From contig JAJYJJ010000002.1 of NCBI GenBank assembly GCA_021789595.1, forward strand, positions 62,001-126,000: DNA of 64,000 nucleotides, in the 5' to 3' direction. The number at the start of each line of letters is the position of its first letter. Positions within the stretch are counted from its first letter, which is position 1. Position numbers and translations under genes: made by a program. The DNA comes from Nitrospirota bacterium. GTDB lineage: Bacteria > Nitrospirota > Thermodesulfovibrionia > UBA6902 > JAJYJJ01. Below are positions 1-64,000 of the stretch, one piece after another. Under the pieces are notes generated by a model. That model saw only the letters and a list, made by a program, of their open reading frames with translations. It did not search any database and was not told the DNA's origin.

Positions 1-69
1 GGCAGTCATCTCGCCTGATTGGATAATTCCCCTGACATTCTTCCCTGACCACTGAAATACCATTGCCAT
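1..69 (-). CDS. pilC: PilC, type IV pilus inner-membrane platform protein (N-terminal fragment)
   Basis: Only the first 23 codons lie in the window. The peptide begins MAMVFQWSGKN and continues with a RGIIQSGEM segment. This N-terminus is typical of the PilC/GspF family, the polytopic inner-membrane platform on which the PilB and PilT motors act. The start ATG shares one base with the pilT stop codon (TAATG), and a strong AGGAGG lies just upstream inside the end of pilT. Gene order pilB-pilT-pilC supports the call. The second ATG, two codons in, is a possible alternative start. The rest of the gene lies outside the window. Confidence 0.8.
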   Translation of the reverse strand, partial: MAMVFQWSGKNVRGIIQSGEMTA

Positions 70-1154
70 TATCCCCTCCTACTTGTTGCAGGAGCCTTCT
101 GCATCATTGGCAGAAGCTCATCCGGTATAGGAGAACGACCCAAGGCGTCCTCGTAGGATATAAGCCCTTTACTATAAAGATCAAACAGGGACTGATTCAT
201 AGTCTGCATGCCATAGCGGGCCTGACCTGTCTGCATCATGGAATATATCTGATGAACCTTATCCTCTCTTATAAGGTTTCTTATGGCAGGGTTGGGCACA
301 AGTATCTCTATTGCCAGGACCCTGCCCTGCCCGGTCTTCTTAGGGATAAGCTGCTGTGCCATAATTGCTTCAAGCACAAAGGAAAGCTGCACCCTGACCT
401 GCTCCTGCTGGTTCGGTGGAAAGACATCTATTATCCTGTTTATTGACTGTATTGCAGAATTTGTATGAAGCGTGGCTAATGTAAGGTGCCCTGTCTCCGA
501 CACAGTCAATGCCGCCTCTATTGTCTCAATGTCTCTCATCTCGCCTATGAGCACAACATTGGGGTCCTGCCTTAAGATATATCTGAGTGCAGCCTTGAAA
601 GAGGCTGTATCTGCATTTACCTCCCTTTGGTTGACAACACACTTTTTATGACCGTGAAGGTACTCTATGGGATCCTCAACGGTTATTATATGCTCCTGCC
701 TTTCTGCGTTTATCCTGTCTATCATCGCAGCCAAGGTGGTGGACTTACCACAACCTGTCGGCCCGGTAACAAGGATGAGACCCCTCGGCTTTTTCACAAG
801 CTCATTGACTATCTCAGGAAGTCCAAGCTCCTGGAAGGTCATTATGTGAAACGGGATCGTCCTGAATGCACCTGCCACTGCACCCCTCTGCATAAAGATA
901 TTTGCCCTGAAACGGCTGAGGCCTTTTAGCCCGAATGAAAGATCAAGCTCGTTGTTTTCCTCAAACTTGTGCTTCTGCGCATCTGTGAGGATGCTGTAGC
1001 AGAGCGACTTTGTGTCGGTAGGTGTAAGCTGCGGCTCGTTAAGGGGAACCAGCTTTCCGTCAATCCTCAATCTGGGCGGGCTCCCTGTTGTAATATGGAG
1101 GTCTGATGCCCCCTTTTCTATCATCGTCTTTAACAAGTCATAGAGTGTTGCCAT
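69..1154 (-). CDS. pilT: PilT, type IV pilus retraction ATPase
   Basis: Hexameric cytoplasmic ATPase that powers pilus retraction and twitching motility. The 361-residue length is normal for PilT. Walker A is GPTGCGKS at residues 131-138, the Walker B region is LIGEMRD near 202-208, and the Asp box (TVEDPIEY) is near 158-165. The AIRNLIRE motif near the C-terminus is a diagnostic retraction-motor signature and separates it from PilB/GspE ATPases. It starts 8 bases after the pilB stop and overlaps pilC by one base, so pilB-pilT-pilC is probably one operon. A PilU paralogue is the main alternative, but the AIRNLIRE motif and the position next to pilB favour PilT. Confidence 0.95.
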   Translation of the reverse strand: MATLYDLLKTMIEKGASDLHITTGSPPRLRIDGKLVPLNEPQLTPTDTKSLCYSILTDAQKHKFEENNELDLSFGLKGLSRFRANIFMQRGAVAGAFRTIPFHIMTFQELGLPEIVNELVKKPRGLILVTGPTGCGKSTTLAAMIDRINAERQEHIITVEDPIEYLHGHKKCVVNQREVNADTASFKAALRYILRQDPNVVLIGEMRDIETIEAALTVSETGHLTLATLHTNSAIQSINRIIDVFPPNQQEQVRVQLSFVLEAIMAQQLIPKKTGQGRVLAIEILVPNPAIRNLIREDKVHQIYSMMQTGQARYGMQTMNQSLFDLYSKGLISYEDALGRSPIPDELLPMMQKAPATSRRG

Positions 1155-1162
1155 TGTCCTCC

Positions 1163-2947
1163 TTAATCACCGAATGTTACCCTTAATACCTCTTCCACAG
1201 AGGTTACCTTTCCCTTTACCTTGTTCAATCCCGCACGCCTGAGGGTATTCATCCCCAACTTTGCCGCTGTCCTCTTAATCTCAAGCGGAGATGCACCCTC
1301 GAGGATTAATTCCCTTATCTCATCAGATATGGGCATGACCTCATAGAGTGCAACACGGCCCTTATATCCTGTATTGTTGCACTGGCTGCAACCCTTGCCT
1401 CTGTAACAGACAACTGTCTTTGCCTCATCCTCTGAAAAACCTACATCCACAAGCGTCTTTGCAGGAAGCTTCTCTACCTCTTTACAGCTCTGGCATATCT
1501 TTCTGGCAAGCCTCTGTGCAAGGATAATAATCACAGATGAGGAGACGAGGAACGGCTCAATACCCATATTCAGCAGCCTGCTTATTGTGCTCGGCGCATC
1601 GTTTGTATGAAGAGTGCTCAATACGAGATGTCCTGTAAGGGCTGCCTTGACAGCTATCTCAGCGGTCTCAAAATCCCTGATCTCACCTACCATTATGATA
1701 TCAGGGTCCTGTCTTAAAAAAGACCTCAGTGCTGCGGCAAAGGTAAGCCCTATATCCTCCTTTACCTGAACCTGATTAATACCCATCAGATTATACTCTA
1801 TAGGGTCCTCAACAGTTATTATATTGGCCTCTGTCTTGTTCAGTTGTGTGAGGGCAGAATAAAGGGTTGTTGTCTTACCGCTGCCAGTTGGTCCTGTCAC
1901 AAGAACCATGCCATAGGGCTTTGAGATAGCCTCCATAAAATCCTTCAGCGCCTTTTCTTCAAAACCAAGTTTTGTAAGGTCAAGCTGAAGGTTTGACTTA
2001 TCAAGTATCCTCAGGACAGCCTTTTCACCGAAAAGACACGGCAGGGTAGACACCCTGAAGTCTATCTCCTTCTTGCCCAGCCTCAGCTTTATCCTCCCAT
2101 CCTGAGGCAGTCTCTTCTCTGCGATATCCAGCTTTGACATTATCTTTATCCTTGCAGCTATGGAATTCTTTATCTTTATAGGAAGGTTCATTATATTATG
2201 CATGACACCATCTATCCTGATCCTGACACGGAGCGATTTTTCGTAAGGCTCTATGTGTATATCGCTGGCACCTGATTTGATGGCATTGATAAGGACGCCA
2301 TTAACGAGTTTTATTATTGGCGCCTCAACATCACGAATAACATCTACGTCCTCTGTTTCCTCTGCTACCTCAATTCCGTCCAGGGCACTTCCGACAATCT
2401 TATCAAAATCCATATCAACCGTGGATGTATCATCTATCTCTATCTCTGACTCAGATTCATCCTCTGAGAGGGTATAGTCCCTTGCCTGGATAACAGGGCT
2501 CTTTGCAGATACAAGTTCCCTGCTGTGTTTATAGTATGTATTTATTGCCTCCTGGATGCTTGACTCTGCCGCTATAACAGGTTCTACATTATAGCCTGTC
2601 ATAAACTTTATATCGTCAATGGCAAAGACATTGGACGGATCTACCATACCTATTGTAATGGTTGCACCAACCCTTGCAACAGGCATTATCTGGTATTTCT
2701 GGGCTATATTAAGGGGTATCAGTTTTACAACCGCAGGGTCTATCTTGTATTCTGAAAGGTTTATTGCAGGGACACCATATTGCTTGCTTAAAAAGGTCAC
2801 CAGTTTGTCCTCTGTTACAAACCCGAGCTTTACAAGGTTAGAGCCCAGACGGCCGCCTGATGTCCTTTGCATCTCAAGGGCATTTTTTAGCTGCTCCTCT
2901 GTAATGATGCTTGACAGCACAAGCATCTGTCCGAGTTTACCCGCCAT
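1163..2947 (-). CDS. pilB: PilB, type IV pilus assembly ATPase
   Basis: Extension ATPase of the type IV pilus. The first ~145 residues form the MshE/GspE-type N domain, which in relatives can bind c-di-GMP. An acidic linker (about residues 162-205, rich in Asp and Glu) follows, and then the secretion ATPase core. Walker A is GPTGSGKT at 352-359, the Asp box TVEDPIEY is near 378, and the Walker B region GEIRD is near 421. Two cysteine pairs (C485/C488 and C520/C523) form the zinc-binding element typical of PilB and absent from PilT. The 594-residue length is normal. The ATG has no Shine-Dalgarno sequence. A promoter and an 18-bp palindrome abut it. It is the first gene of pilB-pilT-pilC. Confidence 0.95.
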   Translation of the reverse strand: MAGKLGQMLVLSSIITEEQLKNALEMQRTSGGRLGSNLVKLGFVTEDKLVTFLSKQYGVPAINLSEYKIDPAVVKLIPLNIAQKYQIMPVARVGATITIGMVDPSNVFAIDDIKFMTGYNVEPVIAAESSIQEAINTYYKHSRELVSAKSPVIQARDYTLSEDESESEIEIDDTSTVDMDFDKIVGSALDGIEVAEETEDVDVIRDVEAPIIKLVNGVLINAIKSGASDIHIEPYEKSLRVRIRIDGVMHNIMNLPIKIKNSIAARIKIMSKLDIAEKRLPQDGRIKLRLGKKEIDFRVSTLPCLFGEKAVLRILDKSNLQLDLTKLGFEEKALKDFMEAISKPYGMVLVTGPTGSGKTTTLYSALTQLNKTEANIITVEDPIEYNLMGINQVQVKEDIGLTFAAALRSFLRQDPDIIMVGEIRDFETAEIAVKAALTGHLVLSTLHTNDAPSTISRLLNMGIEPFLVSSSVIIILAQRLARKICQSCKEVEKLPAKTLVDVGFSEDEAKTVVCYRGKGCSQCNNTGYKGRVALYEVMPISDEIRELILEGASPLEIKRTAAKLGMNTLRRAGLNKVKGKVTSVEEVLRVTFGD

Positions 2948-2964
2948 AGGATAAATTTATCCTA
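2947..2964. repeat. 18-bp perfect palindrome abutting the pilB start codon
   Basis: TAGGATAAATTTATCCTA is self-complementary over all 18 bases. It overlaps the predicted pilB -10 element and touches the first base of the ATG. It could be an operator for a dimeric repressor or activator, or a hairpin at the extreme 5' end of the mRNA. Confidence 0.6.
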
Positions 2965-2982
2965 ATTTTCTATAAATGTCAA
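2954..2982 (-). promoter_or_regulatory. Predicted sigma-70 promoter of pilB-pilT-pilC
   Basis: Read on the minus strand: -35 TTGACA (2977-2982), a 17-base spacer, and -10 TAAATT (2954-2959). Only six bases separate the -10 from the ATG. Transcription would therefore begin at or within a base or two of the start codon, giving a leaderless message. Confidence 0.55.
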
Positions 2983-3073
2983 CCACCTCTATAAATAAAA
3001 ATGCCACATATTGCTGGTACTAACGCCATATCAAAAACTAACGGGAATGGGAGCAGTAGACAGGTCAAACCTG

Positions 3074-4054
3074 TTACAGGGGAAGATACGCCTCTGGATT
3101 TAGTTTGAGGGATGCTATGTGGTTATCAAGGAAATGATAATAACCTGCAGAGGCAACCATAGCGGCATTATCTGTGCATAGAAACGGACTTGGCAGGAAT
3201 ACCTCTATATCCCTATCTGCACCCATAATCCTATGCCTCAGGTGCCTGTTTGCAGAGACGCCGCCTGATAATACTATCCGACTCAGACCATTTGCCTTCG
3301 CCGCCTCAATAGTCTTTTTTACAAGGACATCTACCACAGCGGTCTGAAAGCCTGCTGCCACATCCTCAACTGGTACATCAGGATGTTCCCTCAGATATAG
3401 AAGCACAGCGGTCTTCAAACCACTGAAACTGAAATCATGGCTTCCGTGAAGATACGGCCTTGGGAAATTAATCGCCTCTGCATTACCTTTTTCAGCAAGC
3501 CTGTCTATTATCGGCCCGCCTGGATACCCAAGGCCAAGGAGCTTTGCTACCTTGTCATATGCCTCGCCTACAGCGTCGTCTCTCGTTCTTCCAAGCTCTT
3601 CATAGCTTCCAAAGGCCGCAACCTTATAAAGACTCGTATGGCCTCCTGATACAATAAGCGCAAGGAATGGAAACTTGGGCCGGGGCTCTTCAAGAAAGGA
3701 TGAGAATATATGGGCCTCGAGGTGGTTTACAGCTACAATCGGAATACCGCTTGAATATGCCATTGCCTTTGCAAAGGAGATTCCTACAAGAAGGGAGCCT
3801 ATGAGTCCAGGGCCGTGGCACACGGCTATTGCGGATATACCTTCAAGCCTCACCCCTGCCACGGTCAATGCCTCATCAACCACAGGCCATATCATCTCTG
3901 TATGCCTTCTCGATGCAAGCTCAGGCACTATGCCGCCGTATTTTTTGTGAATCTCGGCCTGATTTGAAACGATGTTGGAGAGGATCGTTGTCCCATCCTC
4001 AACAATAGAAGCAGATGTATCATCGCAGGAACTATCTATACCAAGGATAAGCAT
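3074..4054 (-). CDS. tsaD: TsaD, tRNA threonylcarbamoyladenosine transferase subunit
   Basis: TsaD (Kae1/YgjD family) transfers the threonylcarbamoyl group to A37 of ANN-decoding tRNAs together with TsaB and TsaE. The protein opens with MLILGIDSSCDDTS, the family's N-terminal ASKHA signature. The metal-binding histidines are in NHLEAH (near residue 110), a VSGGHTSL segment follows, and an SGGVSANRHLR nucleotide-binding segment lies near the C-terminus. The 326 residues are slightly short for the family (about 335-345) but all core motifs are present. No tsaB or tsaE is in the window. It is transcribed alone and shares its upstream region with a divergent gene. There is no clear Shine-Dalgarno sequence and a promoter lies very close to the ATG. 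Confidence 0.95.
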   Translation of the reverse strand: MLILGIDSSCDDTSASIVEDGTTILSNIVSNQAEIHKKYGGIVPELASRRHTEMIWPVVDEALTVAGVRLEGISAIAVCHGPGLIGSLLVGISFAKAMAYSSGIPIVAVNHLEAHIFSSFLEEPRPKFPFLALIVSGGHTSLYKVAAFGSYEELGRTRDDAVGEAYDKVAKLLGLGYPGGPIIDRLAEKGNAEAINFPRPYLHGSHDFSFSGLKTAVLLYLREHPDVPVEDVAAGFQTAVVDVLVKKTIEAAKANGLSRIVLSGGVSANRHLRHRIMGADRDIEVFLPSPFLCTDNAAMVASAGYYHFLDNHIASLKLNPEAYLPL

Positions 4055-4063
4055 ATAATCTAA

Positions 4064-4091
4064 ATTAAAGGGATCAGGGAGACGATGTCAA
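4064..4091 (-). promoter_or_regulatory. Predicted promoter of tsaD
   Basis: Minus strand: -35 TTGACA (4086-4091), a 16-base spacer, and -10 TTTAAT (4064-4069). Overlapping -10 choices at 17 or 18 bases are also possible. The ATG begins 7-9 bases after the -10, so the leader would be at most a few bases long. Confidence 0.5.
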
Positions 4092-4139
4092 GCCTCACAT
4101 TTGCTTTAAGGCCATGTATATGCTACCCTTAAATAAACT

Positions 4140-5138
4140 ATGGCAAAAAACTATCTCGGCAAATTAGATTTTTATGACCCGCTCTATAGCTTTCTCAGGG
4201 AAGAGGTATACAGTACTGTTAAAGAGCCGACTTTCCATGTCGACCACCTCTCTGCAAACCACCTCGTCTACAAATATACTGAGGAAAAGACAAGGATCGC
4301 TGTTATTGGCAAGTTCTACAGGTTAAGCGAACCAAGGAGAGAAAAGGTAGAGAGGATAATGGCCGAATACGACAATCTCCTTAAGATAAGAAGCTATGGT
4401 TTTATCCACTACCCAAATTATGTTGTAAAACCCATTGGCAGGGAGGAGCAGATAGGCCTTGCCCTGCTTGAGGAATACATACGCGGTAAGGACCTGGATT
4501 ATTATCTAAGGAAGGCCATTTTTAATAATGACACTGATGCCCTGAAGGCAAAACTAAAGGACCTTGCATCCTTCCTTGCTGTATTCCACGAAAAGACCCA
4601 TAACGACAGATCCGTAGACCTCGAACCTATCTCCGGGTATTTTGGAAGGATTATAAACAAGTTGAAATCACAGATGCTTCTGTCCCGCGAGGACTACAGT
4701 GATCTCCTCAGATTAATGAATAAATGGCTAAGCCTTCCATTCATGCAGGAGGCCAAAGAAGTGATAGTCCACGGGGATGCAACACCAACCAACTTTATCT
4801 TTACCCATGACAACGAGGTAGTTGCCATAGACCTTGAGAGGATGAGGATGTCAGACAGACTCTACGATATTGGTATGGTGTGCGGGGAGATAAAACATTC
4901 CTTTCTCTGGAGAAGAGGAGACCCTTATGCATCAGAGTCTTTCATCAGATATTTCCTTAAGAACTACTCCGACTATCTTGGTGATAAGGCATTCTACGAG
5001 ATAACAAGGAGGAATCCATTTTATATGGCCCTGACAGAGTTAAGGATTGCAAGAAATAATTGGCTTGATTGGGATTATAGAAAACGCCTGATATGGGAGG
5101 CAAGGCAGTGCCTTTACTGGGGACTCAAGCTAAGATAA
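4140..5138 (+). CDS. APH/choline-kinase-fold phosphotransferase, substrate unknown
   Basis: 332-residue cytoplasmic protein with the aminoglycoside phosphotransferase/choline kinase fold. The catalytic (Brenner) loop HGDATPTN begins at residue 211, and the metal-binding acidic motif IDLE follows about 20 residues later. Length and motifs fit the small-molecule kinase family (choline, homoserine, sugar or antibiotic kinases). Nothing in the sequence identifies the substrate. It overlaps the downstream HAD phosphatase gene by about 30 bases, so the two are probably co-translated and may act on related compounds. The ATG has no Shine-Dalgarno sequence. A TTGCTT-17-TACCCT promoter-like pair ends 10 bases before the start. 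I would not call it a resistance gene without substrate data. Confidence 0.75.
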   Translation: MAKNYLGKLDFYDPLYSFLREEVYSTVKEPTFHVDHLSANHLVYKYTEEKTRIAVIGKFYRLSEPRREKVERIMAEYDNLLKIRSYGFIHYPNYVVKPIGREEQIGLALLEEYIRGKDLDYYLRKAIFNNDTDALKAKLKDLASFLAVFHEKTHNDRSVDLEPISGYFGRIINKLKSQMLLSREDYSDLLRLMNKWLSLPFMQEAKEVIVHGDATPTNFIFTHDNEVVAIDLERMRMSDRLYDIGMVCGEIKHSFLWRRGDPYASESFIRYFLKNYSDYLGDKAFYEITRRNPFYMALTELRIARNNWLDWDYRKRLIWEARQCLYWGLKLR

Positions 5139-5833
5139 AGGCCATATTTTTTGACATATACGGCACACTCATTGACATAAAAACAGATGAGTATGACCCA
5201 TTACTCTATAATACATTCAGCCAGTTCCTCTCATATATGGGAGTTTATATAGGGCATGAAGAGTTAAAGGATTTCTGGTTTGGGAAGATTGCTGAACTTC
5301 TAAAGAGAAACCCTGAGGAATACCCGGAGGTGGATGTGCTGGAGGTCTTCAGGGAATTGCTGTATGCCCACGGCATAAAAAGGCCGGGGAAGATGACTAT
5401 TGAGTTCATTGCGAGGCTCTTCCGCTCTCTAAGCAGAAAGTCCTTTGGCACATCCGCCCATGCACATACTATACTTGAAAGCATCAGTGGAGACTATAGT
5501 CTGGGCATTATATCAGATGCACAAAGGCCATTTACATTGCCAGAGTTACGGATGTTGAACCTTGACAGGTTCTTCGATACTGTTGTTCTTTCATCCGATA
5601 TTGGAGTAAAAAAACCAAATCCAAAGATATTCAAGAAGGCAATGGACAGCCTCGGTGTGAGCCCTGAGGAATCACTGTATATAGGCGATAACCCGGCAAA
5701 AGATCTCGTTGGTGCAAAGGGTATCGGGATGAAGATGCTGCTGTTCAGGTCAGAAGAAAAGCCATACAATGGATTTACTGCCGATGGCTATATAAACAGC
5801 CTGCTTGAGGTAGAGACATACCTGATGAGATAG
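5108..5833 (+). CDS. HAD-superfamily hydrolase (phosphoglycolate phosphatase-like)
   Basis: HAD phosphatase of subfamily I. Motif I is FFDIYGTLID near the N-terminus (nucleophile and acid Asp separated by Ile-Tyr-Gly variants), motif II is the Ser in GIISDAQ, motif III is the Lys in VKKPNPKIF, and motif IV is IGDNPAKD. A helical cap sits between motifs I and II. I chose the GTG start at 5108 because GGAGG at 5096-5100 is seven bases upstream. The in-frame ATG at 5093 has no such site and would add five residues. It overlaps the kinase-like gene, and a perfect palindrome begins at its stop codon. Substrate unknown. Confidence 0.8.
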   Translation: MPLLGTQAKIKAIFFDIYGTLIDIKTDEYDPLLYNTFSQFLSYMGVYIGHEELKDFWFGKIAELLKRNPEEYPEVDVLEVFRELLYAHGIKRPGKMTIEFIARLFRSLSRKSFGTSAHAHTILESISGDYSLGIISDAQRPFTLPELRMLNLDRFFDTVVLSSDIGVKKPNPKIFKKAMDSLGVSPEESLYIGDNPAKDLVGAKGIGMKMLLFRSEEKPYNGFTADGYINSLLEVETYLMR

Positions 5834-5860
5834 GCAGTGGCCGCATGCGGCCACTGCCTA
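5831..5860. terminator. Bidirectional terminator-like 30-bp palindrome
   Basis: A perfect inverted repeat with 15-bp arms (TAGGCAGTGGCCGCA and its complement) and no loop bases lies between two convergent genes. It starts at the stop codon of the HAD gene and ends nine bases from the hsp20 stop. There is little T-tract on either side, so efficiency is uncertain, but position and stability suggest termination in both directions. Confidence 0.7.
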
Positions 5861-5868
5861 TTAATGAT

Positions 5869-6330
5869 TTACTCGACCTGGACCTTTATCTCTTTTGGTT
5901 TTACCTCTTCTATCTTTGGGAGCCTTATCTCAATGACACCGTTTTTAAATGTGGCCTTGGCCTTATCTGCATCTATACCTACTGGCAGTGCAATGGTGCG
6001 GAGGAAGCTCCCGTAGCTGCGTTCAGAGCAGTAGTAATCCTCCTCTTTTATCTCCTGCTCCTTTTTTGTCTCTCCCTTTATTGTCAGGGAATCCTTTGAG
6101 ATTGTCAGCTCGACATTGTCCTTCTCAACCCCTGGGAGTTCTGCCTTAACAACTATCTCATCCTTCTTGTCATACATATCTATATTCGGCACAACAACAC
6201 CTGGTTCTGTTGGCCTCAGCCACCAGCGTCTCCTCCTTGGAAACGGCTCGAATATATCCCCAAAGAACCTCTCCATGTCCTTTCTCATCTCTTCAAGCTC
6301 CTTCATTGGACTCCATTTTACAATTGACAT
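5869..6330 (-). CDS. Hsp20/alpha-crystallin family small heat-shock protein
   Basis: 153-residue ATP-independent holdase chaperone. It has a short N-terminal arm (SPMKELEEMRKDMERFF), then the alpha-crystallin domain. A VKAELPGV segment is followed by the characteristic A-x-x-x-N-G-V-I box (KATFKNGVIEIRLP). A C-terminal EIKVQVE tail lacks an obvious I-x-I motif. The ATG at 6330 is preferred because GGAGG is eight bases upstream. A GTG three codons earlier would put the same site directly against the start. It follows clpB by 57 bases and is the last gene of dnaJ-hspR-clpB-hsp20, which points to heat-shock control. Confidence 0.92.
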   Translation of the reverse strand: MSIVKWSPMKELEEMRKDMERFFGDIFEPFPRRRRWWLRPTEPGVVVPNIDMYDKKDEIVVKAELPGVEKDNVELTISKDSLTIKGETKKEQEIKEEDYYCSERSYGSFLRTIALPVGIDADKAKATFKNGVIEIRLPKIEEVKPKEIKVQVE

Positions 6331-6353
6331 CTTAAACACCTCCTCTTGTCCAC

Positions 6354-6368
6354 AGGGTCAAAGACCCT
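6354..6368 (-). promoter_or_regulatory. Short hairpin between clpB and hsp20
   Basis: AGGGTC and GACCCT form a 6-bp stem around a three-base loop in the 57-base clpB-hsp20 gap. There is no T-tract in the direction of transcription. It may be an mRNA processing or stability element rather than a terminator. Confidence 0.35.
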
Positions 6369-6387
6369 TTTAAACATCCTTTCCTTT

Positions 6388-8991
6388 TTAAGAAACTACC
6401 TCTGCCAAAACCTCTTTCCTGAATACAAGTTTTTCTCCCTCAACTCCCACCTCCACTATATCCCCTTCCTTTATGCTCCCATCAAGTATCTTCATAGAAA
6501 GGGGATTCAGGATCTCCCGCTGCAAGAGCCGTTTAAGCGGCCTTGCGCCAAATGCAGGGTCATAACCTGTGTCAGCCAGATAATCCCTCGCTTCCTCAGT
6601 CAGTTTTATATCAATCCTCTTTCCCATAAGGTACTTCTTCATCCTCGCAAGCTGTATATCTACCACCTGTTTAAGGAGCTGCTTTGTAAGCTGATGGAAT
6701 ATGATAATCTCATCTACCCTGTTAAGAAACTCCGGCCTGAAGCTTCCCTTAAGAACATCCATCACCTTCCCCCTCATCCCTTCCTCATCCCTTATATCGT
6801 AGATATACTGGCTGCCGAGGTTTGATGTCATGATGACAACAGTGTTCCTGAAATCAACCGTTCTTCCATGACCGTCTGTCAGCCTTCCGTCATCGAGAAG
6901 CTGTAAGAGGAGATTAAAGACCTCTGTATGGGCCTTCTCTATCTCATCAAATAGCACGACAGAGTAAGGCCTTCTCCTCACCGCCTCTGTAAGCTGCCCG
7001 CCTTCTTCATATCCAACATATCCAGGGGGTGCGCCAATCAGCCTTGATACTGTGTGTCTCTCCATGTATTCAGACATGTCTATCCTCACCATTGCAGATT
7101 CATCGTCAAACAGAAACTCTGCGAGTGCCCTCGCAAGCTCGGTCTTTCCAACGCCTGTCGGCCCAAGGAATATAAAGGAGCCGATGGGCCTGTTCGGGTC
7201 CTGCACCCCTGCCCTTGCCCTTCTTACGGCATTTGAGACAGCCTCTATAGCCTCATCCTGGCCAACAACCCTCCTTCTTAATCTCTCTTCCATGTGGATG
7301 AGTTTTTGAACCTCTCCCTCAAGCATCCTGCTTACAGGTATACCTGTCCACTTTGATACAATCTCTGCCACATCCTCGTCATCAACCTCTTCCTTAAGCA
7401 TCTTCCCATGTGCCTGAATCTCCTGGAGCCGACTGCTTTCTTCATCGAGATGTTTTTGTAATTCAATAAGCCTGCCATATCTAAGTTCTGCTGCCCTCCC
7501 AAGGTCGCCTTCCCTCTCTGCCTTTTCAGACTCTATCTTTGTGGACTCTATATCTGCCTTAAGCTGCCTTATCCTGCCGATAACCTCCTTTTCCATAAGC
7601 CACTGTGCCCTTAAGCCATCCCGTTTTTCATTGAGCTCTGCCATCTCCTTTTCTATCCTTGAAAGGCGTTCAATAGATGTCCTGTCCTTATCCTTTGTGA
7701 CAGCCTGCCTTTCTATCTCAAGCTGCCTCAATTTTCTCTCTATCTCATCAAGCTCAGAGGGCATGGAATCTATCTCCATCCTCAGCCTTGATGCAGCCTC
7801 GTCAATAAGGTCAATGGCCTTGTCAGGAAGGAATCTGTCAGATATGTATCTATTGCTCAGGACTGCTGCTGCAACAAGGGCAGAGTCCTTTATCTTCACA
7901 CCGTGGTGGACCTCATAACGTTCCTTAAGCCCCCTCAGGATGGATATGGTATCCTCCACATTCGGCTCCCTTACAATCACAGGCTGAAATCTCCTCTCAA
8001 GTGCAGGGTCTTTTTCTATGTGCCTTCTGTATTCATCTAGTGTGGTTGCACCAATGCACCTCAGCTCTCCCCTTGCAAGGGCAGGCTTTAGCATATTTGA
8101 GGCATCTATTGCGCCCTCTGCTGCACCGGCGCCAACAAGCGTATGAAGTTCGTCTATAAAGAGGATGACCTTGCCCTGCGCCTCTTCAATCTCTTTTAAA
8201 ACTGCCTTGAGCCTCTCCTCAAACTCTCCCCTGTATTTGCTTCCAGCAACAAGTGCGCCCATATCAAGGGCAACCACCCTCTTGTCCTTAAGCCCTTCAG
8301 GCACATCCCCTGCAACAACCCTCTGGCTAAGACCCTCAGCAATGGCAGTCTTTCCAACCCCTGGTTCGCCTATGAGCACAGGGTTATTCTTTGTCCTCCT
8401 GGAGAGTACCTGTATCACCCTCCTTATCTCCTCATCCCTTCCTATTACAGGGTCGAGTTTCCCTTTTTTTGCAAGTGCAGTCAGGTCTCTTCCATAGCGT
8501 TCAAGCGCCTGGTATTTGTCCTCTGGGGTTGGATCTGTAACCCTCTGTCCACCCCTTATATCCCTGAGTGCTGAGAGGATGTTGTCCTTTGTGATTGCGT
8601 ACTGTCTTAAAAGCCTTCCAGCATTTCCCTTATCATCTATTGCCCCAATAAGGATATGCTCTGTGCTTATATATTCATCCTTCAGGTGTTCTGCCTCAGA
8701 TAATGCCCTGTCAAAGACATCCTTAAGCCTCTGTGTAATATATATCTGGAGGGCAGGCGTTGAACCTGTCACCTTTGGAAACCTCTCTATCTCATCCTCT
8801 ATATCTTTTCTCAGGCTGTTATAATCAATGCCTATCCTCTTTAAAATCTGCACTACAGTTCCTTCATCATCAGAAAGGAGGGCATAGAGGAGATGTTCCA
8901 CATCTACCTGCTGGTTGCCTTTTTTCTCTGCTAATGCCTGTGCCTCCTGAAACGCCTCCTGGCTTTTTATTGTAAGTTTATCAAACCTCAT
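6388..8991 (-). CDS. clpB: ClpB, AAA+ disaggregase
   Basis: Hexameric Hsp104/ClpB disaggregase that rescues aggregated protein together with DnaK and DnaJ. An N-terminal Clp-N repeat domain (about residues 1-145) precedes AAA1 with Walker A GEPGVGKT near 208-215. A long coiled-coil middle domain (about 400-530) is rich in Glu, Lys and Arg and identifies ClpB rather than ClpA or ClpC. AAA2 has Walker A GPTGVGKT near 610. The chosen ATG at 8991 gives 867 residues and has GAGGAGG seven bases upstream, embedded in the end of hspR. A TTG five codons earlier is less likely. It is downstream of dnaJ and hspR and so probably under HspR control. Confidence 0.96.
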
Positions 8992-8992
8992 A

Positions 8993-9334
8993 CTATTCCT
9001 CCTCAAAGAATCTTTTTAATCGGCGTTCAAATTCCCTTTTCAGGTGCCTGTCGAGATGCTGCATCATATCGTCCATCTCGTGCTCTAACATCTCTATCCT
9101 GTCCCTCATCCTCAGGATAATATCTACCCCTGCCCTGTTTACTCCAAGCTCCCTCGTTAATCTAAGGATAAGACCTATCCTTTCGATGTCCTCCTGCGAA
9201 TAAAGCCTCGCCCTTTTCCCCCTTGAAGGACTTATAAGCCCTTCCCTCTCATAAAGTCTCAGGGTCTGCGGGTGGACCTGCAGCATCTCAGAGACAATAC
9301 TTATCATAAAAAGCGGCTTTCTTTTATCTACCAT
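8993..9334 (-). CDS. hspR: HspR, MerR-family heat-shock repressor
   Basis: 113-residue DNA-binding repressor. It has an N-terminal MerR-type winged helix (segment [21 protein letters not shown]) and a C-terminal coiled coil rich in Met, Glu and Arg. HspR represses dnaK/dnaJ/clpB operons in several bacterial groups, with DnaK as co-repressor, and its gene is usually inside the operon it controls, as here between dnaJ and clpB. It overlaps dnaJ by one base (TAATG) and ends two bases before the clpB start. This suggests autoregulation of dnaJ-hspR-clpB-hsp20. I did not find a canonical HAIR site (CTTGAGT and its complement 7 bases apart) at the operon promoter. Confidence 0.9.
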
Positions 9335-10437
9335 TATCCCCTCCCCCTATAGACAAGTCCCTTGCGTGGATTCTCTATATATGCATCGCCTATCTCCCTT
9401 ATAGCCTCTTTCTGCCTCTCAGCAAGCCTCTGCGGAGGCGGAGATACAATCTTTATAATCGCATACTGGTCTCCACGGCCACCGCCTTTTAAATGGGCGA
9501 TACCCTTGGCCTTGAGCCTCAGTTTCTGGCCGCTGTTTGTCCCTGCTGGAAGGTTAACAGAGGCCATGCCATCTATAGTTGGTACCTCTATCTTTGCCCC
9601 AAGTACAGCCTCTGGCATCGTCACAGGGACATCTACAAATATATCATCCCCTTCTCGCCTGAATATATAATGCGGGATTACCTTGATCTCAATATACAGA
9701 GCACCTGATGGACCACCTGCCTCACCTGGTTCTCCAAAACCACTGAGCCGAACCCTTGAGCCATTGTCAACGCCTGCTGGAATCTTTACATTAATCGTTT
9801 CTCTTGTGCTAACCGTGCCTTTGCCGCCACAGGTCTTGCACGCCTTTGAGACCTTTCTGCCTGTGCCGCCACAATCAGGACATGTCTGGCTGAGGCTGAA
9901 AAACCCCCTGCTTGCCTTTAGTTTCCCTGTACCCTTGCATGCAGGGCATGTCTGAAAGGCCTCTGCACCTGTCCCACCACATGCCTTACAATTGACCTCC
10001 CTTGTTACTGTTACAGGCTTTGTTGCACCGAATGCGGCATCCTCCAGGCTGATCTCCATGGACATAACTGTATCGCCTCCACGAGAAGGCCCCATCCTGC
10101 CTGTCCTGAAGAGGTCGGAAAATACATTCTCAAAACCACCACCGAAATCAAAACCCGTGCCTGTAAAATCATAGGTTCTAAAGCCCTCAAAGCCAGGACC
10201 ACCGGCCTCAAACGGGCTCTTGCCGAGTCTGTCATAGTCATCCCTCTTTTTGGGGTCGCCAAGGACCTCGTATGCCTCATTGACATCCTTAAACCTCTGC
10301 TCAGCCACCTTATCCCCGGGGTTAAGGTCAGGGTGGTATTTCCTTGCAAGACGGCGGTATGCCTTCTTTATCTCTTCCTGAGTCGCATCCTTCTTAACCC
10401 CAAGGGTTTCATAATAATCCTTTATTCCAGTAGGCAT
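9334..10437 (-). CDS. dnaJ: DnaJ-type Hsp40 co-chaperone
   Basis: Type I DnaJ that delivers clients to DnaK and stimulates its ATPase. Order of parts: J domain with the HPD triad near residues 35-37, a Gly/Phe-rich region ([20 protein letters not shown]), four CxxCxGxG zinc repeats ([32 protein letters not shown]), and the two C-terminal client-binding beta domains. The 367 residues fit the family. A GGAGG lies just before the ATG and a sigma-70-like promoter lies upstream. It leads the hspR-clpB-hsp20 operon, and no dnaK or grpE is in the window. It may be the HspR-controlled second DnaJ rather than the partner of the main dnaK locus. Confidence 0.93.
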
Positions 10438-10462
10438 CGTTCCTCCATGTTTATATATTCAT

Positions 10463-10491
10463 ATAATACAAATTTAGTCTATCCTTGTCAA
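10463..10491 (-). promoter_or_regulatory. Promoter of the dnaJ-hspR-clpB-hsp20 operon
   Basis: Minus strand: -35 TTGACA (10486-10491), a 17-base spacer, and -10 TATTAT (10463-10468). This is a close sigma-70 match, so the operon is likely controlled by repression rather than by an alternative heat-shock sigma factor. Confidence 0.65.
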
Positions 10492-10507
10492 GTATCTTTA
10501 TTTGACA
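10486..10507. promoter_or_regulatory. Inverted repeat overlapping the dnaJ -35, candidate HspR operator
   Basis: TGTCAA (10486-10491) and TTGACA (10502-10507) form a six-base inverted repeat with a ten-base spacer. The first arm is the -35 of the dnaJ operon. The position suits a repressor site. The arms only loosely resemble the HAIR half-site CTTGAGT, so assignment to HspR is inference. Confidence 0.35.
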
Positions 10508-10524
10508 GACCGCTTTTATTCCTC

Positions 10525-10553
10525 TTGCAAAACCCTTTAGTTTTATGTTATCT
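10525..10553 (+). promoter_or_regulatory. Predicted promoter of rpsB-tsf
   Basis: -35 TTGCAA (10525-10530), a 17-base spacer, and -10 TTATCT (10548-10553). It is followed by an ~85-base leader with a hairpin, then the rpsB Shine-Dalgarno sequence. It is divergent from the dnaJ promoter. Confidence 0.45.
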
Positions 10554-10583
10554 TTTTGACTCGAAAACACACGCCCGACAACT

Positions 10584-10616
10584 TTCTTCTGTTAGTGCCC
10601 ACAGGGTCCAGAAGAA
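10584..10616 (+). promoter_or_regulatory. rpsB 5' leader hairpin, possible S2 autoregulatory element
   Basis: TTCTTCTG (10584-10591) pairs perfectly with CAGAAGAA (10609-10616) around a 17-base loop that itself contains a CCC/GGG mini-stem. It lies between the predicted promoter and the rpsB ribosome-binding site. S2 represses its own operon through the leader in several bacteria, so this is a reasonable candidate, but I cannot match it to a known leader family. Confidence 0.4.
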
Positions 10617-10647
10617 AAGGGCGGAGGAAATAACTAAGGAGGATCTT

Positions 10648-11411
10648 ATGGTTGTAACAATGAAGGAGCTTCTCGAGTCAGGCGTCCATTTCGGACATCA
10701 GGTAAAAAGGTGGAACCCGAAGATGAAGAAGTATATCTTCGGCGACCGTAACGGCATCTACATCATCGACCTTCAAAAAACCCTGCGGATGCTTGAGGAT
10801 GCCTGCAACTTTGTGAGGGGGGTGTCTGCAAAGGGTGAACCAATACTCCTCGTTGGGACAAAAAAACAGGCGCAGGACGCCATCCAGGAAGAGGCCCGGA
10901 GGGCAGGTGCCTTTTTTGTAAATCAGCGATGGCTCGGCGGTATGCTGACAAACTTTTCAACCATACGGAAGAGTATTGAAAGGTTAAAGTCCATTGAGAA
11001 GATGAAGGACGACGGAACCTATGAACTGCTCCCAAAGAAAGAGGTGGTAGGGCTTGAAAAAGAGCGGATGAAGCTTGAGAAAAACCTTGGCGGCATTAAG
11101 GATATGACGAAACTTCCTGGTGCCGTCTTCATAGTAGACTCTAAAAAGGAAAGGATAGCGGTTACAGAGGCAAGACGTCTGTCTATACCAATAGTCGGGA
11201 TAGTTGATACAAATTGCGACCCTGATGAGATCGACTATATTATCCCCGGCAATGACGATGCCATAAGGGCCATAAAACTTATAACCTCAAAGATCGCAGA
11301 TGCAGTTATCGAGGGCAAAGAGGATATCGAGAAGGCTGCGACTGAGGCTGCAGAAAAGCAGGCGATAGAAGAAAAGATTATGGAAGAGGAAAAGCAGGAG
11401 GTTGCTGAATA

Positions 11412-11412
<1 letters not shown>
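10648..11412 (+). CDS. rpsB: Small ribosomal subunit protein uS2
   Basis: 254-residue 30S protein S2. The N-terminus [18 protein letters not shown] is family-typical, followed by [15 protein letters not shown], the [11 protein letters not shown] segment, and the [19 protein letters not shown] segment. The ATG at 10648 is chosen because AGGAGG lies seven bases upstream and because family members begin here. The reading frame stays open over 300 bases upstream, but that part resembles no S2 sequence. It heads rpsB-tsf-pyrH-frr, the widespread translation/nucleotide operon, and overlaps tsf by one base. Confidence 0.97.
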
Positions 11413-13273
<1,861 letters not shown>

Positions 13274-13274
13274 G

Positions 13275-13409
13275 ATGAACATCAACTATGTGTTGAAGGT
13301 AAAGGACGCAAAGGGAATAGATATTCAAAAGGCCCTTGAGCAGGCAGGCATAAAGGTAAAAAGTATACTTGAGGTCTATAAGGAAGAAGAAACGGCAGAG
13401 GGGGCATAA
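13275..13409 (+). CDS. 44-residue small protein, function unknown
   Basis: A short open frame begins one base after the frr stop. AATGGAGGTATGAG supplies GGAGG about seven bases before the ATG. The peptide starts MNINYVLKVKDAKGIDIQ and continues with a KALEQAGIKVKSILEVYK segment and an acidic tail. The composition looks like a compact alpha/beta fold with no membrane segment. It ends in a one-base overlap (TAATG) with the DksA-type gene. Its tight packing between two coupled genes and its good ribosome-binding site argue that it is translated. I do not recognise the family. Confidence 0.65.
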   Translation: MNINYVLKVKDAKGIDIQKALEQAGIKVKSILEVYKEEETAEGA

Positions 13410-13798
13410 TGAACACAAAAAGCAGGACTACCCTTAGAAAACATCTGATAGAAAAACGCGAGGCTATAGTAAAAGAGGCAAAGAGGGAGATAGAAAAGTT
13501 TATCCGCGGGGAGGACAAGGCCATTGTTGAAACTGCCCTTGACGACGGAGACTGGTCAGTTGTTGACCTTGCTGAAGATGTCAATCTTAAACGCCTGAGC
13601 AACCACAGAGAGACCCTTGTAAAGATAGACGAGGCCCTGAGGAAACTCGATGACGGGACCTACGGCATCTGTGAGGAATGCGGTCAGGAGATAAGCGAAA
13701 AGAGGTTAAAGGTTCTGCCATTTGCCATATACTGTAAGGACTGTCAGGAAAAGAAGGAAAAGATAGAGGAGGTAGAGAAACAGGAAGAGGTGGAATAG
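13409..13798 (+). CDS. DksA/TraR-family C4 zinc-finger protein
   Basis: 129-residue protein with an N-terminal coiled coil (residues ~1-75) and a C-terminal C4 zinc finger: CEEC then, 17 residues later, CKDC, in the DGTYGICEECGQEI...LPFAIYCKDCQ context of the DksA/TraR family. Members bind the RNA polymerase secondary channel and, with ppGpp in some species, retune transcription of translation genes. The coiled-coil tip here has an acidic DDGDW segment, which may serve as the tip acids. It is short relative to E. coli DksA (151 residues) and closer to the TraR/YteA class. Its location behind the ribosomal operon fits a role in growth-rate control. Confidence 0.85.
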   Translation: MNTKSRTTLRKHLIEKREAIVKEAKREIEKFIRGEDKAIVETALDDGDWSVVDLAEDVNLKRLSNHRETLVKIDEALRKLDDGTYGICEECGQEISEKRLKVLPFAIYCKDCQEKKEKIEEVEKQEEVE

Positions 13799-13835
13799 AT
13801 ATATACCTGCCCGTTGTCCCCATTATCGAGGTGGC

Positions 13836-15332
13836 ATGATAAGATACTTGCTCATATTTTTATTCCTTTTAATCTATAGCCCTACGGTTCTTGCAGCAGA
13901 TGTAATAGCACTTTCCCTGAGGGAGGCAGTAGGGTTAGCCCTGAAGAATAATCCTGACATAGTTGCTGCAAGATATGACCCTGAGATGAGAAAGGCTGAT
14001 GTGGTTATTGAAAAGGCTGTCTTTGACCCTTTATTCAGCCTGAGCGCAAACCAGAGCCAGTCCGTAACAGGTGGACCTTCAATACTCTCCGGTGCTGAAA
14101 GGCTTGAACAGAGAACCACTGACCTTAATGCGACCTTTACACAGAAAATCACTACAGGGGCAACATATCAACTGCAGATAACAAACGAACGGCTTCAGAC
14201 AAACTCCTCTTTTCAGCTATTAAACCCCTATTACACATCTGGCCTTGCCCTTACCGTTACACAACCCCTTTTAAAGAACGGCTGGAAAGAGGTGAATGCC
14301 TCTAAGATACTTATTGCCAGAAACAATGAGGATATGTCTCAACATCAATTGAGGGCGACGGTTATAAATACTATTGCTGGAGTTCAGAATGCCTACTGGT
14401 CAGTCGTCCTTGCAAGGGAACAGCTTGATGTTGCAAGGCTGTCTTTAAAACTTGCAGAAGACCTGCTTGAACAGAACAAGGCCAGGCTCGAGATTGGAGT
14501 CCTGGCTCCAATCGAGGTAATCGTGGCTGAGGCAGGTGTCGCATCCAGAAAGACAGATGTCATAGCAGCAGAGAAGGCTGTGGAAGATGCAGAGGACACA
14601 TTAAAAAAGATTACAGGACTTACCACAGACTGGGGCATCCATATAAGGCCAACGGATAAACCATCTGTAGTCCCTGTTAAGTTTTCAGAACAAGACGAGA
14701 TAAAGACAGCACTTGAAAATAGACCTGACTATATTCAGGCCAGGATAGATATGAAAAACAAGGAGATTACCAGAGACCTTGCAGGCAACCAGACCCTGCC
14801 TGACCTCTCCTTTGTTGGCAGCGTTGGACTTAACGGCCTTGATACAACCTATGGCTCTGACATTGCAAGGCTCAAGTCAGGAGAGTATTATTCATGGGCA
14901 GCAGGGTTGGCATTGACAATACCGATTGGAAACAGGACATCAAAAAGCAACCTCTTGAAGGCAAGGCTCGCTGAGGAAAAGGCAAAGGTAAATCTGAACA
15001 ACCTCAAAGAACAGATAACCCTGGATGTAAGAACGGCAGTCAGGCAGGTAAATACTACCCTCAAGACTATTGATGCAGCAAGGACTGCAAGGCTGTTAGC
15101 TGAAAAACAGCTTGATGCTGAAAAGGACAGATTTGATGCGGGCATGGCAACAAGCCATGATATCCTCACCTATCAGGAAGAACTTGCCAGGGCCATAAAT
15201 AATGAGAATAAGGCGATAATCGATTACAATAACGCCATCGCTAATCTGCAAAAGGTTACAGGCACTATCATTGAGAAAGAGGGGATTACATTACTTCCAT
15301 CATATTATACTGAAAACAACAAAGGGAGATAG
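13836..15332 (+). CDS. TolC-family outer-membrane efflux protein
   Basis: 498-residue outer-membrane factor. A Sec signal peptide (MIRYLLIFLFLLIYSPTVLA) precedes SLREAVGLALKNNPDI, the typical start of the first helical repeat. Two long alpha-helical repeats follow. The C-terminal half carries ARTARLLAEKQLDAEKDRFDAGMATSHDIL, the equator-domain helix usual in this family. TolC proteins form trimeric export channels with an inner-membrane pump and a periplasmic adaptor, neither of which is adjacent here. GAGGTGG precedes the ATG. It may be co-transcribed with the DksA-type gene 37 bases upstream. Substrate unknown. Confidence 0.88.
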   Translation: MIRYLLIFLFLLIYSPTVLAADVIALSLREAVGLALKNNPDIVAARYDPEMRKADVVIEKAVFDPLFSLSANQSQSVTGGPSILSGAERLEQRTTDLNATFTQKITTGATYQLQITNERLQTNSSFQLLNPYYTSGLALTVTQPLLKNGWKEVNASKILIARNNEDMSQHQLRATVINTIAGVQNAYWSVVLAREQLDVARLSLKLAEDLLEQNKARLEIGVLAPIEVIVAEAGVASRKTDVIAAEKAVEDAEDTLKKITGLTTDWGIHIRPTDKPSVVPVKFSEQDEIKTALENRPDYIQARIDMKNKEITRDLAGNQTLPDLSFVGSVGLNGLDTTYGSDIARLKSGEYYSWAAGLALTIPIGNRTSKSNLLKARLAEEKAKVNLNNLKEQITLDVRTAVRQVNTTLKTIDAARTARLLAEKQLDAEKDRFDAGMATSHDILTYQEELARAINNENKAIIDYNNAIANLQKVTGTIIEKEGITLLPSYYTENNKGR

Positions 15333-15362
15333 TTCTGATGACAAAGATATTTATCCATAGCT

Positions 15363-16631
15363 CTATACTATCCTCTCTGCTCCCATATACGGCCTTAATG
15401 CCGCAGGGATTACAACGGTTCCATCCTTCTGCTGGTAGTTTTCGAGGATTGCGACAACGGTGCGGCCGATGGCAAGGCCGGAACCGTTCAGTGTGTGGAC
15501 GAGCTCTGTGCCTTTTTTGCCATCCCGCTTAAACCTTATGTTCGCCCTCCTTGCCTGAAAGTCCTCAAAATTTGAACACGAAGATATCTCACGGTATCTC
15601 TGCTGGCCTGGAAGCCATACCTCGAGGTCGTAGGTCTTTGCCGCTGAGAAACCGAGGTCGCCTGTGCAGAGGGCAATAACTCTATACGGTAAACCAAGCC
15701 TCTTGAGTATATCCTCAGCGTCCATCGTGAGTTTTTCCAGCTCATCATATGAATCCTCCGGTTTTACAAATTTCACAAGCTCTACCTTGTTAAACTGGTG
15801 CTGCCGTATAAGCCCCCGCGTGTCCTTTCCATAAGAGCCTGCCTCTCGCCTGAAGCATGGCGTATAAGCTGTATAGTATAGAGGCAGAGCCGCCTCCTCT
15901 AATATCTCATCCCTGTGGATGTTGGTGACAGGCACCTCTGCTGTAGGGATGAGATAAAACTCAGGGTCGGCTATCCTGAAAAGCTCTGCATCAAATTTTG
16001 GAAGCTGGCCTGTTCCTGTCATGCTCTCACGATTTACCAGTATAGGCGGGAATACTTCTGTATAACCCTTCGATGTATTTAAATCCAGCATGAAGTTCAT
16101 CAAAGCCCTTTCAAGCCTTGCACCTGCACCCTTCATGAGTGCAAACCTTGCGCCTGCAATCTTCGATGCCCTTTCAAAGTCAATGATTCCGAGCATCTCT
16201 GCAATGTCCCAGTGATTAAGCGGAGAAAAATCAAATATGGGTGGGTCACCCCATCTTCTTATCTCTACATTTTCTGTCTCATCCCTTCCAACAGGTACGG
16301 TTTCATGGGGGATATTGGGTATGAGCAATAATGTATTTCTGACCTTTTCTTTATACTCATTTAAGGAAGCTTCTTGAACCTTTATTGTGTCTGAAAGGCT
16401 TTTTGCATCAGATAATAGTAATGATATATCTTGCCCCTGTTTCCTCATCACTCCAATCTTTTCAGAAATCTCATTCAATCTCATGTGGCCGTTTTCCACC
16501 GCTTCACTCATCTTTTTACGGTTTTCCTCGTTTTTCAGAAAATCATCGAACACAGAGATATCATAGTTCCTTTTTTCAAGGGCTTCGACTACTTTCCCAG
16601 GATTTTCTCTAACAAATCTTAAATCAAGCAT
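15363..16631 (-). CDS. serS: Seryl-tRNA synthetase
   Basis: Class II synthetase that charges tRNA-Ser. The N-terminal long antiparallel coiled coil (about residues 30-105) binds the long variable arm. Class II motif 2 is seen at [24 protein letters not shown] and motif 3 at [20 protein letters not shown] near the C-terminus. A TAEVP segment forms the serine site. The 422 residues are normal. GAGG lies six bases before the ATG. It is convergent with the TolC-like gene, with only 30 bases between them. A tRNA-Ser gene lies about 27 kb away in this window. I see no T-box leader. Confidence 0.97.
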
Positions 16632-16702
16632 ACTGAGCCTCGTATCTGAATTTTACTGAAAAGTTTAACAGATTTCTTATCTAAAAATAAACAGGCGGGC
16701 TG

Positions 16703-16735
16703 CATAACCCTTACATAACCCTTACCTAACCCTTG
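16703..16735. repeat. Three 11-bp direct repeats upstream of the DUF502-glmU-glmS operon
   Basis: CATAACCCTTA occurs twice in tandem, followed by CCTAACCCTTG. The third copy runs into the predicted -35 of the next promoter. The 11-base period equals one helical turn and resembles tandem sites for OmpR/PhoB-type response regulators (for example TTAACA-like hexamers every 11 bases). Confidence 0.6.
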
Positions 16736-16762
16736 AAATAACTTAGGTAAAAGCCTTATCAT
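16733..16762 (+). promoter_or_regulatory. Predicted promoter of DUF502-glmU-glmS
   Basis: -35 TTGAAA (16733-16738), an 18-base spacer, and -10 TATCAT (16757-16762). Six bases separate the -10 from the ATG at 16769, and there is no Shine-Dalgarno sequence. A leaderless transcript is predicted. Confidence 0.5.
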
Positions 16763-16768
16763 AAAAGT

Positions 16769-17386
16769 ATGGCTTATTCCCTGAGGACCACCTTTAAGCG
16801 TAAATTCATAGCAGGTCTCTTTGTGTCCATCCCTGCTATAATCACACTCCTTGTGATAATGTGGTTTTTCCGGTTTGTTGATGGTCTGCTCGGGCCTTTC
16901 TATGACAGGCTCCTCGGCGAACATACAACCGGGCTTGGTTTTATATCTGCCATTATACTTATATTTCTTATAGGCATTATATCCACAAATGTCTTTGGCA
17001 AAAAGATACTCGAACTTGCTGACAGGCTCTTTCTCAGGATACCTGTGTTTAAAGGGATATATACAGCGGCAAAACAGCTCGTTGATGCATTCTCCCCTGA
17101 GAACAAGACTTCATTCAAGAGGTTTGTCATTGTCGAATACCCCAGAGCTGGCTGCTTTGCATTCGGTTTTCTTACAAAGGAGTGCTCCATACGCACTGAT
17201 ACAGAGGAAAATGAAAAATGTTACAGGGTTGTCTACATCCCAACAAACAACCTCTATCTTGGCGAGATAATACTCTTTAAGAAGGATGATGTCCTTTATA
17301 CGGATCTGAGCATACAGGATGGGATAAAGATAATCCTATCAGGCGGCATTGCAACGCCGTCACACATGAAAGAGACAAGGCAATGA
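16769..17386 (+). CDS. DUF502 family membrane protein
   Basis: 205-residue protein with two membrane segments (about residues 12-36 and 55-77), separated by a short periplasmic loop, and a soluble C-terminal part. It matches the DUF502 family by its layout and by the LRIPVFKGIYTAAKQLVDAF segment and the PTNNLYLGEI segment. Plant members are known as COV proteins, but the bacterial function is not established. It overlaps glmU by four bases (ATGA), so it is co-expressed with UDP-GlcNAc synthesis genes, which may hint at an envelope role. The start ATG has no Shine-Dalgarno sequence and follows a close promoter. Confidence 0.85.
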   Translation: MAYSLRTTFKRKFIAGLFVSIPAIITLLVIMWFFRFVDGLLGPFYDRLLGEHTTGLGFISAIILIFLIGIISTNVFGKKILELADRLFLRIPVFKGIYTAAKQLVDAFSPENKTSFKRFVIVEYPRAGCFAFGFLTKECSIRTDTEENEKCYRVVYIPTNNLYLGEIILFKKDDVLYTDLSIQDGIKIILSGGIATPSHMKETRQ

Positions 17387-18801
17387 AGGTCACTGGTATT
17401 GTCCTTGCTGCCGGGGTTGGAAAGAGGATGAACTCAGCCTTTCCAAAGGTTCTGCATAAAATACTTGGAAGGCCGATGATAAGCTATCCTGTAGATGCAC
17501 TCAAGGCAGTCCATCCTGAAAGGATCGTGATTGTTGCCGGCAAATGGATGGATGAGATAAAGAAGGCACTGAAGGATGACGCTATAACCTATGCCATACA
17601 GAAAAAACCCATGGGCACAGCAGATGCCCTTTTAAAGGCAAAAAGGTATCTCGGTGATCTCGATGGAACCATCCTCCTCTGCAATGCAGATACGCCTTTA
17701 ATAACCCATTATACCTTGAAGAAATTTCTCAACCATCACAGGGTTAAGAGAAACACTCTTTCCTTTATATCCTTTAATACTGATTCGCCGTCTCAGTATG
17801 GAAGGGTTATAAGAGACGAAAGCGGCAGGGTATGCGGCATAGTAGAGGACAAGGACGCAACAAAAAGGCAGAAGGAGATAAATGAGGTAAACAGCGGTAT
17901 ATATGCCATGGAGGCAGAGGCATTAAGCTGTATCAAGAAGATACAGCCAAGCCTGGTATCAGGTGAATACTATCTGACAGACATGGTAGAAATCATCTAT
18001 AGGGAAAATGGGAAGGTTGGAACATATCCTATAAAAGACAGCATCGAGGCCCAGGGGATAAATACAAGGGCTGACCTCTCAAGAGCGATTGACATGATGA
18101 GGGCAAGGATCATATCTAAATGGATGGATGAAGGCGTCACCTTCATAGATGCAGGAAGGGTATTTGTAGAGCCAGCGGTCTTGATTGGAAGAGACACGAT
18201 AATCTATCCCAATGTATACTTAGAGGGTAATACTGCCATTGGACAGGGATGCACCATTTATCCAAATGTAAGGATTATAGACAGCAGCATCGGCGATGAT
18301 GCTGTTATAAAAGACTCAACCCTCATAGAGGAAAGCAGGATCGAAGGTTCATCAAGTATTGGCCCATTCGCCCACATCAGGCCCAGAAGCATTATTGGAA
18401 GGGGAGCAAAGATAGGAAACTTTGTGGAGGTAAAGAAATCCACTATAGGCAGTGGCTCAAAGGCAATGCACCTGAGCTACCTTGGCGATGCCTCCATAGG
18501 GGATGGCGTAAATATAGGGGCAGGCGCTATTACATGTAATTATGACGGCAGGATGAAACATAAGACCGTTATTGAGGATATGGTCTTTATAGGGAGCGAC
18601 TCACAGCTCGTTGCACCTGTCAGGGTTGGAAAGGGTGCATATATTGCTGCAGGTTCAACCATTACAAGGGATGTTCCAGCAGGATCGCTTGCCATAAGCA
18701 GGGCAGAACAGAGACATATAGAGAAATGGGCGCTCAGGAAAAAAACAGAACACAGAAAACAAAAAACAGAAAACAAAAAACAGAAAACAAAAAACAGATA
18801 A
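17383..18801 (+). CDS. glmU: GlmU, bifunctional UDP-GlcNAc synthesis enzyme
   Basis: Acetylates glucosamine-1-phosphate and then uridylates it to give UDP-GlcNAc for peptidoglycan and LPS. The N-terminal pyrophosphorylase domain begins VLAAGVGKRMNSAFPKVLH, with the nucleotide-binding GxGxRM-type loop. QKKPMGTADAL and NADTPLI follow. From about residue 250 a left-handed beta-helix with hexapeptide repeats forms the acetyltransferase, and the GAGAITCNYDGRMKHKT segment is a GlmU signature. The last ~20 residues (Lys/Gln/Asn/Thr-rich) are encoded by a 14-base tandem repeat and look like an extension of the normal ~455-residue protein. Confidence 0.95.
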   Translation: MKVTGIVLAAGVGKRMNSAFPKVLHKILGRPMISYPVDALKAVHPERIVIVAGKWMDEIKKALKDDAITYAIQKKPMGTADALLKAKRYLGDLDGTILLCNADTPLITHYTLKKFLNHHRVKRNTLSFISFNTDSPSQYGRVIRDESGRVCGIVEDKDATKRQKEINEVNSGIYAMEAEALSCIKKIQPSLVSGEYYLTDMVEIIYRENGKVGTYPIKDSIEAQGINTRADLSRAIDMMRARIISKWMDEGVTFIDAGRVFVEPAVLIGRDTIIYPNVYLEGNTAIGQGCTIYPNVRIIDSSIGDDAVIKDSTLIEESRIEGSSSIGPFAHIRPRSIIGRGAKIGNFVEVKKSTIGSGSKAMHLSYLGDASIGDGVNIGAGAITCNYDGRMKHKTVIEDMVFIGSDSQLVAPVRVGKGAYIAAGSTITRDVPAGSLAISRAEQRHIEKWALRKKTEHRKQKTENKKQKTKNR

Positions 18802-18844
18802 TAAAATCGAAGCTCTGGGCTCTGTTATCTGTGCTCTGTGTTCT
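18747..18844. repeat. 7/14-base tandem array with inverted partner at the glmU 3' end
   Basis: The unit ACAGAAAACAAAAA is repeated three times (18752-18793) plus a partial copy, inside the last codons of glmU. After the stop codon a 7-base-period, opposite-sense array follows (GCTCTGG, GCTCTGT, TATCTGT, GCTCTGT, about 18812-18839). Perfect inverted repeats connect the halves: AGAACACAGA (18747-18756) with 18835-18844, and ACAGATAA (18794-18801, containing the stop) with 18825-18832. The RNA could fold into a long imperfect stem just before glmS. Confidence 0.75.
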
Positions 18845-18862
18845 AAAACGGAAGGTTTTAAT

Positions 18863-20689
18863 ATGTGTGGAATAATCGGTTATATAGGCCGGAACAATGC
18901 AATACCCCTTCTCATTGAGGGATTGAAACGGCTTGAATACCGCGGCTATGACTCAGCAGGCATTGCCTTTGTTAAAGACGGAAAGATAGAGGTCAGGCGA
19001 TGCACAGGAAAGATAAGGGATCTGGAGGCTGAGATACAGGGAGAGCTCATTAACACAAAAATCGGGATAGGCCATACCCGATGGGCAACACACGGCAGGC
19101 CGTCAGAGGAGAATGCCCACCCGCACAGGGCAGACGGTATCGTGGTCGTGCATAATGGAATAATAGAGAACTATCTACCGTTGAAGGAGCGGCTGAAAAG
19201 GGAAGGACATACATTCAGATCCGATACAGATACAGAGGTTATATGCCACCTTATCAATAGCTATACAAAGAAGGGGATGGAATTAGAAGAGGCTGTAAGG
19301 GCAGTATTGAAGGAGATACGCGGGGCATATGCCCTCGGTATACTGAGCGAGGATGAGCCTGACAAGGTTATTGCCGTCAGGAAGGACAGCCCTCTTGTGC
19401 TCGGCCTTGGCGATGGTGAATTCTTCCTCGCCTCGGATATACCAGCCTTTCTCAGCTCCACGAGGGATACGATTATTCTCGGCAATGCTGAGATGGCTGT
19501 CCTCACAGGGGATGGTATATTTCTTAAAGACTTTGATGGAAATCCAATAGAAAGGGCTGTTGAGACCATCTCATGGAACCCTGCTATGGCAGAAAGGGGC
19601 GGCTATAAACACTTCATGTTAAAGGAGATATACGAGCAACCAAGGGCAATAATGGATACATTAAGAGGAAGGTTCTCACTTGAATCAGGTGAGGTGAATA
19701 TAGAGGAGTTCGGCATAGGAGAGGAAATACTGAGGAATACCGAAAAGGTCTTTATTGTTGCATGCGGCACATCCTGGCATGCTGCCCTGTGCGGCAAAAA
19801 CATGATAGAGGGCATAGCAAGGCTTCAGGCAGAGGTGGACATCGCCTCTGAGTTCCGCTACAGGCAGCCCATAATCCGCGATAATACCCTGTTTATTGCA
19901 ATAACCCAGTCAGGCGAGACAGCAGACACAATTGCTGCCCAGAGAGAGGCAAAGAGGCTTGGAGCAAAGGTCTTGAGCATATGCAATGTCGTTGGAAGCA
20001 CATCCTCGAGGGAGGCAGATGGTGTATTCTATACGCATTCAGGTCTAGAGATAGGCGTTGCATCCACAAAGGCGTTTGTATCACAGCTCGTTGCCCTTTA
20101 TCTTATTGCCATAGCCCTCGGCAGGTATAGGAATAATATTGATGCAGATATGGCCAGGAGCCTGCTTACAGATCTCATGGAGATACCTGAGAAGGTCGAA
20201 TGGCTGCTTGAGATGGACAATACTTACACAAACATTGCAAGGGAGCTGTTTAAGGCCAGGGATTTTCTATACATAGGCAGGGGTATAAACTATCCCATTG
20301 CGCTTGAGGGCGCCTTAAAGCTGAAGGAGATCTCATACATCCATGCAGAAGGCTATCCGGCAGGAGAGATGAAACACGGCCCTATAGCCCTGATTGACGA
20401 GGAGATACCTGTTGTTGTTATAGCGCCAAGGGACAATGTATACGAAAAGATATTGTCTAATATTGAAGAGGTAAAGAGCAGGGGTGGAAGGGTTATAGCC
20501 CTTGCAAACACAGGGGATCCGATAAAGGATAGGACACCCTTTGCTATTTTTGTCCCGGAATCCAACCACTATTTGTCTCCGATCCTCTTTACCATACCGC
20601 TGCAACTCCTTGCCTATCACATGGCTGTCTTAAGGGGATGCGATGTTGATCAGCCGAGAAATCTTGCAAAGAGTGTAACAGTAGAATAG
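18863..20689 (+). CDS. glmS: GlmS, glutamine-fructose-6-phosphate aminotransferase
   Basis: Makes glucosamine-6-phosphate from fructose-6-phosphate and glutamine, the first step toward UDP-GlcNAc. The N-terminal class II glutaminase starts MCGIIGYIG, leaving Cys1 as nucleophile. GHTRWATHGRPSEENAHPH follows. Two SIS domains form the isomerase, with the CGTSWHAAL and SQSGETADT-type (TQSGETADT) phosphosugar loops. It ends with LAKSVTVE, the usual GlmS C-terminus. The 608-residue length is standard. GGAAGG lies eight bases before the ATG. The 61-base gap after glmU holds the repeat array, and I see no glmS ribozyme there. Confidence 0.97.
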   Translation: MCGIIGYIGRNNAIPLLIEGLKRLEYRGYDSAGIAFVKDGKIEVRRCTGKIRDLEAEIQGELINTKIGIGHTRWATHGRPSEENAHPHRADGIVVVHNGIIENYLPLKERLKREGHTFRSDTDTEVICHLINSYTKKGMELEEAVRAVLKEIRGAYALGILSEDEPDKVIAVRKDSPLVLGLGDGEFFLASDIPAFLSSTRDTIILGNAEMAVLTGDGIFLKDFDGNPIERAVETISWNPAMAERGGYKHFMLKEIYEQPRAIMDTLRGRFSLESGEVNIEEFGIGEEILRNTEKVFIVACGTSWHAALCGKNMIEGIARLQAEVDIASEFRYRQPIIRDNTLFIAITQSGETADTIAAQREAKRLGAKVLSICNVVGSTSSREADGVFYTHSGLEIGVASTKAFVSQLVALYLIAIALGRYRNNIDADMARSLLTDLMEIPEKVEWLLEMDNTYTNIARELFKARDFLYIGRGINYPIALEGALKLKEISYIHAEGYPAGEMKHGPIALIDEEIPVVVIAPRDNVYEKILSNIEEVKSRGGRVIALANTGDPIKDRTPFAIFVPESNHYLSPILFTIPLQLLAYHMAVLRGCDVDQPRNLAKSVTVE

Positions 20690-20719
20690 AGGGGAAGATT
20701 TAAAACCTATAAAGATGTT

Positions 20720-22834
20720 ATGATAATAAAAGACATGTTAAAGGCATTGAATCCACAACAGCAAGAGGCCCTGCTGCACACTGATGGTCCAGTTTTAGTG
20801 CTTGCAGGGGCTGGCAGCGGGAAGACAAGGGTAATAACTTACAGATTTGCCTATCTGGCAAAAAAGTTAGACGTCCCACCCTCCTGTATCCTTGCCATGA
20901 CCTTTACCAACAAGGCGGCTGATGAGATGAGGCAGAGGATAGAGGCACTCATCGGCAAATCCCTTAAGAGGCTCTGGATAGGGACATTTCATGCCACCTG
21001 CTCCAGGATCCTGAGGCATGAGATAGGGGCAATTGGTTTTAGGAGCAATTTTGCAATCTATGACGAAGCTGACCAGGGCAACCTCCTTCGTTCAATACTC
21101 AAGGATTTTAAGATCCATGAGGCACTCTACAAGAACATTGCAGCAAGGATTAGCACTCTCAAGGCGTCCCTTATTGGTCCTGAGGAGCTTCTCTCAAGCG
21201 GAGATGGCTTTGGCTTTGACGAGAAGCTTGCAAAGATATATCTGAGGTATCAGGACGAGCTCAGGAGGAATAATGCCCTTGATTTTGACGACCTCATTAT
21301 GCACAGCGTAAGGCTTTTTGAAAAGCACCCCCACATAGCAAAGAAATACCAGAAGGATTTTACACATATCATGGTAGATGAATTTCAGGATACAAACACA
21401 GCCCAGTACAAACTGGCAAAACTCCTTGCAGCAAGACACAGAAACATATGTGCTGTCGGAGACGACGACCAGAGCATATATAAGTTCAGGGGCGCAAACC
21501 TGAAGAACATACTTGAGTTCGAAAAAGACTTCCCTGATGCAAAGGTAGTAAAGCTTGAGCAGAACTATCGTTCAACCCAGAATATACTTGACGCTGCCTG
21601 GACACTTATATCAAAGAACCCTGAGCGTAAAGCAAAGAAGCTGTGGACGGACAAGGGCTGCGGCGAGAGAATACAGTTCTGCTGCACTCAGACCGAAGAG
21701 GAAGAGGCAAGGTATATCGCCAAGTCCATCAAAGAGATATATCTCAAAGGCAAGTATTCTTACAGCGACTTTGCAGTCCTTTACAGGGTTAACCAGCAGT
21801 CCAGGGCTATAGAAGAGGCCATGAGGCAGGAGAGACTGCCTTACCATATAATTGGAGGGGTTGGTTTCTACAGCAGAAGGGAGATAAAGGATATACTCGC
21901 TTATCTGAGGGTTATAGCTAATTCAGGCGATTCTATAAGCCTCAAGAGGATTATAAACTGTCCTCCGAGGGGTATAGGAGAGACAACCATAGTAAGGGTA
22001 GAACAAGAGGCAAAGCGTAGAGATATAAGTCTGTTTGAGGCAATGAAGGCTATGGCAAAGGGCGATGTCCTTGCCACAGGCAGGAAGGAAAGGCTGAAAG
22101 ACTTTGTTGGTATGCTCAATTCTCTGCTGTCCATCTCAGAGAGGTTAAAGAAGACAGACCTCATTATAGAGGAGATATTGAGGAAAACAGGTTATATAAA
22201 TAACATAGAGAAGGAGCGGCTTGAAAACCTGAATGAGCTTATTGCCGCAGCAAAGGGAACAGACCTTGGTGAATTCCTGGACAGGACATCTCTCTTTACA
22301 GGCATGGATGAGACGCATAAAAATGATTCTATTGCCCTTATGACACTACACTGTGCAAAGGGTCTTGAATTCCCTGTAGTCTTCATCTCCGGCACAGAAG
22401 AGGGACTTATCCCCCATGTCCGTTCTGTGGAAGATCATGAGGAGCTTCAGGAGGAAAGAAGGCTCCTGTATGTTGGTATGACAAGGGCAAAGGACATGCT
22501 CGTGTTCACAAGTGCAAAAAAGAGAAGGTTCTATGCCAATGTCCAGGAGCAAGAGCCATCACGGTTTATAAAGGAGATACCTGAAAGTCTGTGCTGCAGG
22601 ATAGACAGGGCTATGAAGATACCAAGGCTTTCCACAGCAAAGGTCAAATGTCCAAGCATAGGGCCTTTCTCCATCGGGACAAGGGTAAAACACCCCAAGT
22701 GGGGTATCGGTGTTATCAGGGAATACTCTGGTAAGGATGATGAATTGAAGGTTATGGTAAATTTCCCTGATGTCGGCGCAAAGAAACTCGCCCTTAAATT
22801 CGCCAACCTGGAAAAACTTCAGGGGCAAGGATGA
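20720..22834 (+). CDS. pcrA: UvrD/PcrA/Rep-type superfamily 1 DNA helicase
   Basis: 3'-5' SF1A helicase for nucleotide excision repair, replication restart or plasmid replication. Motif I is GAGSGKTRVI near residue 33, motif II is VDEFQDTN, the QNYRSTQNIL segment follows, and motif VI is EERRLLYVGMTRAKD. The C-terminal ~50 residues (GTRVKHPKWGIGVIREYSGK) form the Tudor-like domain that binds RNA polymerase in PcrA/UvrD, which favours PcrA/UvrD over Rep. The 704 residues are normal. It overlaps gatC by four bases. A TATAAA box lies six bases before the ATG and no ribosome-binding site is visible. Confidence 0.9.
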   Translation: MIIKDMLKALNPQQQEALLHTDGPVLVLAGAGSGKTRVITYRFAYLAKKLDVPPSCILAMTFTNKAADEMRQRIEALIGKSLKRLWIGTFHATCSRILRHEIGAIGFRSNFAIYDEADQGNLLRSILKDFKIHEALYKNIAARISTLKASLIGPEELLSSGDGFGFDEKLAKIYLRYQDELRRNNALDFDDLIMHSVRLFEKHPHIAKKYQKDFTHIMVDEFQDTNTAQYKLAKLLAARHRNICAVGDDDQSIYKFRGANLKNILEFEKDFPDAKVVKLEQNYRSTQNILDAAWTLISKNPERKAKKLWTDKGCGERIQFCCTQTEEEEARYIAKSIKEIYLKGKYSYSDFAVLYRVNQQSRAIEEAMRQERLPYHIIGGVGFYSRREIKDILAYLRVIANSGDSISLKRIINCPPRGIGETTIVRVEQEAKRRDISLFEAMKAMAKGDVLATGRKERLKDFVGMLNSLLSISERLKKTDLIIEEILRKTGYINNIEKERLENLNELIAAAKGTDLGEFLDRTSLFTGMDETHKNDSIALMTLHCAKGLEFPVVFISGTEEGLIPHVRSVEDHEELQEERRLLYVGMTRAKDMLVFTSAKKRRFYANVQEQEPSRFIKEIPESLCCRIDRAMKIPRLSTAKVKCPSIGPFSIGTRVKHPKWGIGVIREYSGKDDELKVMVNFPDVGAKKLALKFANLEKLQGQG

Positions 22835-23115
22835 TTACAAGACAGGATGTTGAACATATTGTACAGCTTGCAAGGCTGCAACTGACAAAAGATGAGATAG
22901 GGGTTTTTACAAAGCAATTAGGCAGCATACTGAACTATGTAGAGAAGCTCAATGAGCTTGATACCGCAGATGTTGAGCCTACATCCCACATCCTGCCTAT
23001 GAAGAATGTAATGAGGGAGGATGATGTCAGGCCGTCCCTGCCGAGAGAAGATGCCATAAGAAATGCACCTGACATGGCAGATGGATTCTACAGGGTGCCG
23101 AGGATAATAGAATAA
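22831..23115 (+). CDS. gatC: GatC, Asp/Glu-tRNA amidotransferase subunit C
   Basis: 94-residue subunit that clamps GatA and GatB in the complex converting Glu-tRNA-Gln (and often Asp-tRNA-Asn) to the amidated form. Typical features are the [17 protein letters not shown]-terminus, the [16 protein letters not shown] helix, and the [19 protein letters not shown] segment. It overlaps pcrA (ATGA) and panD (TAATG), so translation is coupled. gatA and gatB are not in the window, whereas many genomes keep gatCAB together. Confidence 0.93.
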
Positions 23116-23477
23116 TGCAAAGGATAATCCTCAGGGCAAAGATACACATGGCCACTGTCACTGATGCAAACCTCGCATATGAGGGCAGCATAACCATAGA
23201 TGGCAGCCTGCTTGAGGCCGCACAGATCCTCCCGTATGAACAGGTAATGGTCAGCAATCTCAACAACGGCGAGAGGTTTGAGACCTATGTGATGCCTGGG
23301 GAAAAAGGCTCAGGGGTAATCTGTCTTAATGGACCAACCGCGCGCAAGGGGGCAGTCGGAGATAAGGTAATAGTCTTCTGCTACAGCCTCTTTTCTGACA
23401 GGGAGCTTAAGGGCTTCAAGCCAACGATAATACGGCTGGACGATAAAAACCGCATTATAGCTGGCAAAAAAAGATAG
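23115..23477 (+). CDS. panD: Aspartate 1-decarboxylase proenzyme
   Basis: Pyruvoyl-dependent enzyme that makes beta-alanine for pantothenate and CoA. The self-cleavage site Gly24-Ser25 sits in YEGSITID, where Ser25 becomes the pyruvoyl group. The Lys9/His11 region ([10 protein letters not shown]) and the Tyr58 equivalent in FETYVMPGE are present, as is [12 protein letters not shown]. The 120-residue length matches the family. The start overlaps the gatC stop by one base. It is the last gene of the glmU-glmS-pcrA-gatC-panD run. No panB or panC is nearby. Confidence 0.95.
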
Positions 23478-23529
23478 TCCCTCCTTCTCTTGATTCTAAT
23501 TACTATTGACTCACGCATAAATAATGTCC

Positions 23530-23641
23530 GATGAGACCCTGAAACGAGTTCAGGGTGACAAACAACGGACTGTCATTCCGAACTTGTTTCGGCATCATTC
23601 TTATTAGCAAACAAGGAAGGATTCCCGACAAGCGGGAATGA
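23530..23641. repeat. Cluster of three REP/BIME-like palindromic units in a 307-base gene-free gap
   Basis: Three short hairpins, each with a five-base loop, occur in a row: CCCTGAA-ACGAG-TTCAGGG (23537-23555), CCGAA-CTTGT-TTCGG (23578-23592), and ATTCCCG-ACAAG-CGGGAAT (23621-23639). They are bordered by GTCATTCC, GGGTGACA or GGAATGACA ends. The arrangement is like dispersed palindromic units moved by REP-associated transposases. No transposase gene is in the window. The rest of the 23478-23784 gap holds only a terminator. Confidence 0.7.
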
Positions 23642-23718
23642 CAAAACAAAAAAAGGTTTCCCCGCCGCTGCTTGCAGCAGGGTATATGAAGTTCAATCAT
23701 TCTTTCAAAAGAAAAAAT

Positions 23719-23743
23719 GTGGGGCGGGCTTTGCCCGCCCCAC
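23719..23743. terminator. Bidirectional terminator between panD and the lipoprotein gene
   Basis: GTGGGGCGGGC, loop TTT, GCCCGCCCCAC: an 11-bp G+C-rich perfect stem between convergent genes, preceded by an A-run that reads as a U-tract on the minus strand. Confidence 0.8.
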
Positions 23744-23784
23744 TTCTGTGGTTCTAATACATCCTAAATCCTGCACATAGAGGT

Positions 23785-24564
23785 TTAACTTATTGTTATG
23801 GTCGCAGTTGCAGAGGTCCCTGTTTGATCCACAACTGTCACTGAATCTGTAGCGCCAGATGCTGTGCCTGCAGGTATAGTTACGCTAAAGCCTCCCTTGC
23901 ATGACGAGACAGAGGATGTCGATGCAGAATAAGGACTTGAGGTTACCGAATAAGGCGGAATCCCAGTATAGACATTAAAGCTTACTACTGTATCTGCTGT
24001 CGTCTTCTTTGTTATTGGGTCTGTGGGCACGGTTACTGCTGTAGGGAAAATAGCTACTGGCGTCAGTTTAGATGTGACTGTCACAGTAAGGGTTGATGTT
24101 CCATAGGCACTTCCTGCATCGCTTGAGTTTGCCTGGATACTGCCTGTATAGAGCTGATTTGAGCCTGTTTTTGAAGCTGATGCCCAATAATCATAGCCGA
24201 CATAGAACTTATAGCTCCCATAGTCGTCTGTTGTAACCGAGATATAGCTAGGTAGAGAAGGGTTAATTAGGTTGGCACCAGACGGGTCACTATAAAATGC
24301 TATATAGTTAAACGGATATGATATGTTCAGATTCGCCCTCGGGACAGGGTTGCCCTTTGGATCAGCAACATACACTATGAACTGATTTTCATACATAGCA
24401 GATCCACTAATATATCCCGATGTGCAGGCCAGATCTCCCATATCTAATGTAATCGCAGTGCTGCTTGGGTTTATAGTTATAGTGCTTCCTGGCGGCACAG
24501 AGCTGCTGCTTCCGCATGAGACAAGGAATATAGCCAATGCCAAGATCATTAAAACCCTCTTCAT
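23785..24564 (-). CDS. Secreted lipoprotein with beta-sandwich (Ig-like) character, unknown function
   Basis: 259-residue protein with a lipoprotein signal peptide (MKRVLMILALAIFLVSC, lipobox LVSC), then a Ser-rich linker and Ser/Thr/Gly/Tyr-rich sequence typical of extracellular beta-sandwich domains. A middle segment (FIVYVADPKGNPVPRANLNI) looks like an Ig-like/Big fold, and the last ~80 residues look like a second one. The ATG at 24564 has GGAGG six bases upstream. A TTG two codons earlier is not needed. It lies 46 bases downstream of pilQ and may be co-transcribed with the pilus operon. A role in the pilus machinery is possible, but no family is recognised. Confidence 0.75.
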   Translation of the reverse strand: MKRVLMILALAIFLVSCGSSSSVPPGSTITINPSSTAITLDMGDLACTSGYISGSAMYENQFIVYVADPKGNPVPRANLNISYPFNYIAFYSDPSGANLINPSLPSYISVTTDDYGSYKFYVGYDYWASASKTGSNQLYTGSIQANSSDAGSAYGTSTLTVTVTSKLTPVAIFPTAVTVPTDPITKKTTADTVVSFNVYTGIPPYSVTSSPYSASTSSVSSCKGGFSVTIPAGTASGATDSVTVVDQTGTSATATITIS

Positions 24565-24610
24565 AAACAACCTCCTTTTTATCTCAAAAATGTTTTAACA
24601 GTTTAAACGG

Positions 24611-26995
24611 TCAATCCAGTACTACTGGTTTTGCCTCCTGCCCCACAGTCTTCACTACACGGGGCGTAATGAATATAAGGAGCTCGCTTGTGTCTGTGGA
24701 AACCTTTTGTTTTCCGAACAGCCACCTTAAGATTGGAATCCTCATCAAACCAGGGATGCCGGCCTCGCTTGTGCTTTTCGCAGACCTGAAGATGCCGCCA
24801 ATAACAATGGTCTCGCCGTCCTTTACAAAGACCTGTGTGGAGATATTCTTTCTGTCTATTGGCGGCGTCCCGCCCACAAGCGGAGAAGTCATATCAGGCT
24901 CGTCCTTCTTAGCCGTTATCTTCATCTGGATAGAGTTGTCAGGGGCTATGTGTGGTTTTACAGTAAGCTCAAGGAGCGCCTCTATGGACTGGGTTGCAAT
25001 ACGGTCCGCTGTTACTGTCACAACATTAAACTGCTTGCCCTGTTTTATTGTAGCCTCCTGGTTGTCCATAGTCATAACCTTCGGACTTGAGATAACCTTG
25101 CCCTGACCGTTGTTCTCCATTGCAGAGAGCTGGAGATCAAGGGCAAAGGTCTGGGCTGCGTTCATGTAGCCGAAGCCAACAGCGCCGCCAGCGCCCTGAC
25201 CTACTGCAGCAGGGAGATTAACAATAAACGGGTTTCCCGATGAGCCTGTGCCGGCTGAAAGGGGTGTCCCTCCAAGATTTGAGCGGTATTGCGGGGATTT
25301 AAAGAAAGTACCCCACTGGACGCCAAATTCCCTGACAAAACTTGTATTTGCCTCAACTATCCTCGCCTCTATCATCACCTGCCTTGTAGGCTGATCGAGC
25401 TCTTTTACCAGCTTCTCTACGGCAGCAACACTCGGCTCTATATCCTTCACAATTATAGAACTCATCCTTGTATCAGTGCTTACATTGCCCCTTGCGGTCA
25501 GTACCTTCGCATCCTTTATGGCCTTCTCAACCATCCCTAAATCGCTGTAATTTACAGGGATTATCCTTGTAATCAGCTCCCCTGCCTTTACCTGGGATGC
25601 CTTCATCTTGGCCAGCTCCTCCTGCTCTTTGGCAAATGTAGCAGTCGGGGCAATCCTTATAACATTGCCTTCCACATTCATACCAAGGTTATAGGTCTTT
25701 AACAGTATGTCAAGGGCCTGATCCCACGGGACATTTAAAAGCTTCATTGTTGCCTTGCCCTTAACATCAGGATTCACGATTATATTATATCCGCTGACAT
25801 CAGCTATGAGTCTGAATATGTGGACAATATCTGCATCCTGAAAATCAAGGGAAATCTTCTTCCCTGTATATTTGCCTGCCATAATCCTCTCGCTCAGGCC
25901 TGACTCAGGTTGTTTTACAGGCTCTTCCTTAACAGGGGCAGCCGCTTCTGTCTCTGGTTTCTCGGCTACAGCCACCTCCTTTTCTGGTTCAGCAGCCTTC
26001 TTCGCTTCATATAAAGGAGCTGTTTGTATGGCAATGGCAATCTTATCATCATTGCTCTTTGTTACAAAGCTGCTCTGCTTTGTGAGGTCAAGGACTATCC
26101 TGACCTTATCGGGGTATCTCCCAATCCTTATAGCCTTGATAGGCTCTTCGTAAACAGACGGGGTCTTTGCCATATATCTCACATCAGGCACATCAATAAC
26201 TACCCTGTTTCCCTTGAGCGGGAAGACCCTTGGACTCATCATTCCATTACCGACAATTGTTACAGTAACATTGCCTTGCTGTCTTGAGACATCTATGGCG
26301 TTTATCTCTGTTGCCTGTGCGACTGCCTTTTCTGCTGAATCTACTGAAGTGGCCGAAGCGGCCTTTTGCTCGGCTTGAGGTTTTTCCTCTGCCTTTACTG
26401 TAGCAGCAGCGTCAGTCTTTGGCTCCTCAGGAGACTCTTTAACCATTGAGTCTGCCGAAGATGTCTCCTTTACCTCTGTTGCTGTGACAACCTCGGGTTT
26501 TGCCTCTGTCTCAGATGATGTCTTATCTTCCTCTATTGCATTTTTTGCTTTTACATCTGTGTCCTGTTGTCCGCTCATGGCTTGCCCAGGGGTTGCCTTT
26601 GCCTGAAGGATAAGGGTATTACCTTCCTGTTGTGGCGTAAAGTCCATCGGATTTGACAGGGTTATCTCTAACCGTGATGTCCCGGGATGGCCTTCCACCT
26701 CTTTAGGGACTATCTCGACAATCCCTCCCTTATCAATAAGCATCTTATCATTAATCCTTCCGAGGGAGGCGCCAGATAGATCCACATAAACCTTAAATGG
26801 GTCATCGGGTTTATATACAGTATATGTCAATGGCGAACTGCTCTGTATCATGACTTCTGTTATACCGTCTGATTCCTTGACATCCAAACTCAGGAGGGTT
26901 GGGCCCTTGGTATTTTCACCTTCCTTGACCTGTCCTGTTGTAGCACAGCCCATTAAAAAGACAAATGTCAGTAATAATAACCAAAATCTTTTCAT
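24611..26995 (-). CDS. pilQ: PilQ, type IV pilus secretin
   Basis: Outer-membrane secretin through which the pilus exits. A lipoprotein-like signal peptide (LLLTFVFLMGCATTG) opens the protein. Two AMIN domains (about residues 30-130 and 235-330) that bind peptidoglycan are separated by an Ala/Glu/Lys/Thr-rich linker. A second charged linker leads to the STN/N0 domain (ISLDFQDADIVHIFRLIADVSG), an N1 repeat, and the C-terminal secretin domain with VPILRWLFGKQK and ELLIFITPRVV signatures. The 794 residues fit PilQ. It follows pilP by four bases. Confidence 0.95.
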   Translation of the reverse strand: MKRFWLLLLTFVFLMGCATTGQVKEGENTKGPTLLSLDVKESDGITEVMIQSSSPLTYTVYKPDDPFKVYVDLSGASLGRINDKMLIDKGGIVEIVPKEVEGHPGTSRLEITLSNPMDFTPQQEGNTLILQAKATPGQAMSGQQDTDVKAKNAIEEDKTSSETEAKPEVVTATEVKETSSADSMVKESPEEPKTDAAATVKAEEKPQAEQKAASATSVDSAEKAVAQATEINAIDVSRQQGNVTVTIVGNGMMSPRVFPLKGNRVVIDVPDVRYMAKTPSVYEEPIKAIRIGRYPDKVRIVLDLTKQSSFVTKSNDDKIAIAIQTAPLYEAKKAAEPEKEVAVAEKPETEAAAPVKEEPVKQPESGLSERIMAGKYTGKKISLDFQDADIVHIFRLIADVSGYNIIVNPDVKGKATMKLLNVPWDQALDILLKTYNLGMNVEGNVIRIAPTATFAKEQEELAKMKASQVKAGELITRIIPVNYSDLGMVEKAIKDAKVLTARGNVSTDTRMSSIIVKDIEPSVAAVEKLVKELDQPTRQVMIEARIVEANTSFVREFGVQWGTFFKSPQYRSNLGGTPLSAGTGSSGNPFIVNLPAAVGQGAGGAVGFGYMNAAQTFALDLQLSAMENNGQGKVISSPKVMTMDNQEATIKQGKQFNVVTVTADRIATQSIEALLELTVKPHIAPDNSIQMKITAKKDEPDMTSPLVGGTPPIDRKNISTQVFVKDGETIVIGGIFRSAKSTSEAGIPGLMRIPILRWLFGKQKVSTDTSELLIFITPRVVKTVGQEAKPVVLD

Positions 26996-26999
26996 AGTT

Positions 27000-27515
27000 T
27001 TATTCTCCCTCCTCCTTTCGGAGCTCCAAGATTACCTCTCTTGGTTTTTGTCTACCCTTAAAATCCCTGATATATTCCTCAACTGTTACACTGTTTTTTG
27101 TTATCTTGATTACCCTGCCGTTATTTGAACCTATCCTTGTCCCAACCGTTATTGTGTATGCCTTACCATCCGGGGCAGTGACCATTGCATAGCGTGTATT
27201 ATTCCAGACTACAGCAATCAGCCTGAAGTCTGTAACATCATAAAACTCAAGTGGATGCGCACCTTTCAACAACAATCTCTTTTTTATCTCAGGCTGTTTC
27301 GGCACTATAAGGGACACAAATGGATCCCTCCTGCCTTTTGGTTCATATACATAGCCCTCTTCCTCGGGCTTTGGCAGGGGCTTTTCCTCTTCCTTTTTAA
27401 CCTCTTTTGGTGCAACTTTTTTAGCCTGCGACTCAGGGGGTTTCTTTGCCTTGCTGCAACTGTAGGTTGGCAAAAGCATTAGAAATCCCATTAGTATAGC
27501 AAACAGCAGTCTCAT
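27000..27515 (-). CDS. pilP: PilP, pilus assembly lipoprotein
   Basis: 171-residue inner-membrane lipoprotein linking PilN/PilO to PilQ. Signal peptide MRLLFAILMGFLMLLPTYSC ends at the lipidated Cys20. A Lys/Glu/Pro-rich periplasmic linker follows, then the PilP beta-sandwich containing YEPKGRRDPF, the family's hallmark, and a C-terminal segment with VTVEEYIRDFKGR. Located between pilO and pilQ, with three- and four-base gaps, in pilMNOPQ. Confidence 0.93.
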   Translation of the reverse strand: MRLLFAILMGFLMLLPTYSCSKAKKPPESQAKKVAPKEVKKEEEKPLPKPEEEGYVYEPKGRRDPFVSLIVPKQPEIKKRLLLKGAHPLEFYDVTDFRLIAVVWNNTRYAMVTAPDGKAYTITVGTRIGSNNGRVIKITKNSVTVEEYIRDFKGRQKPREVILELRKEEGE

Positions 27516-27518
27516 TGA

Positions 27519-28115
27519 CTATCCTTTCCCTGCCTTCTTTTCACCTTCTGTTACGGCCGAGAATGTCGTAGCGGTAAAGCTGATACTTACAATGGTAGCG
27601 CCCCTCTCTGCCTTTGCACCGCCAAGCCTTATATCTGACATGTTCACAATCCTCTTCAGTCTGCTTATCTGGCTGAAGAAGACGCCGAGATTGTGGTAAC
27701 TGCCTGACATTTCTACCCTGACCGGGATCTCGTAATATATCCCATTTGGATTTTCTTTCTTTGCCTCCGGCCTCCATGATATTATTGTCAGACCTGATTT
27801 AAGCCCGAGGTCTGAAAGCTGTCTGAGCAGGCCTGATACCTCTTTTTCCTCTGGAAGCTGCTCGCTTAACTCCTTGAGTCTTGCCTTGAGTTTTGCATTC
27901 TCATCCTTCAATATTTGAAGCTTGCTTGCCTTAAACTGGCTTTTCGATATCTCATCCTCAAGCCCTCCAATCTGCGAGTCGAGGGCCTTTATTTCCTTAT
28001 TCCTGGGCATATAGACAAGGACTATAAAAAGTGCGGCAATAATTATAGTTGGCACAAAGGCAATAATCCTCTTTGTTGACTGCGGCATGGTCTTTATGTC
28101 AAATTTTAATGCCAT
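27519..28115 (-). CDS. pilO: PilO, pilus alignment protein
   Basis: 198-residue bitopic inner-membrane protein. A short cytoplasmic N-terminus is followed by a membrane helix (IIAFVPTIIIAALFIVLVYM), a coiled coil (about residues 40-90), and a periplasmic ferredoxin-like domain with the VEMSGSYHNLGVFFSQISRL segment typical of PilO. It pairs with PilN to form the alignment ring. The start overlaps the pilN stop by one base (TAATG). Confidence 0.93.
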   Translation of the reverse strand: MALKFDIKTMPQSTKRIIAFVPTIIIAALFIVLVYMPRNKEIKALDSQIGGLEDEISKSQFKASKLQILKDENAKLKARLKELSEQLPEEKEVSGLLRQLSDLGLKSGLTIISWRPEAKKENPNGIYYEIPVRVEMSGSYHNLGVFFSQISRLKRIVNMSDIRLGGAKAERGATIVSISFTATTFSAVTEGEKKAGKG

Positions 28116-28654
28116 TATATCTTGACCTTCATACTTATCCTGAACTGATAAACCACAATATCCCCTACAGCGGCCTGATGGGATTCAGTAAGATTAACAT
28201 CTGAAAGATACTTTGAGCCTTTGAGATTATCAACATAAGATACTATATCATCGTTTGTAAAGCCATAACCCTCCAGATTAATGTTGTCCCCGGCCTCTGT
28301 AAGTGCAGTAAGCCAGACACCATTTGGTATTGCAGCACTCACCTCATCCAGCAACCTTAAAGGCACATTCTGTTTTTTCCTGAGATCCTCTATAATATCC
28401 TTTTTTGCTGCGTATGCCTTGTTATCCTTTTCATAATTCTCTACATCCTTTATCTTCTGCTTTAACTCAGCCAATCTCTTCTCATCTGTTGCCTTCTTGT
28501 CTTTGAGGTCTGACACCTTGCTGTTAAGGAATAAATAGAAATAGCCTATTACTATTACTGCAAACAATGTAATAAATGTTGTGGTAATAACAAAACTCGG
28601 CAGTGGTTTTGGTTTCCGCTTCCGCTTAACAGGTAGAAGGTTTATCCTGATCAT
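28115..28654 (-). CDS. pilN: PilN, pilus alignment protein
   Basis: 179-residue bitopic inner-membrane protein. The N-terminal MIRINLLPVKRKRK is the conserved PilN peptide that binds the groove of PilM. A membrane helix (about residues 23-43), a coiled coil, and a ferredoxin-like periplasmic domain with VWLTALTEAGDNINLEGY follow. It overlaps pilM by four bases and pilO by one. Confidence 0.95.
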   Translation of the reverse strand: MIRINLLPVKRKRKPKPLPSFVITTTFITLFAVIVIGYFYLFLNSKVSDLKDKKATDEKRLAELKQKIKDVENYEKDNKAYAAKKDIIEDLRKKQNVPLRLLDEVSAAIPNGVWLTALTEAGDNINLEGYGFTNDDIVSYVDNLKGSKYLSDVNLTESHQAAVGDIVVYQFRISMKVKI

Positions 28655-29700
28655 CTATCGCCAACCCTCCTGATGGCAAGGCCAACTGCAACTGCTGCCA
28701 TTGGGGCAATCTCCATGATAGATTCCCTGTCAAAGTCCTTTGGGATCTGGATATTCCTGAACGGCTCTGCCACCTTCACATCTATCCCTGTCTTAGTTGA
28801 TAATTGTGAAGGGAAGCCTTCAAGCAATGCACATCCACCGCTTATAATTATCTCATGGATGTCTTCATGTGTAGTGGTACCCTTGAAGTAATCAAATGAC
28901 CTCATAATCTCAGCGATAATATCATCCGAGGCAACAGTAATAATAGGGGCTGCGGCCTTTTGGGATACACCTTCAACTGTTTCCCCTCTAACAAGCCTTT
29001 CTGCACTTTCATAAGGTATATTGAGTTCCTTCTGGAACGCCTCGATGTGTAGATTCCCCCCTATAGAGCTGTCACGGGTAAAGGCAGAGACCCCACCCTT
29101 TAGAATATTCATATTGATAGCGCTTGCCCCAATATTTACAAGTGCAACATTCTTTCCTGGCTCTATCTCATAATTAATCTCATACATATTTTCGAGCGCA
29201 AAGACATCCGCATCTACAATAACAGGGTTCAGGCCTGCTTCCCTTACAACCGAGACATATTCATTTATCTTGTCTTTCTTGACCGCCACAAGAAGGACAT
29301 CCATCTGGCCAGGCTCTTCCCTTGGCCCTAAGATCTGAAAATCAAGGTTGACATCTTCAATATCGAATGGGACATACTGTTCTGCCTCAAATTTTATAGA
29401 CTCTGACAATTCCTCTTCTGACATCTCGGGCAGGGAAATCCTTTTCACTATCACAGAGGAATGCCCTGATACAGAGATAACCACATCTTTAACCTTTAAT
29501 CTTGCTTTTTTGACAAGCTCCTTCAATACATCCACAACCCTCAAGGAATCCAGTATAGAGCCGTCTACGATAAGCTCTGGCGGAATAGGGAGATAGCCGA
29601 ACCTCTCTAACTGATAGCCCCCCCTTACCTCTTTTAACTGGACGGCCTTTATGTTCTTTGAGCCGATGTCTATGCCTGCTAAACCCTTTGCTCCCAGCAT
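28651..29700 (-). CDS. pilM: PilM, actin-like pilus assembly ATPase
   Basis: 349-residue cytoplasmic actin/FtsA-like protein that binds the PilN N-terminus. ASKHA signatures are GIDIGSKNIKAVQLKE at the N-terminus, ALVNIGASAINMNILKGG in the middle, and IIISGGCALLEGFP near the C-terminus. It heads pilMNOPQ. The ATG has no Shine-Dalgarno sequence. A near-consensus promoter ends six bases before it. Confidence 0.95.
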   Translation of the reverse strand: MLGAKGLAGIDIGSKNIKAVQLKEVRGGYQLERFGYLPIPPELIVDGSILDSLRVVDVLKELVKKARLKVKDVVISVSGHSSVIVKRISLPEMSEEELSESIKFEAEQYVPFDIEDVNLDFQILGPREEPGQMDVLLVAVKKDKINEYVSVVREAGLNPVIVDADVFALENMYEINYEIEPGKNVALVNIGASAINMNILKGGVSAFTRDSSIGGNLHIEAFQKELNIPYESAERLVRGETVEGVSQKAAAPIITVASDDIIAEIMRSFDYFKGTTTHEDIHEIIISGGCALLEGFPSQLSTKTGIDVKVAEPFRNIQIPKDFDRESIMEIAPMAAVAVGLAIRRVGDR

Positions 29701-29706
29701 GCCATA

Positions 29707-29735
29707 TAAATATCAGATTTTCCCCACTTTGTCAA
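29707..29735 (-). promoter_or_regulatory. Promoter of pilMNOPQ
   Basis: Minus strand: -35 TTGACA (29730-29735), a 17-base spacer, and -10 TATTTA (29707-29712). The ATG begins seven bases after the -10, exactly where transcription should start. This is the clearest leaderless-promoter candidate in the window. Confidence 0.65.
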
Positions 29736-29864
29736 GAGAAATTTTTCATTATTTTTTAGGGGTTATAAAAAATCCTTAAAGCTGAACCTTAGAGTTATAT
29801 ATAAGTCCACCGAATTATAGGCCTTAAATAAGCAGTTTTTGATTTTTTAATCAGGGGATTAGTA

Positions 29865-30308
29865 TCAGAGTAAATCCCTTATCCTCTTGTTCAGGACAGG
29901 GTGGATTACATCTGGTGCGATCTCTGAGAGGGGTTGAAGGATAAAATCCCGCTTATGCATTAAGGGATGCGGGATTTCTAAATCAGGCTCATCTAATATC
30001 AGATCGTCATAAAGAAGGATGTCAATATCTATGAGTCTTGGCCCCCACCTCACGGTTTCTATTCTTCCCATCTTTCTTTCTATATCCTTTAAGTTTACCA
30101 GAAGCTCCCTTGGACTCATATCTGTTTTAATCTCTACAGCCATATTTATAAAAGCTAACTGCTCCTTATAGCCCCAGGGTTCTGTCTCATAAAGCGATGA
30201 CTCCTTTGTAACGGTTATCCCCTTATCCTTCAGGAGTCTTATGGCATTGAGGCAGTTGGCCCTTCTATCGCCAAGATTGCAGCCGAGGCCAAGGTATGCC
30301 ACAGGCAT
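29865..30308 (-). CDS. folK: HPPK, 6-hydroxymethyl-dihydropterin pyrophosphokinase
   Basis: 147-residue folate-pathway enzyme that pyrophosphorylates 6-hydroxymethyl-7,8-dihydropterin. It starts MPVAYLGLGCNLGDRR, then SSLYETEPWGYKEQ, and the family signature RWGPRLIDIDILLYDD, with the two Asp residues that bind magnesium. The PHPLMHKRDFILQPL segment is also typical. Its ATG overlaps the stop of the upstream dapL-type gene (TGATG). No other folate genes are adjacent. About 160 bases without a gene follow, with only weak A+T-rich hairpins. Confidence 0.94.
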   Translation of the reverse strand: MPVAYLGLGCNLGDRRANCLNAIRLLKDKGITVTKESSLYETEPWGYKEQLAFINMAVEIKTDMSPRELLVNLKDIERKMGRIETVRWGPRLIDIDILLYDDLILDEPDLEIPHPLMHKRDFILQPLSEIAPDVIHPVLNKRIRDLL

Positions 30309-31483
30309 CAGATCACCTTTTTCAGCCTTTCTACTGCCTCTTTTATCCTTTTAACTGAAACCGTCATGGCAAACCTCACATACCCTTCACCTGCCGCGCC
30401 AAAGCCATTGCCAGGTGTTGCAAGAACCCCTGCCTTATCAAGCATATATGCGACAAATGATGATGAATCAAATCCCTTTGGCACGCTTGACCACAGGTAA
30501 AATGTTGCCTCTGGAAGCTCGATATCAAGACCGAGCGCCTTCAAACCATGATAGAGGGCATCCCTTCTTTCCTGATATGTATGTCTTATCTCAGACAAAA
30601 GTCTGTCCCCTGTTTCAAGTGCCTCTATGCCTGCCTCCTGTATTGCCTGAAATATCCCTGAATCGAGGTTGGTCTTTATCTTCCCAAGCCCTGCAATGAC
30701 CCTTGCATTGCCAACTGCAAACCCTATCCTCCAGCCTGTCATATTGTAGGTCTTTGACAGGGAATGGAACTCTATCCCTACCTCTTTTGCACCTGGGATC
30801 TGTAAAAAACTCAATGGCTGTTTATTATCATAATAGATCTCTGAATAGGCTGCATCATGGCATACAATTATATTGTATCTAAGGGCAAACTCTACAGCAT
30901 CCTCATAAAATTCCACGGGTGCTGTGGCAGATGTGGGATTATTCGGATAGTTTATGAACATCAGCCTTGCCCTCTGCAGGACATCTTGAGGAACTGCCTT
31001 TAAATCTGGAAGGAACCTATTTCCCTTGAGCAGGGGCATAGAATAGCCTTCACCGCCGGCAAAGATGGCCGCCACTGGATATACAGGATAACCAGGCGAT
31101 GGGACAAGGACAACATCACCTGGATTTATAAATGCCAGGGGGATATGCCCTATACCCTCTTTCGAGCCGATGAGTGAAAGAACCTCTTTCTCCGGGTCAA
31201 GTCCCACATCAAACCTTCTCTTATACCAATCAGCAACCGCCTGCCTGAATGGCAGCATGCCCTCATAAGATGGGTATCTGTGGTTTCTCGGGTTATCCAC
31301 CGCAATCTTCATCCGCCTTACGATGTGTTCAAGGGTAGGTATATCAGGGTCTCCGACACTCAGGTCAATGAGGTCAACCCCTTTGCTTACGGCATCCTGT
31401 TTCATCCTGTCTATGGATGCAAAGAGATAGGGTGGAAGGTCCTTTACCCTTTTTGCAAGTTCAATATTGATTCCCTTTTTCAA
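30308..31483 (-). CDS. dapL: LL-diaminopimelate aminotransferase-like class I/II aminotransferase
   Basis: 391-residue PLP-dependent aminotransferase. The N-terminus (RVKDLPPYLFASIDRMK) and the DLSVGDPDIPTLEHIV segment resemble the DapL subgroup, which makes LL-diaminopimelate directly from tetrahydrodipicolinate. The PLP lysine is in FHSLSKTYNMTGWRIGFA. An aspartate or other aromatic aminotransferase cannot be excluded by eye, but DapL best fits the motifs. The start is a TTG with AAGGGGG five bases upstream. It overlaps folK. A promoter is visible upstream. Confidence 0.75.
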   Translation of the reverse strand: MKKGINIELAKRVKDLPPYLFASIDRMKQDAVSKGVDLIDLSVGDPDIPTLEHIVRRMKIAVDNPRNHRYPSYEGMLPFRQAVADWYKRRFDVGLDPEKEVLSLIGSKEGIGHIPLAFINPGDVVLVPSPGYPVYPVAAIFAGGEGYSMPLLKGNRFLPDLKAVPQDVLQRARLMFINYPNNPTSATAPVEFYEDAVEFALRYNIIVCHDAAYSEIYYDNKQPLSFLQIPGAKEVGIEFHSLSKTYNMTGWRIGFAVGNARVIAGLGKIKTNLDSGIFQAIQEAGIEALETGDRLLSEIRHTYQERRDALYHGLKALGLDIELPEATFYLWSSVPKGFDSSSFVAYMLDKAGVLATPGNGFGAAGEGYVRFAMTVSVKRIKEAVERLKKVI

Positions 31484-31492
31484 TTCATCCCC

Positions 31493-31521
31493 CTTATAGT
31501 CGATATACTCGATAAAACCAA
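31493..31521 (-). promoter_or_regulatory. Predicted promoter of dapL-folK
   Basis: Minus strand: -35 TTGGTT (31516-31521), a 17-base spacer, and -10 TATAAG (31493-31498). It overlaps the Shine-Dalgarno region, so the leader would be very short. Confidence 0.4.
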
Positions 31522-31556
31522 AAAATTGTGAAAGATTATATTAAAAGAATTTCAAT

Positions 31557-32735
31557 TTAGGCCGAAGAGATCCTCGCTATGGCCAATGCCTTTGCCTCAT
31601 CCATTATCTCTTTTATTGGAATCCCTTTTTCCAAGGCAATAGTCTTACATTCCTCATACTCTGGCTGAACCTTATAGGTCTGTTTCCCCATCCTGCCTAT
31701 CTTTACATTGACCCTGCCAAAAGCTGTCTCTACCCCGATAAATTCCCTTTCTAATATCCTTCTTTCTGCCTCAAAGACCCTGAGACCGAATGTTGTTGTC
31801 TCTTTAAATATAATATCTGTAAGCTGTTCTACATTGCTTGAATCCGAAAGCACTGTAAGCTTTGAGGCAGGCCTTGTTTTTTTCATAAGGATTGGTGTGA
31901 TGAAGGCATCTAATGCCCCTTTCTCTAAAAGCTTATCTATTACATATTCGTATATCTGCGGATTCATGTCGTCGATGTTTGTCTCTATAACCTTGATTCC
32001 TCTGTCCACAACATGTTGCTCTGACCTCCCAATAAATACCCGCAATATATTCGGCTGCTCCTTGAAGTCTTTTTCTCCTGCACCATAGCCGATAGCCTCT
32101 ATCTCCATCCTGGGCAGGGGCGTAAAATCCTGCACAAGCGCTGCTACAATAGCACTGCCAGTAGGGGTTGTCAGTTCTGATGGGATGCTGCTTGAATAGA
32201 CTGTAACACCCCTTAGCAATTCACATGTAACAGGTGCAGGCACAGGAAGAAGGCCGTGATCTGTTCTTACCGCACCGCTGCCGAGGTTTATGGGTGAGCA
32301 ATAGAGCCTGTCGATCCTGAGATATTCAAGGCATACGAGGGTTCCAACTATGTCTATAATGCAGTCAACAGCACCAAGTTCATGGAGGTGGATCCTGTTA
32401 AAATCACCGCCGTGCACCTTTGCCTCGGCCTTAAAGATAAGCCTGAAGATATTTATGGCCCTCTGTTTTACACCATTTGACAGGGAGCTTTTCTCTATTA
32501 TATTCCTGACATCAGCCCATCTTCTTTCTGTCTGTCCTTTTCTTATCTTTACATCTATCTTAGTGGCTTTAAGCCCTGCCCTCTTTACCGTCCTCTGTCT
32601 TATCTCATAACCATTGAGTTTTAATCGCGACAGTTCCCTTTTAAGGGTCTCAATCTTAATCCCTGAAGATACAAATGCGGCTATAAGCATATCACCGCTT
32701 ATACCTGAGGGGCAATCGAGATATGCTATCCTCAT
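31557..32735 (-). CDS. larC: LarC, nickel insertase for the nickel-pincer nucleotide cofactor
   Basis: 392-residue protein that inserts nickel into pyridinium-3,5-bisthiocarboxylate mononucleotide, the cofactor of lactate racemase and related enzymes. It begins RIAYLDCPSGISGDM, the LarC signature. HLHELGAVDCIIDIVGT and the ETNIDDMNPQIYEYV segment follow. In Lactobacillus the protein is made by a programmed frameshift; here it is one continuous frame. No larA, larB or larE is in the window, so the client enzyme is elsewhere or is a LarA homologue. It starts one base after the zinc-ribbon gene stop. Confidence 0.88.
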   Translation of the reverse strand: MRIAYLDCPSGISGDMLIAAFVSSGIKIETLKRELSRLKLNGYEIRQRTVKRAGLKATKIDVKIRKGQTERRWADVRNIIEKSSLSNGVKQRAINIFRLIFKAEAKVHGGDFNRIHLHELGAVDCIIDIVGTLVCLEYLRIDRLYCSPINLGSGAVRTDHGLLPVPAPVTCELLRGVTVYSSSIPSELTTPTGSAIVAALVQDFTPLPRMEIEAIGYGAGEKDFKEQPNILRVFIGRSEQHVVDRGIKVIETNIDDMNPQIYEYVIDKLLEKGALDAFITPILMKKTRPASKLTVLSDSSNVEQLTDIIFKETTTFGLRVFEAERRILEREFIGVETAFGRVNVKIGRMGKQTYKVQPEYEECKTIALEKGIPIKEIMDEAKALAIARISSA

Positions 32736-32736
32736 C

Positions 32737-33186
32737 CTATTTTTTCTTCGATACCTTTTTGGAGCTTTTCGGTTTGGAGCTTTTCGGAGCCTTTGTAATA
32801 GTTTTCTTCACAGGCCTTTTAGTTTTTTTCTCGGGCTTTAGCTTTTTAATGGTTTTTTTTGATGTCTTTTTGACCGTCTTCCTGGCAGGTTTTGATGAAG
32901 CCTTCTTTTTTGTTGACGGTTTTCCCCCTCCCCTTCTCACCCCTGGTATAGGTAAAGGCTCGCACAGGGCCTCAGCAGTGACAGCTACCCTTCCGCAGAG
33001 GTCACATACATATCCTATCTCTGCAAGCATGGGATAGCAGACATGCCTTGGGTCAGATGTGAACTCCCCACAAAATTCACATATGACCACCTCGCTGACA
33101 CTTACAGGTTTGCACAGATGCCCCTTTTCTGTGGTGACAGCACCGCAGGTCTCACAAATGTAGGTCTCCCCCTCTTTCCTTACCAT
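32737..33186 (-). CDS. Three-zinc-ribbon protein with lysine-rich histone H1-like tail
   Basis: 149-residue protein. The first ~80 residues hold three CxxC-(10)-C motifs (CETCGAVTTEKGHLC, CEFCGEFTSDPRHVC, CDLCGRVAVTAEALC), each probably binding zinc, with His residues in the first two. The last ~65 residues are almost only Lys, Ser, Thr, Pro and Ala (KKTSKKTIKKLKPEKKTKRP-like), as in histone H1 or Hc1-like DNA-binding tails. The ATG at 33186 has AGGAGG seven bases upstream. A longer frame exists but lacks such a site. It immediately precedes larC. Nucleic-acid binding is likely, but the specific role is unknown. Confidence 0.75.
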   Translation of the reverse strand: MVRKEGETYICETCGAVTTEKGHLCKPVSVSEVVICEFCGEFTSDPRHVCYPMLAEIGYVCDLCGRVAVTAEALCEPLPIPGVRRGGGKPSTKKKASSKPARKTVKKTSKKTIKKLKPEKKTKRPVKKTITKAPKSSKPKSSKKVSKKK

Positions 33187-33219
33187 AGTCCCCCTCCTAT
33201 AGTTTTTTATGACCACACC

Positions 33220-33245
33220 TTACATAAAATGGCAATTTTATGTAA
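33220..33245. promoter_or_regulatory. 26-bp inverted repeat upstream of the zinc-ribbon gene
   Basis: TTACATAAAAT, spacer GGCA, ATTTTATGTAA: perfect 11-bp arms centred about 45 bases upstream of the zinc-ribbon gene start. Position and symmetry suggest an operator for a dimeric regulator. The sequence does not match the FNR (TTGAT-N4-ATCAA) or Fur consensus closely. Confidence 0.5.
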
Positions 33246-33401
33246 TTTTAAAGGTAAATATACCTCCAATTTCTAATTTTTGCAACATTTTTCATCGGCA
33301 AGACCTCGCAGCAATCTCAATGTTAAAGGTTAAAATAGATAGATGTGGAGATTAATGCGACTGAAGTTCTATAAAGACAGCCCAAAAGGGTAGTAAGAGG
33401 C

Positions 33402-33441
33402 ATAAGGGGATGATAGGGCTTTGGCCCTATCATCCCCTTAT
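33402..33441 (-). terminator. Terminator hairpin after the Cyc2-like gene
   Basis: Perfect 18-bp arms (ATAAGGGGATGATAGGGC and its complement) around a TTTG loop begin nine bases after the stop codon of the cytochrome-porin gene. There is no strong U-tract. Confidence 0.7.
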
Positions 33442-33449
33442 AGAAAACC

Positions 33450-34802
33450 TCAGAACATGAGCCAGGCAACCAGATAGAGCGTGTTGTTGTGAGAGGCATT
33501 CGTTCCAGAGCCGTCATAGTCTGTGCGGGCACCATTGAACTTATTATAGAATGTGTACTGCAGAGAAAACTTGGCAGTCTTCCATGGCAGATAATCTGCC
33601 TCGAGCATGAAACCATTGCTGTTGGGGCTGCCGCTGCCGCTTCCAGTATACTGGCTCGGGGCGTAAAGTACGGCATCTGTATCTCCAGTCGTGGAAAAAT
33701 AACCCACCGTCCCACCAATATCACCGAAATTACTCCTGTAGTAGTAATTTAAGTTCGTCCTGAATGTATTCAGGGAGTCAGACGGGTTAGCTGTATTCCC
33801 CAGGGCATAACTGGCATTCCAGTTCTGCTTTTCATGAATATAGGTGGTCTGTAATGAAACGATATGCTTTTTACTGATATATTGATACTGAGCATCTAAG
33901 GCTGTATCCGTAAACCTGTCGGTAGGCCCGCTGCTACCTCCTCCAGGGAAAATATCAGCTACGATGCCATAGGTACCCACAGATATGGACTGTTCTTTCC
34001 ACTGTTGCTGCAGGGCAACCCGCCAATATGGAGCAGCGCCATGTACCACCATACCAGGAGGCGTACTGCCAGCACCCAATGGTCTTGTAATACCATTCAG
34101 TGTGGTGCGATAGACAGCTCCTTCCATATATAGCAGGTTATTCCAGAAGACATATGCACCAATGCCGCCTACCTGCTGGCCCAAGGCCCCATCGATTATC
34201 GTACTGGCAGCAGGGGTCAGGGCAACACTCGATGAAGCATATGGGAAACCCCATGCAGGGGTAGTATTATAAACATCCGACACTGTTGGATTGTTATTAA
34301 GCGTAAGGCCGTAAACCAGGTCCCTGCCTCCCAAAGTGGTGCTGTTTGCATAACGAATATCTGTATTGTCCAAGGCAATGGCGTTTGCTGAACCATCGTA
34401 GGTAACCTGCACAAGTGCACCTATATGGTCATAGATTTTGCCTCCATAGAACAGGCTAAACTGCTGCGGTAAAATCGTCTTATCCGTTGCATTATTTGGA
34501 TCAGAATCAAAAGGGGCTATCCCGTTGGTCAACCCTTTAGCACCTGTATAAGATAATTGTACCATAGCAGCCACCGGGACGAAAAACTCAGGCTTACTGC
34601 TTGTGCTCTGCACATAACCGCCGAGCTTAAATGCCCGTCCCTCCGGCGTCAACTCGGGGAACACGGTATGGCATTCGCTGCAGGACATCCCTGTCTGCCG
34701 TGCAAAACTCGGCACTGCATAGGTTTTATTTAATGGCAAAACCAGCAATAACCCAACTGCACTTAACACAAGAACAACTTTTCTAAGTCCTTGCATGGTC
34801 AT
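33450..34802 (-). CDS. Cyc2-like fused monoheme cytochrome c-outer membrane porin
   Basis: 450-residue protein. A Sec signal peptide ends near TYA (residue 29). VPSFARQTGMSCSECH follows, with the single heme site C41-x-x-C44-H45, then FPELTPEGRAFKLGGY. The remaining ~390 residues alternate aromatic and polar residues and end in an aromatic-rich strand (LYLVAWLMF), as in a 16-strand beta-barrel. This order (signal, one CxxCH, 'ELTPxGRxFKLxGY', porin) is that of Cyc2, the outer-membrane Fe(II) oxidase, and wider monoheme cytochrome-porins. The ATG at 34802 has GGAGG five bases upstream; in-frame codons further upstream are leader. Iron oxidation is an inference. Confidence 0.75.
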   Translation of the reverse strand: MTMQGLRKVVLVLSAVGLLLVLPLNKTYAVPSFARQTGMSCSECHTVFPELTPEGRAFKLGGYVQSTSSKPEFFVPVAAMVQLSYTGAKGLTNGIAPFDSDPNNATDKTILPQQFSLFYGGKIYDHIGALVQVTYDGSANAIALDNTDIRYANSTTLGGRDLVYGLTLNNNPTVSDVYNTTPAWGFPYASSSVALTPAASTIIDGALGQQVGGIGAYVFWNNLLYMEGAVYRTTLNGITRPLGAGSTPPGMVVHGAAPYWRVALQQQWKEQSISVGTYGIVADIFPGGGSSGPTDRFTDTALDAQYQYISKKHIVSLQTTYIHEKQNWNASYALGNTANPSDSLNTFRTNLNYYYRSNFGDIGGTVGYFSTTGDTDAVLYAPSQYTGSGSGSPNSNGFMLEADYLPWKTAKFSLQYTFYNKFNGARTDYDGSGTNASHNNTLYLVAWLMF

Positions 34803-34993
34803 CTCTTCCTCCTTAGTGAAAAAGCTGTTGTGACATCTTTTCAACAAATCTCTTACGGTTAAATCTTTTCGTCGCCTTAGCCGCCAGTCAGCCTTTGTCA
34901 GCAGCATCCCATCTTCCTTGAAGCGTTGTATCCTCTATAATGTATCACCTCCCGCAAGGCCCCCCCTGCCTTAATAAAAATAAAGTTATTGTT

Positions 34994-35024
34994 ATAATAG
35001 AACAATGTTCTCAGATATTGTCAA
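34994..35024 (-). promoter_or_regulatory. Promoter of the Cyc2-like gene with palindrome in an over-long spacer
   Basis: Minus strand: -35 TTGACA (35019-35024), a 19-base spacer, and -10 TATTAT (34994-34999). The spacer contains the 13-bp palindrome AGAACAATGTTCT (34999-35011). A 19-base spacer with an internal dyad is the layout of MerR-type activated promoters. The resulting leader is about 185 bases. Confidence 0.45.
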
Positions 35025-35079
35025 GTTTTCATGTACGGGATTAGATACTCTATGAAATATAGAGATACAGCGGTAGTAA

Positions 35080-36402
<1,323 letters not shown>

Positions 36403-36408
36403 TATCAT

Positions 36409-38343
36409 ATGAAATCCTTCAGGGTCGGCTGGCTGAGCAGCGCATTTGGCGTCAAGGCGATGATTATCTTTTCCATCCCGTTCATCCTCATCCTTGCATT
36501 TTTAGGCTATCACAGGTGGCAGGACAGCAGTGCAGGATGCATATCATGCCACGCAAATAAGGAGCAGATGAAGAGGCTTGGCTATCCCCAGTTTTATGTT
36601 ACCCGGGAGATGGTTGAAAAACAGAGCCGCCATTCAGATATCCAGTGTCGTGACTGCCACCTCGGCAATGGAAGGGCAAAAGACGCAGATTCCGCTCATA
36701 AAGGGATGTTGAAGGTGCTTCTTGTAAGCGAGGAGGGCACGATCCTTGATAGAAAGAAGGTCTATCCAGAGGCGCTTCTACCAACAGGGAATGATAAGAT
36801 AATGGAATTATTGCCAAAGGTTGAGAAGAACGGTAGATTTTATCTCCTCTCAGATGTAAGAAATGTACTCTGGCATGACAGAGACCCTGGGACGCTAAAT
36901 TTTGACCCGAAGATTGCAGAGAAGACATGCGGAAAGTCAGGATGTCATTCTGACCAGCTCAAGCAGTTTAGGACATCCATAATGGCAAGAAACTACAGGC
37001 AGAGAACCATGAGGACATGGCTTGAGCCGTACGGCCCGCACAACTGCGGACCATCCTTTGCTGATCTGCTGCCGCCGGAGGTCTTGAATAGTGCAGGGTT
37101 TTCCTTTAAAAACACAGGGGCAATAGCAGAGGAACTCGATGTGCCTTTCACAAAAAAACAGGCTATTGCAAAACAGAGATTCTGTAATGTATGTCATGCA
37201 GGATGTCTTGACTGCCACTATACACCGAGCAATAAAGATGGTGTCCATTCCTTTACAAGAAAACCTCCGGCAGAAAGCTGCGATGGATATGGCAGGGGCA
37301 CGAGCATATGCCATCCAGGCGCCATGCAGAGCAGAAGAGGGGAAACATATATAGGCGGTGATTATTCCATACCAACAGGCGAGGAACCTGATGTCCACTA
37401 TAAAAAGAATATCCAGTGTGTTGACTGCCATCCAACGGGAGATGGCGGTATGGGTCATATACAGAGGAAGGCAATATGCCAGGACTGCCATGTTGGGATA
37501 GAGGATACTCATGCAAAGGGCATCCATAAAAACCTTGACTGCTCAACATGCCATGTAAATGAATTGAGGGGCTATCAGATAACCATCTGGGGTCCGGGTA
37601 TAGTTGCAGGTAGGCCGAACCCGTTTAACAAGTTTTCCCTCTATTACGGGATTCAGAAGCCGCCCATCCTTATGAAGGACCAGAAGGGGATATGGATGCC
37701 CGTAAAGGTCTGGCCGCACAGTGTTGGAAATATAAAGGAGGATGTAAAACCATCACCCAGGATTATGTTCAGATGGCCAAATGGTGAGACAAGGGACGCA
37801 TACTATATCATCGGAACAGTTGACGGCCTTCCAGCAGATAATAGACAACTGCTGTGGCTTGAGATAGAGCAGGCAGCACATCCATTTGGAAAGGCAAGGA
37901 GCTGCGAAAGCTGTCATGAAAGTGGAACACAGGTTTCTGTATCCACATGGAGATTTGAGGACGACCAGGGGGCAGAGCCCTTCTCAGGCACATACAGGAT
38001 TGTAGCTGATAAAGATGCACTGCGTATAGTGGGCATGAGAAACACTACTCCGATTAAACTTATAGGCGGTGCAAAACTTGCTGACTTTGCATCATGGATA
38101 TATCTAAAGGACAGGTGGAAGGCGCCAGGGGATTTTTCGATTATGGCAGATAGAGAGAAATACAAGAGGTTTCTCAGTCTTTCAAGGGAGGTCGAAAAAC
38201 AACTGGCCCGTCTTGATGCCCTGTCAAAGGGTTTTGACAAGAAGACGATGAGGAGATATAAAGAGATGAAAGGTGCGGTGCTTCACGACGAAGAAGGCGC
38301 CTTAAAGATGATTGATGAATTTAAATCCAGGCACAGACTGTAA
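36409..38343 (+). CDS. Membrane-anchored multiheme c-type cytochrome
   Basis: 644-residue protein with one N-terminal membrane anchor (MIIFSIPFILILAFLGY, about residues 18-34) and a periplasmic body. Eight canonical heme sites are visible: CISCH, CRDCH, CNVCH, CLDCH, CVDCH, CQDCH, CSTCH and CESCH. There is also a CX4CH (CGKSGCH) and a cysteine pair spaced CX9CH (37279-37314) between the CLDCH and CVDCH sites. CNVCHAGCLDCH places two sites back to back. It likely carries electrons between the quinone pool and periplasmic or outer-membrane partners. No menaquinol oxidase subunit is adjacent. The in-frame TTG 18 codons upstream is less likely. Specific function is unknown. Confidence 0.85.
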   Translation: MKSFRVGWLSSAFGVKAMIIFSIPFILILAFLGYHRWQDSSAGCISCHANKEQMKRLGYPQFYVTREMVEKQSRHSDIQCRDCHLGNGRAKDADSAHKGMLKVLLVSEEGTILDRKKVYPEALLPTGNDKIMELLPKVEKNGRFYLLSDVRNVLWHDRDPGTLNFDPKIAEKTCGKSGCHSDQLKQFRTSIMARNYRQRTMRTWLEPYGPHNCGPSFADLLPPEVLNSAGFSFKNTGAIAEELDVPFTKKQAIAKQRFCNVCHAGCLDCHYTPSNKDGVHSFTRKPPAESCDGYGRGTSICHPGAMQSRRGETYIGGDYSIPTGEEPDVHYKKNIQCVDCHPTGDGGMGHIQRKAICQDCHVGIEDTHAKGIHKNLDCSTCHVNELRGYQITIWGPGIVAGRPNPFNKFSLYYGIQKPPILMKDQKGIWMPVKVWPHSVGNIKEDVKPSPRIMFRWPNGETRDAYYIIGTVDGLPADNRQLLWLEIEQAAHPFGKARSCESCHESGTQVSVSTWRFEDDQGAEPFSGTYRIVADKDALRIVGMRNTTPIKLIGGAKLADFASWIYLKDRWKAPGDFSIMADREKYKRFLSLSREVEKQLARLDALSKGFDKKTMRRYKEMKGAVLHDEEGALKMIDEFKSRHRL

Positions 38344-38389
38344 TGAACCACCCCGCAGCAGAGATGCGAGGAATTCTTTGATTAAAACC

Positions 38390-38418
38390 TTGACATACAG
38401 CATCCAGAGGAGTATAAA
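38390..38418 (+). promoter_or_regulatory. Promoter of the HEXXH lipoprotein peptidase gene
   Basis: -35 TTGACA (38390-38395), a 17-base spacer, and -10 TATAAA (38413-38418): a near-consensus sigma-70 promoter. The ATG at 38452 has GAGGGAG upstream, so this gene, unlike some neighbours, has an ordinary leader. Confidence 0.65.
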
Positions 38419-38451
38419 TAGATAGCTAAAATCTTTTAGAGGGAGTTATTT

Positions 38452-40320
38452 ATGGGAATAAATTGGTTTAATAAAAGGCATATCAGGTTAATCGTATTGT
38501 CCATCTTTTTTATAGCAGTACTTACTGCCTGTGGCGGAGGCAGCGGAGGCGGCAGTTCGACACCCTCAGGGCCTACAGTAACAACAGTAAGCCCTGCCAA
38601 AGGCACTACAGAGGTAGCGATCAATCCTCCTCCCCAGATCCAGGCCACCTTCAGCGCTGATATGGACTCATCCACGATAAACACAAACACCTTTACCCTT
38701 GCCAGCCCGTCAGGAGTCAATGTGAGCGGCACGGTCTCTTATGATGCCCCTACAAAGACAGTTGCATTCACCCCTTCCATAAGCCTTGCCCCTCTGACAG
38801 TCTATACCGCGACCATTACAGGTGCAAAGGATAGCAAAGGCAATGCCATGAGCAGTTATTCCTGGAGCTTTACGACAATAACAGCATTCTGGGCATATGA
38901 CTTTGTCAAGAATGTTGATTACCTTGTCTCAGCAACAAAGGTTGGCGAGGGGAACCACTGCATTATATATCTTGAGCAGGGACAGTCTGTGGACACAAAA
39001 ACAATAAATTCCATTATAAGCCAGTTTGACACTGCAATCTATCCCAATGACACATCAACATTTGGCTCAGAGCCAAACCCGGGAATTGACGGAAATCCAA
39101 AGATATTTATCCTCCTTCTTGACATACAGGATGGCTACAGCAGCAATCCCTCTCAGGGTTATATCGCTGGATACTTTGACCCTATGAATGAACACGATAT
39201 AAGCGTTGCGCCTTATAGCAATCAGAAGGAGATGTTCTATATGGATATATATCCAGGGACGCCAGGTGACCCACAATTCCTCAGAACCCTGGCGCATGAG
39301 TTCCAGCACATGATTAACTGGCAGCAAAAGACAAACCTCCTTGATGTTAATGAGGATACATGGCTTAACGAGGCGATGTCCGAGGTAGCGCCTGTCATAT
39401 GTGGTTATGGACCTGACTATGACCGTGTCTACGAGTATGAATATATGCCCTGGGATTCCCTTGTAGACTGGTATGATACTATTTTTGATTATGCTACAGT
39501 ATATATGTGGGGGCAGTATATGAAGGACAGGGTGACAAATCTGGATAGCAATGGCCACGATGTATTCTGGGATATAGACCATACAGCCAATACTGGCATA
39601 AACGCTGTCAATTACGCATTGAGCGCTGTTGGTTATGCGAAGGACTTTGCAGGTGTTTTCAGGGACTGGAGCATTGCAAATTATCTTGGTTCAACTATTA
39701 CCATATCAGGCCATCCAGAATGGTCATACACATACTTACACACGGAGACAGGCTATTCTACAGACTTTGGTCCACTTCCAGGCCTTCCAGACCTTACGGA
39801 TAATCCTGACCACCTGAATGCAACAACTGTTGGAGGCCTTCACAACTGGGGTCTGGATTACTTTGAATACACAAAGACAGGTCAGGGCACTGTAACATGG
39901 ACACAGACAGACCCGACAGATGAGGCAGCATTTATAGATACAAACAATAATAATGTTACATTCAGCATGACAAGCGGAACACCATATACCTATACAAACA
40001 CGGGCATATTGATTGCGAGGAATCCGAGTTATAATGAAAAGTGGACATCAAACGGCGGCGGGACAATGACATATACATCCATAGTGGCAGGGGATAAAAC
40101 AGGTATCACCCAGTATTTTGGCAAGTCCTACATAAATCCTGAGCTTGCCAAGGTGTCCTCTGTGGTTCTAACTCCAAAAGACATACTATCTCGTATTGCG
40201 TCTGACCCTGTGGCAAAGGCCATCGCAGCCAGGACAGGCAGGCCAATTCCTGTATATGTTGACAGCTTCTTCAGGGAAAGGGAAAAGATATTAAGGCAGG
40301 GACTGTGGATGATTAAGTAG
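38452..40320 (+). CDS. Secreted lipoprotein metallopeptidase (HEXXH) with Ig-like domain
   Basis: 622-residue lipoprotein: signal peptide with lipobox LTAC, a Gly/Ser-rich linker, an SbsA-type Ig-like domain (VSPAKGTTEVAINPPPQI to YSWSFTT, about residues 42-145), then a zinc metallopeptidase domain. The catalytic motif is H282-E283-F284-Q285-H286 in TLAHEFQHMINW, and a WLNEAMSE segment 30 residues later probably supplies a further Glu ligand. This layout resembles the M30 (hyicolysin-like) family. It is likely exposed on the cell surface. GAGGGAG precedes the ATG and a strong promoter lies upstream. Substrate unknown. Confidence 0.8.
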   Translation: MGINWFNKRHIRLIVLSIFFIAVLTACGGGSGGGSSTPSGPTVTTVSPAKGTTEVAINPPPQIQATFSADMDSSTINTNTFTLASPSGVNVSGTVSYDAPTKTVAFTPSISLAPLTVYTATITGAKDSKGNAMSSYSWSFTTITAFWAYDFVKNVDYLVSATKVGEGNHCIIYLEQGQSVDTKTINSIISQFDTAIYPNDTSTFGSEPNPGIDGNPKIFILLLDIQDGYSSNPSQGYIAGYFDPMNEHDISVAPYSNQKEMFYMDIYPGTPGDPQFLRTLAHEFQHMINWQQKTNLLDVNEDTWLNEAMSEVAPVICGYGPDYDRVYEYEYMPWDSLVDWYDTIFDYATVYMWGQYMKDRVTNLDSNGHDVFWDIDHTANTGINAVNYALSAVGYAKDFAGVFRDWSIANYLGSTITISGHPEWSYTYLHTETGYSTDFGPLPGLPDLTDNPDHLNATTVGGLHNWGLDYFEYTKTGQGTVTWTQTDPTDEAAFIDTNNNNVTFSMTSGTPYTYTNTGILIARNPSYNEKWTSNGGGTMTYTSIVAGDKTGITQYFGKSYINPELAKVSSVVLTPKDILSRIASDPVAKAIAARTGRPIPVYVDSFFREREKILRQGLWMIK

Positions 40321-40322
40321 GA

Positions 40323-40415
40323 AGGCGTGAGGCGAAAGGCAGAAGGCGTGAATAATAAGAGAATAGAGGTAAAAAGCAAGATTTTACTTTTTACTTTTTA
40401 CTTTTTACTTCTTAC
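40323..40415. repeat. Two 7-base tandem arrays at the 5' end of a small lipoprotein gene
   Basis: The first array is AGGCGTG, AGGCGAA, AGGCAGA, AGGCGTG (40323-40350). The second is ATTTTAC, TTTTTAC three times, TTCTTAC (40381-40415). Between them, GTAAAAAG (40369-40376) is the exact complement of CTTTTTAC in the second array, so a hairpin can form. The second array encodes the hydrophobic core of the predicted signal peptide. Because seven is not a multiple of three, loss or gain of a unit would change the frame. Confidence 0.8.
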
Positions 40416-40695
40416 TTATTTAATTATCCTTGTCTCAGCATGTGCTGTTTCTGCTGTGGATTCAAAGAATGATATGGAGATGACATTAACAGGCACAATA
40501 AGGCTTGTTGGGAATGTGCCGTTTACGCATCTTGTCCTTACAACAGACGACGGCAGGGACTACCTTATAAAAGGGAGATTTGAGAAGGAATTGAGGAGGT
40601 TTCAATATCAAAGGGTAGAGATAAAGGGAGAGAAACTGCCGGCATCAGGGGAGTTCAAATATTGTATAGATGTTAAGGAATATAAGGTATTATAG
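40327..40695 (+). CDS. Small lipoprotein-like protein, repeat-encoded signal peptide
   Basis: Up to 122 residues. The mature part (about residues 45-122) reads as a small beta-rich domain (TLTGTIRLVGNVPFTHLVLT, then DDGRDYLIKGRFEKELRRF and an EFKYCIDVKEYKVL end), consistent with an OB-like fold. The N-terminus has a basic stretch and a hydrophobic run (LLFTFYFLLLTYLIILVSAC) with a lipobox-like VSAC. The hydrophobic run is largely encoded by 7-base repeats. The start is uncertain: GTG at 40327 or 40348 are candidates and none has a convincing ribosome-binding site. It follows the peptidase gene closely and overlaps the end of recR convergently by six bases. Family not recognised. Confidence 0.55.
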   Translation: MRRKAEGVNNKRIEVKSKILLFTFYFLLLTYLIILVSACAVSAVDSKNDMEMTLTGTIRLVGNVPFTHLVLTTDDGRDYLIKGRFEKELRRFQYQRVEIKGEKLPASGEFKYCIDVKEYKVL

Positions 40696-41286
40696 CTCTC
40701 TTCTTCCTTCCATTGCCTTTGCCATTGTCACCTCATCGGCAAATTCTATATCGCCCCCGATTGGAAGGCCGTAGGCAATCCTTGTGACCCTCAGGCCAAG
40801 AGGTTTGAGTATCCCCCCTATGTATCTGGCAGTAACCTCGCCCTTTGTGTTTGGGTTTGTGGCAATGATGACCTCTTCGACATTGTTATTGTTATCCTTT
40901 ACCCTCTCAATAAGCTCCCCTATCTTTAGTCTTTCAGGGGTTATGCCATCCAATGGCGACAGTGCGCCGAGCAGCACATGATAAAGCCCCCTGTAGCCTG
41001 TCCTCTCAATCACAGCTAAGTTGCTGGGTTCCTCGACAACGCATATCTTTTTGCTGTCCCTTTTTTTATCCCTGCATATCTCACATTCATCGTCCTCAGC
41101 GATATTGAAGCATACCTGGCAAAACCTGGCCTTTTCCTTTAGTTCTATTATTGCCTTTGCAATATCCCTGGCATCTTCCTCTGGCATGGAGAGGATGAAA
41201 AAACATAGACGCTGTGCTGTCTTTCTTCCTATGCCAGGGAGCCTCATTAGTTCATTTATGAGGTTTTCTACAATACCCTGACTCAT
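40690..41286 (-). CDS. recR: RecR, recombination mediator
   Basis: 198-residue RecFOR-pathway protein that loads RecA at gaps. A helix-hairpin-helix (LMRLPGIGRKTAQRLCFFIL) precedes a C4 zinc finger (CQVCFNIAEDDECEIC), then a Toprim domain (ICVVEEPSNLAVIERTG and a TNPNTKGEVTARYI segment), and a C-terminal Walker-like region (GLPIGGDIEFADEVTMAKAM). Its start overlaps the ybaB stop (ATGA), completing dnaX-ybaB-recR. Confidence 0.96.
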   Translation of the reverse strand: MSQGIVENLINELMRLPGIGRKTAQRLCFFILSMPEEDARDIAKAIIELKEKARFCQVCFNIAEDDECEICRDKKRDSKKICVVEEPSNLAVIERTGYRGLYHVLLGALSPLDGITPERLKIGELIERVKDNNNNVEEVIIATNPNTKGEVTARYIGGILKPLGLRVTRIAYGLPIGGDIEFADEVTMAKAMEGRREL

Positions 41287-41618
41287 GCCCCAAACAGCCC
41301 GCCGAGGCCTGGTAACTGCATACCGCCTGTTACCTTGGCCATCTCTTCCTGAACCATCTGCTGCGCCCTTCTTATGGCCTCATTGCATGCTGCGACAATA
41401 AGGTCTTGAAGCATCTCTGTATCATCAGGATTGACAACATCCTTTTCAATCCTGATGGAGACTATCTCGCCTGAACCACTGGCAACAACCGTAACCATGC
41501 CGCCGCCTGATGTGGCCTCAACAGTCTTTTTCTTGGCCTCTTCCTGAATCTTCTGCATCTCTTCCTGGAGCTTCTGTGCCTGACGCATTAGGTCGCCAAG
41601 CATCTTTTTATTCATCAT
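41283..41618 (-). CDS. YbaB/EbfC-family nucleoid-associated protein
   Basis: 111-residue dimeric DNA-binding protein: an N-terminal helix (MLGDLMRQAQKLQEEMQKIQ), then VEATSGGGMVTVVASGSGEIVSI, the conserved central sheet, and a C-terminal helix ending MQLPGLGGLFGA. GGAGG lies five bases before the ATG at 41618; the next codon is also ATG, so that start is equally possible. The gene sits between dnaX and recR, as in most bacteria, and overlaps both. Confidence 0.92.
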   Translation of the reverse strand: MMNKKMLGDLMRQAQKLQEEMQKIQEEAKKKTVEATSGGGMVTVVASGSGEIVSIRIEKDVVNPDDTEMLQDLIVAACNEAIRRAQQMVQEEMAKVTGGMQLPGLGGLFGA

Positions 41619-43266
41619 CTTTGCCTCCATTATTTATATGACCCTCAATGGACTTGACCTCAAGGATTTTACCATTGAATAGGTTAAGGACATCCATAAC
41701 TATGGGTTCTGATTTGACCTTATCCATAAGGCTTTTAGTCTCCTCGTGCCTTTTTACTAAAGGCACTACCTTTATTCTAATCCTGCTGCCCTTGATCTCC
41801 TTTAGGGCATCCTCAATAGCTGGCCTATACTTCTTTACAGTGTTCATGAAAAGCGGCATATCGCCGTTAAAGCCTATGACCAATTCCTTATCTGTAATAT
41901 TTACAACCTTGCCCTTTGCCAGTTGATAGACAAAATGATGTTCCTTCTCCTCAAGTTTCTTAATAAGTGCATCCCAGAGAGAGTCCTCTATTGCTGCCGA
42001 GGCTGGCGGTGCATCCTCGGTTGCAGATGCAGTTTTTTCTGCAGCCTGCCTGTCTGCCTGAGAAGGCATTTGAGGCTCAGGCAATTCTGACTGCGCCTGG
42101 GGCCTTTCTATTTTCTTGTCCTGTATATCCGCTGTTGTTATGCCCTCTATCCTCTTCAATGCCTCACTTATCGGGATCATTCCCTTTAAGAACGAGAGTC
42201 TGATAAGCGACAGCTCTAAGAGATAGCGGGGATTTGGCGTTGTCCTCATCTCGTTTTCAAGCCTTACAAGTTCAGAAAACATCAGGGTCAGTTCCTCAAG
42301 GGTAGTCTTTTCTGACAATCGCTGAAGTCTGCTTATCTCCTCTTCTGTGAGGTCAAGAATGCCAGATGCACCAGAGGCTACCTTTATAATGAGGATATTG
42401 CGGAAATACTCTGTAAGCTCCCTTGAAAATACCCTCAGGTCATAGCCCTTTTCAACAAGGCCTTTTACAAGGTCAAGCGACCTTATCCTGTCTGCAGCGA
42501 TTATAGAGATGGTAAGCTCATAAAGCAGCGCCTTTTCAGGAAGTCCAAGCAGGGTGGCAATATCCTCCTCCTTTATCTCCTCTGAGAAGGCAAGGGCCTG
42601 GTCGAGGATTGTCAGGGAATCCCTCATGCTCCCATCAGCAGCCTGTGCAATGGCCTCGATAGCGCCAGGGGTTGCCCTGAAACCCTCCTTCTGCATGATT
42701 CCTGAAAGCCTCTCTTTTATCATATGCCTTGGAATCTTTTTAAATGTCAGGTGCTGGCACCTTGAAAGGATTGTTGCTGGTATCTTCTTTGGCGATGTGG
42801 TGGCAAAGATAAATACCACATGCGGAGGCGGCTCCTCGAGGGTCTTTAGAAGGGCATTGAATGCAGCCCCTGAGAGCATGTGTACCTCATCTATAATATA
42901 GACCTTGTATCTGGAGCTTGCAGGCGCATATTTGACCGTATCTCTCAGCTCCCTCACATCATCAACGCCTGTGTTTGAGGCGCCGTCTATCTCAAGGACA
43001 TCCACAGATGAACCATCGGTTATGCCTTGACACTGTGGGCATACATTGCAGGGTACTGATGTTGGGCCGTTTGTGCAGTTCATCGCCTTTGCAAGTATCC
43101 TCGCTGTGGAGGTCTTTCCAACACCCCTCGGGCCTGAAAAAAGATAGGCGTGTGCAACCCTTCCCTGTTTAAGGGCATTCTTCAGGGTTCTTACGACAGC
43201 CTCCTGTCCTATGAGGTCATCAAGGCCCTGTGGTCTCCATTTTCTTGCAAGGACTAAGTAGCTCAT
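41608..43266 (-). CDS. dnaX: DNA polymerase III subunit gamma/tau
   Basis: 552-residue clamp-loader ATPase. Walker A is GPRGVGKTSTA near residue 45, four cysteines of the zinc module lie in CTNGPTSVPCNVCPQC, Walker B is VYIIDEVHML, sensor 1 is FATTSPKKIPATILSRCQ, and SRC is intact. An Ala/Pro/Gln linker (about 385-430) separates the AAA+ part from a tau-like C-terminal domain. I did not identify a slippery heptamer for a gamma-producing frameshift. The SRP RNA gene ends 21 bases upstream of the ATG, so they may share a transcript. Confidence 0.96.
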   Translation of the reverse strand: MSYLVLARKWRPQGLDDLIGQEAVVRTLKNALKQGRVAHAYLFSGPRGVGKTSTARILAKAMNCTNGPTSVPCNVCPQCQGITDGSSVDVLEIDGASNTGVDDVRELRDTVKYAPASSRYKVYIIDEVHMLSGAAFNALLKTLEEPPPHVVFIFATTSPKKIPATILSRCQHLTFKKIPRHMIKERLSGIMQKEGFRATPGAIEAIAQAADGSMRDSLTILDQALAFSEEIKEEDIATLLGLPEKALLYELTISIIAADRIRSLDLVKGLVEKGYDLRVFSRELTEYFRNILIIKVASGASGILDLTEEEISRLQRLSEKTTLEELTLMFSELVRLENEMRTTPNPRYLLELSLIRLSFLKGMIPISEALKRIEGITTADIQDKKIERPQAQSELPEPQMPSQADRQAAEKTASATEDAPPASAAIEDSLWDALIKKLEEKEHHFVYQLAKGKVVNITDKELVIGFNGDMPLFMNTVKKYRPAIEDALKEIKGSRIRIKVVPLVKRHEETKSLMDKVKSEPIVMDVLNLFNGKILEVKSIEGHINNGGKDDE

Positions 43267-43287
43267 ATTTAGTTAAATCGCCTCTTT

Positions 43288-43405
43288 GCAACCAGGGGGC
43301 TCAGGATTGCCTGCGGCACCCAGGGAATCTGTTTACCGCTGCTTCCTTCCGGACCTGACGGGGTTCACAGCCTCCTGCCGCGCAGGGCCCAAGGCCCCTG
43401 GCTGC
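43288..43405 (-). ncRNA. ffs: Small (4.5S-type) signal recognition particle RNA
   Basis: On the minus strand the region holds the SRP core GGTCCGGAAGGAAGCAGC with the GGAA tetraloop and the asymmetric internal loop (AGGTCC/AGCAGC). It is flanked by complementary ends: GCAGCCAGGGGCC at the 5' side pairs with the CCCCCTGGTTGC 3' end. The ~118-nt size fits the Alu-less bacterial form. It lies between tRNA-Ser and dnaX. No terminator separates it from dnaX, so processing from a longer transcript is plausible. Confidence 0.92.
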
Positions 43406-43480
43406 AAAAAAACAGGGATCTGGGATTAGAAAAAATTTTAACCTATCCCTGAGAACCAATCCCTATACCGCTGCCTTTTC

Positions 43481-43575
43481 TGGCGGAGAGAGTGGGATTT
43501 GAACCCACGAGGGACATTATTAGGGCCCCTACACGATTTCCAGTCGTGCTCCTTCGGCCGCTCGGACATCTCTCC
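43481..43575 (-). tRNA. tRNA-Ser (GGA anticodon)
   Basis: The 95-base gene folds into a class II tRNA: acceptor stem GGAGAGA/TCTCTCC, D arm, anticodon loop CTGGAAA giving anticodon GGA, a long variable arm (TAGGGGCCCTAATAATGTCCCT), and a T arm GTGGGTTCAAATCCCAC. The CCA end is encoded. It stands just upstream of ffs-dnaX, an order also seen in Bacillus. Confidence 0.96.
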
Positions 43576-43664
43576 ATAATTAATACTTTCTGAATTTTAA
43601 CCGATGGGGTGCATGCAAATCAACTTTCCTGTGGATTCCCCTTTTCAATATTCTCAATAGAGTG

Positions 43665-43670
43665 TATACT
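43665..43670 (+). promoter_or_regulatory. -10 element close to the DUF72 start
   Basis: TATACT lies ten bases before the ATG, with a weak TTTTCA at -35 (17-base spacer). No Shine-Dalgarno sequence precedes the start, so a leader of only a few bases is predicted. Confidence 0.35.
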
Positions 43671-43680
43671 AAATTTAAGT

Positions 43681-44433
43681 ATGCCTAAACTGAGAATAGG
43701 ATGCAGTGGATTCGCCTATGATAGCTGGAGGCATGTCTTCTATCCAGAAGACATGCCTCAACAGCAATGGTTTAATTTCTATGTAGGACGGTTCTCCACG
43801 GTGGAGCTTAATGTTACCTTCTACAGGCTTCCCCAAAAAGAGACCTTTATGAAGTGGTGTAAGGATAGCCCTGAGAACTTTGCCTTTTCCATAAAAGGCA
43901 GCAGATTCATAACACACATAAAAAAACTAAAGGATATACAGGAGCCGATAGATGCCTTTTTTTCAAGGGCGACTGCCTTGGGAGAAAAACTCGAGGTTGT
44001 CCTCTGGCAACTGCCGCCTGCATTCAAGGCAGATGCAGGCAGGCTCAAAGAATTTCTGGAGCTTATAAGACCCTACTCTGTAAGAAACACATTTGAATTC
44101 AGGAATGAGGGCTGGTTAAATAAGAAGATACTTTCCATTCTTGAAAAGGAAAATGCTGCGGTATGTATGGCAGATTGGCCAGGCTTTTTAGACGACCTTC
44201 CTGTAACAGCAGATTTTGTATATAGCAGGAGACACGGTGAAGCAGGCAATTATGCGTCATCATACAGCACAGAGGCGTTGAAAAAGGATGCGAAGCGGAT
44301 CAAGGCATACATGCGCCAGGGTAAAGATGTCTATATGTATTTCAATAACGACGCCTTTGGATATGCCCCCAAGAATGCAAGTGAACTCAGGGAACTCTTA
44401 AAAGACCTTCGGCCGAGCCGTAAGAAACAATAA
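43681..44433 (+). CDS. DUF72 family protein (TIM-barrel-like)
   Basis: 250-residue cytoplasmic protein with DUF72 landmarks: LRIGCSGFAYDSWRHVFYP at the N-terminus, the FSTVELNVTFYRLP strand, FAFSIKGSRFITHIKKLKD, EFRNEGW, and the C-terminal VYMYFNNDAFGYAPKNA. The function of the family (E. coli YecE) is not established, and a UV-endonuclease-like TIM barrel is proposed from structure. The ATG at 43681 is chosen because family homology starts there; 24 upstream in-frame codons look unrelated. polX follows 24 bases later. Confidence 0.88.
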   Translation: MPKLRIGCSGFAYDSWRHVFYPEDMPQQQWFNFYVGRFSTVELNVTFYRLPQKETFMKWCKDSPENFAFSIKGSRFITHIKKLKDIQEPIDAFFSRATALGEKLEVVLWQLPPAFKADAGRLKEFLELIRPYSVRNTFEFRNEGWLNKKILSILEKENAAVCMADWPGFLDDLPVTADFVYSRRHGEAGNYASSYSTEALKKDAKRIKAYMRQGKDVYMYFNNDAFGYAPKNASELRELLKDLRPSRKKQ

Positions 44434-44457
44434 AGATGTATCGTAGATAGGCTTGCC

Positions 44458-46188
44458 ATGAAGAACCAGGAGATTGCAAAGCTCTTTAATGACATCGCCG
44501 ACCTGCTTGAGATAAAGGGAGAAAATCCTTTCAGGATAAGGGCATATCGAAAGGCCGCCCAGAATATAGAGGCACTGACAAAAGATGTAGCAGAGGCATC
44601 AAGAGATGAACTTACAAATGTCCCTGGTATAGGTGATGACCTTGCAGGCAAGATACAGGAGTATGTCAGGACAGGGCAGTTGAGATTCTATGAAGACCTG
44701 AAGAAAGAGGTTCCAGATGGCCTTGCAGTAATGCTGACTGTGCCAAGCCTCGGCCCAAAGACAGCAAAACTATTATATGACAAACTCAAGGTTAAGGACA
44801 TTGATGAGCTTGAACATCTGGCCAGGGAGCACAGGCTAAGGGGTCTTCCAGGCATACAGGCAAAGACAGAGGAGAATATCCTCAAGGGCATCGAGATGAT
44901 AAAGAGGGGCAGGGAACGCCAGCCCCTCGGCAGGGTTCTCCCCATTGCAGAGGATATCCTGAGGCACCTGAAGAAGGCGCCGATAAAACAGTTGAGCCTT
45001 GCAGGGAGCCTGAGGAGATGGAAGGACACCATCAAGGACATAGACATCCTCGCAACCTCTGACAACCCAAAGGAGGTCATGAGATCATTTGTCCATCTTC
45101 CGCATGTAAAGGATATCCTGATGCAGGGGCCGACAAAATCGAGCGTGATCATTAAGGAAGACATTCAGGTAGACCTGAGGGTTGTTGAGGACGACAGCTT
45201 TGGCGCCGCACTTGCATATTTTACAGGCAGCAAGGCACACAACATAAGGCTGAGGGAGATGGCAGTAAGACAGGGGCTAAAGATAAATGAGTATGGCATC
45301 TTCAGAGGAGACGATAAGAAGGTCGGCGGTAAACACGAGGAGGACATATACAGGGTCCTCGGTCTTCCATATATACCGCCTGAGTTAAGGGAAGACACAG
45401 GTGAGGTAGAGGCCGCAATTGAGGGAAGGCTGCCAGATCTAATTGAGCTTAAGAACATAAAGGGCGACCTCCATGTCCACAGTAACCATAGCGATGGGAG
45501 TCACAGCATAGAGACCCTGGTAGAGGCTGCAATTCAGCGGGGATACGAATATATTGCCATAACAGACCACTCCAAGGGTCTTGGTATTGCAAGGGGATTA
45601 AATGAAGAGAGGTTATTGGATGAAAAAAAAGAGGTAGAGGCCTTAAACAAAAAGCTAAAAGGCTTCAGTCTTATTATGGGTGTTGAGGTAGATATAAGGA
45701 GCGATGGGCATATGGATATTGACGATGAGGTCTTATCAAGGCTTGATATAGTTGTTGCATCCATACATTCGGGCTTCAGACAATCAAGGCAGCAGCTTAC
45801 AAAGAGGCTTATCTCTGCAATGAAAAACCCCTGCGTCTCTATCATCGCGCATCCAACAGGAAGGCTCATTGGTGAGAGGGATGCATACGAGGTGGACATG
45901 GATGAGTTTCTGAGGGTTGCTAAGGAAACAGGAACAGCCATAGAGATAAACGCCTACCCGCTAAGACTTGACCTTAATGACACATACTCAAAGAGGGCAA
46001 AGCAGATGGGGATACCCCTTGTCATAAGCACAGATACACATATAACGAACCAGTTTGACTACATGGCATATGGGGTCTCCATCGCAAGAAGGGGATGGCT
46101 TGAAAAGACAGATGTCCTGAACACCCTGCCCCATAATAGGCTTATAAAGAGACTTAAGGCGAAAGGAGATAGAAAGGGCATCACTTAA
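44458..46188 (+). CDS. polX: DNA polymerase X family protein with PHP domain
   Basis: 576-residue bacterial PolX for base-excision and gap repair. Order: an N-terminal 8-kDa-like helical domain, HhH motifs (VPGIGDDLAGKIQEYV; VPSLGPKTAKLLYDKL), the nucleotidyltransferase palm with GSLRRWKDTIKDIDILA carrying two of the catalytic Asp residues and DLRVVEDDSF carrying the third, and a C-terminal PHP phosphoesterase domain starting DLHVHSNHSDG with further metal ligands (ITDHS, IIAHP, STDTH). The length is typical. It overlaps rarA convergently by four bases. Confidence 0.95.
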   Translation: MKNQEIAKLFNDIADLLEIKGENPFRIRAYRKAAQNIEALTKDVAEASRDELTNVPGIGDDLAGKIQEYVRTGQLRFYEDLKKEVPDGLAVMLTVPSLGPKTAKLLYDKLKVKDIDELEHLAREHRLRGLPGIQAKTEENILKGIEMIKRGRERQPLGRVLPIAEDILRHLKKAPIKQLSLAGSLRRWKDTIKDIDILATSDNPKEVMRSFVHLPHVKDILMQGPTKSSVIIKEDIQVDLRVVEDDSFGAALAYFTGSKAHNIRLREMAVRQGLKINEYGIFRGDDKKVGGKHEEDIYRVLGLPYIPPELREDTGEVEAAIEGRLPDLIELKNIKGDLHVHSNHSDGSHSIETLVEAAIQRGYEYIAITDHSKGLGIARGLNEERLLDEKKEVEALNKKLKGFSLIMGVEVDIRSDGHMDIDDEVLSRLDIVVASIHSGFRQSRQQLTKRLISAMKNPCVSIIAHPTGRLIGERDAYEVDMDEFLRVAKETGTAIEINAYPLRLDLNDTYSKRAKQMGIPLVISTDTHITNQFDYMAYGVSIARRGWLEKTDVLNTLPHNRLIKRLKAKGDRKGIT

Positions 46189-47426
46189 GGGGTATAGTAT
46201 TTCTTCTTTTTTTGCATATAGTTCTGCTCCACATATCCGCCATAATCATGAGGGTACTTATAGCCTTTTCCATGGCCTAATTTCTCAGCACCAGGGTAAT
46301 GGCTGTCCTTTAAATGGTCAGGAACCTCCATGGTCTGTTCATTTTCAATATCCTCCATCGCTGCCTCTATTGCCCTATAACAGGCATTGCTTTTAGGTGC
46401 CCTGGCAATGTAGATGGCAGCCTGTGCAAGGGGTATTCTTGCCTCAGGCATCCCTATGAACTCCGCTGCCCTTAGTGCGGATGTGGCAATCACAAGGGCC
46501 ATGGGGTCTGCATCTCCAACATCCTCAGATGCACATATCACAATACGCCTTGCTATGAACCGCGGGTCTTCCCCTGCATAGAGCATCTTTGCGAGATAGT
46601 AGATTGCTGCATCAGGGTCAGAACCCCGCATGCTCTTTATAAAGGCTGATATGGTATCATAGTGCTGGTCGCCCTTTTTATCATAGACTATGACCTTTTT
46701 CTGTATAGACTCTTCCGCTGTCCGGACTGTTATATGTATGCTGCCATTTTCATCAGGGGCGGTTGTAAGGACAGCTATCTCCAGCGCTGATAGGGCCTTT
46801 CTTGCATCTCCATCTGACATCTTTGCAATATGTCTTAATGCATCTTCTTCTGTAATTATCTTTAGATTGCCGAGCCCCCGCTCTTTATCCTGAATTGCAT
46901 TATTCAGGATATTCAAAATTTCTTCCTGCGTAAGCGGCTTTAATTCAAACACCTGGCTTCTTGAAAGCAGGGCGCTGTTTACATAAAAGAATGGGTTTTC
47001 AACTGTTGCTGCTATCAATGTGATATTGCCCTCTTCCACATCCGGCAGCAGTGCATCCTGCTGGAGTTTGTTAAATCTGTGTATCTCATCGAGGAATAAG
47101 ATGGTGCGGATACCTTTTGCCTTTCTCATCCTCGCAGCCTGAATCACCTTCCTCAGCTCATCAAGCCCTGCAGTGGCGGCATTGAGCCATTCAAAGTGGG
47201 CCATTGTCTTTGCAGCAATCACCCTTGCCAGCGCAGTCTTACCTGTGCCTGGAGGCCCGTATAGGATTAAAGATGTAACCCTATCGGCATCGATGGCCCT
47301 CCTGAGGAGCTTGCCTTTACCAAGGATGTGTTCCTGCCCTATATATTCATCAATTGCTACAGGACACATGCGATATGCGAGAGGTTCAAGGGGTTGACTT
47401 GAGGCATTATCTTTAAAAAGCTCCAT
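46185..47426 (-). CDS. rarA: RarA/MgsA, replication-associated AAA+ ATPase
   Basis: 413-residue homologue of the clamp-loader ATPases that acts at stalled forks. Residues ~1-30 contain the RMCPVAIDEYIGQEHILG segment. Walker A is GPPGTGKTALA near residue 57, Walker B is FLDEIHRFNK, and sensor 1 is AATVENPFFYVNSALLSR. The C-terminal tetramerisation part has GSDPDAAIYYLAKMLYAGEDPRF and ends with a HYPGAEKLGHGKGYKYPHD segment, all family-typical. It is transcribed toward polX and divergently from pncB. Confidence 0.95.
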   Translation of the reverse strand: MELFKDNASSQPLEPLAYRMCPVAIDEYIGQEHILGKGKLLRRAIDADRVTSLILYGPPGTGKTALARVIAAKTMAHFEWLNAATAGLDELRKVIQAARMRKAKGIRTILFLDEIHRFNKLQQDALLPDVEEGNITLIAATVENPFFYVNSALLSRSQVFELKPLTQEEILNILNNAIQDKERGLGNLKIITEEDALRHIAKMSDGDARKALSALEIAVLTTAPDENGSIHITVRTAEESIQKKVIVYDKKGDQHYDTISAFIKSMRGSDPDAAIYYLAKMLYAGEDPRFIARRIVICASEDVGDADPMALVIATSALRAAEFIGMPEARIPLAQAAIYIARAPKSNACYRAIEAAMEDIENEQTMEVPDHLKDSHYPGAEKLGHGKGYKYPHDYGGYVEQNYMQKKKKYYTP

Positions 47427-47513
47427 ATAAGAATTTACCCTTTCTTATGGAATATGTCCAGCCTTATGTTAAAATGTGATTAAAATCGGCTGTTACCAGG
47501 AGGGCATTCAAGC

Positions 47514-48674
47514 ATGTTTCATACAGCAGACCCAGAGGATATAATCAATGGAAGGATCACAGATGTATATTTTGAAAGAACGGTAAAGATCCTAAAGGCA
47601 AGGGGTATAGATAAGACGGTCAAAGCAGAGTTCATTGCCAAGTCCCTGCCAGATGGCTGGCCATGGGCAGTGCTTGCAGGGATAGAGGAGGTCTCATACC
47701 TGATGAAAAATCTCAACATAAAGGTAAGGACAATGAAAGAGGGGACGGTGTTTTATCCATATGAGCCTGTTATGGAGATAGAGGGCAGATATCTTGATTT
47801 CTGTGTCTATGAAACAGCGCTCCTCGGCCTTATCTGCCAGGCGTCGGGCATTGCCACCCAGGCAGCGAGGTTTAAGCGGTTGGCAGGCGAAAAACTCGTT
47901 ATAAGTTTTGGTGCTCGAAGGATGCATCCAATCCTTGCACCGATGATAGAAAGGAATGCATATATAGGAGGATGCGATGGCGTTGCCGTTGTAAAGAGCG
48001 GCGAGCTTATAGGGGAAGACCCGATGGGGACAATGCCGCATGCCCTTATAATATGCATTGGCAATACCGTTGATGCTATAAAGGCATATGATGAGGTGCT
48101 TGACCCCAGGTTCAAGAGGGTTGCACTCATAGATACATTCCTCGACGAAAAGTTTGAGGCATTAAATGTAGCAGAGGCCATGGGAGAAAAACTCTTTGGC
48201 ATAAGGCTCGATACACCCTCATCGAGGAGAGGGGATTTCTTCAGGATACTTGAGGAGGTCAGATGGGAGCTTGATCTCAGGGGCTTTAACCATGTCAAGC
48301 TCTTTGTAAGCGGCGGGATAAAAGAGGCAGATATCTCTGTATTAAACCCCTTTGTTGATGCCTATGGCATCGGCACCTCCATAAGCAATGCCCCTGTTGT
48401 TGATTTTGCCATGGATATAATGGAGGTAGAAGGCATGCCCCTTGCCAAGAGAGGTAAATGGTCAGGCTCTAAGAGGGTATTACGCTGCCCTTCATGCAAT
48501 AGCAGAAAAATAGTCCCGAACAGGGCAATGGATTATAGATGCGAATGTGGAGATACATATGAAGACATCCTTATACCCCTTTACGATAAGGGTAAGGTCC
48601 TCCATGAACCTGCAAGGCCTGTTGAACTTAGAGGCTATGTGCAGACACAGACCTCGAGGCTTGCTCTCTCTTAA
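47514..48674 (+). CDS. pncB: Nicotinate phosphoribosyltransferase, archaeal-like type with zinc ribbon
   Basis: 386-residue enzyme of NAD salvage making nicotinate mononucleotide. Family landmarks are FHTADPEDIINGRITDVYF, SFGARRMHPILAPMIERNAY, the PMGTMPHALI segment, and the phosphoribosyl site LFVSGGIKEADI. The last ~60 residues hold a zinc ribbon (CPSCNSRK ... CECGD), seen in the compact type common in Archaea and some bacteria and absent from E. coli PncB. AGGAGGG lies nine bases before the ATG. It overlaps the EamA transporter by one base. Confidence 0.9.
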   Translation: MFHTADPEDIINGRITDVYFERTVKILKARGIDKTVKAEFIAKSLPDGWPWAVLAGIEEVSYLMKNLNIKVRTMKEGTVFYPYEPVMEIEGRYLDFCVYETALLGLICQASGIATQAARFKRLAGEKLVISFGARRMHPILAPMIERNAYIGGCDGVAVVKSGELIGEDPMGTMPHALIICIGNTVDAIKAYDEVLDPRFKRVALIDTFLDEKFEALNVAEAMGEKLFGIRLDTPSSRRGDFFRILEEVRWELDLRGFNHVKLFVSGGIKEADISVLNPFVDAYGIGTSISNAPVVDFAMDIMEVEGMPLAKRGKWSGSKRVLRCPSCNSRKIVPNRAMDYRCECGDTYEDILIPLYDKGKVLHEPARPVELRGYVQTQTSRLALS

Positions 48675-49531
48675 TGGGAAACTTCAAGGTTGTTGCTGCT
48701 ATCCTCATATGGAGCTCCCTTGGGATCATAGTCAGATGGGCAGGTATCCCCGTTATAGAGATAATATTCTATTCCTCACTCATAGCAATTATCCCGCAGA
48801 GCCTCATACTGCTTGGATACGGTAAATTTAAGGGTTTGCGGCTGATGGATAGTAATAACCGTTATCTACTCATATCTATAGGAATTTGCTATATAGTAAA
48901 TTCATTTCTCTATTACTACTCCCTTACCCACACATCCATTGCCAATGCAGTATTAACACATTACACAGCACCTGTCTTTGTTGCAGTGTTTGCACCTGTC
49001 TTTCTAAGCGAAAAGACATCTATTGCTGTCCTTTATTCCATAGTCATTGCATCCATTGGTCTTTACCTGATGTTCGGGACAGTGTCTCTATCTGACAGAG
49101 AGATACCCGGCGTATGGGCAGGGCTGGCATCAGGCGTTGTTTATGCAATGATAATACTTATAATGCGCACTTTAGCGCAGAAGTACGATTCTCTCCTCAT
49201 AGTCTTCCTCCAGAATGTGGTTGTCATTACTGTGCTTTTACCTGTAATAATAAACTTCCGTATGCCGTGGGATGCCATACCTTTTCTTTTGGTCCTCGGC
49301 ATAGTGCATTCAACCATTGCCCCATTTCTTTATCTTGAAGGGTTAAAGACAGTAAGGGCTAATGAGGCAGCAGTGCTCGGCTATTTTGAGCCGCTCGGCG
49401 CCATAACCCTTGGTGCAGTCTTCTTCTCTGAGGTCCCATCACTAAAGGCCCTGTTTGGCGGACTCATGATTATTGCATCAGGTTATCTGATATTAAGAGA
49501 CAGCAGAGATAGTAAAAGCAAGGGAAGTTGA
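48674..49531 (+). CDS. EamA/DMT-superfamily transporter
   Basis: 285-residue inner-membrane protein with about ten hydrophobic helices in two EamA repeats. The first repeat ends with VFAPVFLSEKTS and the second with GYFEPLGAITLGAVFFSEVPS, the classic paired motif. Drug/metabolite transporters export amino acids, nucleosides or other small metabolites; substrate is not predictable here. Co-translation with pncB (TAATG overlap) makes a nicotinate-related or NAD-precursor substrate worth considering, but that is inference. ribD begins 32 bases downstream. Confidence 0.85.
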   Translation: MGNFKVVAAILIWSSLGIIVRWAGIPVIEIIFYSSLIAIIPQSLILLGYGKFKGLRLMDSNNRYLLISIGICYIVNSFLYYYSLTHTSIANAVLTHYTAPVFVAVFAPVFLSEKTSIAVLYSIVIASIGLYLMFGTVSLSDREIPGVWAGLASGVVYAMIILIMRTLAQKYDSLLIVFLQNVVVITVLLPVIINFRMPWDAIPFLLVLGIVHSTIAPFLYLEGLKTVRANEAAVLGYFEPLGAITLGAVFFSEVPSLKALFGGLMIIASGYLILRDSRDSKSKGS

Positions 49532-49563
49532 CAAAGCCCCATATTTTAAGAAAAATAAACCAT

Positions 49564-50676
49564 ATGGATGACAGCCTGTATATGAAGAAGACCATTGAAC
49601 TTGCCCTGAAGGCAAAGGGAAGGACAAGCCCTAATCCGATGGTCGGCGCCCTTGTTGTAAAGGACGAGAAGGTCATTGCATCAGGGTATCACAAAAAGGC
49701 AGGTACACCCCATGCAGAGGTCATTGCATTGAATAAGGCAGCCAGCTCAGCAAGGGGTGCAACACTCTATGTAAACCTTGAACCCTGCTGTCACATCGAA
49801 AAGAGAACCCCGCCGTGCACAAAGGCCATCATAGAAAGCAGGATAAAAAGGGTAGTTGTTGGAACACTGGACCCAAATCCAAAGGTCTCTGGAAAGGGCA
49901 TTGATGAGCTAAGGCATAGCGGCATCAGGGTTGATGTTGGCGTTATGGAAGAGGAGGCAAAAAGACTGAATATGGCATTTATAAAATACATAACGCAGTC
50001 CATGCCATTTGTAATAATGAAGGTAGCCCAGAGCCTTGATGGAAAGATTGCAACAGCATCGGGGGAATCAAGATGGATAACAGGGGAAAAATCAAGGCTT
50101 ATGGCGCACAGGTTAAGGAATGAGGTCGATGCTGTAATGGTTGGTATAGGCACAGTGCTTAAGGATGATCCAGCACTCACCACAAGGATCCCGGATGGCA
50201 GAGACCCATACAGGGTAATTGTTGACAGCTCTTTGAGGATACCTCTATCGGCAAAGGCACTTATTGAGCCCTCAAAGGTGATTATAGCTGTAACAGAGCG
50301 CGCACCTCAGGATAAAAGGGATGTGCTGAAGGAAATGGGAGTAGATATAATAATTCTGAAACATGAAGACGGCGAGGTTCCTTTGAAGAGCCTCATGCGG
50401 GAATTGGCCAAAAGGGAGATCTTAACCCTGATGATAGAGGGCGGCTCTTCAATAAATGCCTCTGCCTTAAGAGAAGGTATAGTTGATAAGGCAATGTTTT
50501 TCATCTCGTCAAAGATAATCGGAGGAAAACACTCTATCGCATCAGTTGGCGGCATTGGGCCAGAGACGCTCAGGGATGTAGTAACATTGTCAGATCTGAA
50601 GATAAGAAGGATAGCGGAAGATGTGCTCATAGAAGGCTATACCCCCTTTTTCGATCACTGGTTCTACCACAGATAA
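49564..50676 (+). CDS. ribD: RibD, bifunctional riboflavin deaminase/reductase
   Basis: 370-residue enzyme for two steps of riboflavin synthesis. N-terminal deaminase: TSPNPMVGALVV, HAEVIAL (zinc His and catalytic Glu), and the PCCHIEKRTPPC zinc motif, where the usual PCSH-x-GRTPPC is varied. C-terminal reductase: VAQSLDGKIATASGESRWITG and IEGGSSINASALREG. The ATG at 49564 matches the family start; a TTG twelve codons earlier overlaps the EamA stop but sits too close to its ribosome-binding sequence. No ribE, ribA or ribH is adjacent, and I see no FMN riboswitch. Confidence 0.94.
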   Translation: MDDSLYMKKTIELALKAKGRTSPNPMVGALVVKDEKVIASGYHKKAGTPHAEVIALNKAASSARGATLYVNLEPCCHIEKRTPPCTKAIIESRIKRVVVGTLDPNPKVSGKGIDELRHSGIRVDVGVMEEEAKRLNMAFIKYITQSMPFVIMKVAQSLDGKIATASGESRWITGEKSRLMAHRLRNEVDAVMVGIGTVLKDDPALTTRIPDGRDPYRVIVDSSLRIPLSAKALIEPSKVIIAVTERAPQDKRDVLKEMGVDIIILKHEDGEVPLKSLMRELAKREILTLMIEGGSSINASALREGIVDKAMFFISSKIIGGKHSIASVGGIGPETLRDVVTLSDLKIRRIAEDVLIEGYTPFFDHWFYHR

Positions 50677-50725
50677 AAGAGCAGTTAAGTAGATTTTTTA
50701 TATACCTTCTGCTAACATTGATTCT

Positions 50726-51703
50726 ATGGGCAATGCAATAGAGGAAAGGGACAATGCAATAACAGGGGTCCTTGTTTCTGTTGTTATTGCCATGATAGCC
50801 TTCTTGCTTTCCAACCTCCACAGGGCACTTGACTCTTTAGTAGTGTCCATCATCATCGGCATCCTTTTCAGGAATATCTTTGACAACAGGCTCGGCCTTG
50901 AAAGGGGGATTTCACTCGTCATAAGATATGCTATACCCATTGGTATTGCATCCTATGGAACACAGCTCACCTTTAAAGGCGGTACATTCATCTTTTGGCT
51001 TCAGGCATTAATACCCCTTCTCCTATTGTTTTCTCTGACGATAGTATTTTCGAGGATATTCGGATTAACCCAAAACCTGAGACTACTTCTTGCCTCAGGG
51101 CTTTCTATATGCGGAGCATCTGCCATCGCTATAGTCTCACCGCTCATAAAGGCAAAGGATGAGGAGACATCCATAGCTGTCATATCCATTACTGCTGTAG
51201 GGCTTATAGGCGTTCTCTTTTATCCAATGATTATGGACTGGTTTAAGATACCTGAAAGGGTATTTGCCTTTCTTACAGGCGCAACGCTTCCGATGCTTGG
51301 CCAGGTAGAGCTTGTCTCAGCTACTGCAGGCAAGGCAGCGTTCATGCTCGCTACACAGATTAAGCTCCTGAGGATAGCCACCCTGGGGATATTCATCCCG
51401 ATTATCTTTTACCTCTATAGAAAGGAAGACGGTAAAAAACTCTATCTTCCATGGTATATAATAGTATTTGTGGTCTCAGCAATAGCCTTTAATCTTATAG
51501 GGTATCTCCACAGTATTAGGGGCTATATAGAACCCATAAGCAGATTCTCCCTGTCTGCTGGTATTGCAGCGATTGGGTTATCAGTAAATCTCGAGAGCAT
51601 AATGGAAATAGGGCCAAAACCATTAATAGTTCACCTGATTTCATGGATTATTGTGGTCTTCCTGGTATTAACAGCCTTTCAATATATACTGCCAAATATA
51701 TAA
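50726..51703 (+). CDS. UPF0324/YeiH family membrane protein (putative sulfate exporter family)
   Basis: 325-residue polytopic membrane protein with about nine or ten helices. Typical segments are LVVSIIIGILFRN, YAIPIGIASYGTQLTF, LLLASGLSICGASAIAIVSPLIKAKDEET, and ATLPMLGQVELVSATAGKAA. The family is often labelled 'putative sulfate exporter', but the substrate has not been settled. Its stop overlaps the start of a large sensor kinase (TAATG), so kinase and transporter are co-expressed. No Shine-Dalgarno sequence precedes the ATG; a TAACAT box lies seven bases upstream. Confidence 0.85.
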   Translation: MGNAIEERDNAITGVLVSVVIAMIAFLLSNLHRALDSLVVSIIIGILFRNIFDNRLGLERGISLVIRYAIPIGIASYGTQLTFKGGTFIFWLQALIPLLLLFSLTIVFSRIFGLTQNLRLLLASGLSICGASAIAIVSPLIKAKDEETSIAVISITAVGLIGVLFYPMIMDWFKIPERVFAFLTGATLPMLGQVELVSATAGKAAFMLATQIKLLRIATLGIFIPIIFYLYRKEDGKKLYLPWYIIVFVVSAIAFNLIGYLHSIRGYIEPISRFSLSAGIAAIGLSVNLESIMEIGPKPLIVHLISWIIVVFLVLTAFQYILPNI

Positions 51704-54700
51704 TGCTTAGAAGTGTATTCCATAAGGTGTTTTTATCATTCCTTTTTTTTGCAATAACCTTGTTTGTCCCATTCAGCCTGACAATACAACATACATTGGA
51801 AAAGGGCATAGAGAAAGAGGAAAAGGCTGAGGATGTCCTTTCAAAATCTGAGGCTCATAAAAAGATAATAGGCGATACAACGGAAAATATAGGCATATTT
51901 GCCTTCTACGGGTTTTTCCTCTCATTTATACTCTCGCTGTTTTTTGCAAGGGGGATACTAAGGCCGCTGAAAAACCTCTCAACAGGCGTAAAAAGGATAA
52001 AAGATGGAGACCTTGACATCGAATTGCCAATCCTGACAGTAGATGAGTTTGGCGAAATCACCAATACCTTCAATGACATGACAGCCACCCTCAAAAGCTA
52101 TACAGAAGACCTGAAGAAAAAAGACCTGTATATAAGCTATATGCTCGACCCCCTCTGGGTTGTCGATGAAGATAATATTGTCACAGATATAAACCCTGCC
52201 TTTACAAGACTCTTAGGTTATGAAAGGGCTGAGGCAGTCGGAAGACCAATATATGACTTCTTTGATGTAGAGAACCAGGCGATCATGAGGCATCAGATAG
52301 AGGAAAAGAGGGAAAAGGGGATCTCTGATATATACGAGATAACCATAAGGGCAAAGGATGGCAGTGGGATACCAATACTCATGAGCGGCTCACCTATTCT
52401 TGAGGGTGAAAGGGTAATAGGGAAGATTGGCGTTCTAAAGGACTTCAGGGAGCAGAAGAAGCTAAGGGACGAACTAAGGGAGGCCAACGAATACCTTGAG
52501 ACAATTATGGATAGCATAGAGGACACTCTCATCGTCATAGACAGGGACTTCAGGGTTGTTGCAGCAAACCAGGCTATTTACCATCAAGCAGGTGGAAAGG
52601 ATAAGGCTGTAGGACAGCGCTGTTATAACCTGACTCACGGCCTACCCAGACCCTGCTGGCCTGATGAAGAGGAATGTCCTGTAAAGATGGTCTTTGAGGC
52701 AGGCAGAACCTTCCGCACAATCCACGAGCATCTAACACCTTCAGGCAAGAGGTTTTATGAGATACTTGCCTGCCCCATAAAGGACGAAAGAGGTGAGGTA
52801 TATCAGGTGATTGAGCTCATGCGGGATGTCACAGACAGGAAGATGCTTGAGGATGATATCATACAAAGGAATAAAGAGTTATCTGCGATTAACTCCATTG
52901 CAACGGTATTAAACAGATCCCTTAATCAGGATGAGATTATCGGAGAGGTTCTGAACAGGCTCATCGATCTCTTCAAGATGGATGGTGGAGGCGTATTTTT
53001 ATTTGATGAGTCGAGGAAAGAACTGTTCTGTGTTCATCATAAGGGCATATCCGATGATTTTGTAAAACAGATTGGAAGGGTAAAGTACGGGGCTGACATC
53101 CCCGGGAGGGTTGCTGCTACAGGACAGCCAATTACAACTCTTGACCTCTCAAAAGACCCAAGGGTTGAAAGGGGCGTGCTCAAGCACTCAGGGATTAAGG
53201 GTTATTGCTGCACCCCTGTTAAAGGTAAAGAGAGGATCATTGGTGTATTCTGCCTTTTTAGCTATAAAACCCATATCTTTACTCCTGAAGAGGAGCGGAT
53301 TCTCAACTCCATAGGAGATATGACAGGGGTTTCCCTTGAGAACATAAAGCTCTATGACAGGATGCGGGGATTATACGAATTCCTGAAAACAAGGAGAGAG
53401 TTAGAACAGGGGCTTCTCATGAGGCTTTCTGACCGCCTTGTGAGTGCATTGAATATGCAGGAGATGATGGACTCCTCCGTATCCCTGGCAAAGGATTCTA
53501 TAAAGGCGGATTTTGCATGGCTCCTTATGCTTGATGCAGCAGGCAACCTCATACTCGGCTCTGTAAGGGACGATACCATCATGGGTGGTATTCATACCAT
53601 TATCTATCCAAAGGAAACAAGCTCATTTGAGGCATATGCGATTGAGCACGGCAGCCCGATAGGGATGGCTATTGATGAAGAGACAAGATTTTATATCTGC
53701 CCAGCGGTAAAAGAAAAGGGATTTAAATCTGTCCTTGCTATCCCCTTAATAGTCGGGCAGCGCGCCCTTGGGGTGCTTTCCATTTACTTCTACAGCCGGA
53801 GGGATTTCGAGGAAGAGGAGCTCCATTTTATACAGCTTATAACAGGGGTTCTGGCCCTTACCCTCGAACGCTCAGATCTCTATGAGAGGATGCTCATTGA
53901 AAAGGGGATGGCAGAGATAATCCTGCAGAGCATCACCGACGGCGTATATACACTTGATAAGGATGGTTGTGTAACTTCAATAAACATGGCTGCCTCAAAT
54001 ATCTTGGGCGTATCCCCGCAACAGGCCATTGGAAGGCCATGTCGTGAGGTAATCAGCCACAGTGATGAGGAGTTCATGATATTGTGCGGCGGTGAATGTC
54101 CAATAGGGAGCACCTTATTGAATGAGGTGCCATCCAGGGCAGAACTCATCCTCCGCAGGGGAGATAAGGAAATACCGTTACTGGTAAGCTGCTCTCCACT
54201 TCTTGACCCGAAGGGTGAACCCATCGGAGCTGTACATGTCTTCAGGGATATAACTAAAGAGAAGGAGATAGACAGGATGAAGACAGACTTTGTCCGGGCT
54301 GTCTCCCACGAATTCAGAACACCCCTGTCTGCAATTGTAGGTATGACGGAGATGCTCCTTGGAGAGGAGGTCAAAGGGGAAAGGTCAAAGGAATACCTGA
54401 AAACTATTTATCAGGAGGGCCAGAGATTGTCGCATATGGTCTCTGACCTGCTTGATATAGCAAAGATAGAGCGCGGGAAGATAGCCCTGAAGGAGGTAGA
54501 TATAGACCCTGTGAAACTTATAGAAGCCTCGGTTCAACCATTTATCTCCATGGCTAAGGAAAAGAATATCGAGTTATCGTATAATGTAGAGGATGGTACG
54601 CCAGAGCTGAAGGGCGATGCTGATTTCCTGAAGCAGGTCATTATAAACCTGATTTCAAATGCCATGATATACTCGGACAGCGGGGCAAAGGTATGGATTA

Positions 54701-54948
54701 ATATAAAGCCCGTGGACAACACGGTCGAGATCAGCGTGAAGGACACAGGCTGGGGCATTCCAGAGGATGAGCTCCCGCACATCTTTAAACGCTTCTACAG
54801 GGGAAGGGTTAAAGAGAGGATAAAAGGCACAGGCCTTGGCCTCTCTTTATGCCATGAGATTGTGAAGCTGCACGGCGGGGATATCAGGGTTGTCAGCACC
54901 GTTGGCAAGGGCAGTGAATTCACTGTCATTATACCAGAGGAGCGATAA
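51703..54948 (+). CDS. Multidomain membrane histidine kinase (HAMP-PAS-PAS-GAF-GAF-PAS-HisKA-HATPase)
   Basis: 1081-residue sensor kinase. Two membrane helices (about residues 9-29 and 62-84) flank a short periplasmic loop; then a HAMP domain, PAS from ~145, PAS from ~265 (with CPVKMVFEAGRTFRTIHEH), GAF from ~393, GAF from ~570, PAS from ~740, the phospho-acceptor H869 in VSHEFRTP, and an ATPase domain from ~970 with DTGWGIPEDE and GTGLGLSLCHEIV. The start at 51703 shares one base with the upstream stop; a longer frame is possible but would encode unrelated residues. Its partner is very likely the receiver gene overlapping its 3' end. Confidence 0.92.
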   Translation: MLRSVFHKVFLSFLFFAITLFVPFSLTIQHTLEKGIEKEEKAEDVLSKSEAHKKIIGDTTENIGIFAFYGFFLSFILSLFFARGILRPLKNLSTGVKRIKDGDLDIELPILTVDEFGEITNTFNDMTATLKSYTEDLKKKDLYISYMLDPLWVVDEDNIVTDINPAFTRLLGYERAEAVGRPIYDFFDVENQAIMRHQIEEKREKGISDIYEITIRAKDGSGIPILMSGSPILEGERVIGKIGVLKDFREQKKLRDELREANEYLETIMDSIEDTLIVIDRDFRVVAANQAIYHQAGGKDKAVGQRCYNLTHGLPRPCWPDEEECPVKMVFEAGRTFRTIHEHLTPSGKRFYEILACPIKDERGEVYQVIELMRDVTDRKMLEDDIIQRNKELSAINSIATVLNRSLNQDEIIGEVLNRLIDLFKMDGGGVFLFDESRKELFCVHHKGISDDFVKQIGRVKYGADIPGRVAATGQPITTLDLSKDPRVERGVLKHSGIKGYCCTPVKGKERIIGVFCLFSYKTHIFTPEEERILNSIGDMTGVSLENIKLYDRMRGLYEFLKTRRELEQGLLMRLSDRLVSALNMQEMMDSSVSLAKDSIKADFAWLLMLDAAGNLILGSVRDDTIMGGIHTIIYPKETSSFEAYAIEHGSPIGMAIDEETRFYICPAVKEKGFKSVLAIPLIVGQRALGVLSIYFYSRRDFEEEELHFIQLITGVLALTLERSDLYERMLIEKGMAEIILQSITDGVYTLDKDGCVTSINMAASNILGVSPQQAIGRPCREVISHSDEEFMILCGGECPIGSTLLNEVPSRAELILRRGDKEIPLLVSCSPLLDPKGEPIGAVHVFRDITKEKEIDRMKTDFVRAVSHEFRTPLSAIVGMTEMLLGEEVKGERSKEYLKTIYQEGQRLSHMVSDLLDIAKIERGKIALKEVDIDPVKLIEASVQPFISMAKEKNIELSYNVEDGTPELKGDADFLKQVIINLISNAMIYSDSGAKVWINIKPVDNTVEISVKDTGWGIPEDELPHIFKRFYRGRVKERIKGTGLGLSLCHEIVKLHGGDIRVVSTVGKGSEFTVIIPEER

Positions 54949-55325
54949 TGAAAAAGATAATGGTTATAGATGACGAGCCGTTCATCCTCATGATGCTCGA
55001 GGATAAATTAACTGCTGCAGGCTATCAGGTCATAACAAGAAGGGATGGAACAGATGCAATTGAGGTGGTAAAAAAAGAACAGCCCGACCTCATAATACTT
55101 GATTGGATGATGCCAAGGATTAGCGGTATAGATGTGTGCAAGAGATTAAAGGAGGATATTGATACGGCATATATCCCGGTCTTCATGCTTACTGCAAAGG
55201 GCCAGGCAGCAGATGAAAGAATTGGTCTTCAATGCGGGATTGCAAGGTATATAACGAAACCGTTCAGTCCCAAAGGCCTTATCGCAGAGATAGAGGAATT
55301 TTTTGGAAGACAGGTTAATAGATAA
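54948..55325 (+). CDS. Single-domain response regulator (CheY-like)
   Basis: 125-residue receiver without an output domain. Acidic pocket D8/D9, phospho-acceptor D52 in LIILDWMMPRISG, Thr in FMLTAKGQA, and the Lys of ITKPFSP are all present. It overlaps the kinase by one base (TAATG) and the GAF-HD-GYP gene by 23 bases. It presumably carries the phosphoryl group from the kinase to a partner, possibly the HD-GYP protein. Confidence 0.93.
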   Translation: MKKIMVIDDEPFILMMLEDKLTAAGYQVITRRDGTDAIEVVKKEQPDLIILDWMMPRISGIDVCKRLKEDIDTAYIPVFMLTAKGQAADERIGLQCGIARYITKPFSPKGLIAEIEEFFGRQVNR

Positions 55326-56421
55326 CGACCTAAAGGCAACGATAAGGGAGTTGGCCGATTGCTATGAGGAACTGTCCCTGCTATATCGCCTGTCATCTGA
55401 GCTTTCTGGAAATCTCAGCGTAGAGGACATCTGTAACAGGATAGTCGCAGAGGTTACCGAACAGCTTGAGGTAAAGACTGCTGTGGTAATGCTCATAGAA
55501 GAAGGCGGACAAAGGCTTTATACAAAGAGCTTCAAGGGCTCATGGAATATAATGAGTATTGATAGAGGTGGGAATATCGTATGGAATGCAATTAATGAGA
55601 AAAAAGATATTGCAGTCTGCGACCTGATGACCACTGAATTCAGGGATGATTTTCCGGGGATCAGCTCCATCCTTATATGTCCGCTTCTCGGTAAAAAAAG
55701 ACCCCTTGGGGCAATCATTGCAGCAGACAAAAAATCTAAAGAGGAGTTTTACTCCTATGACACAAAGCTGATAATGGCCATAAGCACGCAGGCTGCACTG
55801 TTAATAGAAAACGCAACACTATATGAGGAACTTGAGGAGTTTTTCATAGGCTCTGTAAAGGCCCTTGTCAGGGCGCTTGAGGCGAATTCGTCATGGACAG
55901 TCGGCCATTCAGAGCGTGTAACAGATTATGCTACTGCCATAGCCGAGGGAATGGCTGAGGACAGTGAATTTATTGAGAGATTGAGGATATGCTGCCTTCT
56001 GCACGATATAGGGAAGATAGGCATCCCTGTGATGATTCTTGATAAACACGGAACACTCGATGAAAATGAATCCAGGGCTGTGCTTCAGCATCCCCTGAAT
56101 GGCGCCCGGATGCTTGAGGGCATAAGGGCATTTAAGGATATTGTAGCAGGCATAAGACATCATCATGAAAGGTGGGATGGCAACGGTATACCGCACGGAT
56201 TAAAGGGAAATGACATACCACTGATGGCAAGGATAATTGCTGTTGCAGATGCCTTTGATGCCATGCTCTCAGACAGGCCGTATCGGAAAAAAAGAACCAT
56301 GCAAGAGGCAGTAGAGGAGTTAAGAAACTCATCAGGCAGCCAGTTTGACCCACAGGTTGTTGATACATTCATTAAGACAGTTATACAGTTTAGCCTACTG
56401 CATCAAGGTGTCTCACCCTGA
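55303..56421 (+). CDS. GAF-HD-GYP domain protein, probable c-di-GMP phosphodiesterase
   Basis: 372 residues. A GAF domain (about 25-175) is followed by an HD-GYP domain: HSERVTDYATAIAEG, the LLHDIGKIG HD dyad, and HHERWDGNGIPHGLKGNDIPL. The signature loop reads G-N-G-I-P where most members have G-x-G-Y-P, a conservative change. HD-GYP enzymes linearise c-di-GMP. The TTG start at 55303 lies inside the receiver gene with GAGG about six bases upstream. It ends overlapping the tatD fusion gene convergently. GAF could sense a ligand or interact with the receiver. Confidence 0.88.
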   Translation: MEDRLIDNDLKATIRELADCYEELSLLYRLSSELSGNLSVEDICNRIVAEVTEQLEVKTAVVMLIEEGGQRLYTKSFKGSWNIMSIDRGGNIVWNAINEKKDIAVCDLMTTEFRDDFPGISSILICPLLGKKRPLGAIIAADKKSKEEFYSYDTKLIMAISTQAALLIENATLYEELEEFFIGSVKALVRALEANSSWTVGHSERVTDYATAIAEGMAEDSEFIERLRICCLLHDIGKIGIPVMILDKHGTLDENESRAVLQHPLNGARMLEGIRAFKDIVAGIRHHHERWDGNGIPHGLKGNDIPLMARIIAVADAFDAMLSDRPYRKKRTMQEAVEELRNSSGSQFDPQVVDTFIKTVIQFSLLHQGVSP

Positions 56422-57754
56422 GACTTACGCCAAGTTCATCTGCAATCCTGCGGCATTTCTGTATATCTACATCAGGCAGGTCCACGACAGTAACCACGAT
56501 CTGAGGCACATACCTCTTTGCCTCCTTTATAAAATCCAATACGCCTTCAAATGCATCCTTGAAGGAAGGCGCACATATCCTCTCATATTTTTCCCTGTCA
56601 TCCGCATCAAGGCTTATGGATAAAGAGTCAACAAGGCCGCTAAGCTCAGGGAGTATATTCCTTCCATGAATCATGTTACCATGACCATTGGTATTTATCC
56701 TTACCCTTCCGCCATTCTGCTTGATCCATGCTGCAACCTCTTTTATAACATCAAGCCTCAGAAACGGTTCTCCATACCCGCAAAATACAATCTCCCTGTA
56801 TTCGCAAGGATTACCGATGGCATGGATTAACTCCTCTGCTGCAGGTTCATGCCCCAGCCTGAGATTATGGCCCTTTACATAATCGGTATGAAACCTGACG
56901 CAGAATCCGCATCTATTTGTGCACCTGTTAGTGACATTGAGATACAGAGACTGTCTTATCTTATAGGCTATTTCTCCTTGTTCCGGGAGTTCTCCTATAT
57001 GAAAAAGCCTTATTGCATTTACTGTTGTAATCCTCGCTATATCCTCAACAGTTACCCCCCTTATATCCGCAATAGCCCTTGCTGTGTGGAGGACAAAAGA
57101 CGGCTCGTTTCTCTTCCCCCTCATGGGTTCAGGGCTGAGATACGGCGCATCTGTTTCAAGCATAAGGTATTCGTCAGGGATAATCGCCGCTACCTCTTTT
57201 ATCATTTTAGCATTCTTGAATGTCACGGTTCCGGCAATGGATATAAAGAAGCCCATCTCCATCACCTTCTTTGCCATATCACTGTCGCCTGAAAAACAGT
57301 GAAGCACACCTCTTGTTCCCTTTGCCTCTGACCTTAGAATATCCAATGTATCTGCTGCTGCATCTCTGCTGTGCACAATCAAGGGCAGGGATAATTCCCT
57401 CGCTATGCAGATGTGCTGTTTGAATACCTGAATCTGTATATCCCCTGGCGAGTGCATATAGTGATAATCAAGGCCTGTCTCACCTATTGCAACAACCCTC
57501 GGTCTTTGTGCAAGCTCCTTGATTGCCTGTACAGAACCCTGGTTAAATGATGATGCATCATGGGGGTGTATCCCGATGGAGGCAAATATAGAGTCATACC
57601 TCCCTGCAAGTTCAACAGCGCCGAGGCTTCCTTTCATATCAGAGCCTATGGTGATCATATACTCGACACCTGATGCCCTTGCCCTTTTTATTACATCCTC
57701 CCTGTCAGTGTCAAAGGCATCCATATCGAGGTGGCAGTGTGTATCTATAAGCAT
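56390..57754 (-). CDS. TatD nuclease fused to a TatD-associated radical SAM domain
   Basis: 454 residues. Residues ~1-255 are TatD: DTHCHLDMDAFD, GIHPHDAS, GETGLDYHYM, HSRDAAADT and LETDAPYLSPEPMRGKRNEP carry the metal ligands. From ~265 a radical SAM domain starts, with CX3CX2C (CTNRCGFC, about 279-286) for the 4Fe-4S cluster, then the CGYGEPFLRLD and RINTNGHGN segments. TatD is a 3'-5' DNase / D-aminoacyl-tRNA-deacylase-fold enzyme; the radical SAM family is known as TatD-associated and its reaction is unknown. The fusion shows that the two activities work in one protein. The start is not obvious from a ribosome-binding site. Confidence 0.9.
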   Translation of the reverse strand: MLIDTHCHLDMDAFDTDREDVIKRARASGVEYMITIGSDMKGSLGAVELAGRYDSIFASIGIHPHDASSFNQGSVQAIKELAQRPRVVAIGETGLDYHYMHSPGDIQIQVFKQHICIARELSLPLIVHSRDAAADTLDILRSEAKGTRGVLHCFSGDSDMAKKVMEMGFFISIAGTVTFKNAKMIKEVAAIIPDEYLMLETDAPYLSPEPMRGKRNEPSFVLHTARAIADIRGVTVEDIARITTVNAIRLFHIGELPEQGEIAYKIRQSLYLNVTNRCTNRCGFCVRFHTDYVKGHNLRLGHEPAAEELIHAIGNPCEYREIVFCGYGEPFLRLDVIKEVAAWIKQNGGRVRINTNGHGNMIHGRNILPELSGLVDSLSISLDADDREKYERICAPSFKDAFEGVLDFIKEAKRYVPQIVVTVVDLPDVDIQKCRRIADELGVSLRVRHLDAVG

Positions 57755-57850
57755 CTTTTAATATAACATAAAATCATGGATCCCTCGTGGGAGACTGCTT
57801 CTCAAAAAATAGACAAAATAGACATGGAGAAATCAAAATCGTGCTGTATC

Positions 57851-57932
57851 TGTCATTGCGAGCACATCCTGAACGAAGTGAAGGAACAGTGCGTGGCAAT
57901 CTCCTGGGAAGATGGGATTGCTCGCAACGACA
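57851..57932. mobile_element. 82-bp MITE-like palindromic element
   Basis: Terminal inverted repeats TGTCATTGCGAGCA (57851-57864) and its complement (57919-57932, one mismatch) enclose an internal smaller GCAATC/GATTGC stem. The sequence type (GTCATTGCGAGC ... GGCAATCTC) is a dispersed element seen in many bacteria. No coding capacity. It fills most of the gap between tatD and the DUF465 gene. Confidence 0.75.
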
Positions 57933-57991
57933 AGGGTTGTTTTTTTTAAAGAAATATGATAATTTTCATAGAAACGAAAGGAGGCATGTCC

Positions 57992-58225
57992 TTGAAGGAA
58001 CAAGAGATTATAGATGCCCTCAAAAATGACAATGACGAGTTCAGAAGGCTGTATGAGGAGCACAGGAGGCTTGAGGATAAGCTTTCCGAACTTGAGCAGA
58101 AGAGGTATCTGACAACCGAGGAAGAAGTAGAGAGAAAGCAGATACAGAAACAGAAGCTGCATAAAAAAGACCAGATGGCTGAACTTATAAGGCAGTATAG
58201 GCAGAGGGTCCTTCAGGCTAACTGA
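57992..58225 (+). CDS. DUF465/YdcH-like coiled-coil protein
   Basis: 77-residue, almost entirely helical protein ([21 protein letters not shown], then a turn, then [21 protein letters not shown]), matching the two-helix DUF465 layout. Function unknown. The start is probably the TTG at 57992, because GGAGG at 57980-57984 is seven bases upstream. An in-frame ATG at 57986 is only one base from that site, and another ATG at 57956 has none. It lies five bases before ilvD and may be co-transcribed. Confidence 0.75.
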
Positions 58226-58230
58226 AAAAC

Positions 58231-59895
58231 ATGAGAAGCGACATCATCAAGAAGGGACCTGAACGGGTCCCGCACAGGGCATTGCTTTACGCAACAGGCA
58301 TGCCAGAAACAGAGATAAATAAACCATTCATTGGCGTTGCCACAAGCTTTACAGATATAATCCCGGGGCACATCGGCATGAGAGACCTCGAAAGGTTTAT
58401 TGAAAAAGGGATACACTCAGCAGGCGGCTACCCATTTTTCTTTGGCATCCCTGGCATCTGCGACGGCATTGCAATGGGACATCGCGGCATGCATTATTCA
58501 CTGCCATCAAGGGAGCTCATTGCAGATATGGTTGAGACCATTGCCGAGGCCCATCAATTCGACGGCCTTGTCCTTCTTACGAACTGTGACAAGATTACGC
58601 CTGGCATGCTCATGGCCTCTGCAAGGGTAAATATCCCCTCGATTGTTGTTACTGCAGGGCCGATGCTGTCAGGCCGTCTAAGGGGGAAACGGCTTTCCCT
58701 TGTCAATGATACATTTGAGGCGGTTGGCAGATATAAACAGGGTGAGATAGGCGATGAAGACCTTGCTGAACTTGAGCTCTGCGCCTGCCCAGGAGCAGGA
58801 AGCTGTCAGGGCATGTATACTGCAAACACCATGGCCTGCGTTACAGAATCCCTTGGGATGAGCCTTCCAGGGTGTGCAACTGCCCTTGCTGTATCAGCAA
58901 AGAAGAGGCGCATTGCCTTTTACAGCGGCCAGAGGGTTGTAGAGCTTATAAAAAAAGGTATAACGCCGAGAAAGATAATGACAAGGAAGGCATTTGAAAA
59001 TGCCATAAGGGTTGATATGGCCCTTGGCGGTTCTACGAATACAGTGTTACATATCCCGGCCATTGCACATGAGACAGGTGTAAAACTCCCCCTTGAGCTG
59101 TTTGATAAACTCAGTAAAGATACCCCACATATCTGCAATATGCTCCCAGGGGGCAAGGATTACTTAGAGGACCTTGAATTTGCAGGCGGTATCCCTGGTG
59201 TTCTTAACAGACTGAAGGACAGATTAAACAATACCCTTACGGTCTCTGGAAGGCTTATCCATGAGATTGCAGATGATGCCTTCATTGCCGATGCCGATGT
59301 CATAAGGCCCATTAATAAGGCATATCATAAAGAAGGCGGTATTGCCATACTCAGAGGCAACATTGCACCTGAGGGCGCTGTTGTAAAACAGAGCGCTGTG
59401 AGTAAGACAGTGATGCGTTTTGAGGGCAGGGCAAAGGTCTTTGATTCAGAAGAGGAAGGGATGAAGGCCATACTTGCTGGAAGGGTAAAAAAAGGGGATG
59501 TTGTTATCATCCGCTATGAAGGCCCCAAGGGCGGACCTGGCATGAGGGAGATGCTTTCGCCAACCGCAACCATTGCAGGGATGGGTCTATCCGACTCTGT
59601 TGCCTTAATAACAGACGGCAGGTTCTCGGGTGGGACAAGGGGACCGTGTATAGGCCATATATCCCCTGAGGCAATGGAGGGAGGGCCTATCGCAATCCTT
59701 AAAAACGGAGACAGAATAAGGATTGACATACCAAAAAGAAGGATAGATGTGCTGCTTACTGACAGAGAGCTAACAGGGAGATTTAAAGCATGGAAGGCGC
59801 CTGAGCCAAAGATAAAGAAGGGCTATCTTGCAAGGTATGCGCAGTTTGTTACCTCTGCTGCAGCAGGGGCAGTAATGAAGGATCTGGAGGATTAA
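58231..59895 (+). CDS. ilvD: Dihydroxy-acid dehydratase
   Basis: 554-residue iron-sulfur enzyme that makes the 2-oxo acids of valine and isoleucine. Family segments: [33 protein letters not shown] (cluster Cys), [20 protein letters not shown] (cluster Cys), [28 protein letters not shown], and [21 protein letters not shown]. The length is typical. It overlaps ilvB by one base (TAATG). There is no Shine-Dalgarno sequence before its ATG. Confidence 0.96.
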
Positions 59896-61628
59896 TGAAA
59901 CTCAGCGGAGCAGAGATCTTTATAGAGTGTCTGAAGAAAGAAGGTGTTAAACATATCTTTGGCTATCCAGGCGGTGTTGTCTTAAATATCTTTGACCTCC
60001 TCTACGACAACAAGGATGTAAAACTCATCCTGACACGCCATGAGCAAGGCGCTGTTCATGCAGCAGACGGCTATGCAAGGGTATCGGGAAGGCCTGGCGT
60101 TGTGCTTGTAACATCAGGCCCTGGAGCAACAAACACGGTAACAGGCATAGCCACTGCATCTATGGATTCTGTCCCTCTGGTTGTATTCTCAGGCCAGGTT
60201 CCAACAATGCTCATTGGAAACGATGCATTTCAGGAGGCAGACATCGTTGGGATAACAAGACCATGCACAAAGTATAATTTCCTTGCAAAGGATGTAAATG
60301 ACCTTGCAGAGATAATAAGGGAGGCATTTTACATAGCTACAACAGGCAGGCCAGGCCCTGTGCTTATAGACCTTCCAAAGGATGTCACCTCAGGGAAAAC
60401 GGATTTCATCTGGCCAGAAGATGTAAAGATAAGGAGCTATAATCCGACCTATGAGGGCAACAAGTGGATGATAAAGCAGGCAGCACACGAGATTACAAAG
60501 GCAAAAAGGCCCATAATCATAGCAGGTGGCGGTGTTATTATCTCAGGCGGCCATAAGGAGCTAAAGGAGCTTGCTGAGATTACACAGATCCCGGTTGCAA
60601 TGACCCTTATGGGGCTTGGCGGTTTTCCGGGGACACATAAGCTGTCATTGGGGATGCTCGGGATGCATGGGACATACTATGCAAACATGGCCACACAGAA
60701 CTCTGACCTCATTGTCGCTGTAGGCATGAGATTTGATGACAGGGTTACAGGGAATGTGGATGGCTTTGCACCACAGGCAAAGATAGTGCACATAGATATA
60801 GACCCAACCTCCATAAGGAAGAATGTCAGGGTTGATATACCGATTGTCGGTGATGTGAAATTCATCCTGAGGGAGATGTTAAGTATTTTAAAGGAAGAGT
60901 CAAAGGGGCAGTGGACAGAGATAAGAAAGGCATGGCTTTCACAGATAGGGCAGTGGAAAAAGGCAAGGCCGCTCACATACCACAGTATTGATGATGTCAT
61001 AAAGCCGCAGTTTGTAGTGGAAAAGATATATGAGATAACAAAAGGGGATGCGATAATAACAACAGAGGTCGGCCAGAACCAGATGTGGACTGCCCAGTTC
61101 TATAAATTTGATAAACCGCGGAGACTTGTGACATCAGGCGGCCTTGGGACAATGGGCTACGGCTTCCCTGCTGCGATCGGCGCACAGATAGCCTTCCCGG
61201 ACAAACTGGTTATAGATATTGCAGGGGATGGAAGTATCCAGATGAACATACAGGAGCTGGCAACAGCGGTATTAGAAAAACTCCCCGTCAAGGTTGCAAT
61301 ACTGAACAACCGGTATCTTGGGATGGTGAGACAATGGCAGGAGCTGTTCTTCCATGAGAGGTATTCTTACAGCCACCTCAACATGGTGCCTGATTTTGTT
61401 AAGGTTGCTGAGGCATACGGCGCTGTTGGATTAAGGGCAACAAAGGCGGGCGAGGTAGAGCCCCTGATAGAGGAGGCATTAAGGATAAAAAAGCCTGTAT
61501 TCATGGACTTCATCGTTGACTGGAAGGAAAAGGTTTATCCGATGGTGCCTGCCGGCGCACCAATAGATCAGATGCTCTTTGAAGAAGAGGAAAAGAAGGC
61601 AGAGAAGAAGTTAAGGGCAGTAAAATAA
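59895..61628 (+). CDS. ilvB: Acetolactate synthase large subunit
   Basis: 577-residue ThDP-, FAD- and Mg-dependent first enzyme of branched-chain amino acid synthesis. [16 protein letters not shown], the catalytic Glu in [35 protein letters not shown], and the ThDP motif GDGSIQMN to [14 protein letters not shown] are intact. The downstream small subunit confirms the role. The shared transcript ilvD-ilvB-ilvN lacks ilvC and leu genes inside the window. Confidence 0.96.
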
Positions 61629-61683
61629 AGGCAGCCCCTTAGCCCTAAAAAAATATTTATACTGAAATGAGGAAGAGGAGTTA

Positions 61684-62172
61684 ATGAGACACACTATCTC
61701 TGTTCTGGTTGAAAACAAATTCGGAGTATTGTCGAGAATATCAGGGCTTTTCAGCGGCAGAGGGTATAACATTGAGAGCCTTTCTGTGGGCGAGACAATA
61801 GACCCTCAAATCTCTGTTATGACAATAGTCACAACCGGTGATGACTGGGTTATTGAGCAGATTACAAAACAGCTCAATAAACTCATAGATGTTATCAAGG
61901 TCACTGACATGACCGAGCTTGACCATGTAGAGCGCGAAATGGTTATGGTTAAGGTAGCACCGAGGCAGGATGATAAGGCTGAGGTATTAAGGCTTGCAGA
62001 GATATTCCGAGGCAGGGTTGTTGATTCGAGCCAGAAGACATATACCATTGAGATTACAGGTGATGAAAAAAAGATAGCGGCGTTTGTTGAGCTGATGAAG
62101 CCTATGGGGATAAAGGAGTTTGTCCGCACAGGAAAGGTCGCTATAGCAAGGGAAGGAATCAAAAAGAAATAG
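61684..62172 (+). CDS. ilvN: Acetolactate synthase small (regulatory) subunit
   Basis: 162-residue subunit giving valine feedback control. The N-terminal ACT domain contains [29 protein letters not shown], written in parts [14 protein letters not shown] and [14 protein letters not shown]. The C-terminal domain has [15 protein letters not shown] and a [16 protein letters not shown] end, typical of the ~160-residue IlvH/IlvN form. AGAGGAG lies about eight bases before the ATG. A 55-base gap with no clear structure separates it from ilvB. The DUF4388 gene follows after two bases. Confidence 0.95.
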
Positions 62173-62174
62173 AT

Positions 62175-62651
62175 ATGGGCTTTATAAAAGGCGACTTATC
62201 TGTAATGCCGCTCATCGATCTGCTCACATGGCTTGAGCACAGCAAAAAGAGCGGCTCTCTCTTCCTGCGGAATAATGATGTAGAGAAAAGGATATATTTT
62301 GATAGGGGAAACATCATCTTCTGCTCATCTGATAAGGACGGCGAAAGGCTTGGTGAATTCCTGAGCAATGAAAAGAATATCTCATGGGACACTACCATAG
62401 AACTGCTAAAGGAATCAAGGCTCAAGGCTGTGCCATTTACGCAGATCCTTATTGAAAGGGGAATCCTTGATAAGGCATCGCTGAGGAATATGATATTCTC
62501 CCTCTCGGAGGTGATGATTATCAATTCCCTGAACTGGGGGGCAGGGAATTTTGAGTTTATAGACTCCCTGCCTGATACCGTAACAAACGGCCCTATAAGG
62601 CTTGATACGAGCCAGATAATCTTTAACGCAGTGAAGAAGTTTCAGCAGTAA
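62175..62651 (+). CDS. DUF4388 domain protein
   Basis: 158 residues. The N-terminal half (MGFIKGDLSVMPLIDLLTWL, then HSKKSGSLFLRNNDVEKRIYFDRGNIIFCSS) is a DUF4388 (PatA-like) domain. These occur in regulators of motility and signalling, often as a partner of receivers. The second half is helical. Function unknown. It follows ilvN by two bases but is unlikely to be metabolic. priA starts 32 bases downstream. Confidence 0.8.
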   Translation: MGFIKGDLSVMPLIDLLTWLEHSKKSGSLFLRNNDVEKRIYFDRGNIIFCSSDKDGERLGEFLSNEKNISWDTTIELLKESRLKAVPFTQILIERGILDKASLRNMIFSLSEVMIINSLNWGAGNFEFIDSLPDTVTNGPIRLDTSQIIFNAVKKFQQ

Positions 62652-62683
62652 TCAAAGAAATAGTTTTCGATATATAAAAGACT

Positions 62684-64000
62684 ATGCCTGAATATCTTAA
62701 TGTCCTCTTTCCCCTTGATTTGAACAGCCTCTACTACATCTGCCCCCAGGGGCTTAGGGAAACTGTTAAAACAGGTTACAGGGTCTTAGCCCCATTCAGG
62801 AATAGAAGGCTCATCGGAATAGCAATGGGCCTTTTTAGAGAACCAGAGGAATTTAAAGGGGTAAAGGCGATATTGGATGTTATGGATGATAAACCCTTTA
62901 TCCCGGAGCATCTTCTCAGGCTCATTCAGTGGATGTCTGAATATTACATCTCCACCCAGGGCCTATGCCTCAAGACTGCAATCACCCCTGGGATTATGGA
63001 GAAAACTATAGATGTAATATCTGGCGTCCTTATACCATCTGCTTCTACATCGAGGCAGCCTGATGACAGGTTTTCATCTACACAAAAGAGGCTTGTGGAT
63101 GTAATCTCTCAGAGGGGATGGGCATATGTAACAGAGGTTATATCTATGGGCTTTTCTATTCGGGCAATTAAATCATTGATCAAAAAGGGCTGCATAGAGG
63201 TTGCCAATGAAAAGGCCATGACCCACGAAGAGATTCCAAGGCTTACCGATGAACAGGAGTTATGCCTGAAGAAAATCGCCTCAGCAATTGATAAGGGGGT
63301 GTTTGATGCCTTCCTTCTGCACGGCATAACAGGAAGCGGTAAGACAGAGGTCTACATGAGGGCAATAGATGGGATTAAAGGCGGTGCAATTGTCCTTGTC
63401 CCTGAGATAGCCCTGACAGTCCAGATTATTGACAGATTCAGGAGAAGGTTTGGCAGTAGGGTTTCGATCCTTCACAGCGGGCTTTCCCAGGGAGAGAGAC
63501 TCCACGAATGGCAGAGGCTAAAGGAGGGCATTGCTGATATTGCACTCGGTGTCAGGTCTGCTGTGTTTGCACCTGTAAGGAATCTGCAATTGATCGTTGT
63601 TGATGAGGAGCATGAAGGCTCATACAAGCAGGCAGAGGGTGTCAGGTACAATGCAAGGGATGTGGCGGTCATGCGGGCAAAGCTTGAGGGTGCAGTGGTT
63701 GTCCTCGGTTCAGCAACGCCTTCCCTTGAATCGTTCTATAATACACAGATACGGAAATACCATTACCTTTCCATGACAAGGAGGATTGATAACAAGCCGA
63801 TGCCTGAGGTCCATCTCATAGACCTCAGAAAGCAACCGCAGGTAAAGGCATTTATAACAGATGCTATAATGAATGGGTTAAAAGAACATATTGATGCCGA
63901 TAACCAGGCAATGCTTCTTATTAACAGGAGGGGGTATTCCTCATTCCTGTTCTGCCGGGATTGCGGTTATATAGAGAAGTGCCCTAACTGCAGTATCTCC
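62684..64000 (+). CDS. priA: PriA, primosomal replication-restart helicase (C-terminus outside window)
   Basis: The first 439 codons run to the window edge without a stop. The start reads MPEYLNVLFPLDLNSLYYIC, the 3'-DNA-end-binding domain. Residues ~90-180 form the winged helix. The helicase has Walker A GITGSGKTEVYMRA near residue 220, Walker B VVDEEHEGSYKQ, and RYNARDVAVMRAK, followed by the zinc module CRDCGYIEKCPNC at the edge. PriA rebuilds forks after stalling. No strong ribosome-binding site is visible at the ATG. Confidence 0.95.
   Translation, partial: MPEYLNVLFPLDLNSLYYICPQGLRETVKTGYRVLAPFRNRRLIGIAMGLFREPEEFKGVKAILDVMDDKPFIPEHLLRLIQWMSEYYISTQGLCLKTAITPGIMEKTIDVISGVLIPSASTSRQPDDRFSSTQKRLVDVISQRGWAYVTEVISMGFSIRAIKSLIKKGCIEVANEKAMTHEEIPRLTDEQELCLKKIASAIDKGVFDAFLLHGITGSGKTEVYMRAIDGIKGGAIVLVPEIALTVQIIDRFRRRFGSRVSILHSGLSQGERLHEWQRLKEGIADIALGVRSAVFAPVRNLQLIVVDEEHEGSYKQAEGVRYNARDVAVMRAKLEGAVVVLGSATPSLESFYNTQIRKYHYLSMTRRIDNKPMPEVHLIDLRKQPQVKAFITDAIMNGLKEHIDADNQAMLLINRRGYSSFLFCRDCGYIEKCPNCSIS

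Follow-up and report, generated by a model that had tools for sequence, protein, structure and literature searches.

The window analysed here, a stretch of 64,000 nucleotides from a Nitrospirota genome, contains glmU (17383-18801, plus strand) followed by glmS (18863-20689, plus strand); the nearest GlmU sequences were from Nitrospirota (Thermodesulfovibrionia), with an identity of 57% at best. The stop codon of glmU (TAA, 18799-18801) and its last ~20 codons (KTEHRKQKTENKKQKTKNR and the stop) are formed by a purine-rich heptamer array (18742-18806, plus strand; unit AAAACAG, 14-bp doublet AAAACAAAAAACAG), which was detected by TRF (score 102) and by autocorrelation and which spans the end of the gene with a period of 7/14 bp. 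Five bases further, a pyrimidine-rich array in the opposite sense (18812-18844, minus strand; unit GCTCTGT, 4.7 degenerate copies, TRF score 38) ends 19 nt before the ATG of glmS at 18863. The inverted 7-base arrays that the original prediction had described across the glmU stop codon are thus present. A perfect 10-bp inverted repeat links their outer ends (left arm AGAACACAGA, 18747-18756, and right arm TCTGTGTTCT, 18835-18844, both read on the plus strand), and an inner 8-bp inverted repeat pairs ACAGATAA at 18794 with TTATCTGT at 18825. Upstream, between serS and the gene preceding glmU, lies a tandem repeat of another period (16703-16734; 2.9 copies of the 11-bp unit CATAACCCTTA).

Two further islands had been proposed in the window, and both were recovered. 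Within tgt (35080-36366, minus strand), a purine-rich 8-bp array (TGGAGTGC, 35660-35690, plus strand) is accompanied by an 8-bp array in the opposite sense (TCCAATGC, 35723-35768, minus strand), both found by TRF and autocorrelation. Compared with solved Tgt, this island encodes an insert of ~26 residues (query residues 206-231), with disorder predicted at residues 209-233. The lipoprotein island comprises an opposite-sense array of unit TTTTACT (40377-40422, minus strand) where the predicted coding region begins; the stretch opposed to it is weaker, a degenerate purine-rich run (GGCGTGA/GGCGAAA/GGCAGAA, about 40321-40352, plus strand) read by eye and lying under the calling threshold. In total, two islands at period 7 and two at period 8 were called in the window, against none in first-order simulated sequence.

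A genome-wide scan (2.22 Mb of readable sequence, cut-off of 15/18 matches) yielded 68 period-7 and 26 period-8 islands, whereas third-order Markov genomes gave none at period 7 and 0-2 at period 8. After merging of overlaps, 80 arrays with 7- or 8-bp units remained, grouped in 63 islands, so that the genome holds many further islands of the kind seen at glmU. As had been anticipated, a single design recurs throughout, namely tandem heptamers or octamers often with an opposite-sense partner within ~100 bp, at frequencies far above shuffled controls, and a chance origin of the class is excluded. In the same scan, loci from Bacilli contained 1 array in 821 kb and those from other environmental phyla 41 per Mb; the 69 per Mb obtained for Nitrospirota loci is biased, since every one of these surrounds glmU. 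Several heptamer arrays also lie between tRNA-like sequences on a contig of 3.8 kb of the same genome (C24:287-603).

The majority of the arrays are within protein-coding genes, mostly essential ones: 66 of the 80 fell in ORFs, the same as the 82% given by random placement, and 54 of the 80 were situated deep in an ORF of 200 codons or more, with 100 nt or more to either end, tgt, prmC, aroA and leuS being among the genes concerned. The placement of a few arrays close to ORF starts may reflect start sites wrongly assigned by our home-made and crude gene caller. Arrays inside genes are in frame and leave the reading frame unbroken. Besides the gap of ~26 residues in Tgt, alignments to solved structures displayed gaps at the arrays of AroA (6 residues at each of two sites) and PrmC (4 residues).

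The same positions were compared across the order (47 genomes, mostly drafts, of which 28 were readable per site) for four sites extracted by regular expressions, those in prmC and aroA having been picked from the array list ahead of any look at relatives. Arrays were called at the glmU-glmS junction in 15 of 28 genomes, in the tgt loop in 12, in the prmC loop in 12 and at aroA site 1 in 14, occupancies that are lower bounds because fixed detection thresholds miss degenerate arrays. Relative to flanking DNA, array density was 327-fold at glmU-glmS, 66-fold at tgt, 39-fold at prmC and 48-fold at aroA site 1; these ratios measure recurrence and are not probabilities, since the sites were picked for arrays of the window genome and the relatives are not mutually independent. 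The control gene pyrH had no site of this kind, and a second site in aroA carried an array just in the window genome and in one relative (G009). At all four sites the unit usually changed from genome to genome; at aroA site 1, the units were CAGCCAT, CAGAACA, CAGGAGT, CAGCTCT, CAGAAGT, CAGGGGT and others. The idea that design is conserved without conservation of sequence was borne out, and most clearly at such orthologous sites. When empty, the aroA loop has 13-15 codons and its commonest occupied length is 22; the 7 residues added to the 15-residue empty loop correspond to three heptamers.

Within one family (f5), the arrays kept their register with respect to the conserved flank, with scores of 4.57 at aroA and 4.21 at prmC, whereas 2000 random-phase trials reached at most 3.79. 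C and A hardly vary in these arrays, G is mostly kept at aroA, and the remaining positions change together; other families have other registers. At the tgt loop, CCCCC..GGGGG or GTAGGGGCG palindromes occur as alternatives to arrays, and the inserts of species within a single genus (g23) are entirely unlike one another: 8-mers, 7-mers, CCCCC palindromes or GTAGGGG palindromes. The CCCCC..GGGGG palindromes, which encode PPxPPLxKGG-like peptides, either take up protein loops in which arrays are also found or lie next to arrays; they were observed in the tgt loop of six loci (L253, L259, L260, L262, L263 and L266) and, in the window genome, at C11:112079, C18:22766 and C23:7548. Some tgt insert types are common to species across genera g23 and g24 (L250/L251/L256, L255/L257 and L252/L261) while congeners differ, and an exchange of tgt alleles is possible.

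The units had been thought unrelated between islands, each locus having its own. This holds insofar as many differing units exist, with 41 different canonical 7-mers in 56 arrays, but they are drawn from a common vocabulary. Comparison of 44 separate 7-mer islands gave 52 island pairs with units within one mismatch, against 16.6 expected when letters were shuffled within units (maximum of 29 in 200 shuffles); near-identical units at unrelated loci are therefore about three times as frequent as composition predicts, and units are not private to their locus. On the purine strand, AGT, GTC, TCA and CAG are enriched. Of 150 genomes belonging to the class, 56 contained triplets of AGTCAGA, the reversed pattern being nearly absent, and the number of pattern matches ranged from 2 to 79 within one genus, the maximum occurring in one relative. 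Unit pairs within one mismatch amounted to 18% at the same site and genus, 9% at the same site in other genera, 11% at other sites of the same genome and 6% at other sites and genera, against 2% after shuffling, a pattern that would be compatible with a mixture of descent and insertion. A G-quadruplex reading was discarded, most units being devoid of G-runs.

Opposite-sense neighbours have a strong polarity, with the purine-rich array on the left and the pyrimidine-rich one on the right (RY) in 26 cases against 1 overall (16:0 in relatives, 10:1 in the window genome). The count in the window genome applies to gaps of up to 150 bp, one YR pair being dropped as ambiguous in purine content; a limit of 200 bp with ambiguous arrays kept gives three YR pairs. 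Additionally, composites made of a purine array, a C/G-rich palindromic core and a pyrimidine array were present with 80-84% identity at four places on two contigs (C10:21599-21711 and 21862-21965; C16:64849-64970 and 69248-69345), several of them in frame within genes. One CCCC..GGGG palindromic core stands alone, without flanking arrays (C34:12958-13017). In self-comparison of the genome, most islands gave just short unit matches, and their flanks had no detectable copy elsewhere.

We consider it slightly better than an even bet that the arrays are 7/8-bp minisatellites driven by slippage, tolerated by selection at permissive sites and occasionally re-seeded by dispersed palindromic elements. 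They would sit where a change in length is tolerated, i.e. at gene junctions and in disordered surface loops of core enzymes, where slippage would add or remove whole units; in genes, the net change would be held to a multiple of three, as with three heptamers for 7 residues. An array shrunk to one or two units could mutate and re-expand, so that all units would be rewritten together, site and register being inherited by descent and the unit replaced. That inherited arrays shrink, mutate and re-expand is suggested by the register kept in family f5 and by the growth of the aroA loop by three heptamers. Occasional insertion of a dispersed hairpin-like element, with its array, C/G-rich palindromic core and second array, would re-seed the sites and could account for the shared vocabulary, the RY polarity and the palindromic repeats that replace arrays in one loop. 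Such arrays would be tolerated rather than functional, with no specific action on glmS. Of the shared generating mechanism put forward in the original prediction, slippage is a reasonable part; a copying of the two arms from each other at a hairpin is not supported, as units in arms of the same island differ by 3.0 mismatches and those of different islands by 3.1 (only 12 pairs).

Repeated insertion of mobile selfish DNA resembling Rickettsia palindromic elements at permissive sites, with slippage secondary, is a less probable alternative. At the tgt loop, some insertion or allele exchange is needed in any case, because slippage of an inherited array cannot yield the different insert classes found within genus g23. 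The array-core-array composites at no fewer than four places, the units common to several genomes and loci, and in-frame insertion like that of Rickettsia palindromic elements (PMC10969869) argue in the same direction. Conversely, the register that the aroA and prmC arrays share in one family argues for descent at these sites, neither a target duplication nor an insertion enzyme was found, and the flanks of most arrays have no detectable copies elsewhere. RAYT transposases are not likely movers of the arrays: array and RAYT counts were weakly correlated in the order (rho 0.33) and uncorrelated within genus g23, and one genome (G026) bears arrays with no Y1_Tnp match. The window genome has 8 Y1_Tnp genes, whose flanks bear a hairpin different from the arrays; unlike REP/REPIN elements, the arrays do not flank a Y1 (RAYT) gene. 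For the Y1 (RAYT-like) transposase genes at C26:7081, C12:21877 and C33:176467, an own inverted hairpin unrelated to the arrays was observed, that of the C26 gene being GGGACACATCCC upstream and GGGATGTGTCCC downstream.

One feature is not obviously accounted for by slippage alone. The CAG anchor returns every 7 nt and so passes through all codon frames, which means that protein-level selection alone cannot keep it in place. A dedicated DNA-level process that maintains heptamer arrays where they stand, in particular loops and at particular junctions of core genes, might do so, keeping register, CA(G) anchor and purine-to-pyrimidine polarity while the other positions of all units are rewritten at once, so that related species would show different versions of one array. 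We view such a process as rather unlikely.

By analogy with the proposal made for Geobacter metallireducens, paired arrays could also bind a nucleoid protein or a regulator similar to IHF/HU. Pairs of tandem 7/8-mers on opposite strands are annotated in this way in that species (PMC2700814), and the limited vocabulary and the polarity bias would agree with it. We judge this improbable here, given that the unit is freely variable at one site, that most arrays are unpaired and located within coding sequence, and that the number of AGTCAGA matches varies so widely in one genus. Still less credible is an mRNA hairpin at the glmU-glmS island controlling glmS, an effect that the earlier prediction had suggested from the position of the arrays. 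The island segment of the window does fold well (-24.3 kcal/mol, z -4.0), and in several relatives the array directly adjoins the start of glmS; in five junctions (L223, L225, L231, L237 and L238) the pyrimidine-rich array ends a few bases before it, with no evident Shine-Dalgarno sequence. However, the occupied junctions of relatives fold inconsistently (z -3.7 to +1.9) and overall not better than shuffles, their empty junctions keep an identical gene order, and the island has no terminator and no Rfam RNA match. With the relatives folding inconsistently and neither a terminator nor an Rfam family at the island, a role in glmS expression is not supported. Short repeats can mislead assembly and the genomes are mostly drafts, but chance or assembly artefact has a negligible probability in view of the 0-2 islands in simulated genomes, the near absence of arrays from Bacilli loci and the array in prmC of a single-contig genome (G014).

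Heptamer repeats and in-frame palindromic inserts, described separately so far, meet at hotspots that they share in ubiquitous enzymes. The orthologous sites constitute a natural experiment on the rewriting of minisatellite units and on the tolerance of proteins to new disordered segments. For environmental genomes, C-terminal tails and loops such as KQKTENKKQKTKNR or SQKSEVRSQ are repeat-derived and not necessarily functional motifs.

An excess of heptamers in many bacteria is cited by both PMC4692102 and PMC4679880, and the paired opposite-strand design is already known, contrary to the original prediction that no such family had been described, since it was published for Geobacter metallireducens (PMC2700814) and Xanthomonas (PMC4692102). 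Recurrence at the same positions with replacement of the unit was not found described in the open-licence literature, which is no proof of novelty. In G. metallireducens, the 'global regulator binding sites' of classes 1-3, for which IHF/HU binding has only been proposed (Aklujkar 2009, PMC2700814), consist as here of 3-5 tandem hepta- or octanucleotides in opposite-strand pairs at variable distance, with several unit classes per genome; the class 3 unit MTYCTGA (PMC2700814) matches the CTTCTGA arrays of the window genome. Many arrays here are unpaired, and those of Geobacter form families of fixed sequence, no replacement of units at one site having been found reported there (PMC2700814).

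The GGGAATC repeats of Xanthomonas are likewise heptamer arrays, with 70-75 inverted pairs often beside or overlapping stop codons (Rehm 2015, PMC4692102). Unlike the present arrays, these and the GGGGA(C/T)T repeats of Nostoc have one G-rich unit type per genome, are mainly intergenic and keep a constant unit across species (PMC4692102). The heptanucleotide STRR of cyanobacteria and TAACTGA of Beggiatoaceae resemble our arrays as dispersed tandem heptamers with a patchy occurrence among species (PMC4679880), and at least three head-to-tail 7-bp copies were indeed found dispersed in the window genome; both have a single or few fixed units, a restriction on which STRR/LSSR are defined and which the variety of units seen here does not obey, and TAACTGA lies mostly upstream of start codons and is rarely inverted (PMC4679880).

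Rickettsia palindromic elements share with the arrays the placement of short hairpin-like DNA in frame within protein genes, those of metabolism in their case (PMC10969869). They differ in forming sequence families of ~150 bp without tandem heptamers of changing unit (PMC10969869), and one such family was not recovered here, the composite elements excepted. The tandem repeats of Borgs are also fast-evolving and add disordered segments to proteins (PMC9879509). In their ORFs, however, repeats are perfect with units divisible by three (PMC9879509), whereas units here are of 7 or 8 bp and the frame is kept via copy number.
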